DNA from: Pseudomonas sp. B21-028
Lineage (GTDB): Bacteria; Pseudomonadota; Gammaproteobacteria; Pseudomonadales; Pseudomonadaceae
Direction: 5' to 3'
Assembly: GCF_024749045.1 (NCBI RefSeq)
Contig: NZ_CP087184.1
Location: 5,332,001 to 5,396,000 of the forward strand
DNA length: 64,000 nucleotides
In this document: in pieces, positions 1 to 64,000 of the stretch
Layout: each line of letters opens with the position of its first letter
Position numbering within the stretch: position 1 is the stretch's first letter
Translations under genes and position numbers: made by a program
Notes under the pieces: generated by a model
Databases searched by the model: none
Told to the model about the DNA's origin: nothing
What the model saw: the letters and a program-made list of their open reading frames with translations, nothing else

Positions 1-507
1 GGCATGGGCCAGATCGACTGCCCGCTCGCTGGCATTGCGCTCGCGCCCCCACAGGTCCAGCGCATAGCTCAGGCCCAGGCCGGCATCGTTGTCCCACGTG
101 GTGGTGTCGGCCAGTTCGCCAGGGCCGTAGAACTGATCGGTGGGCCAGTTGTGACGCTTGAGGGTCGCCTGGCCATTGACCTGCGGCGACTCGGCCGCCT
201 CGGCAACGCCGGCCATGGCCTTGGCCTGGCGCACCCGGGCGGCGGCCAGGGCCAGGCTCGGGCTGTCCTGCACAGCCAGGTCGATCCAGCGGTCCAGCTG
301 CGGGTCGCCATAGGCCTTCCACCACTGGCGACTGGGCCAGTGGGCATCGCGGGCGGCCTCGCGGATCGCTTCATCGGTGGCCAGTCGATTGGCTGACAAC
401 GCCTCGCCCTGGGGTGCGATCCCTCCCGTCCCGATGCAAGCGCAGAGGGTCAACGATAAAGCCCAAACACTGAGAGTCTTCAGCTCTCTGCTGATGCGAG
501 GCGGCAC
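1..507 (-). CDS. Efflux outer-membrane factor lipoprotein (NodT/OprM type), 5' part only
   Basis: This is the outer-membrane channel subunit of a tripartite efflux pump, the TolC-like tunnel onto which an adaptor and inner-membrane pump dock. Only the first 169 codons lie in the window and the gene continues past the left edge. The N-terminus has basic residues, a hydrophobic stretch (about residues 12-23) and a Leu-Cys-Ala-Cys lipobox that points to lipidation at Cys24. The following WWKAYGDPQLDRW segment and the L-A-x-A-R-x-R-x-A motif are typical of the OMF family start. I chose the GTG at 507 because no ATG is available and AGGAAT lies about 10 nt upstream. The gene is divergent from the LysR gene at 836, a common arrangement for AaeAB/FUSC-type aromatic-acid efflux operons. 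The partner pump genes would lie outside the window, so the substrate is unknown. Confidence 0.8.
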   Translation of the reverse strand, partial: MPPRISRELKTLSVWALSLTLCACIGTGGIAPQGEALSANRLATDEAIREAARDAHWPSRQWWKAYGDPQLDRWIDLAVQDSPSLALAAARVRQAKAMAGVAEAAESPQVNGQATLKRHNWPTDQFYGPGELADTTTWDNDAGLGLSYALDLWGRERNASERAVDLAHA

Positions 508-571
508 TTGCGCAAGATTCCTGGGAGAGGGACAGGGAAAAGCAACGAGCGTGCATGCCGGTTACGCGACC

Positions 572-657
572 TGTGGGAGCGAGCCTGCTCGCGAAGGCGT
601 CATCCGCCTTATCGCCGGCAACTGACCCAACTCCTCGCGAGCAGGCTCGCTCCCACA
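572..657. repeat. REPIN (paired inverted REP sequences), GTGGGAGCGAGC family
   Basis: Two copies of a 23-bp REP unit (572-594 and 635-657) face each other around a 40-bp spacer, so the whole can fold into a long hairpin. The same unit recurs at 36059, 42773, 45161 and 61850. It lies in the 328-bp gap (508-835) between the divergent efflux channel and LysR genes. The rest of that gap must hold both promoters, but I cannot place a convincing LysR box by eye. Confidence 0.9.
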
Positions 658-835
658 TGAGGTCCGTGCCAGACAGCCCGCCCCTACAACGGCCGCAATT
701 CTAGGCACCCATCCAAACGGCGATAAGCCGATCTTTCTGCGAATCTTTGTTACCGTAAACGCGATAATCCGTAAGTCGGATCCCGTAGCACCGTAACTTC
801 ATGTCACAATTTGCCATCGCCCCAGAGAGCCTTTC

Positions 836-1804
836 ATGGACACCTTGCAAAACATGCGCGCGTTCTGTTCTGTTGCCGAAGCCGGCAGTTTCACCGCCGC
901 CGCCGTGCAGCTCGACACCACGACAGCCAACGTCTCGCGTGCGGTTTCCAACCTGGAAGCACATCTGCAAACCCGCCTGCTCAACCGCACCACCCGCCGC
1001 ATTGCCCTGACCGAAGCCGGCAAACGCTATCTGTTGCGTTGCGAACAGATCCTGGCCTATGTCGAAGAAGCAGAAGCCGAGGCCAGCGACGCCCATGCCC
1101 GACCGGCCGGGCAATTGAAGGTCCATACCATGACCGGTATCGGTCAGCATTTCGTGATCGACGCCATCGCGCGCTATCGCAAGACCCACCCGGACGTGAC
1201 TTTCGACCTGACCCTGGCCAACCGCGTGCCGGACATCCTGGACGAGGGTTACGACGTTTCCATCGTGCTGGCCAGCGAACTACCGGACTCGGGCTTCGTT
1301 TCCCAGCGCCTGGGCATCACCTACAGCATCGTCTGCGCGTCACCCGCCTACGTGAAGGCCAACGGTTGCCCACAGAAGCCCGGCGAACTGCTCAACCACG
1401 CCTGCCTGCGCCTGGTCAGCCCGGTCATTCCGCTGGAGAAATGGGTGTTCGACGGCCCCGAAGGCCAGGAAATGGTCACCATCAGCCAGTCACCTTTCCT
1501 GGTGAACTCCGCCGACGCGATGAAAACCGCGATCATCAGCGGCATGGGCGTGGGTGTATTGCCGGTTTATGCAGCCATCGAAGGCCTGCGCAACGGCACG
1601 CTGGTGCGGGTAATGCCCAATTACCGTTCCCAGGAATTGAATCTCTACGCCATCTACCCTTCACGCCAGTACCTGGATGCGAAGATCAAGACCTGGGTCG
1701 AGTATCTGCGAGGTTCGCTGCCGGAAATCCTGACAGCGCACCAGGCCGAGCTGACGGCGTATGAGTTGAGCGGAAGCCTGGCGGGCGCGCGAGTCGCGAA
1801 TTGA
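836..1804 (+). CDS. LysR-family transcriptional regulator
   Basis: This 322-residue protein has the length and layout of the LysR family. A winged helix-turn-helix occupies residues 1-60, with the recognition region near GSFTAAAVQLDTTTANVSR and the usual R-A-V-S-N-L-E helix. A two-lobe effector-binding domain covers about residues 90-300. The start is the ATG at 836, which opens with the family's D-T-L-Q-N-M-R sequence. The gene is transcribed away from the truncated efflux channel gene. Divergent LysR regulators usually control the facing operon, so it probably governs that pump in response to a small aromatic or organic-acid ligand. That role is inferred from position only. Confidence 0.88.
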   Translation: MDTLQNMRAFCSVAEAGSFTAAAVQLDTTTANVSRAVSNLEAHLQTRLLNRTTRRIALTEAGKRYLLRCEQILAYVEEAEAEASDAHARPAGQLKVHTMTGIGQHFVIDAIARYRKTHPDVTFDLTLANRVPDILDEGYDVSIVLASELPDSGFVSQRLGITYSIVCASPAYVKANGCPQKPGELLNHACLRLVSPVIPLEKWVFDGPEGQEMVTISQSPFLVNSADAMKTAIISGMGVGVLPVYAAIEGLRNGTLVRVMPNYRSQELNLYAIYPSRQYLDAKIKTWVEYLRGSLPEILTAHQAELTAYELSGSLAGARVAN

Positions 1805-1834
1805 AATCGCCGCTCCTGTATCGAGGAACGACCT

Positions 1835-2065
1835 TCAGCGCTTGCCCATCGAACGACGCGTGCCGGGAGGCGCGGCACCCGGGGACTTGGTGTGACCATC
1901 CTTCACGCCGTTCTTGTACCACGGCAATTGTCCTGCCCCTTTGGCCGTGGCCAGTTCACCGGGCTTGAAGGGAAATTTGAAGGCCGGGATCGCCGCTTTG
2001 CCGCTCTCGGCGCTGGAAACATCGCCGTCAGGCAGGTCGGCCGGTTCGCCGTTAGGGGAAGTCAT
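1835..2065 (-). CDS. Small conserved-looking hypothetical protein (76 aa)
   Basis: This short basic protein has no signal peptide or membrane segment. Its C-terminal half is Gly/Pro/Lys rich, with FPFKPGELATAKGAGQLPWY followed by a tail ending PPGTRRSMGKR. I recognise the general pattern as one seen in Pseudomonas hypothetical proteins but know no function. The ATG at 2065 is preferred; an in-frame GTG at 2080 would add five residues, and neither has a strong ribosome-binding site. The gene converges on the LysR gene with 30 bp between them and no clear terminator. The 2066-2348 gap upstream contains a short hairpin (2101) and the pump promoter region. Confidence 0.55.
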   Translation of the reverse strand: MTSPNGEPADLPDGDVSSAESGKAAIPAFKFPFKPGELATAKGAGQLPWYKNGVKDGHTKSPGAAPPGTRRSMGKR

Positions 2066-2100
2066 GTAAATGCCGTTCACTCAAGGTAGGCCATCTATCC

Positions 2101-2127
2101 GTGGCGAGGGCGCTTGGTCCTCGCCAC
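2101..2127. repeat. Short palindrome, GTGGCGAGG family
   Basis: A perfect 9-bp inverted repeat (2101-2109 and 2119-2127) around a 9-nt loop. The arms match the second repeat family in this window, the GTGGCGAGGGG palindromes at 10330, 10924 and 58877. It has no T-run, so it is better read as a degenerate REP-like element than a terminator. Confidence 0.6.
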
Positions 2128-2247
2128 ACTGTGTGCAAGTCGGGCTTGGAGGGAGGCGCGACAGGCGCCAGTATACCCGCCCGCTGCCGCAACGTATCGG
2201 GCAGATTCAACCTGGCGGACCAACCGTCCGACAGTAACTCAGGACAA

Positions 2248-2267
2248 AACTGACAAACCTGTCAGTT
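2248..2267. promoter_or_regulatory. Palindromic operator candidate, CusR/CopR-box-like
   Basis: A perfect palindrome with 8-bp arms (2248-2255 and 2260-2267) and a 4-nt centre, reading TGACAA-AC-CTGTCA in its core. The E. coli CusR box, as I recall it, is TGACAA-NN-TTGTCA, which this matches at 11 of 12 defined positions. It lies about 80 bp upstream of the adaptor gene, just before an AT-rich TATATAAG stretch at 2299 that could be part of a promoter. The operon encodes a CopR/CusR-type response regulator at 6627, so autoregulation through this site is a reasonable inference. Confidence 0.6.
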
Positions 2268-2348
2268 AGCCGTCACCTTCCTGACCGTCTCGCAACGCTA
2301 TATAAGAATCCTGTAAATCCCTTCGTCCCGGCCCGGCGTCCCACATCC

Positions 2349-3506
2349 ATGCACACCCAGAAAAGAACCGTCCTGCTCGTCGCGCTATTGGCCGCCCTGG
2401 CGGCCTTCGCCCTCTGGTTCCTCATGAAGCCCATCGCCGCCAAGCCAGGGGTGCCTGCCGCCGTTCCGGTGCGGGTCGTCAGCGTGGAGCAGAAGGATGT
2501 ACCGCGCTTCGCCAGCGGCATCGGTACGGTGCTGTCACTGCACAGCGTGGTGATCCGTCCGCAGATCGACGGCATTCTCACCCGATTGCTGGTCAAGGAA
2601 GGGCAACGGGTGAGCAAGGGCGACCTGCTGGCGACCATCGACGATCGCTCCATTCGCGCCAGCCTCGACCAGGCCCGGGCCCAGCTTGGCGAAAGCCAGG
2701 CGCAACTGGCGGTGGCCCAGGTCAATCTCAAGCGTTACAAATTGCTGAGCGTCGATGATGGCGTCTCGAAGCAGACCTACGATCAGCAACAGGCCCTGGT
2801 CAATCAGCTCAAGGCCACTGCCCAGGGCAACCAGGCGGCCATTGACGCCGCACAGGTGCAGTTGTCCTACACCCAGATCCGCTCCCCGGTGACCGGTCGC
2901 GTCGGCATCCGCAACGTGGACGAAGGCAACTTCCTGCGCACCAGCGATACCGAAGGCCTGTTCACCGTGACCCAGATCGACCCGATTGCGGTGGAGTTTT
3001 CCTTGCCCCAGCAGATGCTGCCCACCTTGCAACGGCTGATCGCCGCGCCCGAACAGGCGTTGGTCAAGGCCTACATCGGCGCCGATGGCACGGCCGGGGA
3101 AATGCTTGGCGAAGGCCGGCTGAGCCTCATCGACAACCAGATCAACCCCAACACCGGCACCCTGCGGGCCAAGGCCGAGTTCAACAACGCCGGGCAAAGG
3201 CTGTGGCCCGGGCAACTGGTCACGCTGAAAATCCAGACCGCCCTCGACACGGGTGTCCTGGTGGTTTCGCCGACCGTGGTCCAGCGCGGACTGGACCAGC
3301 ACTTCGTCTACCGGGTCAAGGGAGACAAGGTCGAGAGCGTACCGGTGGAAATGGTTTACCAGGACAGCGGCATGCAGATCATCAAGGGGGTGAACGCCGG
3401 TGATCAACTGGTGAGTGACGGCCAGTCACGCCTCAGGCCGGGGGCCCGTGTCCAGGTGCTCACTGCCCCACTGGCCCTCGCCAAGACCACGGAGCCGCAG
3501 CCATGA
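2349..3506 (+). CDS. RND efflux periplasmic adaptor (HlyD family, MexM-like)
   Basis: This 385-residue membrane-fusion protein would connect the inner-membrane pump encoded next to it with an outer-membrane channel. Residues 7-26 form a single hydrophobic N-terminal anchor. A barrel-sandwich/lipoyl half-motif follows (IRPQIDGILTRLLVKEGQ, about 75-92), then a coiled-coil hairpin rich in Gln and Ala (about 110-165), the second lipoyl half (IRSPVTGRVGIRNVDEG) and a beta-barrel domain. The stop overlaps the pump start in an ATGA, so the two are translationally coupled. With the downstream two-component genes the layout matches, from memory, P. aeruginosa mexM-mexN. No outer-membrane channel is encoded here, so it probably borrows an OprM-type channel. 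Confidence 0.88.
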   Translation: MHTQKRTVLLVALLAALAAFALWFLMKPIAAKPGVPAAVPVRVVSVEQKDVPRFASGIGTVLSLHSVVIRPQIDGILTRLLVKEGQRVSKGDLLATIDDRSIRASLDQARAQLGESQAQLAVAQVNLKRYKLLSVDDGVSKQTYDQQQALVNQLKATAQGNQAAIDAAQVQLSYTQIRSPVTGRVGIRNVDEGNFLRTSDTEGLFTVTQIDPIAVEFSLPQQMLPTLQRLIAAPEQALVKAYIGADGTAGEMLGEGRLSLIDNQINPNTGTLRAKAEFNNAGQRLWPGQLVTLKIQTALDTGVLVVSPTVVQRGLDQHFVYRVKGDKVESVPVEMVYQDSGMQIIKGVNAGDQLVSDGQSRLRPGARVQVLTAPLALAKTTEPQP

Positions 3507-6500
3507 AGGGTCGCGGCTCGATTTCGGCGTGGTGCATCGACCACCCCGTCGCCACGGTGCTGCTGACGTTCGCCCTGATACTGCTGGGGAGTATCGCCTT
3601 CCCTCGCCTGCCCGTCGCCCCCTTGCCGGAGGCGGAGTTCCCGACGATCCAGGTCAGGGCCCAACTACCCGGCGCCAGCCCCGAAACCATGGCCTCCTCG
3701 GTGGCTACGCCGCTGGAAGTGCAGTTCAGCGCGATCCCCGGCATCACTCAGATGACGTCCAGCAGCGCCCTGGGCTCGACCAACCTGACCCTGCAATTCA
3801 GCCTCGACAAGAGCATCGACACCGCCGCCCAGGAAGTGCAGGCAGCCATCAATACCGCCGCCGGCAAACTGCCCGGCGACATGCCGAACCTGCCCACCTG
3901 GCGCAAGGTCAACCCCGCCGACAGCCCGGTGCTGATCCTCAGTATCAGTTCCAGCCTGATGCCCGGCACCGAACTGAGCGACTACGTCGAAACGCTGCTT
4001 GCCCGTCAGATCAGCCAGATCGACGGCGTAGGCCAAGTCTACATCTCCGGTCAACAACGCCCGGCGATCCGGGTCCAGGCCTCCGCCGACCGTCTCGCCG
4101 CCATCGGCCTGACCCTGGCCGACATCCGCACCACGCTCCAGCAGGCCAGCCTCAACCTGGCCAAGGGCGCGCTGTACGGCGACTCGAGCATCTCGACCTT
4201 GTCCACCAACGATCAATTGTTCCAGCCGGAGGAATACGGCGACCTGATCGTGTCCTACAAAAATGGAGCACCAGTGCACCTCAAGGACATCGCCAAGGTG
4301 GTCAATGGCTCGGAAAACGCCTACGTCCAGGCCTGGTCCGATAACGAGCCTGGGCTCAACCTGGTGATCTTCCGGCAGCCCGGGGCGAACATCGTTGAAA
4401 CCGTCGACCGCATCCAGGCGGCGCTGCCCACCCTGGAAGCCATGTTGCCCGCCGCGGTACAGGTCAAGGTGCTGATCGACCGCACCCAGACCATCCGCGC
4501 CTCGCTGCACGAAGTGGAGATCACCCTGCTGATCGCCGTGCTGCTGGTGGTGGCGGTCATGGCGTTGTTCCTGCGCCAGCTCTCGGCGACGCTGATCGTT
4601 TCGGCCGTGCTGGGGGTGTCCCTGACCGCGAGCTTCGCCCTGATGTACGTGATGGGCTTCAGTCTGAACAACCTGACCCTGGTGGCCATCGTCATCTCGG
4701 TGGGCTTTGTGGTGGACGACGCGATCGTGGTGGTGGAGAACATCCACCGGCATCTGGAGGCCGGTGACGGCATGCGCGAGGCGGCGATCAAGGGCGTCGG
4801 CGAAATCGGCTTCACGGTGGTGTCCATCAGTTTCTCCCTGATCGCCGCGTTCATTCCGTTGCTGTTCATGGGCGGCGTGGTCGGGCGACTGTTCAAGGAG
4901 TTCGCCTTGACCGCCACCTCGACCATCCTGATTTCCGTGGTGGTGTCCCTGACCCTGGCGCCAACCCTGGCAGCGCTGTTCATGCGCGCCCCGGTGCATC
5001 ATGCCCACCGAGGTCCGGGCTTTGGCGAACGGCTGCTGGGCGGCTATGAAAAGGGCTTGCGCAAGGCGCTGGCCCATCAAAAGCTGATGATCGGTATGTT
5101 TGGCCTGACCCTGGCACTGGCGGTGACAGGCTATGTGTTCATCCCCAAGGGGTTCTTTCCGGTACAGGACACCGGCCTGGTGCTGGGCACCAGCGAAGCG
5201 GCCGCCGATGTGTCGTTCCCGGACATGGTGGCCAAGCACAAGGCCCTGGCCGAAATCGTCGCCGCCGACCCGGCGGTGCAGACGTTCTCCCACTCCGTCG
5301 GCGTCTCGGGCAGCAACCAGACCATCGCCAGCGGCCGTTTCTGGATCGCCCTCAAGCCCCAGGACGAGCGCGACGTCACGGCCAGCGGCTTCATCGACCG
5401 GATCCGTCCCAAGCTGCAGAAAATTCCTGGCGTGGTGCTGTACCTCAGGGCCGGGCAGGACATCAACCTCAGTTCCGGTCCCAGTCGCGCTCAGTACCAG
5501 TATGTCCTCAAGAGCAACGACGGCCCTACCCTCAACACCTGGACCCAGAAACTCACCGAAAGGCTGCGCGGCAACCCGGCGTTCCGAGACATCTCCAACG
5601 ACCTGCAACCGGGCGGCAGCATTACCCACATCAACATCGACCGCAGCGCGGCGGCACGCTTCGGCCTGACCGCCAGCGACGTCGACCAGGCGCTGTACGA
5701 TGCCTTCGGACAGCGGCAGATCAACGAATTCCAGACAGAGACCAACCAGTACACCGTGATCCTGGAACTCGACACCCGGCAACGTGGCAAGGCCGAAAGC
5801 CTGGCCTACTTCTACCTGCGCTCGCCCCTGAGCGGGGAAATGGTGCCGCTCTCGGCCCTGGCCCGCTTCGATCCCCCCACCAACGGCCCGCTGTCCATTG
5901 CCCATGACGGCATGTTCCCCGCCGCTAACCTGTCGTTCAACCTGGCACCAGGCGTGGCGCTGGGGGATGCGGTGCGCATACTCGACCAGGCGAAGAACGA
6001 GATCGGCATGCCGGCCGCCATCAGCGGCAACTTCCAGGGCGCGGCGCAGGCGTTCCAGAGCTCCCTGGCCAACCAGCCGTGGCTGATCCTTGCCGCGCTG
6101 GTGGCGGTGTATATCATCCTCGGCGTGCTCTACGAGAGCTTCGTGCATCCGCTGACCATCATCTCCACCCTGCCCTCTGCCGGCCTTGGTGCGCTGATCA
6201 TGCTTTGGCTGTTGGGCCAGGACTTCTCGATCATGGCGCTGATCGGGCTGGTGCTGCTGATCGGGATCGTCAAGAAGAACGGCATCCTGATGATCGACTT
6301 CGCCCTCGACGCGCAGCGCAATGGCGGGCTGACTCCGCAAGAGGCGATCTTCCAGGCCGGCATGACCCGGTTCCGCCCGATCATCATGACCACCCTGGCC
6401 GCCCTGCTCGGCGCCCTGCCGCTGATGCTTGGCCATGGCCCTGGCGCGGAGTTGCGCCAGCCCCTGGGCATTGCGGTAGTCGGCGGCCTGCTGGTGAGCC

Positions 6501-6616
6501 AGGCGCTGACGTTGTTCACCACACCGGTCATATACTTGTGGCTCGAGCGCTTGTTCCATCGGCCCGCCCATCATTCCGGGCCTGCGCCAGCTACGGCGCT
6601 GGCGACTACAGACTGA
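3503..6616 (+). CDS. RND multidrug efflux permease, HAE1 type (MexN-like)
   Basis: This is the proton-driven inner-membrane pump of the tripartite system. Its 1037 residues equal the usual length for the family. A transmembrane helix at residues 13-32 and a large periplasmic loop are followed by helices with the proton-relay pair Asp405-Asp406 inside GFVVDDAIVVVENI, the AcrB D407/D408 equivalent. This is the hydrophobe/amphiphile (HAE1) signature rather than the heavy-metal (HME) one. The second half repeats the plan, with GIVKKNGILMIDFA near the end. It overlaps the adaptor by 4 bp and is followed 10 bp later by the response regulator. Likely substrates are amphiphilic antibiotics or detergents, but specificity cannot be read from the sequence. 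Confidence 0.92.
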   Translation: MKGRGSISAWCIDHPVATVLLTFALILLGSIAFPRLPVAPLPEAEFPTIQVRAQLPGASPETMASSVATPLEVQFSAIPGITQMTSSSALGSTNLTLQFSLDKSIDTAAQEVQAAINTAAGKLPGDMPNLPTWRKVNPADSPVLILSISSSLMPGTELSDYVETLLARQISQIDGVGQVYISGQQRPAIRVQASADRLAAIGLTLADIRTTLQQASLNLAKGALYGDSSISTLSTNDQLFQPEEYGDLIVSYKNGAPVHLKDIAKVVNGSENAYVQAWSDNEPGLNLVIFRQPGANIVETVDRIQAALPTLEAMLPAAVQVKVLIDRTQTIRASLHEVEITLLIAVLLVVAVMALFLRQLSATLIVSAVLGVSLTASFALMYVMGFSLNNLTLVAIVISVGFVVDDAIVVVENIHRHLEAGDGMREAAIKGVGEIGFTVVSISFSLIAAFIPLLFMGGVVGRLFKEFALTATSTILISVVVSLTLAPTLAALFMRAPVHHAHRGPGFGERLLGGYEKGLRKALAHQKLMIGMFGLTLALAVTGYVFIPKGFFPVQDTGLVLGTSEAAADVSFPDMVAKHKALAEIVAADPAVQTFSHSVGVSGSNQTIASGRFWIALKPQDERDVTASGFIDRIRPKLQKIPGVVLYLRAGQDINLSSGPSRAQYQYVLKSNDGPTLNTWTQKLTERLRGNPAFRDISNDLQPGGSITHINIDRSAAARFGLTASDVDQALYDAFGQRQINEFQTETNQYTVILELDTRQRGKAESLAYFYLRSPLSGEMVPLSALARFDPPTNGPLSIAHDGMFPAANLSFNLAPGVALGDAVRILDQAKNEIGMPAAISGNFQGAAQAFQSSLANQPWLILAALVAVYIILGVLYESFVHPLTIISTLPSAGLGALIMLWLLGQDFSIMALIGLVLLIGIVKKNGILMIDFALDAQRNGGLTPQEAIFQAGMTRFRPIIMTTLAALLGALPLMLGHGPGAELRQPLGIAVVGGLLVSQALTLFTTPVIYLWLERLFHRPAHHSGPAPATALATTD

Positions 6617-6626
6617 GGCGGGGCCA

Positions 6627-7301
6627 ATGCGCGTTCTGATCATCGAAGACGAAGAAAAAACCGCGGATTACCTGCATCGTGGCCTGACGGAACAGGGCTA
6701 CATCGTGGATGTGGCCCCCGATGGTGTCGAAGGGCTGCACCTGGCCCTGGAAAGCGAATATGCGGTGATCGTGCTCGACGTGATGCTGCCGGGCCTGGAC
6801 GGCTTCGGCGTGCTGCGTGCCCTGCGCGCCCGCAAGCAGACACCAGTGATCATGCTCACGGCCCGGGAACGGGTCGAAGACCGGGTCAAGGGTTTGCGCG
6901 ACGGCGCCGACGATTACCTGGGCAAGCCGTTCTCCTTCCTGGAATTGGTGGCCCGCCTGCAAGCCCTGACCCGTCGCAGCGGCGGCCATGAGCCGATGCA
7001 GGTGAGCATCGCCGACCTGTGGATCGACCTGATCAGCCGCAAGGCCACCCGCGCCGGCCAACGCCTGGATTTGACGGCCAAGGAGTTCTCGCTGCTCAGT
7101 GTCCTCGCCCGCCGCCAGGGTGAAATCCTCTCCAAGACCGCCATCGCCGAAATGGTCTGGGACATCAATTTCGACAGCGACGCCAATGTCGTGGAGGTGG
7201 CGATCAAACGCCTGCGGGCCAAGCTTGACGGGCCGTTCGAACAGAAGTTGCTGCATACCATCCGCGGGATGGGCTATGTGCTGGAAAGTCGCAGTGAGTA
7301 A
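6627..7301 (+). CDS. OmpR/PhoB-type response regulator (CopR/CusR-like)
   Basis: A 224-residue two-domain regulator. The receiver domain (1-120) has the acidic pair Glu7/Asp8, the phospho-acceptor Asp51 in VLDVMLPG, a switch Thr in MLTARE and Lys in GKPF. The C-terminal winged helix (about 125-222) carries LTAKEFSLLSVLARR and the terminal RGMGYVLE. Sequence style and partner kinase place it with metal-type regulators (CopR, CusR, CzcR). It follows the pump by 10 bp and its stop overlaps the kinase start, so it is part of the same transcript. The CusR-like palindrome at 2248 is its probable target. The pump, however, is of the drug-exporting type, so the inducing signal is open. Confidence 0.92.
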   Translation: MRVLIIEDEEKTADYLHRGLTEQGYIVDVAPDGVEGLHLALESEYAVIVLDVMLPGLDGFGVLRALRARKQTPVIMLTARERVEDRVKGLRDGADDYLGKPFSFLELVARLQALTRRSGGHEPMQVSIADLWIDLISRKATRAGQRLDLTAKEFSLLSVLARRQGEILSKTAIAEMVWDINFDSDANVVEVAIKRLRAKLDGPFEQKLLHTIRGMGYVLESRSE

Positions 7302-8655
7302 CAGTATCGCGCTACGCCTCAGCGGCCTGTTCACCCTGGTCGCCGCGCTGGTGTTCCTGTTGATCGGCGGTGCCTTGTACCAGCAGGTCGAAAAAGGCCT
7401 CGGCCTGTTGCCCGAAGCCGAACTCGACGCCCGCTACAGCGTCCTCGAATCCACCGTGGGCCGTTACGGTACGCCCGAGCACTGGGTGAAGATCCACAAC
7501 AAGTTGCACTTGCTGGGCGAGGAAGACAAGCGCATCCACTTCTGGATCGTCAGCGGTGATCCACACTTCGAATATGGCGATCCCGACCCGCAGATCCGCG
7601 CCTTCACTCAAGGGCCACTGGGTAAACGCGACCTGCAATTGCCCAACCGCCACTACCCGATGAAAGTGCTGGTGAGCCAGTTTCCGGCCAAGGACCAGCG
7701 ACCGCCGCTGCGCTTCATGATCGGCATCGACACCGAGACGTTCTACCAGACCCAGCATCGTCTGCTGGTGGCCTTGGTGAGCCTGGCGATTGTCGGGGTG
7801 TTGCTCGCCTCCCTGCTGGGCTACTGGGTGGCGCATATCGGCCTCAAACCACTGATCAAATTGTCCGATGAAGCCCGGCGCCTGACCCCTCCGCGCCTGT
7901 CCGGGCGCCTACGGCTCTCGCCGTTGCCACCGGAGCTCAGCCAGTTCGTCAGTTCCTTTAACGCCACCCTCGACCGGGTCGAACAGGCCTACTCACGCCT
8001 GGAGTCGTTCAACGCCGATGTCGCCCATGAACTGCGCTCGCCCCTGACCAACCTCATCGGCCAGACCCAGGTGGCGTTGACCCGTGGCCGTTCGGCCGAG
8101 CATTATTTCGAAGTGCTGCAATCGAACCTCGAGGAACTGGAACGGCTGCGCTCGATCATCAACGACATGCTGTTCCTCGCCAGCGCCGACCAAGGCAACA
8201 AGGCCACCAAGCTGACCACCACGTCCCTGGCCGACGAAGTGGCCACCACCCTCGATTACCTGGACTTCATCCTCGAAGATGCCCAGGTCCAGGTGCGGGT
8301 CAGCGGCGACGCCCAGGCCAGCATCGAGATCGCTCATCTGCGCCGGGCGCTGATCAACCTGCTGAGCAACGCCGTACAGCACACCGCACCCGGACAGATT
8401 ATCGACGTGAGCATCGAAGCCCAGGCCGACCAGATCACCCTCGCCGTCACCAACCCTGGCGAACCCATTGCCAATGAACACCTGCCGCGACTGTTCGAAC
8501 GCTTCTACCGGGTCGATGCCTCTCGCAGCAACAGTGGGGCCAACCATGGGTTGGGGCTGGCCATCGTCAGGGCCATCGCCCTGATGCACGGTGGCGATGT
8601 CTTCGTGCGCAGTGACCGGGGTGCCAATACCTTCGGGATTCGTTTGCCGGCCTGA
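7294..8655 (+). CDS. Heavy-metal-type sensor histidine kinase
   Basis: This membrane sensor kinase of 453 residues should phosphorylate the regulator encoded just upstream. There is one transmembrane helix near residues 9-30, a periplasmic domain of about 135 residues, a second helix near 160-180, a HAMP linker and a HisKA domain with His245 in VAHELRSPLTNL. The ATPase domain has N, G1 and G2 boxes (LLSNAVQHT, NPGEPIANEHL, GLGLAIV). The GTG start at 7294 overlaps the regulator stop by 8 bp; longer in-frame extensions lie entirely within the regulator gene and are unlikely. It resembles the CusS/CopS group. The signal is unknown. Confidence 0.9.
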   Translation: MSNSIALRLSGLFTLVAALVFLLIGGALYQQVEKGLGLLPEAELDARYSVLESTVGRYGTPEHWVKIHNKLHLLGEEDKRIHFWIVSGDPHFEYGDPDPQIRAFTQGPLGKRDLQLPNRHYPMKVLVSQFPAKDQRPPLRFMIGIDTETFYQTQHRLLVALVSLAIVGVLLASLLGYWVAHIGLKPLIKLSDEARRLTPPRLSGRLRLSPLPPELSQFVSSFNATLDRVEQAYSRLESFNADVAHELRSPLTNLIGQTQVALTRGRSAEHYFEVLQSNLEELERLRSIINDMLFLASADQGNKATKLTTTSLADEVATTLDYLDFILEDAQVQVRVSGDAQASIEIAHLRRALINLLSNAVQHTAPGQIIDVSIEAQADQITLAVTNPGEPIANEHLPRLFERFYRVDASRSNSGANHGLGLAIVRAIALMHGGDVFVRSDRGANTFGIRLPA

Positions 8656-8790
8656 TCCCCGTACCGTTTTTTGCGCGAACACTGATTGCCCCCTCTCGCC
8701 GATCCAAGCACAATCAGCAAAAGGCCAGCATCTGGTGAATTGCCAGCTATGCTCCCTTCGGAATGGATCGACCCAATAGACATCGGAATC

Positions 8791-10284
8791 ATGAGCCCCA
8801 GCAGTGCGACATCCGGCAGCACCCCGCTATCGATACGTTCGGAGCGGATACTCGTACTGGCCAGCTCACTGGTTGTCATCGCCATCCTGAGCATCGTCAC
8901 CTTCCTGCTGATTCGCGAACACGCCAGCGCCCGTGAAGCGGCGACCCGTGCGGCCACCAATATCGTGCAGTTGATCAATGCCGATGTGCTGCGCAACGTG
9001 GAACTCTACGACGTGTCGGTGCAAGGCCTGATAGCCGCGGCCAAGCGCGAAGACCTGAAAGACGTCTCACCGGAAATCCGCCACCTGGCCCTGTTCGACC
9101 GCGCCACCGCCGCCCCCTACAAAGGCGACATCCTGCTGCTGGACAAACAAGGCGATGTGATCGCTGACTCGACCTCGGTCGAACCACGCGTCGGTAACCA
9201 TGCTGAGCGGGAGTATTTCCAGTCCCACCTCCAGAACCCGAGTCCGGACATGATGATCAGTCGCCCCTTCCGGGCCAGGAGTGACGAGCACGACTGGCGT
9301 ATCAGTTTCAGTCGCCGGCTGAGCGACGAGCGCGGCGATTTCCTGGGCGTGGCCGAAGCAGCGATGCGCTTGAATTACTTCAGCCAGTTGTTCAAGAGCT
9401 TGAACATCGGGCATGGCGGTACGGTCAACCTGATCAGCCGCGAGGGAATCCTGCTGGCCCAGGAACCGCCCCTGGCCGAGGACATGATCGGTCGGGATTT
9501 CAGCAACCGGCCGAATTTCGTGCGCATCCTGCATGAAGGTAACGGCAGCTTCACCAGCATTTCCGGTTTTGACCAGAAACAGCGCCTCTACACTTTTTCC
9601 CAGGTCGGCAACTTGCCGTTGATCGTCGTGGTGGCGCTCTCCTCCGAGGAAGTCTTCGCTTCATGGCTACGCACGACGCTGATCGTCAGCGGCGCTACCG
9701 GTGCGCTGTGCATCGGCCTGCTCTGGCTGACCTGGCTGCTGCGCCGCGAATTGAGACGCCGCCATCGTGCTGAACGGGAGTTGGCCCAGCGGGCGGCCAC
9801 CGATCCACTGACGGGCCTGGCCAACCGCAGGGCCCTCGACGAGACGCTGCAACGGGAATGGCCACGTGCCTTGCGCTCGGGCCAGCCGCTGTCGGTGCTG
9901 ATGATCGATGCCGACCACTTCAAGGCATTCAATGATCGTCATGGCCATCAACAAGGTGACGAGGCATTGCGAGTCCTGGCACGCCTGATCGGTGAACGTG
10001 TCCGTCGTCCAGCCGACCTGGCCGCCCGCTACGGTGGCGAAGAGTTCTCGGTGGTATTGCCGGAAACCAACACTGCCGGGGCGTTTGCCATGGCCCAGAG
10101 CATTCGCGAAGCAGTGGAACAGCTGCCCGTCCGGCCGGGCGAGGCGCCCATGACCGTCAGCATCGGCATCGCCACCTGGTCCCAGGGACCGTATGGCGAC
10201 TTCGAACAGCTCCTGTTCGCCGCCGACAAGGCGCTATACCAGGCCAAGGCCAGCGGACGCAATTGCGTGGTCTGCGCGATGTAG
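8791..10284 (+). CDS. Membrane-anchored diguanylate cyclase (GGDEF)
   Basis: This enzyme makes cyclic-di-GMP from two GTP. A transmembrane helix lies near residues 16-38, followed by a periplasmic Cache-like sensor region of roughly 250 residues, a second helix near 295-318 and a GGDEF domain. The active site GGEEF is at residues 415-419 and is intact. An RxxD inhibitory site (Arg406-Asp409) sits exactly five residues before it, so product inhibition is expected. Starts: the ATG at 8791 gives 497 residues; an ATG at 8749 and a TTG at 8686 are in frame upstream, and none has a clear ribosome-binding site. The gene stands alone, 135 bp after the kinase, and converges on the lpxC region. Confidence 0.87.
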   Translation: MSPSSATSGSTPLSIRSERILVLASSLVVIAILSIVTFLLIREHASAREAATRAATNIVQLINADVLRNVELYDVSVQGLIAAAKREDLKDVSPEIRHLALFDRATAAPYKGDILLLDKQGDVIADSTSVEPRVGNHAEREYFQSHLQNPSPDMMISRPFRARSDEHDWRISFSRRLSDERGDFLGVAEAAMRLNYFSQLFKSLNIGHGGTVNLISREGILLAQEPPLAEDMIGRDFSNRPNFVRILHEGNGSFTSISGFDQKQRLYTFSQVGNLPLIVVVALSSEEVFASWLRTTLIVSGATGALCIGLLWLTWLLRRELRRRHRAERELAQRAATDPLTGLANRRALDETLQREWPRALRSGQPLSVLMIDADHFKAFNDRHGHQQGDEALRVLARLIGERVRRPADLAARYGGEEFSVVLPETNTAGAFAMAQSIREAVEQLPVRPGEAPMTVSIGIATWSQGPYGDFEQLLFAADKALYQAKASGRNCVVCAM

Positions 10285-10329
10285 GATCCCGATGCCCCTG
10301 TGGCAAAGGAGTTTTCTGGGGCAAAGAAG

Positions 10330-10473
10330 TTTATCTGTGGCGAGGGGATTTATCCCCGCTGGGCTGCGCAGCAGCCCCATCACTATGGACTCAATCCATC
10401 TGACTCACCAAGTTGCCTGGTTTTGGGGCTGCTGCGCAGCCCAGCGGGGATAAATCCCCTCGCCACAGATAAA
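10330..10473. repeat. 50-bp perfect inverted repeat downstream of lpxC (copy 1)
   Basis: The arms at 10330-10379 and 10424-10473 are exact reverse complements around a 44-nt spacer. The outer half of each arm is the GTGGCGAGGGGATTTATCCC repeat seen at 58877. The inner half is a second palindrome containing CTGCGCAGCAG. It lies between the convergent diguanylate cyclase and lpxC genes. Confidence 0.9.
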
Positions 10474-10496
10474 TCCCCCCGCCACAGACAAGCCAT

Positions 10497-10524
10497 AAAA
10501 AAAGGCCACCCGAAGGCAGCCCTT
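10497..10524 (-). terminator. Rho-independent terminator (duplicated lpxC terminator, copy 1)
   Basis: Read on the minus strand this is GGGCTGCC, a TTCG tetraloop, GGTGGCC and seven T residues. The stem includes two G-T pairs. It follows the lpxC fragment by about 23 nt and is identical to the terminator of the intact gene at 11090. Confidence 0.8.
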
Positions 10525-10547
10525 AAAAAACTAGAGAGGTTTTTTGC

Positions 10548-10913
10548 TTACACGGCCGCAACAGGACGCATGTAAGAGATCGGTGCGGTACTGGCGTCTT
10601 CGAACGTCACCACTTCCCAAGCATCTTTCTGCTCAATCAACTTGCGCAGCAGCTGGTTGTTCAGTGCGTGGCCGGACTTGAAGCCCTTGAACTCACCAAT
10701 CAGGCTATTGCCCAGCAGGTAGAGGTCGCCGATTGCATCGAGGATCTTGTGTTTGACGAATTCATCTTCATAGCGAAGACCGTCTTCGTTCAACACGCCA
10801 TCGGAATCGACCACGATCGCGTTTTCAACACTGCCGCCGAGTGCGAGGTTGTGCTTGCGCAGGTACTCGATGTCACTCATGAAACCAAAGGTACGGGCGC
10901 GGCTGACTTCTTT
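10548..10913 (-). pseudogene. lpxC: lpxC 3' fragment (duplicated, no N-terminal half)
   Basis: This fragment repeats codons 183-303 of lpxC. It keeps the codons for His237, Asp241 and His264 but lacks the N-terminal half, including Glu77 and His78, so it cannot form the Zn2+ active site. The two base differences from the intact copy are both silent third positions. An open frame can be extended upstream to 10976 through the inverted repeat, but that start is fortuitous. It would be transcribed only if the terminator at 11090 is read through. Confidence 0.9.
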
Positions 10914-10923
10914 GGCAAAGAAG

Positions 10924-11066
10924 TTATCTGTGGCGAGGGGATTTATCCCCGCTGGGCTGCGGAGCAGCCCCATCACTATGGACTCAATCCATCTGACTCA
11001 CCAAGTTGCCTGGTTTTGGGGCTGCTGCGCAGCCCAGCGGGGATAAATCCCCTCGCCACAGATAAA
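10924..11066. repeat. Large inverted repeat downstream of lpxC (copy 2)
   Basis: Second copy of the inverted repeat at 10330. It has one mismatch (CTGCGGAGCAG in the left arm) and lacks one T at the left edge. It separates the truncated lpxC copy from the terminator of the intact gene. Confidence 0.9.
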
Positions 11067-11089
11067 TCCCCTCGCCACAGACAAGCCAT

Positions 11090-11117
11090 AAAAAAAGGCC
11101 ACCCGAAGGCAGCCCTT
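11090..11117 (-). terminator. Rho-independent terminator of lpxC
   Basis: GC-rich stem with a TTCG tetraloop and a run of seven T residues on the minus strand, about 23 nt after the lpxC stop at 11141. It marks the end of the cell-division and wall cluster. Confidence 0.85.
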
Positions 11118-11140
11118 AAAAAACTAGAGAGGTTTTTTGC

Positions 11141-12088
<948 letters not shown>

Positions 12089-12164
12089 TCAACAAAGGCT
12101 GGCGATGATAGCAGACCAGACCTTTGCTGAACACCAATCACCCGAATACCCCTGATACATTTCA

Positions 12165-13358
12165 TCAATCGGCCTGACGACGCAGGAAGGCCGGGATGTC
12201 CAGGTAGTCCAGATCGTCTTGTGGATTCATCTTCGCGGCAGTCGCAGCACCGGCCTGGGCCTGGTTGCGCATGACAGTCGGACGGTCCAGGTCGCGGTAG
12301 TTCACCGCAGGCTGTTCCTGACGAACGGAGGCTTGCTGCTGAGGCTGCGAGGCCATTGTGGTCTGGACAGTGTTGTCGATCACCTTCATCGGCTTCTCGA
12401 TTTTCGCGCCCAGGCCGGTGGCAACCACGGTTACGTGCAGCTCGTCACGCATGTCCGGATCGATCACGGTGCCGACCTTGACCATGGCGTGGTCGGAAGC
12501 GAACGCTTCGATGATGCTGCCCACGTCGGAGTACTCGCCCAGGGACAGGTCGGGACCCGCGGTGATGTTCACCAGGATGCCGCGGGCGCCCTGCAGGTTC
12601 ACATCTTCGAGCAACGGGTTGCGGATGGCCGCTTCGGTGGCTTCGCGAGCACGGTTCGGACCGCTGGCGCAGCCAGTGCCCATCATCGCCATGCCCATTT
12701 CGGACATCACGGTGCGTACGTCGGCGAAGTCGACGTTGATCATCCCAGGACGCTTGATGATGTCGGAGATACCGCGAACGGCACCGGCCAGTACGTCATC
12801 GGCCTTGGCGAACGCCGACAGCAGGCTGGCGTCTTTACCGAGGATGGTCAGCAGCTTCTCGTTGGGGATGGTGATCAACGAGTCGACGCTTTCGCTCAGC
12901 GCGCGGATGCCTTCATCGGCAATCTGCATGCGCTTGCGGCCTTCGAACGGGAACGGACGGGTCACCACCGCAACGGTGAGGATGCCCATTTCCTTGGCCA
13001 CTTCGGCAATGATCGGCGCCGCACCGGTACCGGTACCGCCGCCCATGCCCGTGGTGATGAACACCATGTTGGTGCCGGCCAGGACTTCAGCGATGCGCTC
13101 GCGGTCTTCCAGGGCAGCCTGACGGCCAACCTCGGGATTCGCGCCGGCACCCAGGCCCTTGGTCACGCCGGTACCCAGTTGCAGGATGGTCCGCGCGCCA
13201 ATGTTCTTCAGCGCTTGAGCATCGGTGTTGGCGCAGATGAACTCGACGCCTTCGATGTTGCTCTTGACCATGTGGTTGACAGCGTTGCCGCCGCCACCGC
13301 CGACACCGATTACTTTGATAACCGGGCTAGCGGGGATGTTGTCTACGAGTTCGAACAT
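12165..13358 (-). CDS. ftsZ: Cell division GTPase FtsZ
   Basis: FtsZ is the tubulin homologue that polymerises into the Z-ring at midcell and recruits the divisome. The 397-residue protein has the nucleotide-binding start IKVIGVGGGGGNAVNHM, the tubulin signature GGGTGTG at residues 106-112 and a T7 loop region. A Gln-rich linker (about 318-365) is followed by the conserved C-terminal peptide DDLDYLDIPAFLRRQ that binds FtsA and ZipA. The start is an ATG at 13358 with a GGAGAGGG-type ribosome-binding site. It lies 99 bp after ftsA, which leaves room for an internal promoter, as is known upstream of ftsZ in other bacteria. Confidence 0.98.
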   Translation of the reverse strand: MFELVDNIPASPVIKVIGVGGGGGNAVNHMVKSNIEGVEFICANTDAQALKNIGARTILQLGTGVTKGLGAGANPEVGRQAALEDRERIAEVLAGTNMVFITTGMGGGTGTGAAPIIAEVAKEMGILTVAVVTRPFPFEGRKRMQIADEGIRALSESVDSLITIPNEKLLTILGKDASLLSAFAKADDVLAGAVRGISDIIKRPGMINVDFADVRTVMSEMGMAMMGTGCASGPNRAREATEAAIRNPLLEDVNLQGARGILVNITAGPDLSLGEYSDVGSIIEAFASDHAMVKVGTVIDPDMRDELHVTVVATGLGAKIEKPMKVIDNTVQTTMASQPQQQASVRQEQPAVNYRDLDRPTVMRNQAQAGAATAAKMNPQDDLDYLDIPAFLRRQAD

Positions 13359-13457
13359 TTTCCCTCTCCTTACATTCTCTAGTTTTTTTCGCCTACTGCG
13401 TTTGCTGCCCTTCCGGCACCAGGCCTGAAACCTGCCACCCGAAGCTTGAAACCTGTA

Positions 13458-14717
13458 TCAGAAATTTCCTTTGACCCACGCCTGGAGCCGCTCGAACAGC
13501 GGTGCCTTCGGCTCGTCGCTGCTGTAGCTGTCGCGACTGCCGATGCCCGAGAACGAGATCCCGTCGGACTGTTTCTGCAGGCCGTACATCAACAGGCCCA
13601 CGCCGGTGGAATAGATCGGGTTGCGCACCACGTCATCCAGGCCCTTGACGCCATGGGGCACGCCCAGGCGCACCGGCATGTGGAAGATCTCCTCGGCCAG
13701 CTCGACCGCGCCTTCCATCTTCGACGTACCGCCGGTCAACACGATGCCGGCCGGAATCAGGTCTTCGTAGCCGCTGCGGCGCAGTTCGGCCTGGATCAGC
13801 GTGAACAGTTCGTCGTAGCGCGGCTCGACCACTTCGGCCAGGGCCTGACGGGACAGCTCGCGCGGAGGACGGTCGCCGACGCTCGGGACCTTGATGGTTT
13901 CACCGGCACCGGCCAGTTTCGCCAGGGCACAGGCGTAGCGGATCTTGATTTCCTCGGCGTACTGGGTCGGGGTGCGCAACGCCATGGCGATGTCGTTGGT
14001 CACCTGGTCACCGGCAATCGGGATCACCGCGGTGTGGCGAATGGCGCCTTCGGTGAAGATCGCGATGTCGGTGGTGCCGCCGCCGATGTCCACCAGGCAC
14101 ACGCCCAGTTCTTTCTCGTCGTCGGTCAGCACCGAGTAGGCCGAAGCCAGTTGCTCGAGGATGATGTCGTCGATTTCCAGGCCGCAACGGCGTACGCATT
14201 TCTCGATGTTCTGCGCGGCGTTCACGGCGCAAGTGACCACGTGGACCTTGGCTTCCAGACGCACGCCGGACATGCCCAGGGGCTCGCGCACGCCTTCCTG
14301 GTTGTCGATCACGTAATCCTGCGGCAGGGTGTGCAGCACCCGCTGGTCGGCCGGAATCGCCACGGCCTGGGCCGCGTCGAGCACGCGTTCGAGGTCGGCG
14401 GAGCTGACTTCGCGATCACGGATCGCGACGATACCGTGGGAGTTCAGGCTGCGAATGTGATTGCCCGCCACGCCGACGAACGCCGAGTGGATCCGGCAAC
14501 CGGCCATCAGCTGCGCTTCTTCGATGGCGCGCTGGATCGATTGCACGGTGGACTCGATATTCACCACCACACCTTTCTTCAGGCCACGGGACGGATGGGT
14601 GCCGATCCCGACGATGACCAGCGTGCCGTCGTCCGCGACCTCGCCTACCAGCGCAACCACCTTGGAAGTGCCGATATCCAGCCCGACGATCATTTTTCCG
14701 CTTTGCACGTTTGCCAT
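13458..14717 (-). CDS. ftsA: Cell division protein FtsA
   Basis: FtsA is the actin-like ATPase that anchors FtsZ filaments to the inner membrane and links them to later divisome proteins. The 419 residues show the actin-family phosphate-1 motif GLDIGTSKVVALVGEV near residues 13-28, the phosphate-2 motif LVDIGGGTTDIAIF near 205 and the adenosine motif IVLTGGTSKMEG near 330. The C-terminus (LFERLQAWVKGNF) is the amphipathic membrane-targeting helix expected for FtsA. It follows ftsQ by 15 bp and precedes ftsZ, the standard ftsQAZ order. Confidence 0.97.
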   Translation of the reverse strand: MANVQSGKMIVGLDIGTSKVVALVGEVADDGTLVIVGIGTHPSRGLKKGVVVNIESTVQSIQRAIEEAQLMAGCRIHSAFVGVAGNHIRSLNSHGIVAIRDREVSSADLERVLDAAQAVAIPADQRVLHTLPQDYVIDNQEGVREPLGMSGVRLEAKVHVVTCAVNAAQNIEKCVRRCGLEIDDIILEQLASAYSVLTDDEKELGVCLVDIGGGTTDIAIFTEGAIRHTAVIPIAGDQVTNDIAMALRTPTQYAEEIKIRYACALAKLAGAGETIKVPSVGDRPPRELSRQALAEVVEPRYDELFTLIQAELRRSGYEDLIPAGIVLTGGTSKMEGAVELAEEIFHMPVRLGVPHGVKGLDDVVRNPIYSTGVGLLMYGLQKQSDGISFSGIGSRDSYSSDEPKAPLFERLQAWVKGNF

Positions 14718-14732
14718 GGGTCCTGCCTCTTC

Positions 14733-15599
14733 TTAATTCTTCGCGACGGCGGGTTGGGCCGTCGTGGGCGCTACCGGTTCCCGCCAGCCAACAGCCAGGC
14801 CATTGGCGTAGCGCAGATCGATGCGCGCGATGTTCGTAATCTGTTCTTTGAGCGTCTTGTCATAGATGGCGATGAAACGGCGCATCTTTTCCACCAGGTT
14901 GCCGCGACCGAGCAGCAGCTCGATGCCCGGCCCAGAGCTGCCCGCGCCAGTGGTCAGGAACCAGCTGCCGCGTTCGCGCAATTCCAGGCGCGCGATGGAG
15001 AAACCCAACGGCCGCAACATCTGGCTCAACACCTGGTATTGCTGCATCACCTGTTGTTGAGCCCGCACGGGGCCGAACAACTGTGGCAAATGTTCGTAGT
15101 TGGCCAGTTCCCGCGGCGTGAACGCCTGGCCCTGGTTGTTCAACAGCGACTCGTCGCCCCAGCGGGCCACCGGCAGTTGTTCTTCCAGGCGGATCGAGAC
15201 CTGGTCGGGCCACACGCGCCGGACTTCGGCATGGGCGATCCAGGGCATCTGCTCCAGCTCCGTGCGCATGCCCGCCAGGTCGATGGTGAAGAAGCTCGAC
15301 GCCACGAACGGGGCGATCCGCTGCTGCACCGCTTGCTGGCTGATGTAGCTGAGGTCGCCCTGGACGTTGATCCGGGCGATCGGCCGGTCGGCGTAAGGCA
15401 GCAACCGCTGGGCGCCTTCATAGGTACCGAACCCCAACGCCACCAGCAGCACCGGCCAGAACAGGCTCTTGAGAAAACCAAAGTTGGCTTTCGGCAAGCG
15501 CGCCGACATCGGCTCTTTGGCCACCATTCGGCTGGCACCCCGCGGCACCGGCTTGCGACCGGGTGCGGATGGCTGATGACGAAGCGATGCGCCTTGCAT
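14733..15599 (-). CDS. ftsQ: Cell division protein FtsQ
   Basis: FtsQ is the bitopic inner-membrane protein that, with FtsL and FtsB, connects the cytoplasmic ring to septal wall synthesis. The 288-residue protein has a basic cytoplasmic tail, one transmembrane helix (about residues 45-62, [18 protein letters not shown]) and a periplasmic POTRA domain starting near [13 protein letters not shown]. The beta domain follows, with [20 protein letters not shown]. The start at 15599 lies three bases after the ddlB stop. Met residues at about 25 and 31 are less likely starts because they would trim the basic tail. Confidence 0.95.
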
Positions 15600-15602
15600 G
15601 GC

Positions 15603-18017
<2,415 letters not shown>

Positions 18018-18025
<8 letters not shown>

Positions 18026-19088
18026 GGGCCACCTCCAGGCAGGTATCGACCACTTGGGCCGTTGCATCGGGTTTGGCCAGGCGGCGCGCGGCGCGGGCCA
18101 TGTCTTCAAGTCGTTGCGGTTGCATCAAGACCTCTGTCAGGCGGGCGGCAAGATCCGCGGCGCCGGTCGTTCTTTGCGGCAGCAGGAAGGCAGCGCCTTC
18201 ACGGGCCAAATAATCGGCGTTGCGGGTCTGGTGATCGTCGATGGCGTGGGGCAAGGGCACCAGCATCGAGGGCAGACCGGCGGCAGCCAGTTCACTGATG
18301 GTCAACGCGCCTGCGCGACAGATCACCAGGTCGGCCCAGCCATAGGCTTGGGCCATGTCTTTGATGAACGGCTGCACTTGCGCCTCGACGCCTGCGGCGC
18401 GATAGCGCTCGGCGGTCACTTCATCGTGGTGCTTGCCGGCCTGGTGAAAGACTTCCGGCCGCAGTTCGGTGGCAACCTGCGACAAGGCTTCGGGCAGCAA
18501 TTTGTTCAACGGCTCTGCCCCCAGGCTTCCACCCAGGACCAGCAAGCGCGCCTTGCGTCCGGCCAGGGCCGGGCGCGGGGTATCGAGAAACAGCTCGGTA
18601 CGCACCGGATTGCCGGTGGTGCGGCGGCTGCCCGACAGGGTAAAGGTGTCGGGAAAGGCTTCACAGACCCGGGCGGCCAACGGCACCAGTAACCGATTGG
18701 CGGTACCGGCGACGGCGTTCTGCTCGTGAACGATTACCGGTACGCCGGCCAGTTTCGCCGCTACACCGCCAGGGCCGGTCACATAACCACCGAACCCGAC
18801 CACACAGACCGGCCGCAGGCGACGAATGATCGCCCGCGCCTGCCAGACCGACTTGAGCAGCATCAGTGGCGCCTTGAGCAAGGACAGCTTGCCTTTGCCC
18901 CGCAGGCCGCTGGCATTGATCCGGTGCAACTCCAGACCCGCACCGGGAACCAATTCGTTCTCGATCCCCCGTGGGGTGCCCAGCCAGTGCACGGTGTAGC
19001 CGCGCGCCTGGAACTCCCGGGCACAGGCCAGCGCCGGGAACACGTGCCCGCCGGTGCCGCCCGCCATGATCAGCACGTTAGCGCCCAT
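18018..19088 (-). CDS. murG: Undecaprenyl-PP-MurNAc-pentapeptide GlcNAc transferase
   Basis: MurG transfers GlcNAc from UDP-GlcNAc to lipid I on the inner face of the cytoplasmic membrane, giving lipid II. The 356-residue GT-B protein begins [20 protein letters not shown], with the first glycine-rich loop, and has the second loop [11 protein letters not shown] and [13 protein letters not shown]. The C-terminal donor site contains the HEQN and D-H-Q-T residues expected in the family. The ATG at 19088 overlaps ftsW by 11 bp; a longer reading to 19193 lies within ftsW. Coupling to ftsW places lipid II synthesis next to the septal glycosyltransferase. Confidence 0.97.
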
Positions 19089-20295
19089 GAGTCGGCTCCT
19101 CGGCGAAGTCGCTCTCCTGGAATTCCATCTCTTCGCTGCCCAGGTGGGTCCGACTCTCCCATTCGATGCGCAGCAAGAGGCCGAGACAGGCACAGCAGAT
19201 CACCAGAGAGCTACCGCCATAGCTGAGGAACGGCAGCGTCAGGCCCTTGGTCGGCAGCAGGCCGACGTTCACACCGATGTTGATCAGGAACTGACCAATC
19301 CACAGGAATGACAGACCATAGGCCACATAAGCGGCGAAGAACTGCTTGGCCCTCTCGGCCCACAAGCCGATGTACATTCCACGCACGCAGACGAACACGA
19401 ACAGGGCCAGGGTGCACAGCGACCCCACCACGCCGAGCTCTTCGGCCAGCACCGAGAACACGAAGTCGGTGTGGGCTTCCGGCAGGTAGAACTGTTTCTG
19501 CACGCTGTTGCCCAGGCCCACGCCCAGCCATTCGCCGCGCCCGAAGGCGATCAGTGCCTGGGTCAATTGATAACCAGAACCGAACTGGTCGGCCCACGGG
19601 TCGGTAAAGGTGATCAGGCGCGCCATCCGATAGGGTTGCGCTTGCACCAGCACCGTCACGGCAGCCACCGCCAGCGCCACCATCAGGATGAAGCGGAACA
19701 GCCCGACCCCGCCCAGGAACAGCATCGCCGCCGCCGCGCCCATCATCACCACCGTGGCGCCGAAGTCGGGCTCCATCAGCAACAGGCCCGACATGGGCAG
19801 CAACACGATGAAGGGCTTGAAGAAGCCCATCCAGCTTTCGCGCACTTCTTTCTGGCGACGCACCAGGTAACCGGCGAGGAAAAGCACCACGAAGACCTTG
19901 GCGATTTCCGAAGGCTGTACGTTGAAGAAGCCGAAACCGATCCAGCGCATCGAGCCGTTGACCTCGCGGCCAATACCCGGCACCAGCACCATCACCAGCA
20001 GGCCAAAGGCGCCGAGCAGCATCATCCAGCCCAGGCGCTGCCAGGTGGCGATCGGCACCATCATGGTGACGACGCAGACACCCAGGCCAATCACCAGGTA
20101 AATCAGGTGGCGGATCATGTGGTACAGGGGATTGCCGGACTGCACGGCCGCCACTTCCGACGACGCGGAGGTGATCATCACCAAGCCCAGGCCGAGCAAC
20201 GCCAGGCAACCGGCGAGCATCGGGAAATCGAGGTCGATGCCACGCCCGGTGATCAGCGGCGACGGATACGGCTTGATGACACTTCTCAGGCTCAT
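19078..20295 (-). CDS. ftsW: Septal peptidoglycan glycosyltransferase FtsW
   Basis: FtsW is a SEDS-family polytopic membrane enzyme that polymerises lipid II at the division site together with FtsI. The 405 residues have a cytoplasmic N-terminus and about ten hydrophobic helices. The SEDS motifs include GREVNGSMRWIGFGFFNVQPSE, split across the TM4/5 region, and GLTLPFLSYGGSS near the end. The start is the ATG at 20295, which overlaps murD by 4 bp; a longer reading to 20418 runs into murD. The C-terminal tail overlaps the murG start by 11 bp. Confidence 0.96.
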   Translation of the reverse strand: MSLRSVIKPYPSPLITGRGIDLDFPMLAGCLALLGLGLVMITSASSEVAAVQSGNPLYHMIRHLIYLVIGLGVCVVTMMVPIATWQRLGWMMLLGAFGLLVMVLVPGIGREVNGSMRWIGFGFFNVQPSEIAKVFVVLFLAGYLVRRQKEVRESWMGFFKPFIVLLPMSGLLLMEPDFGATVVMMGAAAAMLFLGGVGLFRFILMVALAVAAVTVLVQAQPYRMARLITFTDPWADQFGSGYQLTQALIAFGRGEWLGVGLGNSVQKQFYLPEAHTDFVFSVLAEELGVVGSLCTLALFVFVCVRGMYIGLWAERAKQFFAAYVAYGLSFLWIGQFLINIGVNVGLLPTKGLTLPFLSYGGSSLVICCACLGLLLRIEWESRTHLGSEEMEFQESDFAEEPTHGR

Positions 20296-21638
20296 GCCAA
20301 GTCCTCCGCAGCCCGAGCGAACAACTGCCCGCGCTCTTCGTAGTTCTTGAACATGTCGAAACTGGCACAGGCCGGCGACAGCAGGACGGCATCGCCCGGG
20401 TGAGCGAGGGCACGGCATTGCTGCACGGCCTCGTCCAGCGAACCGACGCGAACCAGCGGTACGTCGTCGCCGATGGCCTCGGCGATCAACTCGCGGTCAC
20501 GCCCCATCAGCACCACGGCGCGGCAGTTGGCCGCGACCGGATCGCGCAGGTCCTTGAAGTCGGCACCCTTGCCGTCGCCACCGGCGATCAGCACGAGTTT
20601 GCCTTCGATGTCTGCGCCCAGACCTTCGATGGCGGCCAGCGCGGCCCCCACATTGGTGGCCTTGGAATCGTTGTACCAGGCCACGCCATCCAGGTCGCGA
20701 ACCCACTGGCAGCGATGTTCGAGACCGGCGAAGGTACGCAGCGCCGACAGCATGGCGTCGAACGGCAGGCCGACCGCATGGCCGAGGGCCAGGGCCGCCA
20801 ACGCATTGGCCTGGTTGTGGGCACCACGGATCTTCAGTTCGCGCACCGGCATCAGGTTCTGGAATTCGAAGGCCAGGTATTTCTCGCCGTTCTCTTCACG
20901 CAACCCGAAACCCTTGAAGTCCGGTACGCCCAGGCCGAAGGACCAGCACGGCATGCCCTCGCCCAGCAGCGGACGGGTCAGGGCGTCCTGGCGGTTGAAT
21001 ACCACTTGCCGGGCACCCCGGAAAATCCGGTGCTTGGCCAGGTGATAAGCCGGCAGGCCGCTATAGCGGTCCATGTGGTCTTCGCTGATGTTGAGCACGG
21101 TCGCCACTTCGGCGCCGAGATCATCGGTGGTCTCGAGCTGGAAGCTCGACAGTTCCATCACATACAGCTCGACATCATCGCTGAGCAGGTCCAGCGCCGG
21201 GGTCCCGAGGTTGCCGCCCACGGCGACCCGCTTGCCGGCCGCCGCGGCCATTTCGCCCACCAGGGTGGTGACGGTGCTTTTCGCATTGGAGCCGCTGATG
21301 GCGATGATCGGCGCCTTGGCATTACGCGCGAACAGCTCGATATCACCGGACAATTTCACGCCACGGGCAGCAGCAGCCTGCAGGGCCGGCGTCGCCAGGG
21401 CCAGGCCGGGGCTCACGTAGAGCTCGTCGGCGCGGCACAGGAACTCGACGTCCAGCTCGCCACAACGCACGTCCACCTGCGGATAGTCACGCCGCAGCGT
21501 GGCCAGCTCAGGCGGATTCTCCCGCGTATCGGCCACAGCAAACGACACGCCCCGGCTCGCCAGGAAGCGAACCAGGGACATGCCGCTCTTGCCGAGGCCG
21601 ACAACGATGCGGAAGTGGTCAGAAGCGATCAGGGACAC
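20292..21638 (-). CDS. murD: UDP-N-acetylmuramoylalanine--D-glutamate ligase
   Basis: MurD adds D-Glu to UDP-MurNAc-L-Ala in the cytoplasm. The 448 residues have the N-terminal IVVGLGKSGMSLVRFL motif, an ATP loop of the form GSNAKSTVTTLV, and YNDSKATNVGAALAAIEG in the C-terminal domain with the carbamylated-Lys region before it. The stop overlaps ftsW by 4 bp and the start lies five bases after mraY, so it is translationally tied to both. The Ala in GSNAKST replaces the more usual Gly; I recall this variant from other gammaproteobacterial MurD proteins and do not consider it inactivating. Confidence 0.96.
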   Translation of the reverse strand: MSLIASDHFRIVVGLGKSGMSLVRFLASRGVSFAVADTRENPPELATLRRDYPQVDVRCGELDVEFLCRADELYVSPGLALATPALQAAAARGVKLSGDIELFARNAKAPIIAISGSNAKSTVTTLVGEMAAAAGKRVAVGGNLGTPALDLLSDDVELYVMELSSFQLETTDDLGAEVATVLNISEDHMDRYSGLPAYHLAKHRIFRGARQVVFNRQDALTRPLLGEGMPCWSFGLGVPDFKGFGLREENGEKYLAFEFQNLMPVRELKIRGAHNQANALAALALGHAVGLPFDAMLSALRTFAGLEHRCQWVRDLDGVAWYNDSKATNVGAALAAIEGLGADIEGKLVLIAGGDGKGADFKDLRDPVAANCRAVVLMGRDRELIAEAIGDDVPLVRVGSLDEAVQQCRALAHPGDAVLLSPACASFDMFKNYEERGQLFARAAEDLA

Positions 21639-21643
21639 TCGTT

Positions 21644-22726
21644 CTACCTCAGCTTCAGGGTGGCAAGGCCGATCAACACCAGAATCACGGTGATGATCCA
21701 GAAACGGACGATCACGCGCGGCTCGGGCCAGCCCTTGAGTTCAAAGTGGTGGTGGATCGGCGCCATGCGGAATACGCGGCGGCCGGTCAATTTAAAGGAC
21801 GCAACCTGAATGACCACTGACAGGGTCTCCATCACGAACACGCCGCCCATGATGAACAGGACGATTTCCTGGCGAACGATGACGGCGATGGTGCCCAGGG
21901 CCGCGCCCAGCGCCAGCGCGCCGACGTCGCCCATGAAGACCTGGGCCGGGTAGGTGTTGAACCAGAGGAACCCCAGGCCGGCGCCGATCAACGCGCCGCA
22001 GAACACGATCAGCTCACCCGCACCGGGCACGTAGGGGATCAGCAGGTATTCGGCGAACTTCACGTTGCCCGACAGATAGCAGAAGATCCCCAGCGCGCCG
22101 CCGACCATCACCGTCGGCATGATCGCCAGGCCGTCGAGGCCGTCCGTGAGGTTGACCGCGTTGCTCGACCCGACGATCACCAGGTAGGTCAGCACGACGA
22201 AGCCCGCGCCCAGTGGAATGCTGTAGTCCTTGAGCATCGGCAGGATCAGGGTGGTTTCCACCGGCGAGGCGGCGGTCATATAAAGGAAGATCGCCGCGCC
22301 CAGGCCGAACACCGACTGCCAGAAATATTTCCAGCGGCTCGGCAGCCCACGGGAATTCTTCTCGATGACCTTGCGGTAATCGTCAACCCAACCGATGGCA
22401 CCGAACAGCAGGGTCACCAGCAGCACGGTCCAGACATAGCGGTTCGCCAGGTCGGCCCAGAGCAAGGTGCTGACGCCGATGGACGACAGGATCAACGCGC
22501 CGCCCATGGTCGGGGTGCCGGATTTGGACAGATGCGACTGCGGCCCGTCGTTACGCACCGACTGGCCGATTTGCAGGCTCTGCAGGGTGCGGATCATCCA
22601 CGGCCCCAGGAACAGCGACAACGACAGCGCGGTCAGCACACCCAGGATCCCGCGCAGGGTCAGGTATTGGAAGACCGCGAAGCCTTTGTAGAACTGTTGC
22701 AGGTACTCCGCTAGCAGCAGCAGCAT
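21644..22726 (-). CDS. mraY: Phospho-MurNAc-pentapeptide translocase
   Basis: MraY transfers phospho-MurNAc-pentapeptide to undecaprenyl phosphate, making lipid I in the inner membrane. The protein has 360 residues from the ATG at 22726, which overlaps the murF stop in an ATGA; the longer reading to 22753 lies in murF. About ten hydrophobic helices are visible. The family signatures are GWVDDYRKV (Asp pair), [25 protein letters not shown] and the terminal HHHFELKGW with the histidine motif. The neighbouring gene order murF-mraY-murD is standard. Confidence 0.97.
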
Positions 22727-24093
22727 CAATGTTTCTCCGTACGGGTGCCGCACAGCGCCGCGACGACGTTTTCCATCGCTGCGCTACGAGAGCCCTTGAT
22801 CAATAAGGTGGTGTTCGGGTCTTGCTCGGCACCCAGGGCCTGGATCAGGTCGGCCTGAGTGGTGAAATGCCGTGCGTGCGCGCCAAACGCGGCGACGGCA
22901 TGGGCCATCATCGGGCCGACCGCATACAGCGCATCGACCTTGCCACGGGCATAGGCACCGACATCGTGGTGCCCCTGTTGCGCCCAGTCGCCCAATTCGC
23001 CGATGTCTCCCAGCACCAGCACGGTGCGGCCGGGAAAACCGGCGAGGATATCCACCGCCGCGCACATGGACGTCGGGTTGGCGTTGTAGGTGTCGTCGAT
23101 CACCCGCATGCCGTTGCTGGCCAGTTGCGCCACGGTGCGGCCCTTGACCGGCTGCACCGCGTTCAAGCCCGCGACGATGCCCGGCAGGGACACGCCCAGC
23201 GCATGGGCGGCGGCGGCGGCGGCCAGGGCATTGGCGACGTTATGGGTGCCGAGCAGGTTCAGCTGGACCCGCTCCGCACCGTCGGGACTGTGCAGATTGA
23301 AGGCCGGGCAGCCACGGGCATCGCGGTCCAGGTCGCTGGCGTAGAAGTTCGCGGCGAGGTTGCTCAGGGCGAATGTCAGCACCTTGCGCTCACCTGCCCG
23401 CGCCTTCCAGATTTCGAAAGCCTTGTCGTCGAGATTCAGCACGGCGACGCCATCGGCCTCCAGCCCTTCGATGATCTCGCCCTTGGCCTCGACGATTTTT
23501 TCCGGGCCGCCGAACTCGCCGACATGGGCGGTCCCGGCGTTGTTGAGCACCGCGACGTGAGGCTTGGTCATGCCCACGGTGTAGGCAATCTCGCCGAGCC
23601 GCGAGGCCCCCAGCTCGATGACGGCGGCGCTGTGCTCCGGCGCCAGTTCAAGCAGGGTCAACGGCACGCCAAGGTCATTGTTCAGATTGCCCCGGGTTGC
23701 CAGTACCGGACCACGGGTACGCAGGATGCTGGCGAGCATTTCCTTGACCGTGGTCTTGCCGCTGGAACCGGTGATGGCGGCGACCGGGTTGCCAAATGCC
23801 GCACGGTTCAGTGCGCCGAGCTGGCCCAGGGCCTGGCGGGTGTCGCCGACCAGCAGCTGTGGCAACGCGCTGTTGGCTACTTCGCGTTCGACCAATGCCG
23901 CGACCGCCCCTTTGGCCGCCACGTCATTCAGGTAATCGTGGCCGTCGAAACGCGGCCCGGCCAAGGCGACGAACAATTGCCCCGGCGCAATCGCCCTGCT
24001 GTCGATGCTGACGCCGTCGAAACGGGCATCCGCCGCGATGAGGCGCGCATTCAGGACGCCGGTCAGTTCGCTGAGCTTCAAGGCCTTAAGCAT
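22726..24093 (-). CDS. murF: UDP-MurNAc-tripeptide--D-Ala-D-Ala ligase
   Basis: MurF attaches the D-Ala-D-Ala made by DdlB to complete the UDP-MurNAc-pentapeptide. The 455 residues include an N-terminal substrate domain, the ATP loop [13 protein letters not shown] (about residue 110), [13 protein letters not shown] and [13 protein letters not shown] in the central to C-terminal part. The start overlaps the murE stop by 8 bp. It lies in the run murE-murF-mraY, consistent with sequential steps of one pathway. Confidence 0.97.
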
Positions 24094-25548
24094 GGGCCAC
24101 CTCCCAGGCGGTCAAGGCGTGATCGGCCTCGACCAGATCGGAGAAGTCATGGCGCACGCCGTTGATTTCCTGGTAATCCTCGTGCCCCTTGCCAGCCAGG
24201 ACGACCACATCGTCCGCCGAAGCGCTGGCGATCAACTGGGCAATCGCCTGGCCGCGACCGGCGACGAAAATCACCTTGTCCACCGCCGAAAATCCGGCAC
24301 GGATGTCGTCGAAAATCTGCAACGGGTCTTCGCTACGTGGGTTGTCGTCGGTGACGAGTACGCCATCGGCCAACCGCTCCACCACCTCGGCCATCAGCGG
24401 GCGCTTGCCGCGGTCACGGTCGCCGCCGCAGCCGAACAGGCAGAGCAGTTTGCCTTTGGCGTGAGGCCGCAGGGCCATCAGGACTTTTTCCAGGGCGTCG
24501 GGGGTGTGGGCGTAATCGACCACCACCAGCGGTTGAGTACCGCCACCCAGGCGCTGCATGCGACCGGCCGGGCCTTCGAGCTTCGGCAGGACCTTGAGGA
24601 TTTCATCCAGCGCGTAGTCCAGCCCCAACAAGGCGCCGATGGCAGCCAATACGTTGCTCAGGTTGAAACGACCCAGCAAGGTACTGCGCAGATGGTGCTC
24701 ACCCTGCGGGGTGACCAGCGTCGCCCGTACGCCCTCGTCGTCGAACTGCGCCTGGCGCACATAAAGGTGGGCGCTGGCATCTTCCAGGCTGTAGGTGATC
24801 AATCGGGACTCGCCCTGATTGGCCGCCAATTGCCGGCCGAACTCATCGTCGAGGTTGATGACCCGGCACTTCAGGTTGTTCCAGGCAAACAGCTTGGCCT
24901 TGGCTTCGCCATAAGCCTGCATGGTGCCGTGATAGTCCAGGTGATCCCGGGACAGATTGGTCAAAACGGCGATGTCGAATGCCAGGGCGGTGACGCGTCC
25001 CTGGTCCAGGCCATGGGAGGAAACTTCCATCGCAACAGCCTTGGCGCCAGCCTTTTTCAGGTCGGCCAGGGTCGCCTGCACGGCAATCGGGTTCGGCGTG
25101 GTGTGCAGGCCGCTCTCCAGCGCGCCGTGGAAACCGTTGCCCAGGGTTCCGACAATGCCGCAATGCTGCCCCAGCAGGTCCAGCGCCTGAGCCACCAGTT
25201 GGGTGACGCTGGTCTTGCCGTTGGTGCCGGTCACGCCAATCAGGTTGAGGTGACGGCTCGGCTCGCCATAGAAGCGCCCGGCGATGTCCGACAGCTGCGC
25301 CGCGAGGCCCTTGACCGGAATCAGCGGCACATCGGTGATCGGCAGCACGGTCGCGCCTTCTACCTCATACGCCACCGCAGCCGCGCCGCGCTTCAAGGCA
25401 TCGGCGATATGGGCGCGGCCGTCGTACCGGGCGCCCGGCACGGCCAGGAACAGGTCCCCGGCGCGGACGTTGCGGCTGTCCAGGGCCAGTTCGCGAATCA
25501 GCAGATCGTGACCGGCGTGGGCAAAAATCTTGTTCAGGCTCAGAGACA

Positions 25549-25549
<1 letters not shown>
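24086..25549 (-). CDS. murE: UDP-MurNAc-L-Ala-D-Glu--meso-DAP ligase
   Basis: MurE adds the third stem residue. The 487-residue protein contains the ATP loop GVTGTNGKTSVTQL (about residue 112), the carbamyl-Lys region and the DDNPRSEDP motif near residue 400. That DNPR motif is the marker of enzymes specific for meso-diaminopimelate, as expected in a Gram-negative wall. The start shares one base with the ftsI stop and the stop overlaps murF by 8 bp. Confidence 0.97.
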
Positions 25550-27577
<2,028 letters not shown>

Positions 27578-27581
<4 letters not shown>

Positions 27582-28525
27582 CGCAACTTCTCCGCAACAC
27601 GCATGACGGCGCTACGGGCCCGGGGATTGGCCTTGAGCTCCGTCTCGGAGGCGAACCGCGCCTTGCCATGAATCTTGATTTTCGGCACGAATGCCTCGAA
27701 ACGCACCGGCAGGTTGCGCGGCAGGTTGTCGGCTTCACCCTTGGTGAGCTTGCGCATGAACAGCTTGACGATACGGTCTTCCAGGGAATGGAAGCTGATC
27801 ACCACCAGGCGACCGCCGATCTCCAGCGCTTCCAGGGCGGCATCGAGGCCTGCCTCGAGGTCGCCCAGTTCGTTATTGACGTGGATGCGCAACCCCTGGA
27901 AAGCACGGGTAGCCGGGTTCTTGCCCTTCTCCCATGCAGGGTTGGCGACTTTCAACACTTCGGCCAGGTCGCCGGTGCGCTCGAATGGCTTGATGTCACG
28001 GCGTTCCACAACGGCACGCGCCATGCGCCCGGAGAAACGCTCTTCGCCATATTCCTTGAAGACACGGGCGATTTCTTCCGCCGGAGCAGTGTTGACGAAT
28101 TCGGCGGCGCTGATTCCGCGAGACGGATCCATGCGCATGTCCAGCGGGCCATCGTTGAGGAAACTGAAGCCGCGCTCGGGATCGTCCAGTTGCGGCGAAG
28201 AGACGCCCAGGTCGAGCAGGATCCCGCTGACTTTGCCGGCCAGGCCACGTCCGGCAACCTCCGCCCCCAGCTCCGCAAAGCTGCGCTGCACAATGACAAA
28301 GCGGCCGTCTTCGGCCGCCAGCGCTTGCCCGGTGGCAATCGCTTGAGGATCCTTGTCGAATCCCAGCAGCCGGCCATCCGGACCGAGCTGGCTGAGAATC
28401 AACCGGCTATGCCCACCGCGCCCGAACGTGCCGTCCAGATAGCAGCCATCAGGACGTACGGCGAGGGCCTCGACGGCCTCGTCAAGCAGTACGGTGATGT
28501 GGTTAAAGCCGCTATTTATAGTCAC
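27578..28525 (-). CDS. rsmH: 16S rRNA (cytosine-1402-N4)-methyltransferase
   Basis: RsmH (MraW) methylates N4 of C1402 in the ribosomal P-site using S-adenosylmethionine. The 315 residues begin with [13 protein letters not shown] and contain the SAM motif [16 protein letters not shown] near residues 31-46, the [19 protein letters not shown] signature, split here near 105-123, and [12 protein letters not shown] near 245. The start overlaps mraZ by 4 bp. It is the second gene of the division cluster. Confidence 0.97.
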
Positions 28526-28977
28526 AGGATCAAATCACGCAGTTCATCGGGCATGGCGCCCGGTTGTTGAATAGCAGCGAGGTCGGCGGCGGAAACCGCA
28601 TTCCAGGCATCTTCGTCCCACAGCTGGAACTTGTTCAGTTGGCCCACCAGCATCGCGCGCTTGTCCAGCTTGGCGTACTCGCGAAGGCGCGGCGGAACCA
28701 GGAAACGACCGCTGCCATCGAGCTCCAGGTCGACGGCATTACCGATCAGCAGGCGTTGCAGCCGGCGGTTTTCTTCACGCAGCGAAGGCAGCGCGCGCAG
28801 TTTGGTTTCGATGATTTCCCACTCATCCAGCGGGTAGACGCATAGACAGGGGTCAACGGCATCGATCGTGACGATCAACTGACCGGAACTACGCGAAACG
28901 AGCTCGTCACGGTACCGGCTCGGCATGGCGAGACGGCCCTTTGCATCGAGACTGATAGCGTTGGCTCCGCGAAACAC
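28522..28977 (-). CDS. mraZ: Transcriptional regulator MraZ
   Basis: MraZ is a ring-forming AbrB-fold DNA-binding protein that represses its own promoter and so the whole division cluster. The 151 residues hold the two tandem half-repeats typical of the family, each with a D-x-x-x-R motif: [19 protein letters not shown] near residues 8-26 and [18 protein letters not shown] near 84-101. The start is a GTG at 28977 with TTGGAG about 10 nt upstream. Its probable operator, three repeats at 29018-29042, lies just upstream. Confidence 0.96.
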
Positions 28978-29017
28978 GTCAGCGTTTCTCCAAAATCTAG
29001 CGTTTTACGTCCAAAAA

Positions 29018-29042
29018 ACCCACTTCATGCCACTTTCCTCCA
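29018..29042 (-). promoter_or_regulatory. MraZ operator: three direct repeats upstream of mraZ
   Basis: On the minus strand the repeats are TGGAG (29038-29042), TGGCA (29028-29032) and TGGGT (29018-29022), each separated by exactly 5 nt. E. coli MraZ is known to bind three TGGGN repeats with 5-nt spacers, so spacing and sequence both fit. They lie directly downstream of the -10 element, where bound MraZ would block transcription. Confidence 0.82.
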
Positions 29043-29051
29043 CTCGCGCAC

Positions 29052-29081
29052 ACTATAGGAATGCGCCTACCACACCGTCAA
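29052..29081 (-). promoter_or_regulatory. Sigma-70-type promoter of the mraZ cluster
   Basis: On the minus strand TTGACG (29076-29081) and TATAGT (29052-29057) are separated by 18 bp. The -10 box is about 10 bp before the first MraZ repeat. Nothing else of note is visible in the 309-bp gap 28978-29286 between mraZ and the rnpB 3' end, apart from a weak CTGCC...GGCAG stem after rnpB. Confidence 0.7.
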
Positions 29082-29286
29082 GGCGCGGATTGAAGGAAAA
29101 GCCTTATAGATCGGAGATTTAGGAGCGTTTCAGGAGGGGCAACAAGAATCTGACGTAGGATTTTTCACCTCAACCCGAGCAACCACAGGAAGCTGCGCGC
29201 ACAAGTTAAAGTGATTTGTTAAGAGTAAGATTTTTTTGGTCTTAGGAATTGCGTCTGCCAGTGATTTCGGCAGGGAGGGAAAAGGT

Positions 29287-29640
29287 GGAGAGTCGATCTG
29301 TAAGCCGGGTTCTGTCTTGAACAGTCATTCGTCTACGATGGCCATCACTGGACATCTTTAGCAACCTACCCGGTCCCAGCGCGGGCCACGCCTTGGGACC
29401 CTATTTGGTCTTGCTCCAAGTGGGGTTTACCTAGCCACGAACTGTTGCCAGCCGTGCGGTGCGCTCTTACCGCACCTTTTCACCCTTACCGGCGCCGAAA
29501 CGCTTAGGCGGTTATTTTCTGTGGCACTTTCCGTAGGCTCACGCCTCCCAGGCATTACCTGGCACTTCGCCCTATGGAGCCCGGACTTTCCTCCCCCCCC
29601 TAATTCTCATAGAGGGCAGCGACTGTCCGATCGACTCTCC
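29287..29640 (-). ncRNA. rnpB: RNase P RNA (bacterial type A)
   Basis: This is the catalytic RNA that matures tRNA 5' ends. On the minus strand the transcript begins near AGAGTCGATCGGACAG. It contains the conserved core GAGGAAAGTCCGGGC, then AAAGTGCCACAGAAA, and ends with ACAGAACCCGGCTTAC followed by a segment (GATCGACTCTCC) that pairs with the 5' end (P1). Its length of about 354 nt is normal for type A. End points are accurate to a few bases only. It lies between mraZ and rsmI, as in other pseudomonads. Confidence 0.95.
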
Positions 29641-29660
29641 GCCGCGAAGGTTAACGGCAC

Positions 29661-29681
29661 AGCGCTTGAAGAACAAGCGCT
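29661..29681. repeat. Small perfect hairpin in the rnpB promoter region
   Basis: AGCGCTTG and CAAGCGCT are separated by a 5-nt loop, about 21-41 bp upstream of the rnpB 5' end, between rsmI and rnpB. There is no T-run in either direction. It overlaps the expected -35 region, with a weak TTAACC -10 candidate at 29649-29654. Confidence 0.5.
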
Positions 29682-29712
29682 AAAAGCCTTTGGCCATGTT
29701 GCCTGTCCGGTT

Positions 29713-30594
29713 TTACCGGGCCTTCTGCCGGTCCAGCGCGACTTGATACAGCACGTTCTTGCGTTCGCCGGTGATTTGCGCAGCCAGGGCGGCCGCACGC
29801 TTGAGCGGCATCTCCTCCAGCAGCAGATCCAGGATGCGCATCGCTTCGCTACTGACGGCCTCCTCACTCTCCGGCGCGGTCCAACCCGCCACCAGCACGA
29901 CACACTCGCCACGCTGCTGGTTGCTATCGCTTTCGACGAAGCTTCGCAACTGCGCCAGCGGCAATCCCTTGAGGGTTTCGAAGGTCTTGGTCAGCTCACG
30001 CGCCAGGAGCGCCGGACGCTCGGGACCGAACACCAGCTCCATGTCTTGCAGGCACTCGAGGATACGGTGCGGCGCTTCGTAGAAAATCAGCGTGCGCGGC
30101 TCTTCCTTTATAGACTCCAGCCGCGCCCGGCGCCCCACGGCCTTGGCCGGTAGAAAGCCTTCGAAGATGAAGCGGTCCGATGGCAGGCCGGCCGCCGACA
30201 GCGCCGCGATCAGGGCACAGGCGCCGGGCACCGGCACCACACTGATGCCTGCCGCACGGGCCTGGCGCACCAGATGGTAGCCGGGATCGGAAATCAGTGG
30301 CGTGCCCGCATCGGAGATCAGTGCGACGTTATCACCCGCCAGCAGGCGCGTGATGAAGCGACTGCCCTCGTCCCGTTCATTATGTTCGTGGCAGGCGGCC
30401 AGCGGCGTGGAGATGCCGAAATGCTGCAGCAGTCGCTGGGAATGACGGGTGTCTTCAGCCGCGATCAGGGCGACCTCCCGCAGGATCTTCAGCGCCCGGG
30501 CACTGATGTCGTCCAGGTTGCCGATGGGCGTCGCCACCACATAAAGCGAGCCCGCAGCGGAATTCAAAGCACCTGGAGCAGTCAAAACGCGCAC
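29713..30594 (-). CDS. rsmI: 16S rRNA (cytidine-1402-2'-O)-methyltransferase
   Basis: RsmI methylates the 2'-O of C1402, the same nucleotide that RsmH modifies at N4. The tetrapyrrole-methylase fold is visible: GSLYVVATPIGNLDDIS at the start, AAEDTRHSQRLL, the SAM loop ALISDAGTPLISDPG and EGFLPAKAVGRRARLE. The start given is the GTG at 30594 (293 residues). A start a few codons later, at about 30561, is possible because the conserved part begins only at residue 15. It is divergent from lpoA and ends 72 bp before rnpB. Confidence 0.93.
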   Translation of the reverse strand: MRVLTAPGALNSAAGSLYVVATPIGNLDDISARALKILREVALIAAEDTRHSQRLLQHFGISTPLAACHEHNERDEGSRFITRLLAGDNVALISDAGTPLISDPGYHLVRQARAAGISVVPVPGACALIAALSAAGLPSDRFIFEGFLPAKAVGRRARLESIKEEPRTLIFYEAPHRILECLQDMELVFGPERPALLARELTKTFETLKGLPLAQLRSFVESDSNQQRGECVVLVAGWTAPESEEAVSSEAMRILDLLLEEMPLKRAAALAAQITGERKNVLYQVALDRQKAR

Positions 30595-30815
30595 CTCACA
30601 ATCGGTAAAACCGCCATTGTAGCGTGTGCCGGTCTCAGCCGTTCACATCATCCCCTTGCCACAGGTTCAGTGTCACCACCTGAGTGAACGACGCTTTTTG
30701 CTGCACCACAACATTTGAACCATCTAAATTGATCGATTCACGCCACTGACATCGCGCCCCGGCCAGCGCTTGGGTACAATTCGACGCTAATTTGATCTCG
30801 TATCAGGACATTTAC

Positions 30816-32627
30816 ATGATCGCTTGCCTGCGGCTGCTCTCCGCCCTTTGCCTCGCCGCCCTTCTGGCGGCCTGCGTCAGCTCGCCCTCGTCCAGCCTTG
30901 GCGAACTCCCCCGGACCCCGGATGCCAGTATCGAGCAGCTGCTCGAACAGGCCGCCCAAAGCAAGACCCCGGAAAAAGCCGCCCTGCTGCGCCTGAGCGC
31001 GGCAGACCTGGCCTACCGCCAGGGCAATGCCGGCCAGTCCGCACAGATCCTGCAACAAGTGCCGCTGGAGCAGCTCAAGCCAGGCCAGCAGATTTTCGCC
31101 AGCACCCTGGCGGCGGAACTGGCAATGACGCGCAACCAGCCCAAGGCAGCGCTGACCGCCCTGAGCCACCCGAGCTTGCAACACCTGGGCGAAATGCCAG
31201 TGGAACAGCAGGTCCGCACCGGGACCGTCCACGCCCGCGCCCTCGAAGCTGATGGCCAGACCCTGGCGGCCGCGAAGGAACGCATCTTCATTGCGCCCCT
31301 GCTCGAGAACGAAGCCGCCGCCAAGAACCACGAAGCGATCTGGTCCCTGATTGCCTCGCTGCCCACCGATCAATTGCAACCGACCACCACCGACGACCTC
31401 GGTGGCTGGCTGAGCCTGGCCCGCGCCGTGAAAACCGCCGGCACCCTGGAACAGCAGCAAGCGGCCATCGACCACTGGCGCGAACAGAACCCGAAGCATC
31501 CGGCCGCCCTCCAGTTGCCGACGCCCCTGGTCAAGCTCAAGGAACTGGCAAGCCAGCCACTGAGCAAGATCGCCCTGCTGCTGCCCCAGAACGGGCAACT
31601 GGCCGCCGTCGCCAAAGCCCTGCGTGAGGGCTTCATGGCATCGCACTATCAGGCCCAACAGGCCGGGCAGAACCCACCGAGCATCCAGTTCTATGACAGC
31701 TCGACCCTGACCTCCATGGACGACTTCTATCGCAAAGCCCAGGCCGACGGCGTGCAACTGGTGGTCGGCCCCCTGGAAAAACCACTGGTCAAGCAGATCA
31801 GCACGCGCGCGCAGCTGCCGATCACCACCCTGGCATTGAACTACAGCGAAGGCGAGCAAGGCCCACCCCAGCTGTTCCAGTTCGGCCTGGCGCCCGAGGA
31901 CGAAGCCCGCGAAGTCGCCCGCCGCGCCCGTGCCGATGGCCTGCATCGCGCAGCAGTCATGGTGCCGAAAGGCGAATGGGGTGATCGCGTATTGAAAGCC
32001 TTCAGCCAGGACTGGCAAGCCAACGGCGGCACCATCCTCGCCATCGAGCGCGTCGACCAGCCCGTGCAACTGGCCCAGCAGATCGCCGACATGTTCCAGT
32101 TGCGCCAGAGCGAAGGTCGCGCCAAGAGCCTGCAGAACACCGTGGGCACCACGGTCGCGGCCCAGCCGTCCCGTCGCCAGGACATCGAGTTCATCTTCCT
32201 GGCGTCGACCCCGCAGCAGGCCCAGCAGATCAAGCCGACCTTGAACTTCCAGTACGCCGGGGATGTGCCGGTCTACGCGACCTCCCAGGTGTTCAGCGCC
32301 AGCGGCGACCAGAACCAGTACAACGACATGAACGGTATCCGCTTCTGCGAAACCCCATGGCTGCTTGATGCCAACGACCCACTGCGCAAGCAGGTCACCG
32401 CCCAGTGGCCACAGGCTGCCGGCAGTCTGGGCCGGTTGTATGCGATGGGCGCCGATGCCTATCGCCTGGCACCGCGCCTGGGTCAGCTCAAGACACTGCC
32501 GGACAGCCGCATCGAAGGCCTGTCGGGCAGCCTGGCGGTGTCCCAGTCCCAACGGGTTCAACGCCAATTGCCTTGGGCCGAGTTCGTCAACGGCCAGGTG
32601 CAGCGCCTGCCGGACACCCAGCGCTGA
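30816..32627 (+). CDS. lpoA: Penicillin-binding protein activator LpoA (LppC family lipoprotein)
   Basis: LpoA is an outer-membrane lipoprotein that reaches through the periplasm to stimulate PBP1a. The 603 residues start with a signal peptide ending in the lipobox L-L-A-A-C (Cys20). An N-terminal TPR-like helical domain rich in Gln and Ala follows (to about 245). Then comes a periplasmic-binding-protein-like domain starting near LSKIALLLPQNGQLAAVAKALREG, divided here at about residue 250. The ATG at 30816 follows CAGGA by 7 nt and is preferred to an upstream in-frame start at 30792. It opens the conserved lpoA-yraN-gmhA-dolP set and shares a TGATG overlap with yraN. Confidence 0.94.
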   Translation: MIACLRLLSALCLAALLAACVSSPSSSLGELPRTPDASIEQLLEQAAQSKTPEKAALLRLSAADLAYRQGNAGQSAQILQQVPLEQLKPGQQIFASTLAAELAMTRNQPKAALTALSHPSLQHLGEMPVEQQVRTGTVHARALEADGQTLAAAKERIFIAPLLENEAAAKNHEAIWSLIASLPTDQLQPTTTDDLGGWLSLARAVKTAGTLEQQQAAIDHWREQNPKHPAALQLPTPLVKLKELASQPLSKIALLLPQNGQLAAVAKALREGFMASHYQAQQAGQNPPSIQFYDSSTLTSMDDFYRKAQADGVQLVVGPLEKPLVKQISTRAQLPITTLALNYSEGEQGPPQLFQFGLAPEDEAREVARRARADGLHRAAVMVPKGEWGDRVLKAFSQDWQANGGTILAIERVDQPVQLAQQIADMFQLRQSEGRAKSLQNTVGTTVAAQPSRRQDIEFIFLASTPQQAQQIKPTLNFQYAGDVPVYATSQVFSASGDQNQYNDMNGIRFCETPWLLDANDPLRKQVTAQWPQAAGSLGRLYAMGADAYRLAPRLGQLKTLPDSRIEGLSGSLAVSQSQRVQRQLPWAEFVNGQVQRLPDTQR

Positions 32628-32989
32628 TGCCCGAACGATCAAGCCAGCAAAGCGGACGGGATGCCGAGGGCCAGGCCCTCGCGCATCTCCAGCAGCAAGG
32701 CCTGCGCCTGGTGGCGCAGAACTGGTTGTGCAAACGCGGCGAGCTTGATCTGGTCATGCTTGACGGCGATACAGTAGTATTCGTCGAAGTCCGCTACAGA
32801 AAAAATACCCAATGGGGTGGCGCGCTCGATAGCATCGACGAGCGCAAGCGCCAGAAACTGGTTTTCGCCGCGCAGTATTTCTTGCAAAGCGAATCCCGCT
32901 GGGCTGATCACCCCTGCCGTTTCGACGTGGTTGCCATCGACAGCAACGCCGATCAGTTGAATTGGCTGCAGAACGCCTTCGACAGCTGA
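32627..32989 (+). CDS. yraN: YraN family protein (UPF0102, nuclease-like fold)
   Basis: This 120-residue cytoplasmic protein resembles Holliday-junction resolvase/PD-(D/E)xK nucleases. The core is visible as RGELDLVMLDGDTVVFVEVR, with the acidic residues of a nuclease-like centre (Glu, Asp, then Glu in VEVR) and a following Arg/Lys. The biochemical role of the family is not settled. The ATG at 32627 overlaps the lpoA stop (TGATG), so it is translated in coupling with lpoA. Confidence 0.9.
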   Translation: MPERSSQQSGRDAEGQALAHLQQQGLRLVAQNWLCKRGELDLVMLDGDTVVFVEVRYRKNTQWGGALDSIDERKRQKLVFAAQYFLQSESRWADHPCRFDVVAIDSNADQLNWLQNAFDS

Positions 32990-33076
32990 ACACCTACGTC
33001 CATGACGAACCGAGCCGGACACCTTCACTCAACTTCTGCTCTTTGCTTTGCGCGCCGCACACGTTTGTGCCGATAA

Positions 33077-34269
<1,193 letters not shown>

Positions 34270-34304
34270 GGGTAGTTGCGGTTCTTGATGCTGCGCTTGG
34301 CTAG

Positions 34305-34344
34305 AAAACGGTGCTTCTTCAGACGGGGAAGCGCCGTTTTTTTT
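34305..34344 (+). terminator. Rho-independent terminator after dolP
   Basis: AACGGTGCTTC pairs with GAAGCGCCGTT (one G-T pair) across a 10-nt loop and is followed by eight T residues, 36 bp after the dolP stop. It closes the lpoA operon just before the repeat island. Confidence 0.88.
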
Positions 34345-34350
34345 GGGGGG

Positions 34351-34678
34351 TTGGTTAGTGTGTATATCCGTTTGTGCGGTGACGGCTACTGGCGGTTCCG
34401 CCCTTACGGCGGGTCACTTTTGGAAGAGCGCCAAAAGTAACCAAAAGCGCCTCGCCCCACCACTGGGCACCTCGCCAAGGCTCGGTGTTCCCTCACTCCG
34501 GCATCGCTCCGTGGGCCCGCCGCGAAGGGCCATCCATGGCCCAGCGCGGCTATCCCGGCATCCATGCCGGGATACCCACTACGCAATGCCTGCGTTCGGC
34601 CCTTGTGGTTAATGGGGCGTCTAAGATCAAAAGCAAAGCAAAAGCAAAAGCGAGGCGGCGTTACGGCCGGCCTGTCTC
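34351..34678. repeat. ~330-bp structured inverted-repeat arm, left copy
   Basis: The whole stretch recurs in reverse complement at 36243-36575, at roughly 85-90% identity by eye. It contains nested hairpins: 34398-34412, 34416-34438 (ACTTTTGG/CCAAAAGT), 34519-34550 (GCCGCG-AA-GGGCCAT with its mirror) and 34551-34574 (TATCCCGGCAT with its mirror). A run of GCAAAAG units follows at 34628-34650. Short open frames through it look fortuitous. I know no named family for it. It is non-coding space between dolP and the IS element. Confidence 0.85.
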
Positions 34679-34723
34679 TAGGGCTGCACCTCAATTCAAC
34701 TAATGAGATGGCTACCCCCGCTG

Positions 34724-34758
34724 CCCCCTGTGAACGCCCACTAAGCTTTCACAGGGGG
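34724..34758. repeat. 11-bp hairpin in the IS left end
   Basis: CCCCCTGTGAA and TTCACAGGGGG surround a 13-nt loop, ending 20 bp before the transposase ATG. In RNA it would lie in the transposase leader and may limit read-in translation, as described for other transposases. That role is an inference. Confidence 0.75.
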
Positions 34759-34778
34759 ATCTACCGGAGACCGCCGTC

Positions 34779-35807
34779 ATGAACAAAGTAGCCGTTGTCG
34801 CCATCGACCTTGGAAAGCTCACCTTTCACGTACATGAGCAAGATGATCAGGGGCATCCACTTCTGCGCAAAAAGTTTAAGCGAGTGGAGCTCCTCCAGCA
34901 TCTAGCAAATCTCGAACCGTGCATCGTCGTGATGGAAGCCTGTGGTGGGGCCCATTTCATGGCGCAAGAAGTCGCCAAGTTTGGGCATTCTCCCAAACTG
35001 ATAGCGCCTCATCTCGTACGTCCTTATGTGAAAAGCAACAAAAACGATTTCGCCGATGCCGAGGCAATCTGCGAGGCCGCCAGTCGTCCCACGATGCGCT
35101 TTGTACCGGTTAAAAACCAAGCTCAGCAGGCTTTGGCGATGCTCAACTCGGTGCGCGACTCGTTCATTAAGGATCGCACGGCGACCGTCAATCGGATCCA
35201 TGCAGCGTTTCTGGAAGTCGGCGTCAGCCTGACTCCAGGCTACAAATCGCTCAAGGACATACCAGCCCTGTTGGAGGCAAGTTCATTTCATGGGCTCATC
35301 CGCAAACTCCTGGCGGACTTGTACGAGCATTACCTCTACCTCAATCTGCGTATCAAGGCGTTAGACAAGGAGGTCGACTGCCAGGCCGCTGGAGATGATC
35401 TGGCCTCCCGCCTGATGACAATGCCGTGCGTGGGTCCGATCACCTCCAGCGTCCTGGCTGCCGAAGTGGGCGACGGTAAGCAGTTCAAATGTGGTCGAGA
35501 CTTCTCAGCGTCAATTGGACTGGTCCCCAAACAACACTCAACGGGCGGACGGACGGTACTTTTGGGCATCAGCAAGCGTGGCGATCGAAATCAAAGGCGC
35601 CTGTTCGTCCAGTGTGCCCAGACGTATGTGAACAGGCTGGATCGACAGGAAGGGAAGCTGGCCGATTGGGTTCGCAAGCTCCTGGCCAGCCACCGTCACC
35701 GCAACCTTGTGGTCTGCGCACTGGCCAACAAGTTAGCCAGGATCGCTTGGTCAATTGCGGCAAACCATACGGTATTCGATGCAGGGCCAAGCGCGATGAA
35801 CGCCTGA
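34779..35807 (+). CDS. IS110/IS1111-family transposase (DEDD)
   Basis: The 342-residue transposase appears full length and intact. The N-terminal RuvC-like DEDD domain has Asp10 (VVAIDLGK), Glu53 (VVMEACGG), Asp90 and Asp93 (NDFADAEAI). The C-terminal Transposase_20 domain starts near PCVGPITSSVLAAEVGDG and contains FSASIGLVPKQHSTGGR, where Ser245 is the likely nucleophile by analogy with IS621. The QHS-x-GG...GISKRGD wording is that of the IS1111 branch. The start ATG at 34779 follows a CCGGAGA ribosome-binding site. Such enzymes use an element-encoded RNA to choose their target. Confidence 0.92.
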   Translation: MNKVAVVAIDLGKLTFHVHEQDDQGHPLLRKKFKRVELLQHLANLEPCIVVMEACGGAHFMAQEVAKFGHSPKLIAPHLVRPYVKSNKNDFADAEAICEAASRPTMRFVPVKNQAQQALAMLNSVRDSFIKDRTATVNRIHAAFLEVGVSLTPGYKSLKDIPALLEASSFHGLIRKLLADLYEHYLYLNLRIKALDKEVDCQAAGDDLASRLMTMPCVGPITSSVLAAEVGDGKQFKCGRDFSASIGLVPKQHSTGGRTVLLGISKRGDRNQRRLFVQCAQTYVNRLDRQEGKLADWVRKLLASHRHRNLVVCALANKLARIAWSIAANHTVFDAGPSAMNA

Positions 35808-36043
35808 CCCCGCTATTACCCGAGCACCACCTACCTGGTTTTGCGATGCTGGATAACAGATGACATGAACGGCTAACCGGCCTGACGAAAACCCTGGGCT
35901 CCCACACGGCTGCAAGGCCGTTCAACTAATCAGGATCGTCGGGCATCGAATTCTCATCAAGGCGCGGGGGACGCAATTCCCCACCCAGACGCCGGATAGA
36001 TGAAAGCAAGCCAAACACGCATCAAAGACAGTATTGCAGAAAA
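35808..36043 (+). ncRNA. Candidate bridge/seeker RNA region in the IS right end
   Basis: This 236-bp non-coding stretch lies between the transposase stop and the right inverted repeat. In the IS1111 group the target-choosing RNA is, to my knowledge, encoded downstream of the transposase. Visible stems include GGGG-N8-CCCC around 35966-35982 within a wider GGCG/CGCC stem (35961-35993), and CGGC-tgcaa-GGCCG near 35909-35922. The guide loops cannot be assigned without covariation data. Confidence 0.5.
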
Positions 36044-36058
36044 GGGGGTAACCATAGA

Positions 36059-36147
36059 TGTGGGAGCGAGCCTGCTCGCGATGGGGATGTGTCAGCCTAC
36101 ATCAATGCTGCTGACCTGAGGCCATCGCGAGCAGGCTCGCTCCCACA
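36059..36147. repeat. REPIN directly beside the IS right end
   Basis: REP arms of 24 bp at 36059-36082 and 36124-36147 face each other. The element begins only a few bases after the IS right inverted repeat (36044-36055). IS1111-group elements of pseudomonads are known to target REP sequences, which may explain the junction. Confidence 0.88.
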
Positions 36148-36193
36148 ATTGGTCGGGGACGGCGGGGAAAGATAGGTCGGCTGCCAGGTCGCC

Positions 36194-36217
36194 TCGCGAG
36201 CAAGCTTTGCTCCCACA
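36194..36217. repeat. Diverged single REP
   Basis: A lone REP unit with changes in the loop (GCAAGCTTTGC in place of GCAGGCTCGC), between the REPIN and the right structured repeat arm. Confidence 0.7.
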
Positions 36218-36242
36218 GGTGGATTCAGATACAACCGGAAAA

Positions 36243-36575
36243 GTCAGGCCGGCCATTAGGCCGCCTCGCTTTGGCTTTTGCTTTTGCTTTTGATCTTGGG
36301 TGCCCCGTAAACCACAAGGGCCGAACGCAGGCGTTGCGTAGTGGGCAACCCGGCATGGATGCCGGGTTAGCCGCGCTGGGCCATGGATGGCCCTTCGCGG
36401 CGGGCCCACGGAGCGATGCCGGAGTGAGGGAACACCGAGCCTTGGCGAGGTGCCCAGTGGTGGGGCAAAGACCTTTTGGTTACTTTTGGGGCGTTTGCCA
36501 AAAGTGACCCGCCGTAAGGGCGGAACCTTTAGTAGCCGTCACCGAAGAAACGGATATACACACCAACCCGTCAAA
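36243..36575. repeat. ~330-bp structured inverted-repeat arm, right copy
   Basis: Reverse-complement partner of 34351-34678. All the main hairpins are retained. The stem at 36347-36368 reads AACCCGGCAT/ATGCCGGGTT where the left copy has ATCCCGGCAT/ATGCCGGGAT, a compensatory T-A to A-T change. It ends at a run of seven A residues (36572-36578) next to the sspB stop, and so may also carry the sspB terminator. No coding gene lies in 35808-36589. Confidence 0.85.
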
Positions 36576-36589
36576 AAAAGGCGCCCCCG

Positions 36590-37003
36590 CTACTTCACCA
36601 CCTTAAGACTAGGCCGACCACTAGGCCGCGGCGGCTCATCATCCGGTGGCGGCAAATCATCATCCACCTCGTACTCTTCCTCGCCATCCAGCGGCGCTTC
36701 CAGCTCAAACACCATACCCTGCCCATTCTCCCGGGCATAAATCCCCAGGATCGAGGCGATAGGCACATACAGCGTATGAGGCACGCCACCGAAGCGGCCT
36801 TCAAAGCTCACGGCATCGTTATCCATGTGCAGATGGCGCACGGCGGCCGGCGAAACGTTCAGGACAATCTGCCCGTCATTGGCAAACCCCTGCGGCACCT
36901 GTACCGATGGATACTCGGCATTGACCAGCATGTGCGGGGTGCAATCGTTGTCCACAATCCACTCATAGAGCGCGCGGACCAGATAAGGTCGACTGGAGTT
37001 CAT
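36590..37003 (-). CDS. sspB: ClpXP protease specificity-enhancing factor SspB
   Basis: SspB tethers ssrA-tagged and some other substrates to ClpXP. The 137 residues begin NSSRPYLVRALYEWIVDN and contain VNAEYPSVQVPQGF and the Sm-like substrate-binding core (SFEGRFGGVPHTLYVPIASI). An acidic flexible linker follows, and the C-terminal ClpX-binding tail reads RPSLKVVK. Everything expected is present. It lies 16 bp after sspA and is probably co-transcribed with it. Confidence 0.95.
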   Translation of the reverse strand: MNSSRPYLVRALYEWIVDNDCTPHMLVNAEYPSVQVPQGFANDGQIVLNVSPAAVRHLHMDNDAVSFEGRFGGVPHTLYVPIASILGIYARENGQGMVFELEAPLDGEEEYEVDDDLPPPDDEPPRPSGRPSLKVVK

Positions 37004-37019
37004 AGCGGCTCCCTAAGCC

Positions 37020-37637
37020 TTAGCGCATGTCGCGTTCAACACCAGACAGACTCGCCTGGAAAGTCTCACGCGCAAATTGGCGCTCCATATAATCAAGCAG
37101 CGGCTTGGCGGGCCGCGGCAGTTCGATACCCAGAATCGGCAAACGCCAGAGTATGGGCAATAGGCAGCAATCCACCAGACTTTGTTCCTCACTGAGGAAA
37201 AACGGCTTGTCGATGAACAGCGGCGATACGCCCGTCAGGCTTTCACGCAACTCCTTGCGCGCCACGACCCGCGCCGGTTCCTTGGTCCGCGGATCCAGGA
37301 TCAGATCCACCAGCCCACACCAGTCACGCTGGATGCGATGGATCAGCAAACGGCTGTTGGCACGTGCCACAGGGTATACCGGCAGCAAAGGCGGATGCGG
37401 ATAACGCTCATCCAGGTATTCCATCACCACCGTCGACTCCCACAATGCCAGGTCACGATCGACCAGCGTGGGCAGGCTGCCGTAGGGGTTCACCTCGATC
37501 AGCTTCGGCGGCTGACGGCCAGCCTCGACGTAGATGATCTCGGCGCTGACACCCTTTTCTGCCAGTACGATACGTACCCGGTGGGAATAGTGGTCGGCGG
37601 GGTCGGAGTAACAGGCCAACCGATTGGTCACGCCCAT
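37020..37637 (-). CDS. sspA: Stringent starvation protein A
   Basis: SspA is a glutathione-transferase-fold protein that binds RNA polymerase with sigma-70 and helps remodel transcription under starvation and acid stress. The 205 residues have a thioredoxin-like N-terminal domain ([30 protein letters not shown]) and an all-helical C-terminal domain (about 90-205). The start ATG at 37637 has a near-perfect GAGGAGG site 6 nt upstream; a longer reading to 37709 would run through the terminator hairpin. A long hairpin with a T-rich tail separates it from petC, leaving little space for an independent promoter. Confidence 0.94.
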
Positions 37638-37661
37638 GGCGATCCTCCTCGCTTGTTGAAA

Positions 37662-37756
37662 TTTTAGAAAAGAAAAACGAGCGCGCCCAGAGGGCGTCTC
37701 CCGTAACACCTGGCTGACCAGGCTCGTTACACCTTCAGAGACGCCCTTGGGCGCGC
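37662..37756 (-). terminator. Nested-hairpin terminator/attenuator between petC and sspA
   Basis: The outer arms 37681-37700 and 37738-37756 pair over 19 bp with one bulged base. Inside them, GTAAC/GTTAC (37703-37707, 37726-37730) encloses CCTGG/CCAGG with a CTGA loop. On the minus strand the stem is followed by CGTTTTTCTTTTCT, a terminator-type tail. It begins about 34 bp after the petC stop, and its tail ends about 25 bp before the sspA start. Confidence 0.8.
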
Positions 37757-37790
37757 ACGATTAACAGCAACGTTACAGCTTACAGCGTTA

Positions 37791-38573
37791 TCAATGTACG
37801 TCTTTCCAGTATTCACGCTTGAGCAGATAAGCGAATACGAAGAAGAACGCCAGGTACAGCAATACATACGTACCGATGCGCTGATGTTGCAGCTTCACCG
37901 GGTTGGCCGAGTAGGCCAGGAAGGTCACCAGGTTCTTGACCTTCTCGTCGAATTGCTCAGGCGTCAGGGTTCCGCTGTTCGGCACGATGGTCAATTGATC
38001 ACAGGCTTCGTGAGTCAGCGCGGTACCGGTCAACGGATCGTATTGCTTCTTGCCGTGCTCGACGACCTGCACCTGCTTGCAGCCTACCACCTGACGACCC
38101 TGCAGGCCGACCAGGACGTTCGGCATGCCGACGTTCGGGAAGACCTTGTTGTTCACGCCCCACGGACGCGCAGGATCCTCATAGAACGAACGCAGGTAGC
38201 CATAGAGCCAGTCGGTACCGCGTACACGGGCAACCAGGGTCAGGTCGGGCGGCGCAGCGCCGAACCAGGTCTTGGCATCTGCCGGCTGCATGCCGATGGT
38301 CATGTGGTCGCCCAGCTTGGCGCCGGTGAACACCAGTTTCTCGAGCATCAGCTCATGGGGAATGCCCAGGTCATCGGCCACGCGCTCGTAACGCTGGAAC
38401 TTGGCACTGTGGCAACCCATGCAGTAGTTGGCGAACGTACGCGCGCCGTCCTGCATGGCGGCTTTGTCGGAAACGTCGATGTCGACTTTTTCCAGCTCTG
38501 GACCACCGTGTTCGGCCGCGAAGGACAAGACAGGCATGGCAGCAAGAATCAGTACAGCAAATAGCTTTTTCAT
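37791..38573 (-). CDS. petC: Ubiquinol-cytochrome c reductase, cytochrome c1
   Basis: Cytochrome c1 is the haem c subunit of the bc1 complex, passing electrons from the Rieske centre to periplasmic cytochrome c. The 260 residues have a signal peptide (1-20) and the covalent haem site Cys51-Met-Gly-Cys54-His55. A Met-ligand candidate lies in PNVGMPNVL, and one C-terminal membrane anchor in YVLLYLAFFFVFAYLL. The ATG at 38573 overlaps the petB stop (ATGA); a longer reading to 38813 lies in petB. Confidence 0.96.
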   Translation of the reverse strand: MKKLFAVLILAAMPVLSFAAEHGGPELEKVDIDVSDKAAMQDGARTFANYCMGCHSAKFQRYERVADDLGIPHELMLEKLVFTGAKLGDHMTIGMQPADAKTWFGAAPPDLTLVARVRGTDWLYGYLRSFYEDPARPWGVNNKVFPNVGMPNVLVGLQGRQVVGCKQVQVVEHGKKQYDPLTGTALTHEACDQLTIVPNSGTLTPEQFDEKVKNLVTFLAYSANPVKLQHQRIGTYVLLYLAFFFVFAYLLKREYWKDVH

Positions 38574-39784
38574 CAGCCAGTCACCCTTTCCGGAACCGGT
38601 TTGGTCTTCTCGAGCCTGGTATAGAACGGCATCAGAATGAAGTAGGCGAAGTACAGGAACGTACAGACCTGCGACAGCAACGTACGCCCCGGTGTCGGTG
38701 CCAGTACACCCAGCACACCCAGGATCACGAACGAAATGCAGAACACCACGAGCCAGATCTTGCTCAGCCAGCCTTTGTAGCGCATCGACTTGACCGGGCT
38801 GCGGTCCAGCCACGGCAGGACGAACAGCACGGCGATGGCCGCGCCCATGGCGATAACGCCCAGCAGCTTGTCCGGGATCGCCCGCAGAATCGCGTAGAAC
38901 GGCGTGAAGTACCAGACCGGGGCAATGTGCTCAGGCGTCTTGAAGGCGTTCGCCTGTTCGAAGTTCGGCTTCTCGAGGAAGTAGCCGCCCATCTCCGGGA
39001 AGAAGAACACGATGGAGCAGAAGATGAACAGGAACACCACCACACCGACAATGTCCTTCACGGTGTAGTACGGGTGGAAGGCGATGCCATCCAGCGGTAC
39101 GCCGTTTTCGTCCTTGTGCTTCTTGATGTCCACGCCATCGGGGTTGTTCGAGCCGACTTCGTGCAGCGCCAGGATGTGCAGCACTACCAGGCCGAGGATC
39201 ACGATCGGCAGGGCTACCACATGCAGGGCGAAGAAGCGGTTCAGGGTAATACCCGAGATCAGGTAGTCACCACGGATCCACTGGGTCAGATCGTTGCCGA
39301 TGACCGGGATCGCGCCGAACAGCGAGATGATCACCTGGGCACCCCAGTAGGACATCTGGCCCCATGGCAGCAGGTACCCCATGAAGGCCTCGGCCATCAG
39401 CGCCAGGTAGATCAGCATGCCGAAGACCCATACCAGCTCACGAGGCTTCTGGTACGAACCGTAGAGCAGGCCACGGAACATGTGCAGGTAGACCACGATG
39501 AAGAACGCCGAAGCGCCGGTGGAGTGCAGCAGGCGCAGGATCGAGCCGTACTCGACGTCACGCATGATGTACTCGACGGAAGCGAACGCCTCTTCCGCCG
39601 ACGGGGTGTAGCTCATGGTCAGCCAGACACCGGTAACGATCTGGTTGACCAGAACGAGCAATGCCAGGGAGCCAAAGAAATAGAAGAAGTTGAAGTTTTT
39701 CGGAGCGTAGTACTTGCTGAGATGGTCTTCCCACATCTTGGTCGCGGGAAAGCGCGCATCAACCCAATCCATAAGTTTGCTCAT
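38573..39784 (-). CDS. petB: Ubiquinol-cytochrome c reductase, cytochrome b
   Basis: Cytochrome b is the polytopic core of the bc1 complex, holding the b haems and both quinone sites. The 403 residues contain four helices with haem-ligand histidines (for example LLHSTGASAFF, VVYLHMFRG and RFFALHVVALP), the GYLLPWGQMSYWGAQ motif and the Qo-site loop PVWYFTPFY. The usual PEWY is PVWY here, which I recall as the normal form in gammaproteobacteria. The C-terminal part is fused, so there is no separate subunit IV. The ATG at 39784 shares a base with the petA stop. Confidence 0.96.
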   Translation of the reverse strand: MSKLMDWVDARFPATKMWEDHLSKYYAPKNFNFFYFFGSLALLVLVNQIVTGVWLTMSYTPSAEEAFASVEYIMRDVEYGSILRLLHSTGASAFFIVVYLHMFRGLLYGSYQKPRELVWVFGMLIYLALMAEAFMGYLLPWGQMSYWGAQVIISLFGAIPVIGNDLTQWIRGDYLISGITLNRFFALHVVALPIVILGLVVLHILALHEVGSNNPDGVDIKKHKDENGVPLDGIAFHPYYTVKDIVGVVVFLFIFCSIVFFFPEMGGYFLEKPNFEQANAFKTPEHIAPVWYFTPFYAILRAIPDKLLGVIAMGAAIAVLFVLPWLDRSPVKSMRYKGWLSKIWLVVFCISFVILGVLGVLAPTPGRTLLSQVCTFLYFAYFILMPFYTRLEKTKPVPERVTG

Positions 39785-40377
39785 CACGCTTTCTCCGTGT
39801 CGACGCCGATGACAATGATGTCATCCGACTCATAGGAATGCGGGGGAACTGGCAGGTTCAGAGGTGCAGGCTGCGATTTGTAGACGCGACCCGCCAGGTC
39901 GTAGTGGGAGCCGTGGCAAGGGCAGAAATAGCCACCTACCCAGTCCTTGCCCAGATCGGCAGGAGCCACTTCGGGACGGAATGTTGGCGAGCAACCCAGG
40001 TGCGTGCAGATCCCGATCAGCAGCAGGAGCTCAGGCTTGATCGAACGCGTTTCTGGATTGACGTATTCCGGTTGGACCGAGTTCTTGGAAGAGGGATCGG
40101 ACAGCTGGCCCTCGATCTTTTTCAGATTCCCCAGGATTTCCTCTGTACGGCGGACAATGAACACCGGCTGACCACGCCACTCAGCAATCATCTGCTGGCC
40201 TGGCTCGATCTTGCTGACATTCACTTTCACCGGTGCACCTGCAGCTTTCGCCTTGGCACTGGGAAACCATGACCCCACGAACGGGACCGCAGCCCCCACC
40301 GCTCCTGCAGCACCCACCACGGATGTGGCTGCTACCAGGAAGCGACGCCGGCCTGCATTCACGCCGTCATTGCTCAT
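39784..40377 (-). CDS. petA: Ubiquinol-cytochrome c reductase, Rieske iron-sulfur subunit
   Basis: The Rieske protein oxidises ubiquinol at the Qo site and passes the electron to cytochrome c1. The 197 residues start with a twin-arginine-type N-terminus (GRRRFLVAATSVVGAAGA) that also forms the membrane anchor. The [2Fe-2S] ligands are Cys124-Thr-His126-Leu-Gly-Cys129 and Cys152-Pro-Cys154-His155-Gly-Ser-His; Cys124, His126, Cys152 and His155 hold the cluster and Cys129-Cys154 form the disulfide. It is the first gene of petABC. Confidence 0.97.
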   Translation of the reverse strand: MSNDGVNAGRRRFLVAATSVVGAAGAVGAAVPFVGSWFPSAKAKAAGAPVKVNVSKIEPGQQMIAEWRGQPVFIVRRTEEILGNLKKIEGQLSDPSSKNSVQPEYVNPETRSIKPELLLLIGICTHLGCSPTFRPEVAPADLGKDWVGGYFCPCHGSHYDLAGRVYKSQPAPLNLPVPPHSYESDDIIVIGVDTEKA

Positions 40378-40578
40378 TCAGTCCTCTCCCATCAGCTTTG
40401 TGGCCTGTTAGATCAGGCGTCTACTAAGTAAAAATCTGAACTTATAAAAATTTTGCCGAATGGTAATGAAAACCCCCAATTCTGACAAGGTAATTACCAA
40501 GCAGCGCTACCGCCAAGCCTTGTAGTATAGGGGCTCTACGAATGTGGCAAGTTGTCACAGAGCATTTATTTCGCCCAT

Positions 40579-40614
40579 AAAAAAACGCCCAGCTCCGTGA
40601 GGAAACTGGGCGCC
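40579..40614 (-). terminator. Rho-independent terminator of rplM-rpsI
   Basis: CGCCCAG and CTGGGCG flank a 13-nt loop and are followed by seven T residues on the minus strand, about 20 bp after the rpsI stop. The 200-bp gap to petA also holds the petA promoter, which I cannot place. Confidence 0.88.
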
Positions 40615-40634
40615 TTCTGAAAGCGGAAGCGAAA

Positions 40635-41027
40635 TTAACGCTTCGAGTACTGCGGACGCTTACGCGCTTTACGCAGACCGACTTTCTTACGTTCAACTTC
40701 ACGGGCGTCGCGAGTCACGAAGCCAGCTTTGCGCAGCGCGCTACGCAGGGTTTCGTCGTAGTCCATCAGGGCGCGAGTGATGCCGTGGCGGATTGCGCCA
40801 GCCTGACCACTCACACCACCACCGATAACGGTGACGTAGATGTCGAATTTTTCGACGGTCTCGGTCAGTTCCAGCGGCTGACGAACTACCATGCGGGCAG
40901 TTTCGCGGCCGAAGAAGTTATCCAGGGAGCGGTTGTTGATGGAGATGTTACCAGTGCCCGGACGCAGGAAAACGCGTGCGGTTGCAGTCTTGCGACGGCC
41001 AGTGCCGTAATTTTGAGTCGCCGACAT
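40635..41027 (-). CDS. rpsI: 30S ribosomal protein uS9
   Basis: Small-subunit ribosomal protein S9, whose C-terminal tail reaches the P-site tRNA. The 130 residues have the usual [18 protein letters not shown] start and [19 protein letters not shown] core. The basic tail ends [15 protein letters not shown], the diagnostic end of S9. It follows rplM by 14 bp, the universal rplM-rpsI pair. Confidence 0.98.
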
Positions 41028-41041
41028 AATGAACTATTCCG

Positions 41042-41470
41042 TTAAAACTTCAGTTCTTGGGGCTGCTGAGCAGTATGAGGGTGAGCAGCGCCCGCATAAA
41101 CCTTCAGCTTACGATACATGTCGCGACCCAGCGGGTTCTTAGGCAGCATGCCTTTAACCGCGGTCTCGATCACGCGCTCAGGGGCTTTGGCGATCAGCTT
41201 TTCAAAGTTGATCGACTTGATGCCGCCCGGAAAACCGGAGTGGGAGTAGTACATTTTGTCAGTGGTTTTAGCGCCAGTAACACGTACTTGCTCAGCGTTG
41301 ATCACGACGATGTAGTCACCGGTGTCAACGTGAGGGGTGTACTCAGGCTTGTGCTTGCCACGCAGACGGCTCGCGATTTCGGTGGCCAGACGACCCAGGG
41401 TCTGACCAGCAGCGTCGACGACGAACCAGTCGCGCTGTACTGTTTCCGGTTTAGCAGTAAAAGTTTTCAT
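41042..41470 (-). CDS. rplM: 50S ribosomal protein uL13
   Basis: Large-subunit ribosomal protein L13, an early assembly protein. The 142 residues contain [20 protein letters not shown], then [14 protein letters not shown] and the conserved [18 protein letters not shown]. It is the first gene of the rplM-rpsI operon, with a sigma-70-like promoter about 45-70 bp upstream. Confidence 0.98.
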
Positions 41471-41512
41471 TCTTTATAGCCTCAGGGGCCGCCCTGTAAA
41501 TTAGACGGCGGA

Positions 41513-41541
41513 TCTTACTGAATAGTGCGTACTTTGACAAG
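41513..41541 (-). promoter_or_regulatory. Candidate sigma-70 promoter of rplM-rpsI
   Basis: On the minus strand TTGTCA (41536-41541) and TAAGAT (41513-41518) are 17 bp apart. The -35 box lies within a TTTGAC-TT-GTCAAA palindrome. The rest of the rplM-tas gap (41471-41715) shows nothing else I can name. Confidence 0.5.
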
Positions 41542-41715
41542 TCAAAGGCAGCCGGATACAGACGCTTTCGGGGGCTCGGGTCGGCGCGTCCGTTCAACGG
41601 CAAGATTCTTCGGCGGCGGCGCATCACTTCCACTGCAGAAAGAGGTGCGCAATTATGCAGATTGCGAAAAATATTTCAACCTGCTTTTATGATTGTTTTG
41701 CCCAAGGAGTCCCCG

Positions 41716-42756
41716 ATGGACTATCGCCAGCTAGGCCGTACCGATCTGAACGTGAGCGCCCTGTGCCTCGGAACCATGACCTGGGGCGAGCAGAACAGCG
41801 AGGCCGAGGCTTTCGCCCAGATCGAACGCGCCAAGGGTGCCGGCATCAATTTCCTCGACACCGCCGAGATGTACCCGGTCCCACCCAAGGCCGAAACCTA
41901 TGCCACCACCGAGCGCTACATCGGCAACTATTTCAAGAGCCGTGGCGACCGCGCCGACTGGATCCTGGCGAGCAAGATCGCCGGCCCCGGCAACACCATC
42001 GACTACATCCGCGACAAAAATCTCAAGCACAACCGCCGCCACATCGTCGAGGCGCTGGACGCCAGTCTCAAGCGCCTGCAGACCGACTGGATCGATCTCT
42101 ACCAGTTGCACTGGCCGGAACGCAGCACCAATTTCTTCGGGCAGTTGGGCTACAAGCACAAGGCCGATGAAGACTTCACCCCACTGGAAGAAACCCTCGA
42201 GGCCCTCGACGAACAGGTCCGTGCCGGCAAGATCCGCCATATCGGCCTGTCCAACGAGACGCCGTGGGGCACCATGAAATTCCTCGCCCTGGCCGAAGCC
42301 CGCGGCTGGCCGCGCGCGGTGTCGATCCAGAACCCGTACAACCTGCTCAACCGCAGCTTCGAGATCGGCCTGGCGGAAATCGCCCTTCGCGAACAGTGCG
42401 GGCTGCTGGCCTACTCACCATTGGCGTTCGGCTTCCTGTCGGGCAAATATGAAGGCGGCGCACGGCCGGCCAAGGGCCGCCTGACGCTCTATAGCCGCTT
42501 CATGCGCTACTTCAATCCACAGTCGGAGGCGGCATGCAGCCGTTATGTGGCGCTGGCCCGTGAACACGGTCTGGACCCGGCGCAGATGGCCTTGGCGTTC
42601 GTCACGCAACAACCGTTCGTGACCAGCAACATCATCGGTGCCACCACCCTTGAACAACTGGACAGCAACATCGCCAGCTTCGACCTGAAGCTGTCGGATG
42701 AAGTGCTGGCGGGGATCGAGGCGATTCACAAGGATCATCCGAATCCTGCTCCTTGA
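41716..42756 (+). CDS. Aldo/keto reductase (Tas-like)
   Basis: A 346-residue NADPH-dependent oxidoreductase with the (beta/alpha)8 barrel. The catalytic tetrad is visible as Asp48 (FLDTAEMY), Tyr53, Lys87 (ILASKIAG) and His132 (DLYQLHWP). The closest style I recognise is E. coli Tas, including the Y-P-V-P-P-K loop. The ATG at 41716 follows AAGGAGT; a longer reading to 41662 is unlikely. It stands alone, divergent from rplM, with a REPIN after it. The physiological substrate is unknown. Confidence 0.9.
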   Translation: MDYRQLGRTDLNVSALCLGTMTWGEQNSEAEAFAQIERAKGAGINFLDTAEMYPVPPKAETYATTERYIGNYFKSRGDRADWILASKIAGPGNTIDYIRDKNLKHNRRHIVEALDASLKRLQTDWIDLYQLHWPERSTNFFGQLGYKHKADEDFTPLEETLEALDEQVRAGKIRHIGLSNETPWGTMKFLALAEARGWPRAVSIQNPYNLLNRSFEIGLAEIALREQCGLLAYSPLAFGFLSGKYEGGARPAKGRLTLYSRFMRYFNPQSEAACSRYVALAREHGLDPAQMALAFVTQQPFVTSNIIGATTLEQLDSNIASFDLKLSDEVLAGIEAIHKDHPNPAP

Positions 42757-42772
42757 TTGCCCCATAGACCCA

Positions 42773-42836
42773 ATCGCGAGCAGGCTCGCTCCCACAATGG
42801 ATCGTTGCCTACTGTGGGAGCGAGCCTGCTCGCGAT
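42773..42836. repeat. REPIN between the aldo/keto reductase and acyl-CoA dehydrogenase genes
   Basis: Inverted 24-bp REP arms at 42773-42796 and 42813-42836 with only a 16-bp spacer, the shortest of the five REPINs in the window. The arms point outward-in in the opposite order to the 572 copy. It sits between two convergent genes. Confidence 0.92.
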
Positions 42837-42860
42837 AGCGATCTCAAGACCACAACGCAC

Positions 42861-43997
42861 TCAAAGCGACCGCGCAATGATCTCCTTCATGATTTCATTG
42901 GTCCCCGCATAGATCCGCTGCACCCGCGCATCCGCCCACGCCCGGGCAATCGGGTATTCCCACATGAAGCCGTAGCCGCCATGCAGCTGCACGCATTCGT
43001 CGAGCACCTTGCATTGCAGGTCCGTGCCCCAGTACTTGGCCATCGCCGCCGTCGGCACGTCGAGCTTGCCTTGCAGATGCAGTTCCAGACAGCGGTCGAC
43101 GAAGACCCGGCCGATCTGGATCTCGGTGGCCATTTCCGCCAATTTGAAGCGGGTGTTCTGGAACTCCGCGATGGACTTACCGAAGGCCTTGCGATCGCGG
43201 GTGTAATCCAGCGTCCATTGCAGCGCCGCTTCGGCCGAGGCCAGCCCCCCAATCGCGACGGTCAAGCGCTCCTGGGGCAACTCCTGCATCAGATAGGCAA
43301 AGCCCATTCCGGCCTGGCCGAGCAGGTTCTCCTTCGGCACCCGGACATCCTGGAAGAACAGTTCCGAGGTGTCCTGGGCTTTCATTCCGACTTTCTCCAG
43401 ACGCTTGCCCTTCTCGAAGCCTGGCGTGCCCGCCTCCACCAGGAACAGGCTGGTACCCTTGGCACCGGCTTTCGGATCGGTCTTGGCGACCACGATCACC
43501 AGGTCGGCAAGAAAGCCATTGGTGATGAAAGTCTTCGAACCATTGATGATGTATTCATCGCCGTCCAGTACTGCCGTGGTTTTCACCCCTTGCAGATCGG
43601 ACCCGGCGCCGGGTTCGGTCATGGCAATGGCCGTGACCATTTCGCCGGAGACCAGTTTCGGCAGGTACTTATGCTTCAACGCTTCGCTGCCGTAATGCAG
43701 GATGTAAGGCGCAACGATATCCGAATGCAGTGAGAAGCCGATGCCCGTCAGCCCCAGACGGCCGATCTCCTCGATCACCACCATACTGTAGAGGAAATCC
43801 GCATCGAGCCCGCCATAGGCTTGCGGCAGGTGCGAACACAGCATCCCTGCCTCCCCGGCCTTGTTCCAGAGCTGGCGGTCGACATGACCCTGTTTTTCCC
43901 ACTGGCTGTGGTACGGCACGGCCTCCTTTTCCAGGAACGTTCGCACGCTGTCGCGAAACAATTCGTGCTCGGGACTGAACAGGGTTCTTGGGATCAT
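42861..43997 (-). CDS. Acyl-CoA dehydrogenase (long/branched-chain type)
   Basis: This FAD enzyme introduces the alpha-beta double bond into an acyl-CoA. The 378 residues have the usual three-domain plan, with IAMTEPGAGSDLQGVKT (about 124-140), DRKAFGKSIAEFQNTRF and GGYGFMWEYPIARAWAD. The C-terminal motif reads IYAGTNEI rather than IYEGT, so the catalytic base is probably Glu243 in PQERL, the position used by isovaleryl- and long-chain acyl-CoA dehydrogenases. The start ATG at 43997 opens the conserved N-terminal helix; a reading to 44030 is less likely. It is divergent from the GlxA-type regulator. Confidence 0.9.
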   Translation of the reverse strand: MIPRTLFSPEHELFRDSVRTFLEKEAVPYHSQWEKQGHVDRQLWNKAGEAGMLCSHLPQAYGGLDADFLYSMVVIEEIGRLGLTGIGFSLHSDIVAPYILHYGSEALKHKYLPKLVSGEMVTAIAMTEPGAGSDLQGVKTTAVLDGDEYIINGSKTFITNGFLADLVIVVAKTDPKAGAKGTSLFLVEAGTPGFEKGKRLEKVGMKAQDTSELFFQDVRVPKENLLGQAGMGFAYLMQELPQERLTVAIGGLASAEAALQWTLDYTRDRKAFGKSIAEFQNTRFKLAEMATEIQIGRVFVDRCLELHLQGKLDVPTAAMAKYWGTDLQCKVLDECVQLHGGYGFMWEYPIARAWADARVQRIYAGTNEIMKEIIARSL

Positions 43998-44141
43998 GGC
44001 GCACCTTTGGTTATGGTTGGATGGGGTCATCCGCTGAGCCTAAGCCCGGGAAGTACCATAGGACACTGGACACATCCGACAAAAAATAAGACGATCCAGC
44101 CGTCTGGTGACCACTTTCCCCTATAAAAACAAGATGAATTT

Positions 44142-45137
44142 ATGTCTATGCACCCTTCCACGCCCTTGCGGCGCGTCAGCATCCTGGCAGTCGACCGGGT
44201 TTTCGCTTTCACCCTCATGCAGGCCAAGGACTTCTTCCACATGGCCAGCCTGCGCTACGGCAAACAACTGGGCCTAGGCCTGACACCGGCGTTCGAAATC
44301 CGCCTGGTCAGCCCCGATGGCAAACCGGTGAACAGCTTCAGCGAAGTGATCATGCCGGTGGATGGCGGCCTGGAAAACACCGATGTGATTATCCTGCCGG
44401 CGTTCTGGGATGACTTCCCCACCCTTTGCCAACGCTATCCCCAGGTCCTGCCCTGGCTGCGGGAACAGCACGCTCGCGGCGCCGTGCTATGCGGCGAAGC
44501 CACGGGCGTGTTCTGGCTGGCCGAAGCAGGGTTGCTCGATGGCAAGGAAGCCACCACCTACTGGCGCTTCTTCAACGCCTTCAGGGAGCGTTTCCCCCAG
44601 GTACACCTGAACCAGGACAAGCATCTGACCGACGCCGACAACCTGTTCTGCGCCGGCGGCACGACCTCGGTGTGCGACCTCTACATCTACCTCATCGAAC
44701 GCTTCTGCGGCGCCAACATCGCCCAGGCCGTGGCGCGAGACATCCTGTATGAAGTGCAGCGCAACTATTCGCCGGGCAGGATCGGTTTCGGCGGGCAGAA
44801 ACTCCATCAGGACGTGATCATCCTGCAGATCCAGCACTGGCTCGAAGAGCACTTCGCCGACAAGTTCCGTTTTGAAGACGTCGCCCGGGAACACGGCATG
44901 AGCATTCGCAATTTCATGCGCCGCTTCCAGACCGCTACCGGTGACAAACCGCTGCATTACCTGCAGCGGCTGCGCATCGAAACCGCCAAGGGCCTGCTCT
45001 CCGGCAGCCGCAAGAGCATCAAGACCATCAGCTACGAAGTCGGCTACGACGACGCGAGCTTCTTCGCACGGCTGTTCCGGCAGCACACGGACCTGTCGCC
45101 GAACCAGTACCGGCAGCAGTTCCAGCAGGCGGCCTGA
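44142..45137 (+). CDS. GlxA-family AraC-type regulator with DJ-1/PfpI domain
   Basis: A 331-residue transcription factor. The N-terminal amidase-like DJ-1/PfpI domain (about 10-190) keeps the nucleophile-elbow region VLCGEATGVFWLAEAGLL. The C-terminal AraC double helix-turn-helix (about 225-328) includes REHGMSIRNFMRRFQTATG and VGYDDASFFARLFRQHT. Members with this layout (GbdR, ArgR, CdhR and others) control amino-acid or quaternary-amine catabolism in Pseudomonas. The target here is unknown; the divergent acyl-CoA dehydrogenase gene is the obvious candidate. Confidence 0.9.
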   Translation: MSMHPSTPLRRVSILAVDRVFAFTLMQAKDFFHMASLRYGKQLGLGLTPAFEIRLVSPDGKPVNSFSEVIMPVDGGLENTDVIILPAFWDDFPTLCQRYPQVLPWLREQHARGAVLCGEATGVFWLAEAGLLDGKEATTYWRFFNAFRERFPQVHLNQDKHLTDADNLFCAGGTTSVCDLYIYLIERFCGANIAQAVARDILYEVQRNYSPGRIGFGGQKLHQDVIILQIQHWLEEHFADKFRFEDVAREHGMSIRNFMRRFQTATGDKPLHYLQRLRIETAKGLLSGSRKSIKTISYEVGYDDASFFARLFRQHTDLSPNQYRQQFQQAA

Positions 45138-45160
45138 GGCTTCGGTCACCACGACCCCAT

Positions 45161-45250
45161 GTGGGGGCGAGCCTGCTCGCGATGACAGCGGCACATTCGG
45201 AATCGTAGCAAGCTGGCCCACCGTCATCGCGAGCAGGCTCGCTCCCACAG
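45161..45250. repeat. REPIN between the GlxA-type regulator and zapE
   Basis: Inverted REP arms at about 45161-45183 and 45227-45250, one arm with GGGGGCG in place of GGGAGCG. It is followed by the zapE terminator. Again it lies between convergent genes. Confidence 0.9.
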
Positions 45251-45271
45251 GGTTTGCGGTGGTTCAGCCAT

Positions 45272-45298
45272 AAAAAAAGGCCTGCAATTGCAGGCCCT
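45272..45298 (-). terminator. Rho-independent terminator of zapE
   Basis: A perfect GGCCTGCAATTGCAGGCC palindrome followed by seven T residues on the minus strand, 20 bp after the zapE stop. Confidence 0.9.
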
Positions 45299-45317
45299 TC
45301 ATGCTTTGCGAATCAGC

Positions 45318-46412
45318 CTAGGGCTTATGCGCCCGCGACAGGAACTCATGGGACTGCATTTCCAGCAGGCGACTCAACGTCCGCTGGAATTCGAACGTCA
45401 GGCGACCACCGGTGTAGAGGTCTTTGAGTTCGACTTCGGCCGAGATGATCAGCTTCACGTTACGGTCGTAGAATTCGTCCACCATATTGATGAAGCGACG
45501 GGCGATGTCGTCGGTGGTGACGCTCATCTGCTCGACGCCGCTGAGCAGTACGGCATGGAAAATCTTGCCCAGCTCGATGTAGTCGTTCTGGCTGCGAGGG
45601 CCGTCGCACAGTTCGCGGAAATCGAACCAGGCCACGTCGTCACAGGTGCGGATGGCGCGGATCTCGCGATTCTCGATCATCAGCACATCGTTCTCGACCG
45701 CCTGGGTGCATTCCGGCGTCAGGGCGCGGAAGCTCTTGCGCAGGCTTTCCTCGGCAGCGGCATCCAGTGGGTAATGGAACAGCTCCGCCTGTTCGAGATG
45801 GCGCAGGCGATAGTCGACGCCGCTGTCGACGTTGACGATTTCGGTGTGTTCCTTGATCAACGCAATGGCCGGCAGGAAGCGCGCCCGTTGCAGGCCATCC
45901 TTGTACAAGCCGTCCGGTACGATGTTCGACGTGGCGACCAGGGTCACGCCATTCTTGAACAACTCTTCCATCAAGGTGCCGAGGATCATGGCGTCGGTGA
46001 TGTCGGACACGAAAAACTCATCGAAACAGATCACCCGCGTTTCACTGGCGAAACGCTTGGCGATGATGGTCAATGGGTTCTTCTCGCCACCCAGGGTCTT
46101 CATCTCTTCGTGCACGCGCTTCATGAAGCGGTGGAAGTGGGTGCGGGTCTTTTCCTTGAACGGCAGCGCTTCGAAGAAGGTGTCTACCAGGTAGGTCTTG
46201 CCACGGCCGACACCACCCCAGAAGTACAGGCCCTTGACCGGTGCCAGTTCCTTCTTGCCGAAGAGTTTTCCCAACAAGCCCGGCTTGTTGTTCGACGCGG
46301 CGATCAGGTCGTCGTACAGGCGCTGCAAATGCCGCACTGCCGTTTCCTGGGCTGCGTCGTGGAAGAACTCCGGGCGTTTCAGATCAGCTTGATATCGTTC
46401 TAGGGGGGTCAT
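45318..46412 (-). CDS. zapE: Cell division ATPase ZapE (AFG1 family)
   Basis: ZapE is a P-loop ATPase that associates with the Z-ring under stress conditions in E. coli; the family includes mitochondrial AFG1. The 364 residues begin MTPLERYQADLKRPEFFHD and have Walker A GGVGRGKTYLVDTFFEALPF, Walker B VICFDEFFVSD and a sensor region VATSNIVPDGLYKDGLQR. The ATG at 46412 is chosen over an upstream TTG at 46424 because it matches the usual family start; neither has a clear ribosome-binding site. Confidence 0.93.
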   Translation of the reverse strand: MTPLERYQADLKRPEFFHDAAQETAVRHLQRLYDDLIAASNNKPGLLGKLFGKKELAPVKGLYFWGGVGRGKTYLVDTFFEALPFKEKTRTHFHRFMKRVHEEMKTLGGEKNPLTIIAKRFASETRVICFDEFFVSDITDAMILGTLMEELFKNGVTLVATSNIVPDGLYKDGLQRARFLPAIALIKEHTEIVNVDSGVDYRLRHLEQAELFHYPLDAAAEESLRKSFRALTPECTQAVENDVLMIENREIRAIRTCDDVAWFDFRELCDGPRSQNDYIELGKIFHAVLLSGVEQMSVTTDDIARRFINMVDEFYDRNVKLIISAEVELKDLYTGGRLTFEFQRTLSRLLEMQSHEFLSRAHKP

Positions 46413-46430
46413 ATTCGTTAGCAAGGCAAC

Positions 46431-46461
46431 AAAAACGGGCCGTCACTGTAGCGACGGCCCG
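46431..46461 (-). terminator. Rho-independent terminator of trpS
   Basis: CGGGCCGTCGC and its near-mirror GTGACGGCCCG form a hairpin followed by TTTTTGTT on the minus strand, about 54 bp after the trpS stop. It lies immediately upstream of zapE. Confidence 0.85.
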
Positions 46462-46514
46462 CAGGAATGGCAATCGGCCCTTATCCAGGGCCGATGGTCG
46501 GATGATGCTTTGGA

Positions 46515-47870
46515 TCAATCCTGCGCGGGCGTCAGCGCGACGCGCAGCGCATCGATGGCCGCATCCCGCGCGGCATCGTCGGCAAAAGCCGGGCTGTCCG
46601 CCACGCACTCACCTTCGAGCCAGACGCTGAAACCCGCTGTCTCGCTGCGTACGTCCAGTGGCAGGCCGGCTTGCAGTTGCTTGGTCACCTGGCCCGCGGT
46701 CTTGCCATCGGCAAAATGGCGAGACAGCAACAATTGCTCGCCATCGGCGGCCAGCAGGCGGAAGCGGAAACTGCCGTCGTCTTCGCGAAAGCTGACGAAG
46801 CGTGCGGCCTTGGCAGCTTTCTTCTTCGTGCTGGCCGCCACCTGAACCTGGCTGACGAACGAACGCAGGCCAACGGCTTCACGCAGTTCATTGAGGAACG
46901 GCGTCGCCACCGCGCGGGCTTTTTTCGCGCCCAACTGCAGGATGTCTTCGAGGTCCGACGGACGCTCGATCAACTGGTGATAACGCTCGCGGGCCTCACC
47001 CAGCTCGCTGTCGAGCAACTGGAACAGACGATTCTTCGCTTCGCCCCAACCGAGGCCCTGCACCAGCTCGCTGCGGAACTCCGCTGACTGGGCCGGGGTG
47101 GCGAAGGCCTGGAACAGCGTGAACAGGTGCGAGTTATCCGGATCCTTCGCTTCGCCCGGGGCGCGGGAGTCGGTGACGATCCGCGAGATCGCGTCCTTCA
47201 TGTCCTTGGCGCTGCTGAACAACGGAATGGTGTTGTCGTAGCTCTTGGACATCTTGCGGCCATCGAGCCCCGGCAGCGTGGCGACGCTTTCTTCGATCAG
47301 CGCTTCGGGCATGGTGAAAAACTCCTTGCCCTGGCCAAACAGGTGGTTGAAGCGCTGGCCGATGTCCCGAGCCATTTCCACGTGCTGGATCTGGTCGCGA
47401 CCGACCGGCACCTTGTGGGCGTTGAACATCAGGATGTCAGCGGCCATCAGCACCGGATAGCTGTACAGGCCCATGGTGATGCCCGCGTCCGGGTCTTCGC
47501 CGGTCTCGACGTTCTTGTCCACCGAGGCCTTGTAGGCGTGGGCGCGATTGAGCAGGCCCTTGGCGGCGACACAGGTCAGCAGCCAGGTCAGTTCCGGGAT
47601 TTCGGGAATATCGGACTGGCGATAGAAGGTCACACGATCCACATCCAGGCCGCCGGCCAGCCAGGTGGCGGCGATTTCCAGGCGCGAGCGCTGGATGCGC
47701 AGCGGATCATCGCATTTGATCAGGGCGTGATAGTCGGCCAGGAAGTAGAACGAATCGGCATTGCTGTCACGACTGGCGAGAATCGCCGGGCGGATGGCAC
47801 CGGCGTAGTTGCCCAGGTGTGGGGTGCCGGTGGTGGTGATGCCGGTCAGGATACGGGTACGAGTCGTCAT
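46515..47870 (-). CDS. trpS: Tryptophanyl-tRNA synthetase with C-terminal extension
   Basis: This class I synthetase charges tRNA-Trp. The catalytic part has the HIGH-type motif GTPHLGNY at residues 16-23 and KMSKS in [10 protein letters not shown] near 200. The protein has 451 residues against about 334 in E. coli. The extra C-terminal 95 residues (about 357-451) contain [20 protein letters not shown], which looks like a DUF1508/YegP-type repeat to me. The extended form is, as far as I recall, common in pseudomonads. The start ATG at 47870 opens directly with [11 protein letters not shown]. Confidence 0.95.
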
Positions 47871-47894
47871 GGATTATCGCTTGTCAGACTGCTG

Positions 47895-48524
47895 TCAATT
47901 CGAAAGGCGCGGCAGGAGCAGATCCTTGAGATCGGTCAGCTTGCCATGAAAAAAGTGTCCGCATTCTGCCACTTTCAGCAGCTCATGGGGGCGTTGGAGC
48001 GCATCGGACCAATCGTAGACCAGTTGGGGATCGACGACTTCATCATTTTCCGGCTGGATCACCGTCAACTCGCCGCGCATCGCCAAAGGCGACTGCTCGT
48101 CCAGGCGCATCACCGCCGGCGCCACCATGAACAGGTGCTTGAGCGATTGCCCCTGGGCTTCGAGCCGTCCACCCAGGCTGGCAGCGACGAAGCCACCGAA
48201 GGAAAAACCGAAAAGACTCAAGGGCAGTTGCGGGTGTTTTTCCCGCAGCCATGCAGCGGCGGCCTCGGCGTCGTCTACTTCACCGGTGCCCATGTCATGG
48301 CTGCCGGCACTCGCGCCGACACCACGATAATTGAAACGCAATGTGACCAGGCCGGCATCCCGGGCCGTGCGTTGCAGGGTCGAGACCACCTTATTGAGCA
48401 TGGTCCCGCCCTGCACCGGGTTCGGGTGGCAGATCAGCGCCAGGCCACGGGGCGCCTCGCTGTCTAGGTACAAAGCTTCCAGTTGGCCCACCGGGCCTTC
48501 GATGACTACAGGGGTTTCGCGCAT
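47895..48524 (-). CDS. Alpha/beta hydrolase
   Basis: A 209-residue cytoplasmic serine hydrolase of the small dienelactone-hydrolase-like type. It shows the oxyanion region LICHPNPVQGGTMLNKVV, RFNYRGVGASAGSHD and the nucleophile elbow LFGFSFGGFVA (G-x-S-x-G). The acid lies near VIQPENDEVVDPQLV and the catalytic His in VAECGHFFHG. The ATG at 48524 is preferred over a TTG two codons upstream. It is followed 24 bp later by trpS and is probably co-transcribed. Substrate unknown. Confidence 0.88.
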   Translation of the reverse strand: MRETPVVIEGPVGQLEALYLDSEAPRGLALICHPNPVQGGTMLNKVVSTLQRTARDAGLVTLRFNYRGVGASAGSHDMGTGEVDDAEAAAAWLREKHPQLPLSLFGFSFGGFVAASLGGRLEAQGQSLKHLFMVAPAVMRLDEQSPLAMRGELTVIQPENDEVVDPQLVYDWSDALQRPHELLKVAECGHFFHGKLTDLKDLLLPRLSN

Positions 48525-48672
48525 AAGCAAGGGAAAGAACTCCGTGACCCCGGATAGGGTCGACTCGTCTAGCTAAAAGTCTGTGCCTGGCATGATTGCG
48601 ATGTTCTTCGCGGTATACAGCGCAGGTCCGAGCCGTTAACGTAAAGCAAAGCCGTTTATAGAGGAAGGACTC

Positions 48673-49107
48673 GTGGAACACTCGCTCTTAGTTTGGTTGT
48701 TGCCGACTCTTGCCCTGGTTGCCGGTGTCGCCATTGGATTCCTGCTTGCCCGACTGCTGCCCAACGCAGTGCCCAACAGCACGCAACGTCAGCTGGACGA
48801 CATTCAGGAACGTTTCGACAGTTATCAGAATGAAGTGGTCACCCACTTCAACGCCACCGCTTCTCTGGTGAAGAAACTCACCCAGAGCTACCAGGATGTT
48901 CAGGATCATTTGTCCGAGGGCGCCAATCGCCTGGCTCTGGACGAACAGACTCGCCAGCGCCTGCTGGCCGCCCTGCACGCCGACTCGGCGCAGGCTCCAC
49001 GGGAACGCCTGACTCCGCCAAGGGATCAGGAGCCACCTCGGGACTACGCGCCCAAGGCACCGAATTCGCCCGGCATGCTCGATGAGCATTACGGTTTGAA
49101 AAAGTAA
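48673..49107 (+). CDS. zapG: YhcB/ZapG-like inner-membrane protein (DUF1043)
   Basis: A 144-residue protein with one N-terminal membrane helix (about residues 6-27, VWLLPTLALVAGVAIGFLLA), a long coiled-coil segment (RQLDDIQERFDSYQNEVVTH, about 38-85) and a Pro-rich disordered tail. E. coli YhcB/ZapG couples envelope synthesis to division. The GTG start at 48673 follows AGGAAGGA. It is divergent from the hydrolase-trpS unit and converges on ogt, sharing the bidirectional terminator at 49126. Confidence 0.9.
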   Translation: MEHSLLVWLLPTLALVAGVAIGFLLARLLPNAVPNSTQRQLDDIQERFDSYQNEVVTHFNATASLVKKLTQSYQDVQDHLSEGANRLALDEQTRQRLLAALHADSAQAPRERLTPPRDQEPPRDYAPKAPNSPGMLDEHYGLKK

Positions 49108-49125
49108 GCTGCAAGCCACACCAGA

Positions 49126-49159
49126 AGCCCGCCCGATCCTGTGATCGGGCGGGCTTTTT
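49126..49159. terminator. Bidirectional terminator between zapG and ogt
   Basis: AGCCCGCCCGATC pairs with GATCGGGCGGGCT and is followed by a run of five T residues on the plus strand. It serves the plus-strand zapG gene and, less strongly, ogt from the other side. Confidence 0.88.
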
Positions 49160-49201
49160 CATGGGCGCAGGGTTTCCATCGGTGAGGCCTGCCCGTTGAG
49201 G

Positions 49202-49702
49202 TCAGAACGCCAATTGAAGACTCTGCTGGCCTTCGAGGCTGAGCAGCAATTGCTTGGCTGCCAGCCCGCCGGCGAAACCGGTGAGGCTGCCGGAGGTGCC
49301 GATGACGCGGTGGCAGGGAGCAATGATCGAAATGGGATTCCGGCCGTTGGCCGCGCCCACCGCCCGAACAGCGGTCGGCTGGCCGATCTGGATGGCGATG
49401 TCGCGGTAACTGCGGGTCTCGCCGAAGGGAATGGTCAGCAAAGCCTGCCAGACCCGCTTCTGGAAATCAGTGCCGGCAAAGTCCAGCTCCAGCTCGAAAC
49501 GACGCCGCTGGCCGGCGAAGTATTCACCCAGTTGACGCTCGGTTTCCTGGAGCACCGGGTGATGGATGTCTTCCTCCAAGGGTCCCAGGCGCACGCGGTT
49601 GAGTCGCTCGTTTTCCCACAGGATGGCGGCCAGCCTTGCGCCTCGGGCAACGAGGATCAGTTGGCCGACCGGGGATTGGATGGTTTTGTACCGGGGTAAC
49701 AT
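49202..49702 (-). CDS. ogt: Methylated-DNA--[protein]-cysteine S-methyltransferase
   Basis: This suicide enzyme removes O6-alkyl groups from guanine in DNA onto its own cysteine. The 166 residues carry the active-site I-I-A-P-Cys130-H-R-V motif, the helix-turn-helix arginine region TAVRAVGAANGRNP and FQKRVWQALLTIPFGETRSY. The short form without an Ada N-terminal domain fits Ogt. It is a single gene between zapG and the MalT-like regulator. Confidence 0.94.
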   Translation of the reverse strand: MLPRYKTIQSPVGQLILVARGARLAAILWENERLNRVRLGPLEEDIHHPVLQETERQLGEYFAGQRRRFELELDFAGTDFQKRVWQALLTIPFGETRSYRDIAIQIGQPTAVRAVGAANGRNPISIIAPCHRVIGTSGSLTGFAGGLAAKQLLLSLEGQQSLQLAF

Positions 49703-49755
49703 CGAGTCATTCCTTTACTGACTGGCTTTCGTGGCGGGTTCTCGAGAAGCCGGGT

Positions 49756-52491
49756 TCAGCCCAACAACCCCAACTCCTTCGCCCTCGCCACGGCCTGGGT
49801 ACGGCGCTCCACGCCCAGCTTGCTGTTGATATGGCTGGCGTGGGTCTTGACGGTGTGCAGCGAAATGAACAGTTGCTCGCTGATTTCCTGGTTGGAACAG
49901 CCCCGGGCAATCAATTGCAACACCGCCCGTTCACGGCTGCTGAGGTTTTCGACAGGTGTCGGGGAGTCGACAGGTTGCGTCGACGTCGGCAGGCGTTCGA
50001 GCAGATTCTGGCACAAGGTGCTGGAGGGCGCGTGCAGCAGTTGCTCACGCAGCCATTCACGATGTTTGTCGCCCAGCAACCATTCAAAAGGCTGCAGTGC
50101 ACCACCAGCGGCGGCTTCGAAAGCCTGGGCCAGGGTGCTGCGGGCCGCCGGCTCGCGGCCAAGGCTCAACAACAAGGCGACTTTCTGGTTAAGGGCCATC
50201 ACGCTGAGCATTTGTCGGCCGGTTTGCTGGCCGTGCTCAAGCAAGGCATTGAGCCGCCCTTCCGCCAGCATCGGTTGGCCCCGGATGGATTCCAGCAGCG
50301 CCTGTTGCAGCTCGACATGCAGCGGCAATTGCGGGTGGAACTCCGGCGGGGCGGCGGCCTGTTCGCCGGTGTAGGTCCGCCCCAGCCGCGCCAGCCAGGC
50401 TTCGGCCAGCTCGGTACGGCCCTGGGCCAGCCAGAGCTCGCATTTGACCAGGGTGATCATCGCCAGGTAATAGATCGGCGGAACATCCCAGATGTGCATC
50501 AGACGCTCGGCTTCGGCCAGTTCGGCAAAGGCCCGGGCGAACTCGCCATTGTTGCCTTCGATACGGGCGATCACGCAATGACCCAGCAGCACGCTGATGT
50601 CGCGACAGGCTCGTGCTTCGGTAAGGCCGGCCTGCAACCGCGCCAGTCCGGCCTGGGGCTGCATGCGCAAGGTCAGCAGGAAACCCTCGTACAGGATCAG
50701 CCGCGCCCGTACCGCATAAAGCCGCTGGGGCGAGAGCTCGTGCAAACGTTGCAAGCCCTGGCGCACTTCATCCAGCGCCCGCAGAATCTCTCCCCGCGCC
50801 TGCAGGACCCGGGCACGATCGTAATGAGCCAAGGCTTCGAACAACGGGTTGCCGACCCGCTGGGCCAGTTCCAGGGAATCGCGATTCAGCCCCCGGGCAC
50901 GCCACAGGTCACCGTCGGCAATCGCCAGGTTCGACAACGTGGACAGGCATATCAGGCGTTGGCCGTAGCGTTTGTGCGGCAGGCTCTCCAGGGCTTCGGT
51001 GCAATAGCGCACCGTGGCTTCACGATCCCCCCGGCCACGGGCGACGATCCCGCTCAGGGCCAACCATTGGGCAAGCATGGATTTCTGCGCGGTGGCCGAC
51101 GGTGCCGGCAGGAAACGGCTCAGGTGGGCGGCCAGTTCTTCGGCGGCGTCCAATTGACAGGCCAGCCCCAGCGCCCAGCTGTAGAGCACGATCAGCCTCG
51201 GGGTGCTGATGAGCAGGCTGTCGGGCAAGTCCATCTTCCAGCGCAACAACATGCCGACGTTCTGCTCGGCCAGCAGCTGTTCCTCCGAGAGGGTCTGCAC
51301 CAGGTTCGCCGCCACATCCAGGTGCCCGGCCCGCAACGCCTGCTCCACGGCTTCGTCGATCAGCCCCCGGGCGTTGAACCAGCGACAGGCGCGCAGGTGC
51401 AGGGTCGCGGCCGGCACCATGGCCGGCGCGCTGGGGCGGCTGCGCAACAGATCGGAAAACAGGTGGTGATAGCGATACCAGTGTCCGTGTTCGTCCAGGG
51501 GCACCAGAAATACCTGATGGGCCGCCAGGTAGTGCAGGATCTCGGCGCTGTCATGGGCTTCGCGCACCGCATCGCACAGTTCGCTGCAAAAGCGATCCTG
51601 TGGCGCGGTGTCGTAGAGAAACGCCTGCACCTCGATGGGCAGGCAGTCGATGACTTCTTCGAGCAGATAATCGCGGATCAGCCCTTCCCCACCGTGCAAC
51701 GCCTGGGGCAGCCGGCCCTCGGAGCCGGCTTCGGAGGCAGCCAGCAACCAGAAACGCAGCCCGGCCACCCAGCCTTCGCTGCGCTGGATGAGGCTTTCCA
51801 ACGCTTCACCGCGCAGCGAGCTGCTGTGATGCTCGAGCAGGGTCAGGGCTTCGCCATGAGTCAGACGCAGATCCTGTTCATTCAGTTCGAGCAATTGCCG
51901 CGACAGGCGCAGGCGCGCCAGATGCCAGTTCGGCCGCTGGCGACTGGTGACCAGTACCAGCAAGCCGTCGGGCAGGTGATTGAGGAAAAACTGCAGGCAG
52001 CGATCCAGTACGGGACCCTGGGCCAGGTGATAATCGTCGAGCACCAGCAGCAAGGGATTGCTGAGCGTCAGGTGACTGGTCAACTCCTCCAGCAGGCCGT
52101 CGAGCCATTCTTCGAACGCGAAGGGCTGGTGGCGCTGACGCATTTTCAGCAACCCCGCTGCCCGGCCGCCCAGCTGTGGAAAGAGCACTTGGAGTCCTTC
52201 GAGCAGCCGCTCCAGGAAACGTCCCGGGTCATTGTCCCTGGCGTTGAGCCCCAACCATAGGCTTTGCCAATGGACCGGCAGGCTCTGGCAGAACTCCACT
52301 GCCAGGGAGCTTTTGCCGAACCCCGCCGGCGCACTGACCAACAGCAATCGGCCACCGAGCCCCGCACTCAAACGCTCGCACAACCGCGGCCGCACGACGT
52401 GCCCGTCGGGCAGAGGCGGTCGGTAGAAGCGCCCGTCCTGTACCGCGATGGCTGCGCGGGCAGAATCCGGAAGTGAAGACAGATCGGTCAT
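49756..52491 (-). CDS. MalT-like LuxR-family ATP-dependent regulator
   Basis: A 911-residue STAND-type activator. The N-terminal nucleotide-binding domain has Walker A APAGFGKSS (Lys60) and Walker B LLLVLDDYHLA, then winged-helix and TPR-like helical regions (about 350-820). The C-terminal LuxR helix-turn-helix is LSSRERAVLQLIARGCSNQE...LFISLHTVKTHASHI, shown split. The ATG at 52491 is chosen because the sequence upstream of it is not protein-like. It follows the DUF1329 gene by 201 bp, past a terminator. From memory, P. putida has the same regulator next to DUF1329, DUF1302 and acyl-CoA ligase genes (PP_0763-0767), so it probably activates them when an acyl or lipid inducer is present. Confidence 0.88.
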   Translation of the reverse strand: MTDLSSLPDSARAAIAVQDGRFYRPPLPDGHVVRPRLCERLSAGLGGRLLLVSAPAGFGKSSLAVEFCQSLPVHWQSLWLGLNARDNDPGRFLERLLEGLQVLFPQLGGRAAGLLKMRQRHQPFAFEEWLDGLLEELTSHLTLSNPLLLVLDDYHLAQGPVLDRCLQFFLNHLPDGLLVLVTSRQRPNWHLARLRLSRQLLELNEQDLRLTHGEALTLLEHHSSSLRGEALESLIQRSEGWVAGLRFWLLAASEAGSEGRLPQALHGGEGLIRDYLLEEVIDCLPIEVQAFLYDTAPQDRFCSELCDAVREAHDSAEILHYLAAHQVFLVPLDEHGHWYRYHHLFSDLLRSRPSAPAMVPAATLHLRACRWFNARGLIDEAVEQALRAGHLDVAANLVQTLSEEQLLAEQNVGMLLRWKMDLPDSLLISTPRLIVLYSWALGLACQLDAAEELAAHLSRFLPAPSATAQKSMLAQWLALSGIVARGRGDREATVRYCTEALESLPHKRYGQRLICLSTLSNLAIADGDLWRARGLNRDSLELAQRVGNPLFEALAHYDRARVLQARGEILRALDEVRQGLQRLHELSPQRLYAVRARLILYEGFLLTLRMQPQAGLARLQAGLTEARACRDISVLLGHCVIARIEGNNGEFARAFAELAEAERLMHIWDVPPIYYLAMITLVKCELWLAQGRTELAEAWLARLGRTYTGEQAAAPPEFHPQLPLHVELQQALLESIRGQPMLAEGRLNALLEHGQQTGRQMLSVMALNQKVALLLSLGREPAARSTLAQAFEAAAGGALQPFEWLLGDKHREWLREQLLHAPSSTLCQNLLERLPTSTQPVDSPTPVENLSSRERAVLQLIARGCSNQEISEQLFISLHTVKTHASHINSKLGVERRTQAVARAKELGLLG

Positions 52492-52630
52492 GGCCGGCTC
52501 TTGTTTAAATGCAGATGGCGGCGTTGCAGATGTCCGCAGACTAGCCGTAAACGAAGAGGTATTGAAGGGAGTGCTACAAATGGCTACAAAAAGACTACAA
52601 ATCGCCACAACCCTGTGTTTAAACCTGAAA

Positions 52631-52663
52631 AATAAACGCCCCGAACCAGTCGGGGCGTTTATT
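52631..52663. terminator. Strong bidirectional terminator after the DUF1329 gene
   Basis: A perfect 14-bp stem, AATAAACGCCCCGA with its mirror, and a 5-nt loop, 30 bp after the DUF1329 stop. It separates the DUF1302-DUF1329 unit from the regulator gene. Confidence 0.88.
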
Positions 52664-52692
52664 CGAGGATGCGGCCTCGGGGTAAAGCGGTT

Positions 52693-54057
52693 TTAGCGGA
52701 TACCGTCCTGGCGCAGCGCGTTCGGCGTGAAGTCTGCCGTGGTGGCGGTGAAGCCGAAATCGTAGGCCGATTTCTCTTCGTTCTTCATACCCAGGGCCAG
52801 GTAGCGACCGGATTGCAGGTCGTAGAGGGTTTCCAGGGCGTACCACGGCACTTGCTTGTCGTAGTAGTTCTCGGCATGGGCCTCGGCAACGCGCCACAGC
52901 TGGCCACGACCGTCGTAATGGTCGATCACCGCCGCCTGCCAGGTGTCTTCATCGATGAAGAAATCGCGCTTGGCGTAGATGTGGCGCTGGCCTTCCTTCA
53001 GGGTTGCGGTGACATGCCAGACCCGACGCAACTCGTAGCGCGCCAGGTCCTGGTTGATGTGGCCGGCCTTGAGGATGTCGGCGTACTTGAGTTGCGGCGA
53101 GTCGATCTTGTAGCTGTTGGCGGCGATGTACAGCTCTTTCTTGCCTTCCAGCTTCCAGTCGTAGCGATCCGGCGCACCGTTGTACATGTCCAGGTTGTCG
53201 GAGGTACGCAGGCCGTCGGCGGCGGTACCCGGACCGTCATAGGAGACCTGCGGCGCACGACGCACCCGACGCTGGCCGGCGTTGTAGACCCAGGCCGAAC
53301 GCGGTTCCTTCACCTGGTCGAGTGTTTCGTGCACCAGCAGCACGCCACCGGCCAGGCGTGCCGGCGCAGTCACTTGCTGCTTGAAGTAGAACAGGATGTT
53401 GCCGGGGTTGGCCGGATCGAAATCCTTCATCTTGTCGCGGAACACGAACTGATCGCGGAAGTACACCAGGCTATAGGAGCCGTTGGGTTGCGGCGTGGCC
53501 TGGGTCACCAGGCGCGTCACGCTGCCGCCACGGTAGCGGGTGATGTGGTTCCAGATCACCTCGACGCCGCTCTGGGGAATCGGGAACGGCACGGCCGTCT
53601 CGAAGTTTTCCAGGCCGTTGCCGCCGGAGACCAGCTTGGTGTTCACCGCGTTCTTCTTGATGGAGGCGAACACCTCATCCGGCACGGTGGCGCCACGATG
53701 GGTCGGGTAGACCGGCATCTTGAAGGTTTCCGGGTAGCGCTTGAACATCGCATACTGGCCCGGCGCGAGCTTGTCCTTGTACTGCTCGACATTCTGCGCG
53801 GTGATGGTGAACAGCGGTTTCTCGCTGGCATACGGGTCGGCGAGGAATCCCTTGCTGTCCACGCTACCGGCGTTCTTCGCCATGGGTTTCCATGCGGAAA
53901 TCGAACCGTCGGCATTACCGGCCATTTCGGCGCCCATCGGCGTCAGGCCCTTGCCCAGTTTATCGGCCTCGGCCGCAGGCACCGCGGCCATGACGCTGGC
54001 GGCCAGCAGGGACAATCCCAGTGCGCCGGCCTGCAACAGACTCTTTGTTATTTTCAT
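52693..54057 (-). CDS. DUF1329 periplasmic/outer-membrane lipid-handling protein
   Basis: This 454-residue secreted protein has a clear signal peptide (about 1-24, ending SVMAAVP). The rest is a beta-rich domain of the LolA/LolB-like DUF1329 family, with repeated aromatic-charged segments such as RDFFIDEDTWQAAVIDHYDG and LYDLQSGRYLALGM. The paired DUF1302 gene lies 24 bp upstream, and the two families almost always occur together. Function is not proven; transport or modification of hydrophobic esters or fatty acids at the outer membrane is the common suggestion. Confidence 0.88.
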   Translation of the reverse strand: MKITKSLLQAGALGLSLLAASVMAAVPAAEADKLGKGLTPMGAEMAGNADGSISAWKPMAKNAGSVDSKGFLADPYASEKPLFTITAQNVEQYKDKLAPGQYAMFKRYPETFKMPVYPTHRGATVPDEVFASIKKNAVNTKLVSGGNGLENFETAVPFPIPQSGVEVIWNHITRYRGGSVTRLVTQATPQPNGSYSLVYFRDQFVFRDKMKDFDPANPGNILFYFKQQVTAPARLAGGVLLVHETLDQVKEPRSAWVYNAGQRRVRRAPQVSYDGPGTAADGLRTSDNLDMYNGAPDRYDWKLEGKKELYIAANSYKIDSPQLKYADILKAGHINQDLARYELRRVWHVTATLKEGQRHIYAKRDFFIDEDTWQAAVIDHYDGRGQLWRVAEAHAENYYDKQVPWYALETLYDLQSGRYLALGMKNEEKSAYDFGFTATTADFTPNALRQDGIR

Positions 54058-54081
54058 AGTATGTCGTCCTGAATACGGTGC

Positions 54082-55941
54082 TTAGAAGGTCACGCCGACG
54101 CTGAGCGCCAGGAAGTCGCGATCGTCCACGGTGCTGAAATCGCCACCAAAGAAGTTGGTGTAAGCCAGGCTCGCGTTGTAGGTGTTCTGGTATTCGGCAT
54201 CCAGGCCGAGGCTGACGGCCTTGCGGCCTTCCTCGAAGTTGCCGCCAGGGCCTGGCGAGTAGCCTTTGACGTCATGGGACCAGGCCACGTTGGGCTTGAG
54301 GTTCACGCCGGCGAAGACGTCCGGGTATTCCCAGATGGCGCGGGCGCGGTAGCCCCAGGAGGTGGCGGTGGTGAAGCCGTCGTTGTTGCAGTTGCTGTTC
54401 ACGTTGCCGGCAGTCTGTCCGCCGCCTGCGGCAGTCGAGGCGTTGAGCGCTTCGCAGGTGCCGTTTGGCAGCTGACCCGGACCGAACACGGGATCACGAC
54501 CGTATCGGGCTTCAGATTTGCTTTCCAGGCCACCCACATGCGTCACGCCAATTTCACCCACCAGGGTCAAACGACTGGCGCCCATGACCTGATCAAGAAA
54601 GTGGGTAAAAGTAGTCTGGAATTGAGTGATCTCTTTGCGACGATAGCCATGCAGATCCTGGCCTGGCACGCCTGTGAGCACCGAGGCGTTAGCCAATGGC
54701 CCTCCTATTGGTCGAACACCAGCGAAAAGAATGTCAGTGGTGCTCAATTGTACCGGGGCATTCGGGCGATAGCTTAGTTCACCGCTCCACGCCGTGCCGG
54801 TAGGCAGGGTTGTAGAGAAACTCAGGCCGTACAGACGGATATCTTCCGGGTATTCAACGAAGTAATTGGAGTTCCCTGCAACGATCAGGGGACGTAGCGC
54901 TGCCAATGGTCCCAGCGGAGTCGTATAGAACTGTGAAGGCGCCCCCGTAGCACTGAAGATCGGTGCCCGGCTGTGGTAGTTCATGAAGTAGGCACCAAAC
55001 TCGGTGTCCAGTGGTTCGAACATATACTTCATGGACGCGCCCCATTGGCCGCTGTCACGAGCGTCACGATCAGGACCACGGCGGACCAGGACGCCCTCTT
55101 CGTTGACATCCACGCCGAATGCACCCAGTGCCGGCAAGGCAGCACCAGGAATCATGGAACGCTTGTTCAGCACCCGCAGATTATCCGTACAACCATCGGC
55201 AATCACATCCGGCTGGGAAAAGAACGTCCCGCAGTTATCGACAACCGTCTGGTCCCATTCCAACTGATAGAACGCCTCGGCCGACAGGTTATCGGTCAAG
55301 CTCTGGGACACGTAGAACATGTTGACCGGGATCAGGCCTTCCTTGATCTCGGCGCCGGGACGGCGGAACGCGGACACGTCGACCGGGTTGATGGAGTTGA
55401 TGCCACCCTGGATGAAGGTACTTTCACCCCAACTGACCACCTGCTTGCCCAGGCGCACCGAGCCCGGCTGATCGGCAATGGCGTAGTTGTGGTAGACGAA
55501 CGCATCGAGAATCTGCCCGCCGGAGGACTTGGCGCCTTCCTTGCGGTTGTTGTCGCTGATGTCCTTGTACAGACGATTCTCGTCCTTGAGTTCGAAGTCG
55601 TACCAATACTTGCCCCGCACAAACACACCGGTATCGCCGTACTTCAACTCCAGGTCATGAATGCCCTTGAAGATCTTCGAGAAGGTTTCCCCGCGCTTGA
55701 AGTTCAAGTGACCGTCATCGGAGGTCTGGGACAGGCCCCTGCCACCGTTGTTGACGCCGATCAGGTCCTTGTTGGCATTGGCCGTTGACCAGCTCGCCCC
55801 CACCGACAGGGACGAATCGAACTGGCCCTCGATTTCACCGATGTTGAAACTGACGCCGAATGCAGGCCCGGCGAGCGAAGAGGCGAGACTGACCGCCAGA
55901 GGCAATTTTGCCCGGCGCCAGAACGTGTTTGCAGAGGTCAT
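54082..55941 (-). CDS. DUF1302 outer-membrane protein
   Basis: A 619-residue protein with a long signal peptide (about 1-29, ending AGPAFG) and a mature part made of alternating beta strands. It ends in the outer-membrane insertion signature V-G-V-T-F with a terminal Phe, so it is a beta-barrel. Family hallmarks include VRLGKQVVSWGESTFIQGG and INPVDVSAFRRPGAEIKEG. Two Cys pairs in extracellular-looking loops (TVVDNCG...DGCTDN and TCEALN...NSNCNN) may form disulfides. It heads a two-gene unit with the DUF1329 gene. A hydrophobic-substrate channel is the likely role, given the acyl-CoA ligase upstream. Confidence 0.88.
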   Translation of the reverse strand: MTSANTFWRRAKLPLAVSLASSLAGPAFGVSFNIGEIEGQFDSSLSVGASWSTANANKDLIGVNNGGRGLSQTSDDGHLNFKRGETFSKIFKGIHDLELKYGDTGVFVRGKYWYDFELKDENRLYKDISDNNRKEGAKSSGGQILDAFVYHNYAIADQPGSVRLGKQVVSWGESTFIQGGINSINPVDVSAFRRPGAEIKEGLIPVNMFYVSQSLTDNLSAEAFYQLEWDQTVVDNCGTFFSQPDVIADGCTDNLRVLNKRSMIPGAALPALGAFGVDVNEEGVLVRRGPDRDARDSGQWGASMKYMFEPLDTEFGAYFMNYHSRAPIFSATGAPSQFYTTPLGPLAALRPLIVAGNSNYFVEYPEDIRLYGLSFSTTLPTGTAWSGELSYRPNAPVQLSTTDILFAGVRPIGGPLANASVLTGVPGQDLHGYRRKEITQFQTTFTHFLDQVMGASRLTLVGEIGVTHVGGLESKSEARYGRDPVFGPGQLPNGTCEALNASTAAGGGQTAGNVNSNCNNDGFTTATSWGYRARAIWEYPDVFAGVNLKPNVAWSHDVKGYSPGPGGNFEEGRKAVSLGLDAEYQNTYNASLAYTNFFGGDFSTVDDRDFLALSVGVTF

Positions 55942-56275
55942 TCGACGCTACTCCATGTTCTTTATTGTTATGGCAGGGGGGTATTTTCAAGGAACGTCTT
56001 CGACGGCCAGCGGCAGGGTTGCGGCACTCATTCAAAGTCGCATCGCCCGTTCGTGCAGGTGCCCTATTCTTGAAAATCCTTGAGCGGACTATAGCCAGCA
56101 GGTAGTACGGCTTGATCCCTCTAAAGTGTGATTTGCAGCCCCCGACCACTCTGGAACAGTCCTTTGCCAGGCCGACACCTGTCGGCACGGCAAGGATGGC
56201 TGAAATTTGCGGTTTGACAAGGCAAGCGCTTGCTCGGTGGGGCTGCCGCGCCCTTTCGGGCACGGCAGGCTCACC
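55942..56275. other. 334-bp gap between the acyl-CoA ligase and DUF1302 genes
   Basis: I see no gene here. It holds a GC-rich hairpin at 56243-56268 (CTGCCGTGCCC, GAAA loop, GGGCGCGGCAG on the minus strand), seven bases after the ligase stop and without a T-run. The remainder should contain the DUF1302 promoter and the binding site of the LuxR-type activator, but no convincing inverted repeat or sigma-54 box could be placed. Confidence 0.6.
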
Positions 56276-57958
56276 TCAAAGCGTGGACAGGAAGGCGCTG
56301 TTGTTGCTCTGCCATTCGGCGATGTCGACGCGGATGCGTTTCTTGTCGAGCTTGCCGACGCTGGTCTTGGGAATTTCCGTAACAAGGGCGATCTGGCTCG
56401 GGATTGCCCACTTGCTCAGGTGCCCCTGTTCGACAAAAGGCTTGAGGTGTTCCTTGAGCTCGCGAGCCCCAATCTGTTGCCCGTCGTGAATCACCAGCAA
56501 GGCAAACGGGCGCTCACCCCACTGCGGATCGGGAACACCCACCACTGCTACTTCGCGTACCGCCACGTGACGGCTGATGAGGTCTTCCAGGTCCAGGGAC
56601 GAGATCCATTCGCCCCCCGTCTTGATCACGTCCTTGATGCGGTCGCGGATATCGATGAAGCCCATGCTGTCCAGCGTGGCGACATCGCCGGTGTGCAACC
56701 AGCCGCCAGCCCAGAGCTCGGCGCCCTTCTGCGGTTCGTTGAAATAGCCTTCGGTGAGCCAGGGCGCGCGCAGCACCAGTTCGCCCTGGGTCTCGCCATC
56801 GGCAGGCAGGAACCGGCCTTCGGCGTCGACGATCGCCGCTTCCACCAGGGGGCCCGGCACACCGGCCTTGATCCGGTAGCTGATGCGTTCGTCTTCGCTG
56901 CCGGCCATCAATTCCTCGTTGATGTGGGCGCAGGACACCAGCGGGCCGGTTTCCGACATGCCATAGGCGGCGGTAAGCTGGATCCCCCTGGCCTTGGCGG
57001 CTTCGTACAGGCTGCGATTCAGGGCGCTACCGCCGATGACGATTTTCCAGCCGCCGAAATCGGTACCTTGGGCGCCCTTGGCGTTGAGCACCATCTGCAG
57101 GATGGTCGGCACGCAATGGGAAAAGGTGACCTTCTCCTTGCGCCACAACTGGACCAGGAGCTCGGGGTCGTAGCGGCCCGGATAGACCTGCTTGAGGCCG
57201 AGCATGGTAGCGACGTACGGCAGGCCCCAGGCATGGACATGGAACATCGGCGTGATCGGCATGTACACGTCGTTGGTGCCCAGCAATCGCACGCTGTCGA
57301 TGGCACCCATGATGGTCGCCTCGCCCAGAGAGTGCAGCACCAGTTGCCGGTGGGTGAAGTAGACACCCTTGGGATTACCCGTAGTGCCGGTGGTGTAGAA
57401 GGTCGTGGCGACGGAGTTCTCGTCGAAATCCTGGAAGTCGTAGACGGGGCTGGCGGCCGCCAGCAACTGCTCGTATTCGCCCACCAGGTTGGGCAGATCG
57501 GCGGTTTTTTCCGGCAGGTCAGTGAGCAGCAGGGTCTTGTCCACCGTGGTCAGATGCCCGGCAATGGCCTGGTACAACCCGACGAACTCGCTGTTGACCA
57601 GCACGAAGCGGTCCTCGGCGTGGTTCATGGTGTAGACGATCTGTTCCGGCGACAACCGCACATTGATGGTGTGGATCACTGCGCCGATCATCGGGATCGC
57701 GAACATACATTCCAGGTAACGATGGCTGTCCCAGTCCATCACCGCCACGGTGTCGCCCGCCTTGACCCCGGCCTCGGTCAGCACGTTGGCCAACCGCGCC
57801 ACCCGCTCGATCAGCGTCGGATAGCTGTAGCGCAACTGGTCACGGTAGACGATCTCGCGGGTTTTCTCGTAACGCACACCGGACATCAGCAGCCGCTTGA
57901 TCAGCAGTGGATATTGATAAGCGCCTTCGGCGGGAGGAATAACGCGAGTCTGCAACAT
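56276..57958 (-). CDS. Medium-chain acyl-CoA ligase (AlkK-like, AMP-forming)
   Basis: This enzyme activates free fatty acids to acyl-CoA with ATP. The 560 residues carry the AMP-binding P-loop [15 protein letters not shown] (about 186-200), the adenine motif [23 protein letters not shown] and the catalytic lysine motif [12 protein letters not shown] near the C-terminus. Length and wording fit the AlkK group for medium-chain acids, as in P. putida PP_0763 from memory. It reads into the DUF1302/DUF1329 genes on the same strand, which suggests uptake and activation of one substrate class. Confidence 0.88.
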
Positions 57959-58207
57959 AAGAATCCTTTTCTGACTGCATGGTCGTAACTGGAAGTAAGC
58001 ACTCTAGAGGGCTTATACACGGTTCAAATCAGCCAAAGGAATGATTTGATCAGCCAGCAAAATACTGGCCCAGAGCCATCCATCCACCCATCCCGGATAC
58101 TTTGAATCTACAATCCCGCCGGGACTGCCGCTGCCAGAAGCCAAGCTGCAGAAGTCAAGAAGATCGCAACTTTCTGCAGTGGTGGCACTAAAGAGGGGTC
58201 GATCCAG

Positions 58208-58837
58208 TCAATGCGCCTCGGTAAATGCCAGCTTCACACCGATAGCAACCAGTACCGCCCCCATGGTCCGATCGAACCAGTGGCCCATGCGGGCGAAACC
58301 GGCGCGCACCCGCTGCTGGCTGAACAGCATGGCCACCAGACAGAACCAGGCGGCCGTTGCGACCGCCAGGTACACACCGTAACCGGCCTGGATCGCCAGC
58401 GGCGTATGAGGGTTGATCACGACGGTGAACAGCGACAGGAAGAACAAGGTCGCCTTGGGATTCAGGCCATTGGTGACGAAACCCGAAGTGAATGCGCCGC
58501 GGGCGGTCCGTTCACCAGCCTCCTTGTGCAGACTCTCCTCGCTCGGCCTGGCCGGTTGCGCCCGCAGCGCCTTGAAGCCGATGTACAGCAGGTACGCGGC
58601 GGCGGCCCATTTCAGCGCGTTGAACAACACGATGGACTGCGACACGATCAGGCCGATGCCCAATAACGAATACCCTACATGCAGGAAAATCGCCGTGCCG
58701 ACGCCCAGCGCCGTCCAGGTCCCGGCGCGGCGGCCATGGGTCACGCTTTCGCGCACCACCACGGCAAAATCCGGCCCGGGACTGGCAACCGCCAGGAGGT
58801 GGATCAGGGCGACCGTGAGGAATTCGGTGAGGTACAT
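58208..58837 (-). CDS. LysE/RhtB-family exporter
   Basis: A 209-residue inner-membrane transporter with about six hydrophobic helices. The family start is visible as LIHLLAVASPGPDFAVVVRESVTHG and the middle motif as GFVTNGLNPKATLFFLSLF. Members export amino acids or homoserine lactones; specificity cannot be told. The start ATG at 58837 follows GGAGC. The 249-bp gap after it (57959-58207) holds only an imperfect CTGCAGAA/TTCTGCAG hairpin at 58146-58179 and the acyl-CoA ligase promoter region. Confidence 0.9.
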   Translation of the reverse strand: MYLTEFLTVALIHLLAVASPGPDFAVVVRESVTHGRRAGTWTALGVGTAIFLHVGYSLLGIGLIVSQSIVLFNALKWAAAAYLLYIGFKALRAQPARPSEESLHKEAGERTARGAFTSGFVTNGLNPKATLFFLSLFTVVINPHTPLAIQAGYGVYLAVATAAWFCLVAMLFSQQRVRAGFARMGHWFDRTMGAVLVAIGVKLAFTEAH

Positions 58838-58876
58838 GGCGGGCTCCTTGACTCAATTTCGAACGGACATCGACTT

Positions 58877-58908
58877 CTGTGGCGAGGGGATAAATCCCCT
58901 CGCCACAG
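58877..58908. repeat. Palindrome of the GTGGCGAGGGG family
   Basis: A perfect palindrome CTGTGGCGAGGGGAT with its mirror image over 4 central bases. It is the minimal form of the inverted repeats found after lpxC. It sits between the divergent LysE and dehydrogenase genes. Confidence 0.85.
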
Positions 58909-58974
58909 GGCCGCAGTTCATCTGATAGGCTCGCCACCTTACGCCTTCGGTTCCAGACAGAAAAGGTACAGCTG

Positions 58975-59940
58975 ATGACAAATACCGGCCGCGCAGTTTT
59001 CCTCGACCACCCTTCCCTGGATCTTGGCGACCTGGACCTGGAGCCGCTGCGCCACTGCTTCAGTGAGTTGCAACTGTTTGCCCGCACCACACCGGACCAG
59101 GTAATCGAACGACTCAAGGGCGCCAGCGTGGCGATTACCAATAAAGTCGTGATCGATGCCGCCGCCATGGCCGCCAGCCCCGAATTGAAGTTGATCCTGA
59201 TCAGCGCCACCGGCACCAACAACGTCGACCTCACGGCCGCTCGCCATCACGGCATTACGGTGTGCAACTGCCAGGGCTACGGTACGCCATCGGTCGCCCA
59301 GCACACGATCATGCTATTGCTGAACCTCGCGACGCGGCTGGCCGATTATCAGAAGGCGGTGAGCGACGGGCGTTGGCAACAGGCTTCACAGTTCTGCCTG
59401 CTGGACTTTCCTATCGTCGAACTGCAAGGCAAGACCCTGGGCCTGCTGGGTCACGGCGAACTGGGCAGTGCCGTCGGGCGGCTGGCGGAGGCCTTCGGCA
59501 TGCGCGTGCTGCTGGGGCAGATCCCCGGACGCCCTGCTCGCCCTGACCGCTTGCCGCTGGATCAGCTGTTGTCGCAAGTCGATGCACTGACCCTGCACTG
59601 CCCCCTCAATGAGCACACCCGCCACTTCATCGGCGTGCGGGAACTGGCGCTGCTCAAGCCCGGCGCTTTCGTGGTCAACACCGCCCGTGGCGGCCTGATC
59701 GATGAACAGGCTCTGGCTGACGCCCTGCGCAACGGTCACCTGGGTGGCGCGGCGACCGATGTGCTGAGCGTGGAGCCGCCAACCCAGGGCAATCCGCTGC
59801 TGGCCGGTGATATTCCCCGCCTGATCATCACGCCGCACAACGCCTGGGGCAGCCGCGAGGCGCGACAACGGATCGTTGGCCAATTGACGGAAAACGCCCA
59901 AGGCTTTTTCAGCGGTACAGCGCGACGAGTCGTCAATTGA
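58975..59940 (+). CDS. D-2-hydroxyacid dehydrogenase (glycerate dehydrogenase-like)
   Basis: An NAD(P)H-dependent oxidoreductase of 321 residues. The Rossmann motif is GLLGHGELGSAVGRL. The catalytic residues lie in NTARGGLIDEQAL (Arg), VLSVEPP (Glu) and ITPHNAWGS (His). The wording is closest to hydroxypyruvate/glycerate dehydrogenases (HprA type). The start is the ATG at 58975. It is followed 33 bp later by rsmC in the same direction. Confidence 0.9.
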   Translation: MTNTGRAVFLDHPSLDLGDLDLEPLRHCFSELQLFARTTPDQVIERLKGASVAITNKVVIDAAAMAASPELKLILISATGTNNVDLTAARHHGITVCNCQGYGTPSVAQHTIMLLLNLATRLADYQKAVSDGRWQQASQFCLLDFPIVELQGKTLGLLGHGELGSAVGRLAEAFGMRVLLGQIPGRPARPDRLPLDQLLSQVDALTLHCPLNEHTRHFIGVRELALLKPGAFVVNTARGGLIDEQALADALRNGHLGGAATDVLSVEPPTQGNPLLAGDIPRLIITPHNAWGSREARQRIVGQLTENAQGFFSGTARRVVN

Positions 59941-59973
59941 TAAACTGCCGCACTTTTTTTCAAGGAGCAGACC

Positions 59974-60972
59974 ATGGATCCGCGCAGTGAAGTACTGCTT
60001 CGTCAGCCTGAACTATTCCAGGGCTCGGTCCTGCTGGCTGGCCTGCCCGCCGACGACCTGCTCGGCCGCTTGCCCGACGCCCATGGCTGGTGCTGGCATG
60101 CCGGCGATCAGGCCGCACTGGACGCCCGCTTCCCCGAGCGCAGCCACTTTGGCGTAGACGTCCCCTCCCGAGGGTTCGACAGCGCGGTGGTGTTCCTGCC
60201 CAAGGCCAAAGACCTGACGGACTACATCCTCAATGCCGTGGCCTCGCGCCTGGGTGGTCGTGAAGTGTTCCTGGTGGGGGAAAAGCGCAGCGGCATCGAA
60301 GGTGCTTCCAAGCAGCTCAACCCGTTCGGTAAACCGCGCAAGCTCGACAGCGCACGGCATTGTCAACTGTGGCAGGTCACCGTCGCCAACGTTCCAGAGG
60401 CCAAGCCCCTGGAAAGCCTGGCCCAGACCTACGAGCTGCCCCTGGAGGAAGGTCCCCTGAAGGTCATCAGCCTGCCGGGGGTGTTCAGCCACGGTCGCCT
60501 GGATCGCGGCAGCGCACTGCTGCTCGAACACCTGGACAAATTGCCCAGCGGCCACCTGCTGGACTTCGGCTGCGGTGCCGGTGTACTCGGGGCGGCCGTC
60601 AAGCGTCGCTATCCCCACAACACCGTCACCTTGCTGGATGTGGACGCTTTCGCTGCGGCCAGCAGTCGTCTGACCCTGGCTGCCAACGGCCTCGAGGCCG
60701 ACGTGCTGACCGGTGATGGCATCGATGCCGCGCCGATGGGCCTGAATGCGATCCTGAGCAATCCGCCGTTCCACGTCGGCGTCCACACCGATTACTACGC
60801 GACGGAAAACCTGCTGCGAAAAGCGGCCAAACATCTGAAGAACGGTGGGGAATTGCGCTTGGTTGCGAACAGTTTCCTCAAGTACCAACCGCTGATCGAA
60901 GAGCATCTGGGCATATGCACCATCAAGGCCGAGGGCCAGGGTTTTCGCATCTACCGGGCCAAGCGCGGTTGA
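59974..60972 (+). CDS. rsmC: 16S rRNA (guanine-1207-N2)-methyltransferase
   Basis: RsmC methylates G1207 of 16S rRNA in the assembled 30S subunit. The 332-residue protein has the duplicated-fold layout. A degenerate N-terminal methyltransferase domain (about 1-160) precedes a functional C-terminal one with the SAM motif [27 protein letters not shown] and the catalytic [13 protein letters not shown]. The ATG at 59974 follows AAGGAGCAG. A GGATT...AATCC hairpin at 61003-61025 follows the gene. Confidence 0.94.
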
Positions 60973-61029
60973 AACCTTTTTAAGACACAGCACTTGCCCA
61001 ATCGGATTTGCCTAGGCAGAATCCGCTCC

Positions 61030-61200
61030 GTCCTAGGGGAGTAGTCTCCCGCGAGCACCCTGCTCGCCCGGCATACGTCAACATACTTGGTCAGCAGACC
61101 ATGGCGTATGCGGCCCAAGCGTCCGGAACCGGTCGCAGGGTTTGACAAGACCTATGACACGCACACCTTACCCGGGGCGGGGAGGTTGTACGTGTCATAG
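61030..61200 (+). promoter_or_regulatory. yybP-ykoY (Mn2+-sensing) riboswitch
   Basis: The leader contains the hallmark GGGGAGTAG (61036-61044), then GTCAACATACT and the 3' half GCAGGGTTTGACAAGACC, in the order of the yybP-ykoY aptamer. It is followed by a 10-bp inverted repeat CTATGACACG (61152-61161) / CGTGTCATAG (61191-61200) that is the likely expression platform, ending 33 bp before the ATG of the transporter. This RNA family binds Mn2+ and commonly precedes this transporter type. Confidence 0.88.
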
Positions 61201-61232
61201 CCGTGTCGACCCGCCCCTCTAGGAATCACCTG

Positions 61233-61817
61233 ATGCTGGACTCTTTCCTCGTACCTACTACCATCGTTGCGCTGGCCGAAATCGGCGACAAGACCCAATT
61301 GCTCGCGCTCGTCCTTGCGGCTCGCTTTCGCAAACCCTGGCCGATCATCGCCGGCATTGTCGCCGCGACCCTGGCCAACCATGCGGCAGCCGGAGCCGTG
61401 GGGGCCTGGGTGGGCAGTATTTTCTCGGATGCGGTGTTGCACTGGATCCTGGCAGCGAGCTTCGCCGCCACGGCGCTGTGGACCCTGGTTCCCGACAAAC
61501 TGGACGACGAAGAAGCCAGCACCGCGCGCAAGTTCGGCCCCTTCCTGACCACGCTGATTGCATTCTTCCTGGCGGAAATCGGCGACAAGACCCAGATCGC
61601 CACCGTGATGCTCGCCGCGCAGTACCCGGAATTGTGGCTGGTGATCATCGGCACCACCGTGGGCATGCTGATTGCCAACGTGCCGGTGGTACTGGCCGGC
61701 AATTTCGCCGCCGACAAACTGCCTCTCACCCTGATCCGCCGCCTGGCCGCCTCGGCATTCTTCATCCTGGCGATTGTGGCGGTGTACAAGGCAATGCAGA
61801 GCAGTGGATGGGTTTGA
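61233..61817 (+). CDS. GDT1/TMEM165-family cation transporter (UPF0016)
   Basis: A 194-residue inner-membrane protein with six hydrophobic helices in two repeats. Each repeat carries the signature E-I-G-D-K-T: ALAEIGDKTQLLAL near residue 14 and FLAEIGDKTQIATV near 114. Bacterial members (MneA type) export Mn2+, which fits the Mn2+ riboswitch in the leader. The ATG at 61233 follows AGGAATCACCTG; a GTG at 61203 in the same frame overlaps the riboswitch platform and is unlikely to be used. Confidence 0.92.
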   Translation: MLDSFLVPTTIVALAEIGDKTQLLALVLAARFRKPWPIIAGIVAATLANHAAAGAVGAWVGSIFSDAVLHWILAASFAATALWTLVPDKLDDEEASTARKFGPFLTTLIAFFLAEIGDKTQIATVMLAAQYPELWLVIIGTTVGMLIANVPVVLAGNFAADKLPLTLIRRLAASAFFILAIVAVYKAMQSSGWV

Positions 61818-61849
61818 TCAGGTAGGCAAGTAATACCGTGTCATCGTTC

Positions 61850-61943
61850 ATCGCGAGCAGGCTCGCTCCCACAGGGGATATGCAGTGCCCACATTTTTTG
61901 TGAGCACCGCGCCCAATGTGGGAGCGAGCCTGCTCGCGATGAG
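61850..61943. repeat. REPIN between the transporter and M48 protease genes
   Basis: Inverted REP arms at about 61850-61874 and 61918-61943 with a 43-bp spacer, in the same family as the 572 copy. It lies between convergent genes and is the only candidate structure near their ends. Confidence 0.92.
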
Positions 61944-61970
61944 GCCAGTCACCTCACCGCATAAGATCGG

Positions 61971-62786
61971 TTATTTCTTGGCTTGCTGGTAAAGCGGCAT
62001 CACCTTCGGAATCGCAGCCTGCAACGAAGCGATCCGGCTGCTCGACGCAGGGTGAGTGCTCATGAACTCTGGCGGTGCGCCTTCCGAGGCCTTGCTCATT
62101 TTGTTCCACAAGGTGATGGCGGCGTTCGGGTTATAGCCGGCGCGGGCAGCCAGTTCGAGGCCGATCAGGTCGGCTTCGTTCTCGTTGGCACGGCTGTTGG
62201 GCAAGGTCATGCCGTAGTTGGCCACAGTGTCGGCCAGGGCCAGGCTGTCCTGGCCCAGGCCGAACAAGGCACCCGCGCCCTGCTTGGCCATCTCGATGCC
62301 GTAGGCCTTGGACATCGCTTCACGGCCGTGCTCGCGCAGGGCGTGGGCGATTTCATGGCCCATGACCGCGGCGATTTCATCGTCGGTCAGCTTCAGCGAG
62401 TCGATCAACCCGGTGTAGAAAATGATCTTGCCACCTGGGCCGCAGTTGGCATTGAGCTCGTCACTCTTGATCAGGTTCACTTCCCACTTCCACTGCGCCG
62501 AGTCCGGACGGAACACCGGAGCCTGGGCAATCAGTCGGTCGGCAATCGCCTGGACGCGCCTGGCTTCGCTGCTGCTCTTGTCCAGCACACCCTGGGTGCT
62601 CGCCTCGCCTACGGTCTTCTGATAGGACTGGGCGTACATCTGGTTGACCTCATCGGTCGACAACATGCTGAACATGTACTGCTTGCGTTCCACACCCACG
62701 GCGCCGCCACTGGTGGTATTCACCGATTGGCAACCGGCAAGCAACAGGCTCGTGCCGAGTACACTCACCATCAACGTCTTGTGCAT
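61971..62786 (-). CDS. M48-family metalloprotease lipoprotein (LoiP/YggG-like)
   Basis: A 271-residue outer-membrane lipoprotein zinc protease. The signal peptide ends in the lipobox L-L-A-G-C (Cys19). The active site is the HExxH motif of GHEIAHALREHGREAM near residues 143-158, and the third ligand Glu is in ANENEADLIGLELAARAGYN, divided near 200-220. E. coli LoiP and BepA relatives act in outer-membrane quality control. It stands alone; the 217-bp gap to the next gene shows nothing I can name. Confidence 0.9.
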   Translation of the reverse strand: MHKTLMVSVLGTSLLLAGCQSVNTTSGGAVGVERKQYMFSMLSTDEVNQMYAQSYQKTVGEASTQGVLDKSSSEARRVQAIADRLIAQAPVFRPDSAQWKWEVNLIKSDELNANCGPGGKIIFYTGLIDSLKLTDDEIAAVMGHEIAHALREHGREAMSKAYGIEMAKQGAGALFGLGQDSLALADTVANYGMTLPNSRANENEADLIGLELAARAGYNPNAAITLWNKMSKASEGAPPEFMSTHPASSSRIASLQAAIPKVMPLYQQAKK

Positions 62787-63003
62787 ATAAAAGCTCCCTG
62801 GAAACGTGGTCGTATCCTATGCGGTGATTGGTATCGGCGCCAGATACACAACGACGTATTACAGCTATTTCAGACAGATCCCACTCCCACTCCAGTAGCG
62901 ACACTCACCATTCAAGAACAGTCAGCCGACGAACAGCACCTCATGCTGCCCCCCATGAACGCCGATACAAATTCCAGACGTCATTTTCGCGTCCGGAGCT
63001 TTT

Positions 63004-64000
63004 ATGAAATTCAAGTCGATCCAGTTTTCCGTGGCCGCCCTGGCCGGCGCCATTGTGCTCAGCGTGGTCGGTGCCCTGGTGCTATATGCGTTGTTCGCCG
63101 GGGCCCGCACCCAGGACATGGTGCAGCAACGAACCAAGGCGCAGTTCGAGCAGCTCATCGAACAACGCCTCAGCGCCCTGGCCCGTACCCAGGCCAGCCT
63201 GATCCAACGGGAACTGGAAGCCCCGCTGCAGCTCGCCAAAGGGCTTGCCACCACTAACGCGCTGATGGGCATGAAGGGCACGGACGGCAACCCACCGTTG
63301 AAGATTGCCCGCGAGCAGATGATCAGTCTGTTGCGCGAAACCGTAGTGCGTAATCCCAAGGTCCTTGGCGCTTACATCGCCTGGGAACCGAACGCCATCG
63401 ACCACGATGACGCCAACTACGTGAACAGCCCCGTGGTGGGCATGGAAACCAACGGGCGTTTCCTGCCGTGGTGGTTCCGCAATCAGGACGGCACCCTGGG
63501 CCTGGAAAAACTTGCCGACGTGACCGATCAGAAGTTGCTGTCCACCGGCGTCCGCGCCAGTGAGTACTACCTGTGCTCCCAGGACAGCAGGAAAGCCTGC
63601 GTGATCGACCCGGCGCCCTACCGCGTCGGCGACACCATGACCATGCTCGCCTCGTTCATCGAGCCGATCCTCATCGATGGCAAGTTCCAGGGCATCGTCG
63701 GGGCGGACCTGTCGGTGAACTTCATCCAGGACATGCTCGTGGCCGCCGATGCCAAGCTGTACAACGGCGCCGGCGAGTTGGCGCTGCTCTCCAGCAACAA
63801 CCGGTTCGTGGCATTTACGAAGGACCCGGGCAAACTCGGGGAAAAGGCCAGCGACCTGCTCGATGCCAGTGAACTGGACAACCTCGGCAAGCTCGGTACC
63901 GGCGAAGTGCGGTACGACATCGACGAGGAGCACGGGCACATCGAAGTGTATATGCCCTTCGGCATTGGCGAGACCAACGCCCGCTGGACGCTGATGCTGC
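63004..64000 (+). CDS. Methyl-accepting chemotaxis protein, sensor half (cut by right edge)
   Basis: The open frame runs from the ATG at 63004 (CGGAG 7 nt upstream) to the window end, 332 codons. A transmembrane helix spans about residues 10-32. A periplasmic double-Cache sensor domain follows, with VLGAYIAWEPNAIDHDDANY, the aromatic LPWWFRNQDG and the membrane-distal to proximal transition GIVGADLSVNFIQDML. The second helix, HAMP and signalling domains would lie beyond the edge, so a chemoreceptor is the likely but not certain identity. The ligand cannot be predicted from what is visible. Confidence 0.8.
   Translation, partial: MKFKSIQFSVAALAGAIVLSVVGALVLYALFAGARTQDMVQQRTKAQFEQLIEQRLSALARTQASLIQRELEAPLQLAKGLATTNALMGMKGTDGNPPLKIAREQMISLLRETVVRNPKVLGAYIAWEPNAIDHDDANYVNSPVVGMETNGRFLPWWFRNQDGTLGLEKLADVTDQKLLSTGVRASEYYLCSQDSRKACVIDPAPYRVGDTMTMLASFIEPILIDGKFQGIVGADLSVNFIQDMLVAADAKLYNGAGELALLSSNNRFVAFTKDPGKLGEKASDLLDASELDNLGKLGTGEVRYDIDEEHGHIEVYMPFGIGETNARWTLML

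Follow-up and report, generated by a model that had tools for sequence, protein, structure and literature searches.

What is the inverted, hairpin-rich repeat that occupies positions 34,351 to 36,575 of a 64,000-nucleotide window (the whole stretch of Pseudomonas sp. B21-028 DNA analysed here), and does it act as RNA or as DNA? The first-pass annotation described two inverted copies of a repeat of about 330 bp, took them for a selected RNA or single-stranded DNA structure and assigned them to no named family. A repeat search of the window recovered two inverted arms at these places, about 320 bp each and 86-92% identical by block, with three collinear blocks at 34418-34637/36283-36502 (220 nt, 92% identity), 34353-34436/36485-36568 (84 nt, 86%) and 34635-34677/36242-36284 (43 nt, 88%). 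The reported compensatory change is present, T34553-A34572 of the left copy being A-T in the right copy. The accompanying change from T-A to T-G is also real, yet it lies at 34551/34574, two steps out with an unchanged A-T pair between, and not at the next outer pair. As described, the hairpin ACTTTTGG/CCAAAAGT keeps its stem while its loop differs between the window copies. What had been missed is that the two arms are the two ends of one unit (Table 1).

Table 1. Features of the paired repeat and its surroundings, in window coordinates
Feature	Position	Strand	Basis and remarks
Terminator-like hairpin with T run, directly outside left arm	34305..34344	+	Sequence and terminator scan
Left arm of paired repeat, given on AYGGAY strand	34360..34680	-	Sequence, repeat and DNA searches, arm alignment
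Left-arm outer end, GTGTATATCC	34360-34369	-	Inner end is an AAAAGC-rich tail
TwoAYGGAY (RF01731) core, left arm	34513..34577	-	53.8 bits, model positions 45-113 of 168
IS110-family insertion sequence, 1,357 bp	34702..36058	+	Extra relative to G111; copy comparison
IS110-family DEDD transposase gene, 342 aa	34779..35807	+	PF01548 and PF02371
REPIN-like inverted REP pair between arms	36059..36147	.	REPs 36059-36084 and 36122-36147, 100% complementary
Right arm of paired repeat, AYGGAY strand	36242..36561	+	Outer end GGATATACAC; sequence, repeat and DNA searches
TwoAYGGAY (RF01731) core, right arm	36343..36407	+	55.0 bits, model positions 45-113 of 168
Third conserved AYGGAY (ACGGAT) near outer end	36550..36555	+	Partly within a weak stem

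Scanning with Rfam models demonstrated that both arm cores lie above the gathering cut-off of RF01731, TwoAYGGAY (43 bits). The first-pass annotation had named a match to a known Rfam family as an outcome that would overturn it; such a match exists, for the core only, and its statement about the lack of a named family fell while its account of structure and of further copies stood. The core hairpins of the left arm are GGC-AUGGAU-GCC and GGCC-AUGGAU-GGCC, and the strand matched by the model runs outward in both window arms (left minus, right plus). The likeness to TwoAYGGAY thus consists of two scores above the cut-off and two adjacent hairpins with GGA loops; unlike the family as modelled, the core here is embedded in an arm of about 320 bp, the arms are paired, and the outer stem that the model places around both hairpins is unmatched in the window copies. 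Some copies in other genomes match the model from position 1 to 168.

The genome that holds the window (G000, a 6.49-Mb single contig) contains 15 arm copies, 81-100% identical by DNA search, and the RF01731 model gives 15 hits there, all above the cut-off and at the same 15 places. With 52 candidates scored per genome, RF01731 matches were found in 21 of 40 genomes of the genus, at least 52 copies being present in one of them; with nine candidates per genome and stricter filters, 18 of 274 class-sampled genomes gave hits, our own included. By DNA search, 131 of 149 genomes of the genus, again including our own, hold a partial or full arm match at E <= 0.001, a count that accepts any such match, part-arm matches included, among four candidates scored per genome. 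Further copies in fluorescent pseudomonads, of which the first-pass annotation had only an impression, are therefore many. When named genomes were scanned for a conserved stretch, all 80 matches listed were from Pseudomonas, among them P. viridiflava, P. trivialis, P. veronii, P. brassicacearum and P. mandelii; SBW25 and Pf0-1 were absent among these 80. Carriage on plasmids or phages was rejected; one plasmid record (three places) and one phage record gave partial matches. We also rejected a coding function: only 27 of 96 copies keep the tested frame open, and the length of loop 1 differs between copies (5 or 6 nt). The short open reading frames in such stretches, suspected earlier of being mis-annotated proteins, are spurious by the same frame count.

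The loci fetched for alignment were the best matches to the window arm, and copies with other cores, described below, are therefore outside this sample. Removing three repeats of other loci (L008, L011 and L013) and copies shorter than 240 nt from 148 copies left 135 distinct rows, 134 after a gap filter; 34 arms were non-redundant, and these minus one 328-nt row formed a 33-sequence covariation alignment. In this alignment, whose copies are related and hence not independent, 28 of 68 pairs changed on both sides, and the covariation score was 0.249, compared with 0.092 in shuffled alignments and 0.012-0.054 when partners were slid; none of 500 shuffles reached 0.249. Pairing was kept in 98.1% of cells, against 89.5% in shuffles and 33-46% with partners slid by 1-3 columns. 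These data support the earlier reading of a selected RNA or single-stranded DNA structure with compensatory changes.

A G-U pair on one strand is an A-C mismatch on the opposite strand, and the two can be compared over the 71 base pairs common to the folds of both strands. On the AYGGAY strand, the 134 copies gave 9,176 Watson-Crick, 131 G-U, 32 A-C and 127 other cells, and the 34 non-redundant copies 2,303, 48, 7 and 40, respectively. The inner pair of the ACTTTTGG hairpin is U-G on this strand in 28 of 33 copies. The excess of G-U over A-C suggests that the AYGGAY strand is the selected one, as RNA or as single-stranded DNA; the test is blind to which of the two, and single-stranded DNA could give the same covariation and strand bias. 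Each arm is thus selected for a multi-hairpin structure, with the AYGGAY strand favoured by the G-U test. Arms are more alike within a genome (0.869, 354 comparisons) than between genomes (0.808, 8,557 comparisons), as would fit REP/BIME-type clutter held similar by gene conversion, its structure unselected. We consider this explanation very improbable, because the compensatory changes lie far above both shuffled and slid controls and because paired arms resemble each other less (0.829, 40 pairs) than arms of one genome do overall.

A CsrA or RsmE binding site consists of A(N)GGA in a loop closed by a C-G pair. GGA is present in loop 1 of 133 and loop 2 of 132 of the 134 TwoAYGGAY-type copies, so that both loops retain it while the stems vary. 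Loop 1 reads AGGAC in 63 copies, ATGGAT in 45, AGGGAT in 18, AGGAT in four, AAGGAT in two, and ATGGAA and AGTAC in one each; in loop 2, read by column, T, A or G precedes GGA. ANGGA occurs 2.44 times per core on the AYGGAY strand, compared with 0.35 on the opposite strand and 1.02 in shuffles, whereas plain GGA is unenriched (5.35 per core against 5.39 shuffled). The third AYGGAY appears as AAYGGATA in most of the 134 copies. Loop conservation is not peculiar to the GGA hairpins: although hairpin 4 has a loop that is variable at most positions, hairpin 5 too has a well-conserved one. Of the ANGGA oligonucleotides, ATGGA and AGGGA alone interacted well with RsmE, according to a passage of PMC9928087, and the 22 copies with AAGGA in loop 2 therefore speak against uniform binding.

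A scan of the rsmZ gene of our own genome showed that TwoAYGGAY shares the Rfam clan CL00106 with PrrB/RsmZ. In the passages seen, binding of CsrA by TwoAYGGAY was proposed as a testable hypothesis by Gardner and Eldai in 2014 (PMC4333381), and a 2010 table of Weinberg marks TwoAYGGAY as a probable RNA that is not cis-regulatory (PMC2864571), in contrast to its Rfam type, Cis-reg. A CsrA gene was found in 18 of 18 RF01731-positive genomes searched, a weak indication that carries no background rate. An arm RNA would present a single RsmA/RsmE/CsrA dimer with two A(N)GGA hairpins and might thereby titrate or tether the protein, like a small decoy of the RsmX/Y/Z type. The likeness to RsmX, RsmY and RsmZ and to CsrB and CsrC lies in the clan that TwoAYGGAY shares with RsmZ and in GGA placed in hairpin loops; the arms differ in being multi-copy and dispersed, with about 2.4 ANGGA per core and no promoter or terminator signal found.

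To place the arms relative to each other, we counted neighbouring arms, defined as arms less than 1,500 bp apart. At the fetched loci, 12 of whose 80 regions had been picked with prior knowledge of two copies in each, 49 of 51 neighbouring TwoAYGGAY-type pairs are inward, with their AYGGAY strands pointing outward, two are tandem and none is outward; the tandem pair L012 of our own genome had been merged to one copy and stands outside the 51. Among the matches listed, all ten close pairs of G016 are inward (four of them already within the 49), G038 has one tandem pair, and named-genome stretches with two matches are inward in three of four cases and tandem in one. In other families three of four close pairs have the same sense as inward pairs, and the fourth, below the cut-off, is tandem. 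When pairs of one genome were compared, the better assignment of arms reached 0.914 and the other 0.828 (33 comparisons, 18 straight and 15 crossed), the two lying more than 0.05 apart in 24 of 33 as counted by eye; between genomes the values were 0.809 and 0.789. The gap within genomes indicates two arm classes and a unit that is copied whole, in either direction. This signal was seen in G016, G051, G058, G060, G100, G114 and G120. It was absent in G000 (0.899 against 0.901 and 0.869 against 0.889 for the window pair), in G111 and G124, and in two of three comparisons of G038.

Between the arms, a REPIN pattern occurs in 27 of 49 spacers and in 9 of 2,439 random windows, a contrast that is overstated, the control windows being random locus stretches and mostly genic. 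Within 200 nt of the arm, the REP motif GTRGGAG pointing away from it lies at the inner end of 98 of 143 arms and at the outer end of five, and the reverse motif CTCCYAC at 73 inner and 41 outer ends. In the window unit only the centre holds two inverted REPs with a short loop, as expected of a REPIN; the arms do not. Like REP, REPIN and BIME elements, which are linked to RAYT transposases, the arms are inverted, form hairpins and are intergenic, often with a REPIN between them, but they are about ten times longer and are kept while the spacer REP differs between genomes. The IS110-family insertion sequence, missed together with the REPIN by the first-pass annotation, has four identical copies in the genome, each followed immediately by TGTGGGAGCG, with which a REP begins. 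This position and the absence of the segment from G111 indicate that it entered via the REPIN. Its two Pfam domains and its place at a REP edge in all four copies are those of the IS110/IS1111 family; it is an insertion into the unit and probably not its mover, 44 spacers being shorter than 500 bp and thus too short for 1,357 bp. It landed later, at the edge of the central REPIN, pushing the window arms apart.

The GGA core is not the only one found on this arm frame. Nineteen of the 40 genomes lacked an RF01731 match, and the 16 of these with an earlier DNA match all matched again on recheck. In seven of them (G010, G015, G018, G028, G032, G033 and G035), with 16 to 33 matches per genome, the matches listed mostly cover query positions of about 8-164, the outer half of the arm, and form at least 11 close pairs by eye, all inward among the matches listed. 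We folded nine arms, of which eight came from four of the seven genomes; eight of the nine carry a different core, with a GGGATTGATCC.. stem, a GTTTGGCGAAGCCAAAC-type hairpin and a GAGGAGGTGCAGCGAAGC stretch; the A(N)GGA hairpin loop is absent from these eight. This core has no Rfam name: the only Rfam hits were riboswitches and one C4 RNA, all lying beyond the arms. In G022, the opposite arrangement is seen in four close pairs, and each arm of the four regions read has a single CAGGGACG GGA hairpin. The arm is therefore modular, its strict orientation is limited to TwoAYGGAY-type copies, and the paired repeat has no need of a GGA core.

These findings moved the RNA reading from an even chance to somewhat below it and strengthened the case for a purely selfish DNA repeat, in which single-stranded DNA hairpins would be recognised by a transposase (RAYT or other), GGA would be the contact bases and no RNA role would exist. 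We regard such a repeat as quite possible, if on balance doubtful. It would explain one arm frame with different cores and arrangements, units copied whole, the REP motif concentrated at inner ends (REPs being RAYT substrates, as stated in a passage of PMC2817692) and the lack of a promoter or outward terminator signal. It accounts less well for the loop variants of the GGA core (ANGGAY, AGGAY), which fit the CsrA-site pattern, and for RF01731 elements of other Gammaproteobacteria, where GGA loops sit on different stems: 44 of 48 loops read by eye held GGA at 24 of 28 distant loci (four had a wrong offset or were too short), a biased set, since the model picked them. At least 11 sites are common to species 78-95% identical on both flanks, indicating that many copies are old and still structured, and this, with the overall lack of target-site duplication, also argues against it. 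The reading we tentatively favour is a modular, mobile, MITE-like frame in which the TwoAYGGAY core functions as an RNA, with Rsm/CsrA dimers bound to its two loops; the GGA core would then be one of several cores borne by the same arm frame, which might spread via an enzyme supplied in trans.

If the arms act as RNA, transcription signals should be considered. Promoters before the arm on the AYGGAY strand were unenriched (11.5% of 139 arms, against 20.6% of shuffles; none in the window) and outward terminators were found in only 6 of 138 arms, so a sponge gene with its own promoter and terminator is unsupported. Arm RNA would arise by read-through and not from a promoter of its own. Read-through RNA over the whole pair could fold arm on arm, masking the loops, which counts against the RNA reading, as do the other cores, the unenriched promoters, the scarcity of outward terminators and the unenriched plain GGA; the other cores and the opposite arrangement in G022 also count against a fixed Rsm role.

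The position of the arms relative to genes, as called by a purpose-made codon-score caller, points to a further possibility, a bidirectional transcription-end or insulator module in which each arm stops transcripts from the adjoining gene. Of 116 outer neighbours no more than 300 bp away, 87 are transcribed toward the element and turn their 3' ends to its outer end; 28 of 93 copies with such a gene begin 3-25 nt past its stop codon. Each window arm contains a terminator-like hairpin in the sense direction (34397-34413, plus strand, and 36524-36508, minus strand), and inward hairpins of this type lie just beyond the outer end in 24 of 138 arms, compared with 27 and 43 of 466 controls on the two strands, mostly genic stretches that overstate the difference. 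We nevertheless hold this module to be improbable: the G-U test favours the opposite strand, and the 43 pairs for which both neighbours were called comprise 22 between tandem, 17 between tail-to-tail and four between head-to-head genes. Moreover, a tail-to-tail bias is general for intergenic repeats, as described in a passage of PMC2718517.

The same passages list, for 2009, P. fluorescens intergenic repeats that may already include the one studied here: R200 (320 bp, 47 copies in SBW25) and R26 (352 bp, 20 copies in Pf0-1), with G+C contents of 60.3 and 60.8% (PMC2718517). By description only, they resemble our arm in size, copy range, tail-to-tail bias and G+C (59.8% for arm plus flanks, 64.4% for the core); these passages mention neither pairing nor a fold nor an Rsm link for R200 or R26. 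Already in print are the TwoAYGGAY core and its CsrA link; added here are the architecture of pairs with two arm classes, the strand test, statistics on the loops and the swap of cores. In titles, abstract starts and passages, with most subscription papers outside the search, the combination of pair, strand, loops and core swap was not found, and a text search with five conserved strings of the repeat found no paper. Three subjects meet in these results: an orphan Rfam family for which a CsrA connection is predicted, the intergenic repeats that abound in fluorescent pseudomonads, and REPIN biology. Should RsmE bind the arms, regulator sponges would be supplied by a dispersed repeat; the loops, which resemble CsrA/RsmA sites, hint that DNA repeats may contribute to a bacterial control network as they spread. 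The core swap in sister lineages presents the same frame with and without GGA loops, making the question testable. An extended form of the RNA reading, which we think unlikely, is a mobile frame with interchangeable RNA cores, in which TwoAYGGAY would spread Csr/Rsm-binding hairpins, and tens of chromosomal copies would jointly set the free RsmA/RsmE and tie the repeat load to the Gac/Rsm lifestyle switch, while sister lineages carry the core without an Rfam name.

Lastly, we examined insertion sites. In several genomes the unit was copied whole to several sites, as in a MITE. Flanking duplications, which the first-pass annotation had proposed to look for, were not above the null over 53 pairs: two reached its 95% point, and the mean was 7.56 against 7.71. 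Of 29 loci in relatives that correspond to the site of the window unit, 23 have BON and sspB, with matches 48-366 bp apart and no arm between; in the remaining six, neither BON nor an arm was found. These relatives are at most 86% identical, too distant to read the junction. G111 has the pair at the same site, with a different spacer. In one suggestive case, L055, an intrinsic terminator appears to be split, with a 12-bp imperfect repeat. Hairpins similar to the one directly outside the left window arm form a dispersed repeat of their own in G038 and G124, often adjoining such arms.

In the source genome, four identical copies of an IS110-family insertion sequence are found, and a REP (TGTGGGAGCG) lies directly 3' of each (4/4). 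The copy between the left arm and the REPIN of the window unit is a REP-edge insertion and probably a recent one. A 26-nt stretch across its left edge is repeated, at 77% identity, within the 3' non-coding part of the element, and may act as the guide portion of a seek/bridge RNA. Some spacers of other units (loci L046 and L005) carry other DNA, including an open frame similar to a small Pseudomonas protein, presumably DUF6124.

Features of the window
Feature	Position	Strand	Score
RNase P RNA class A	29285-29638	minus	
Terminator-like hairpin, similar to the repeat in G038 and G124	34305-34344		
26-nt stretch across IS left edge	34682-34707		
IS110-family IS	34702-36058		
Second 26-nt copy	35908-35933		
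yybP-ykoY manganese riboswitch match	61023-61143		57.6 bits

Sister forms of the paired repeat were found in the arms at L357, L358, L359, L360 and L361 and at L386-L389. One has a different structured core without an Rfam name, and that of genome G022 has its arms in the opposite arrangement, with one GGA hairpin each. The other-core pairs at L358 and L359 are flanked by two cobalamin riboswitches, both pointing outward.

Many units are adjoined by a ~60-bp terminator repeat (GTAATGCTGTTCACTT..AACGGCGCTTC..GAAGCGCCGTTTTTTTT), which is dispersed in G038 and G124 (L332-L346), also occurs away from units and seemingly sits within other terminator hairpins.

Among RF01731 copies from other Gammaproteobacteria (L142-L169), several have a long outer stem and some genomes hold multiple copies; the AYGGAY strands likewise face outward in three of the four close pairs.
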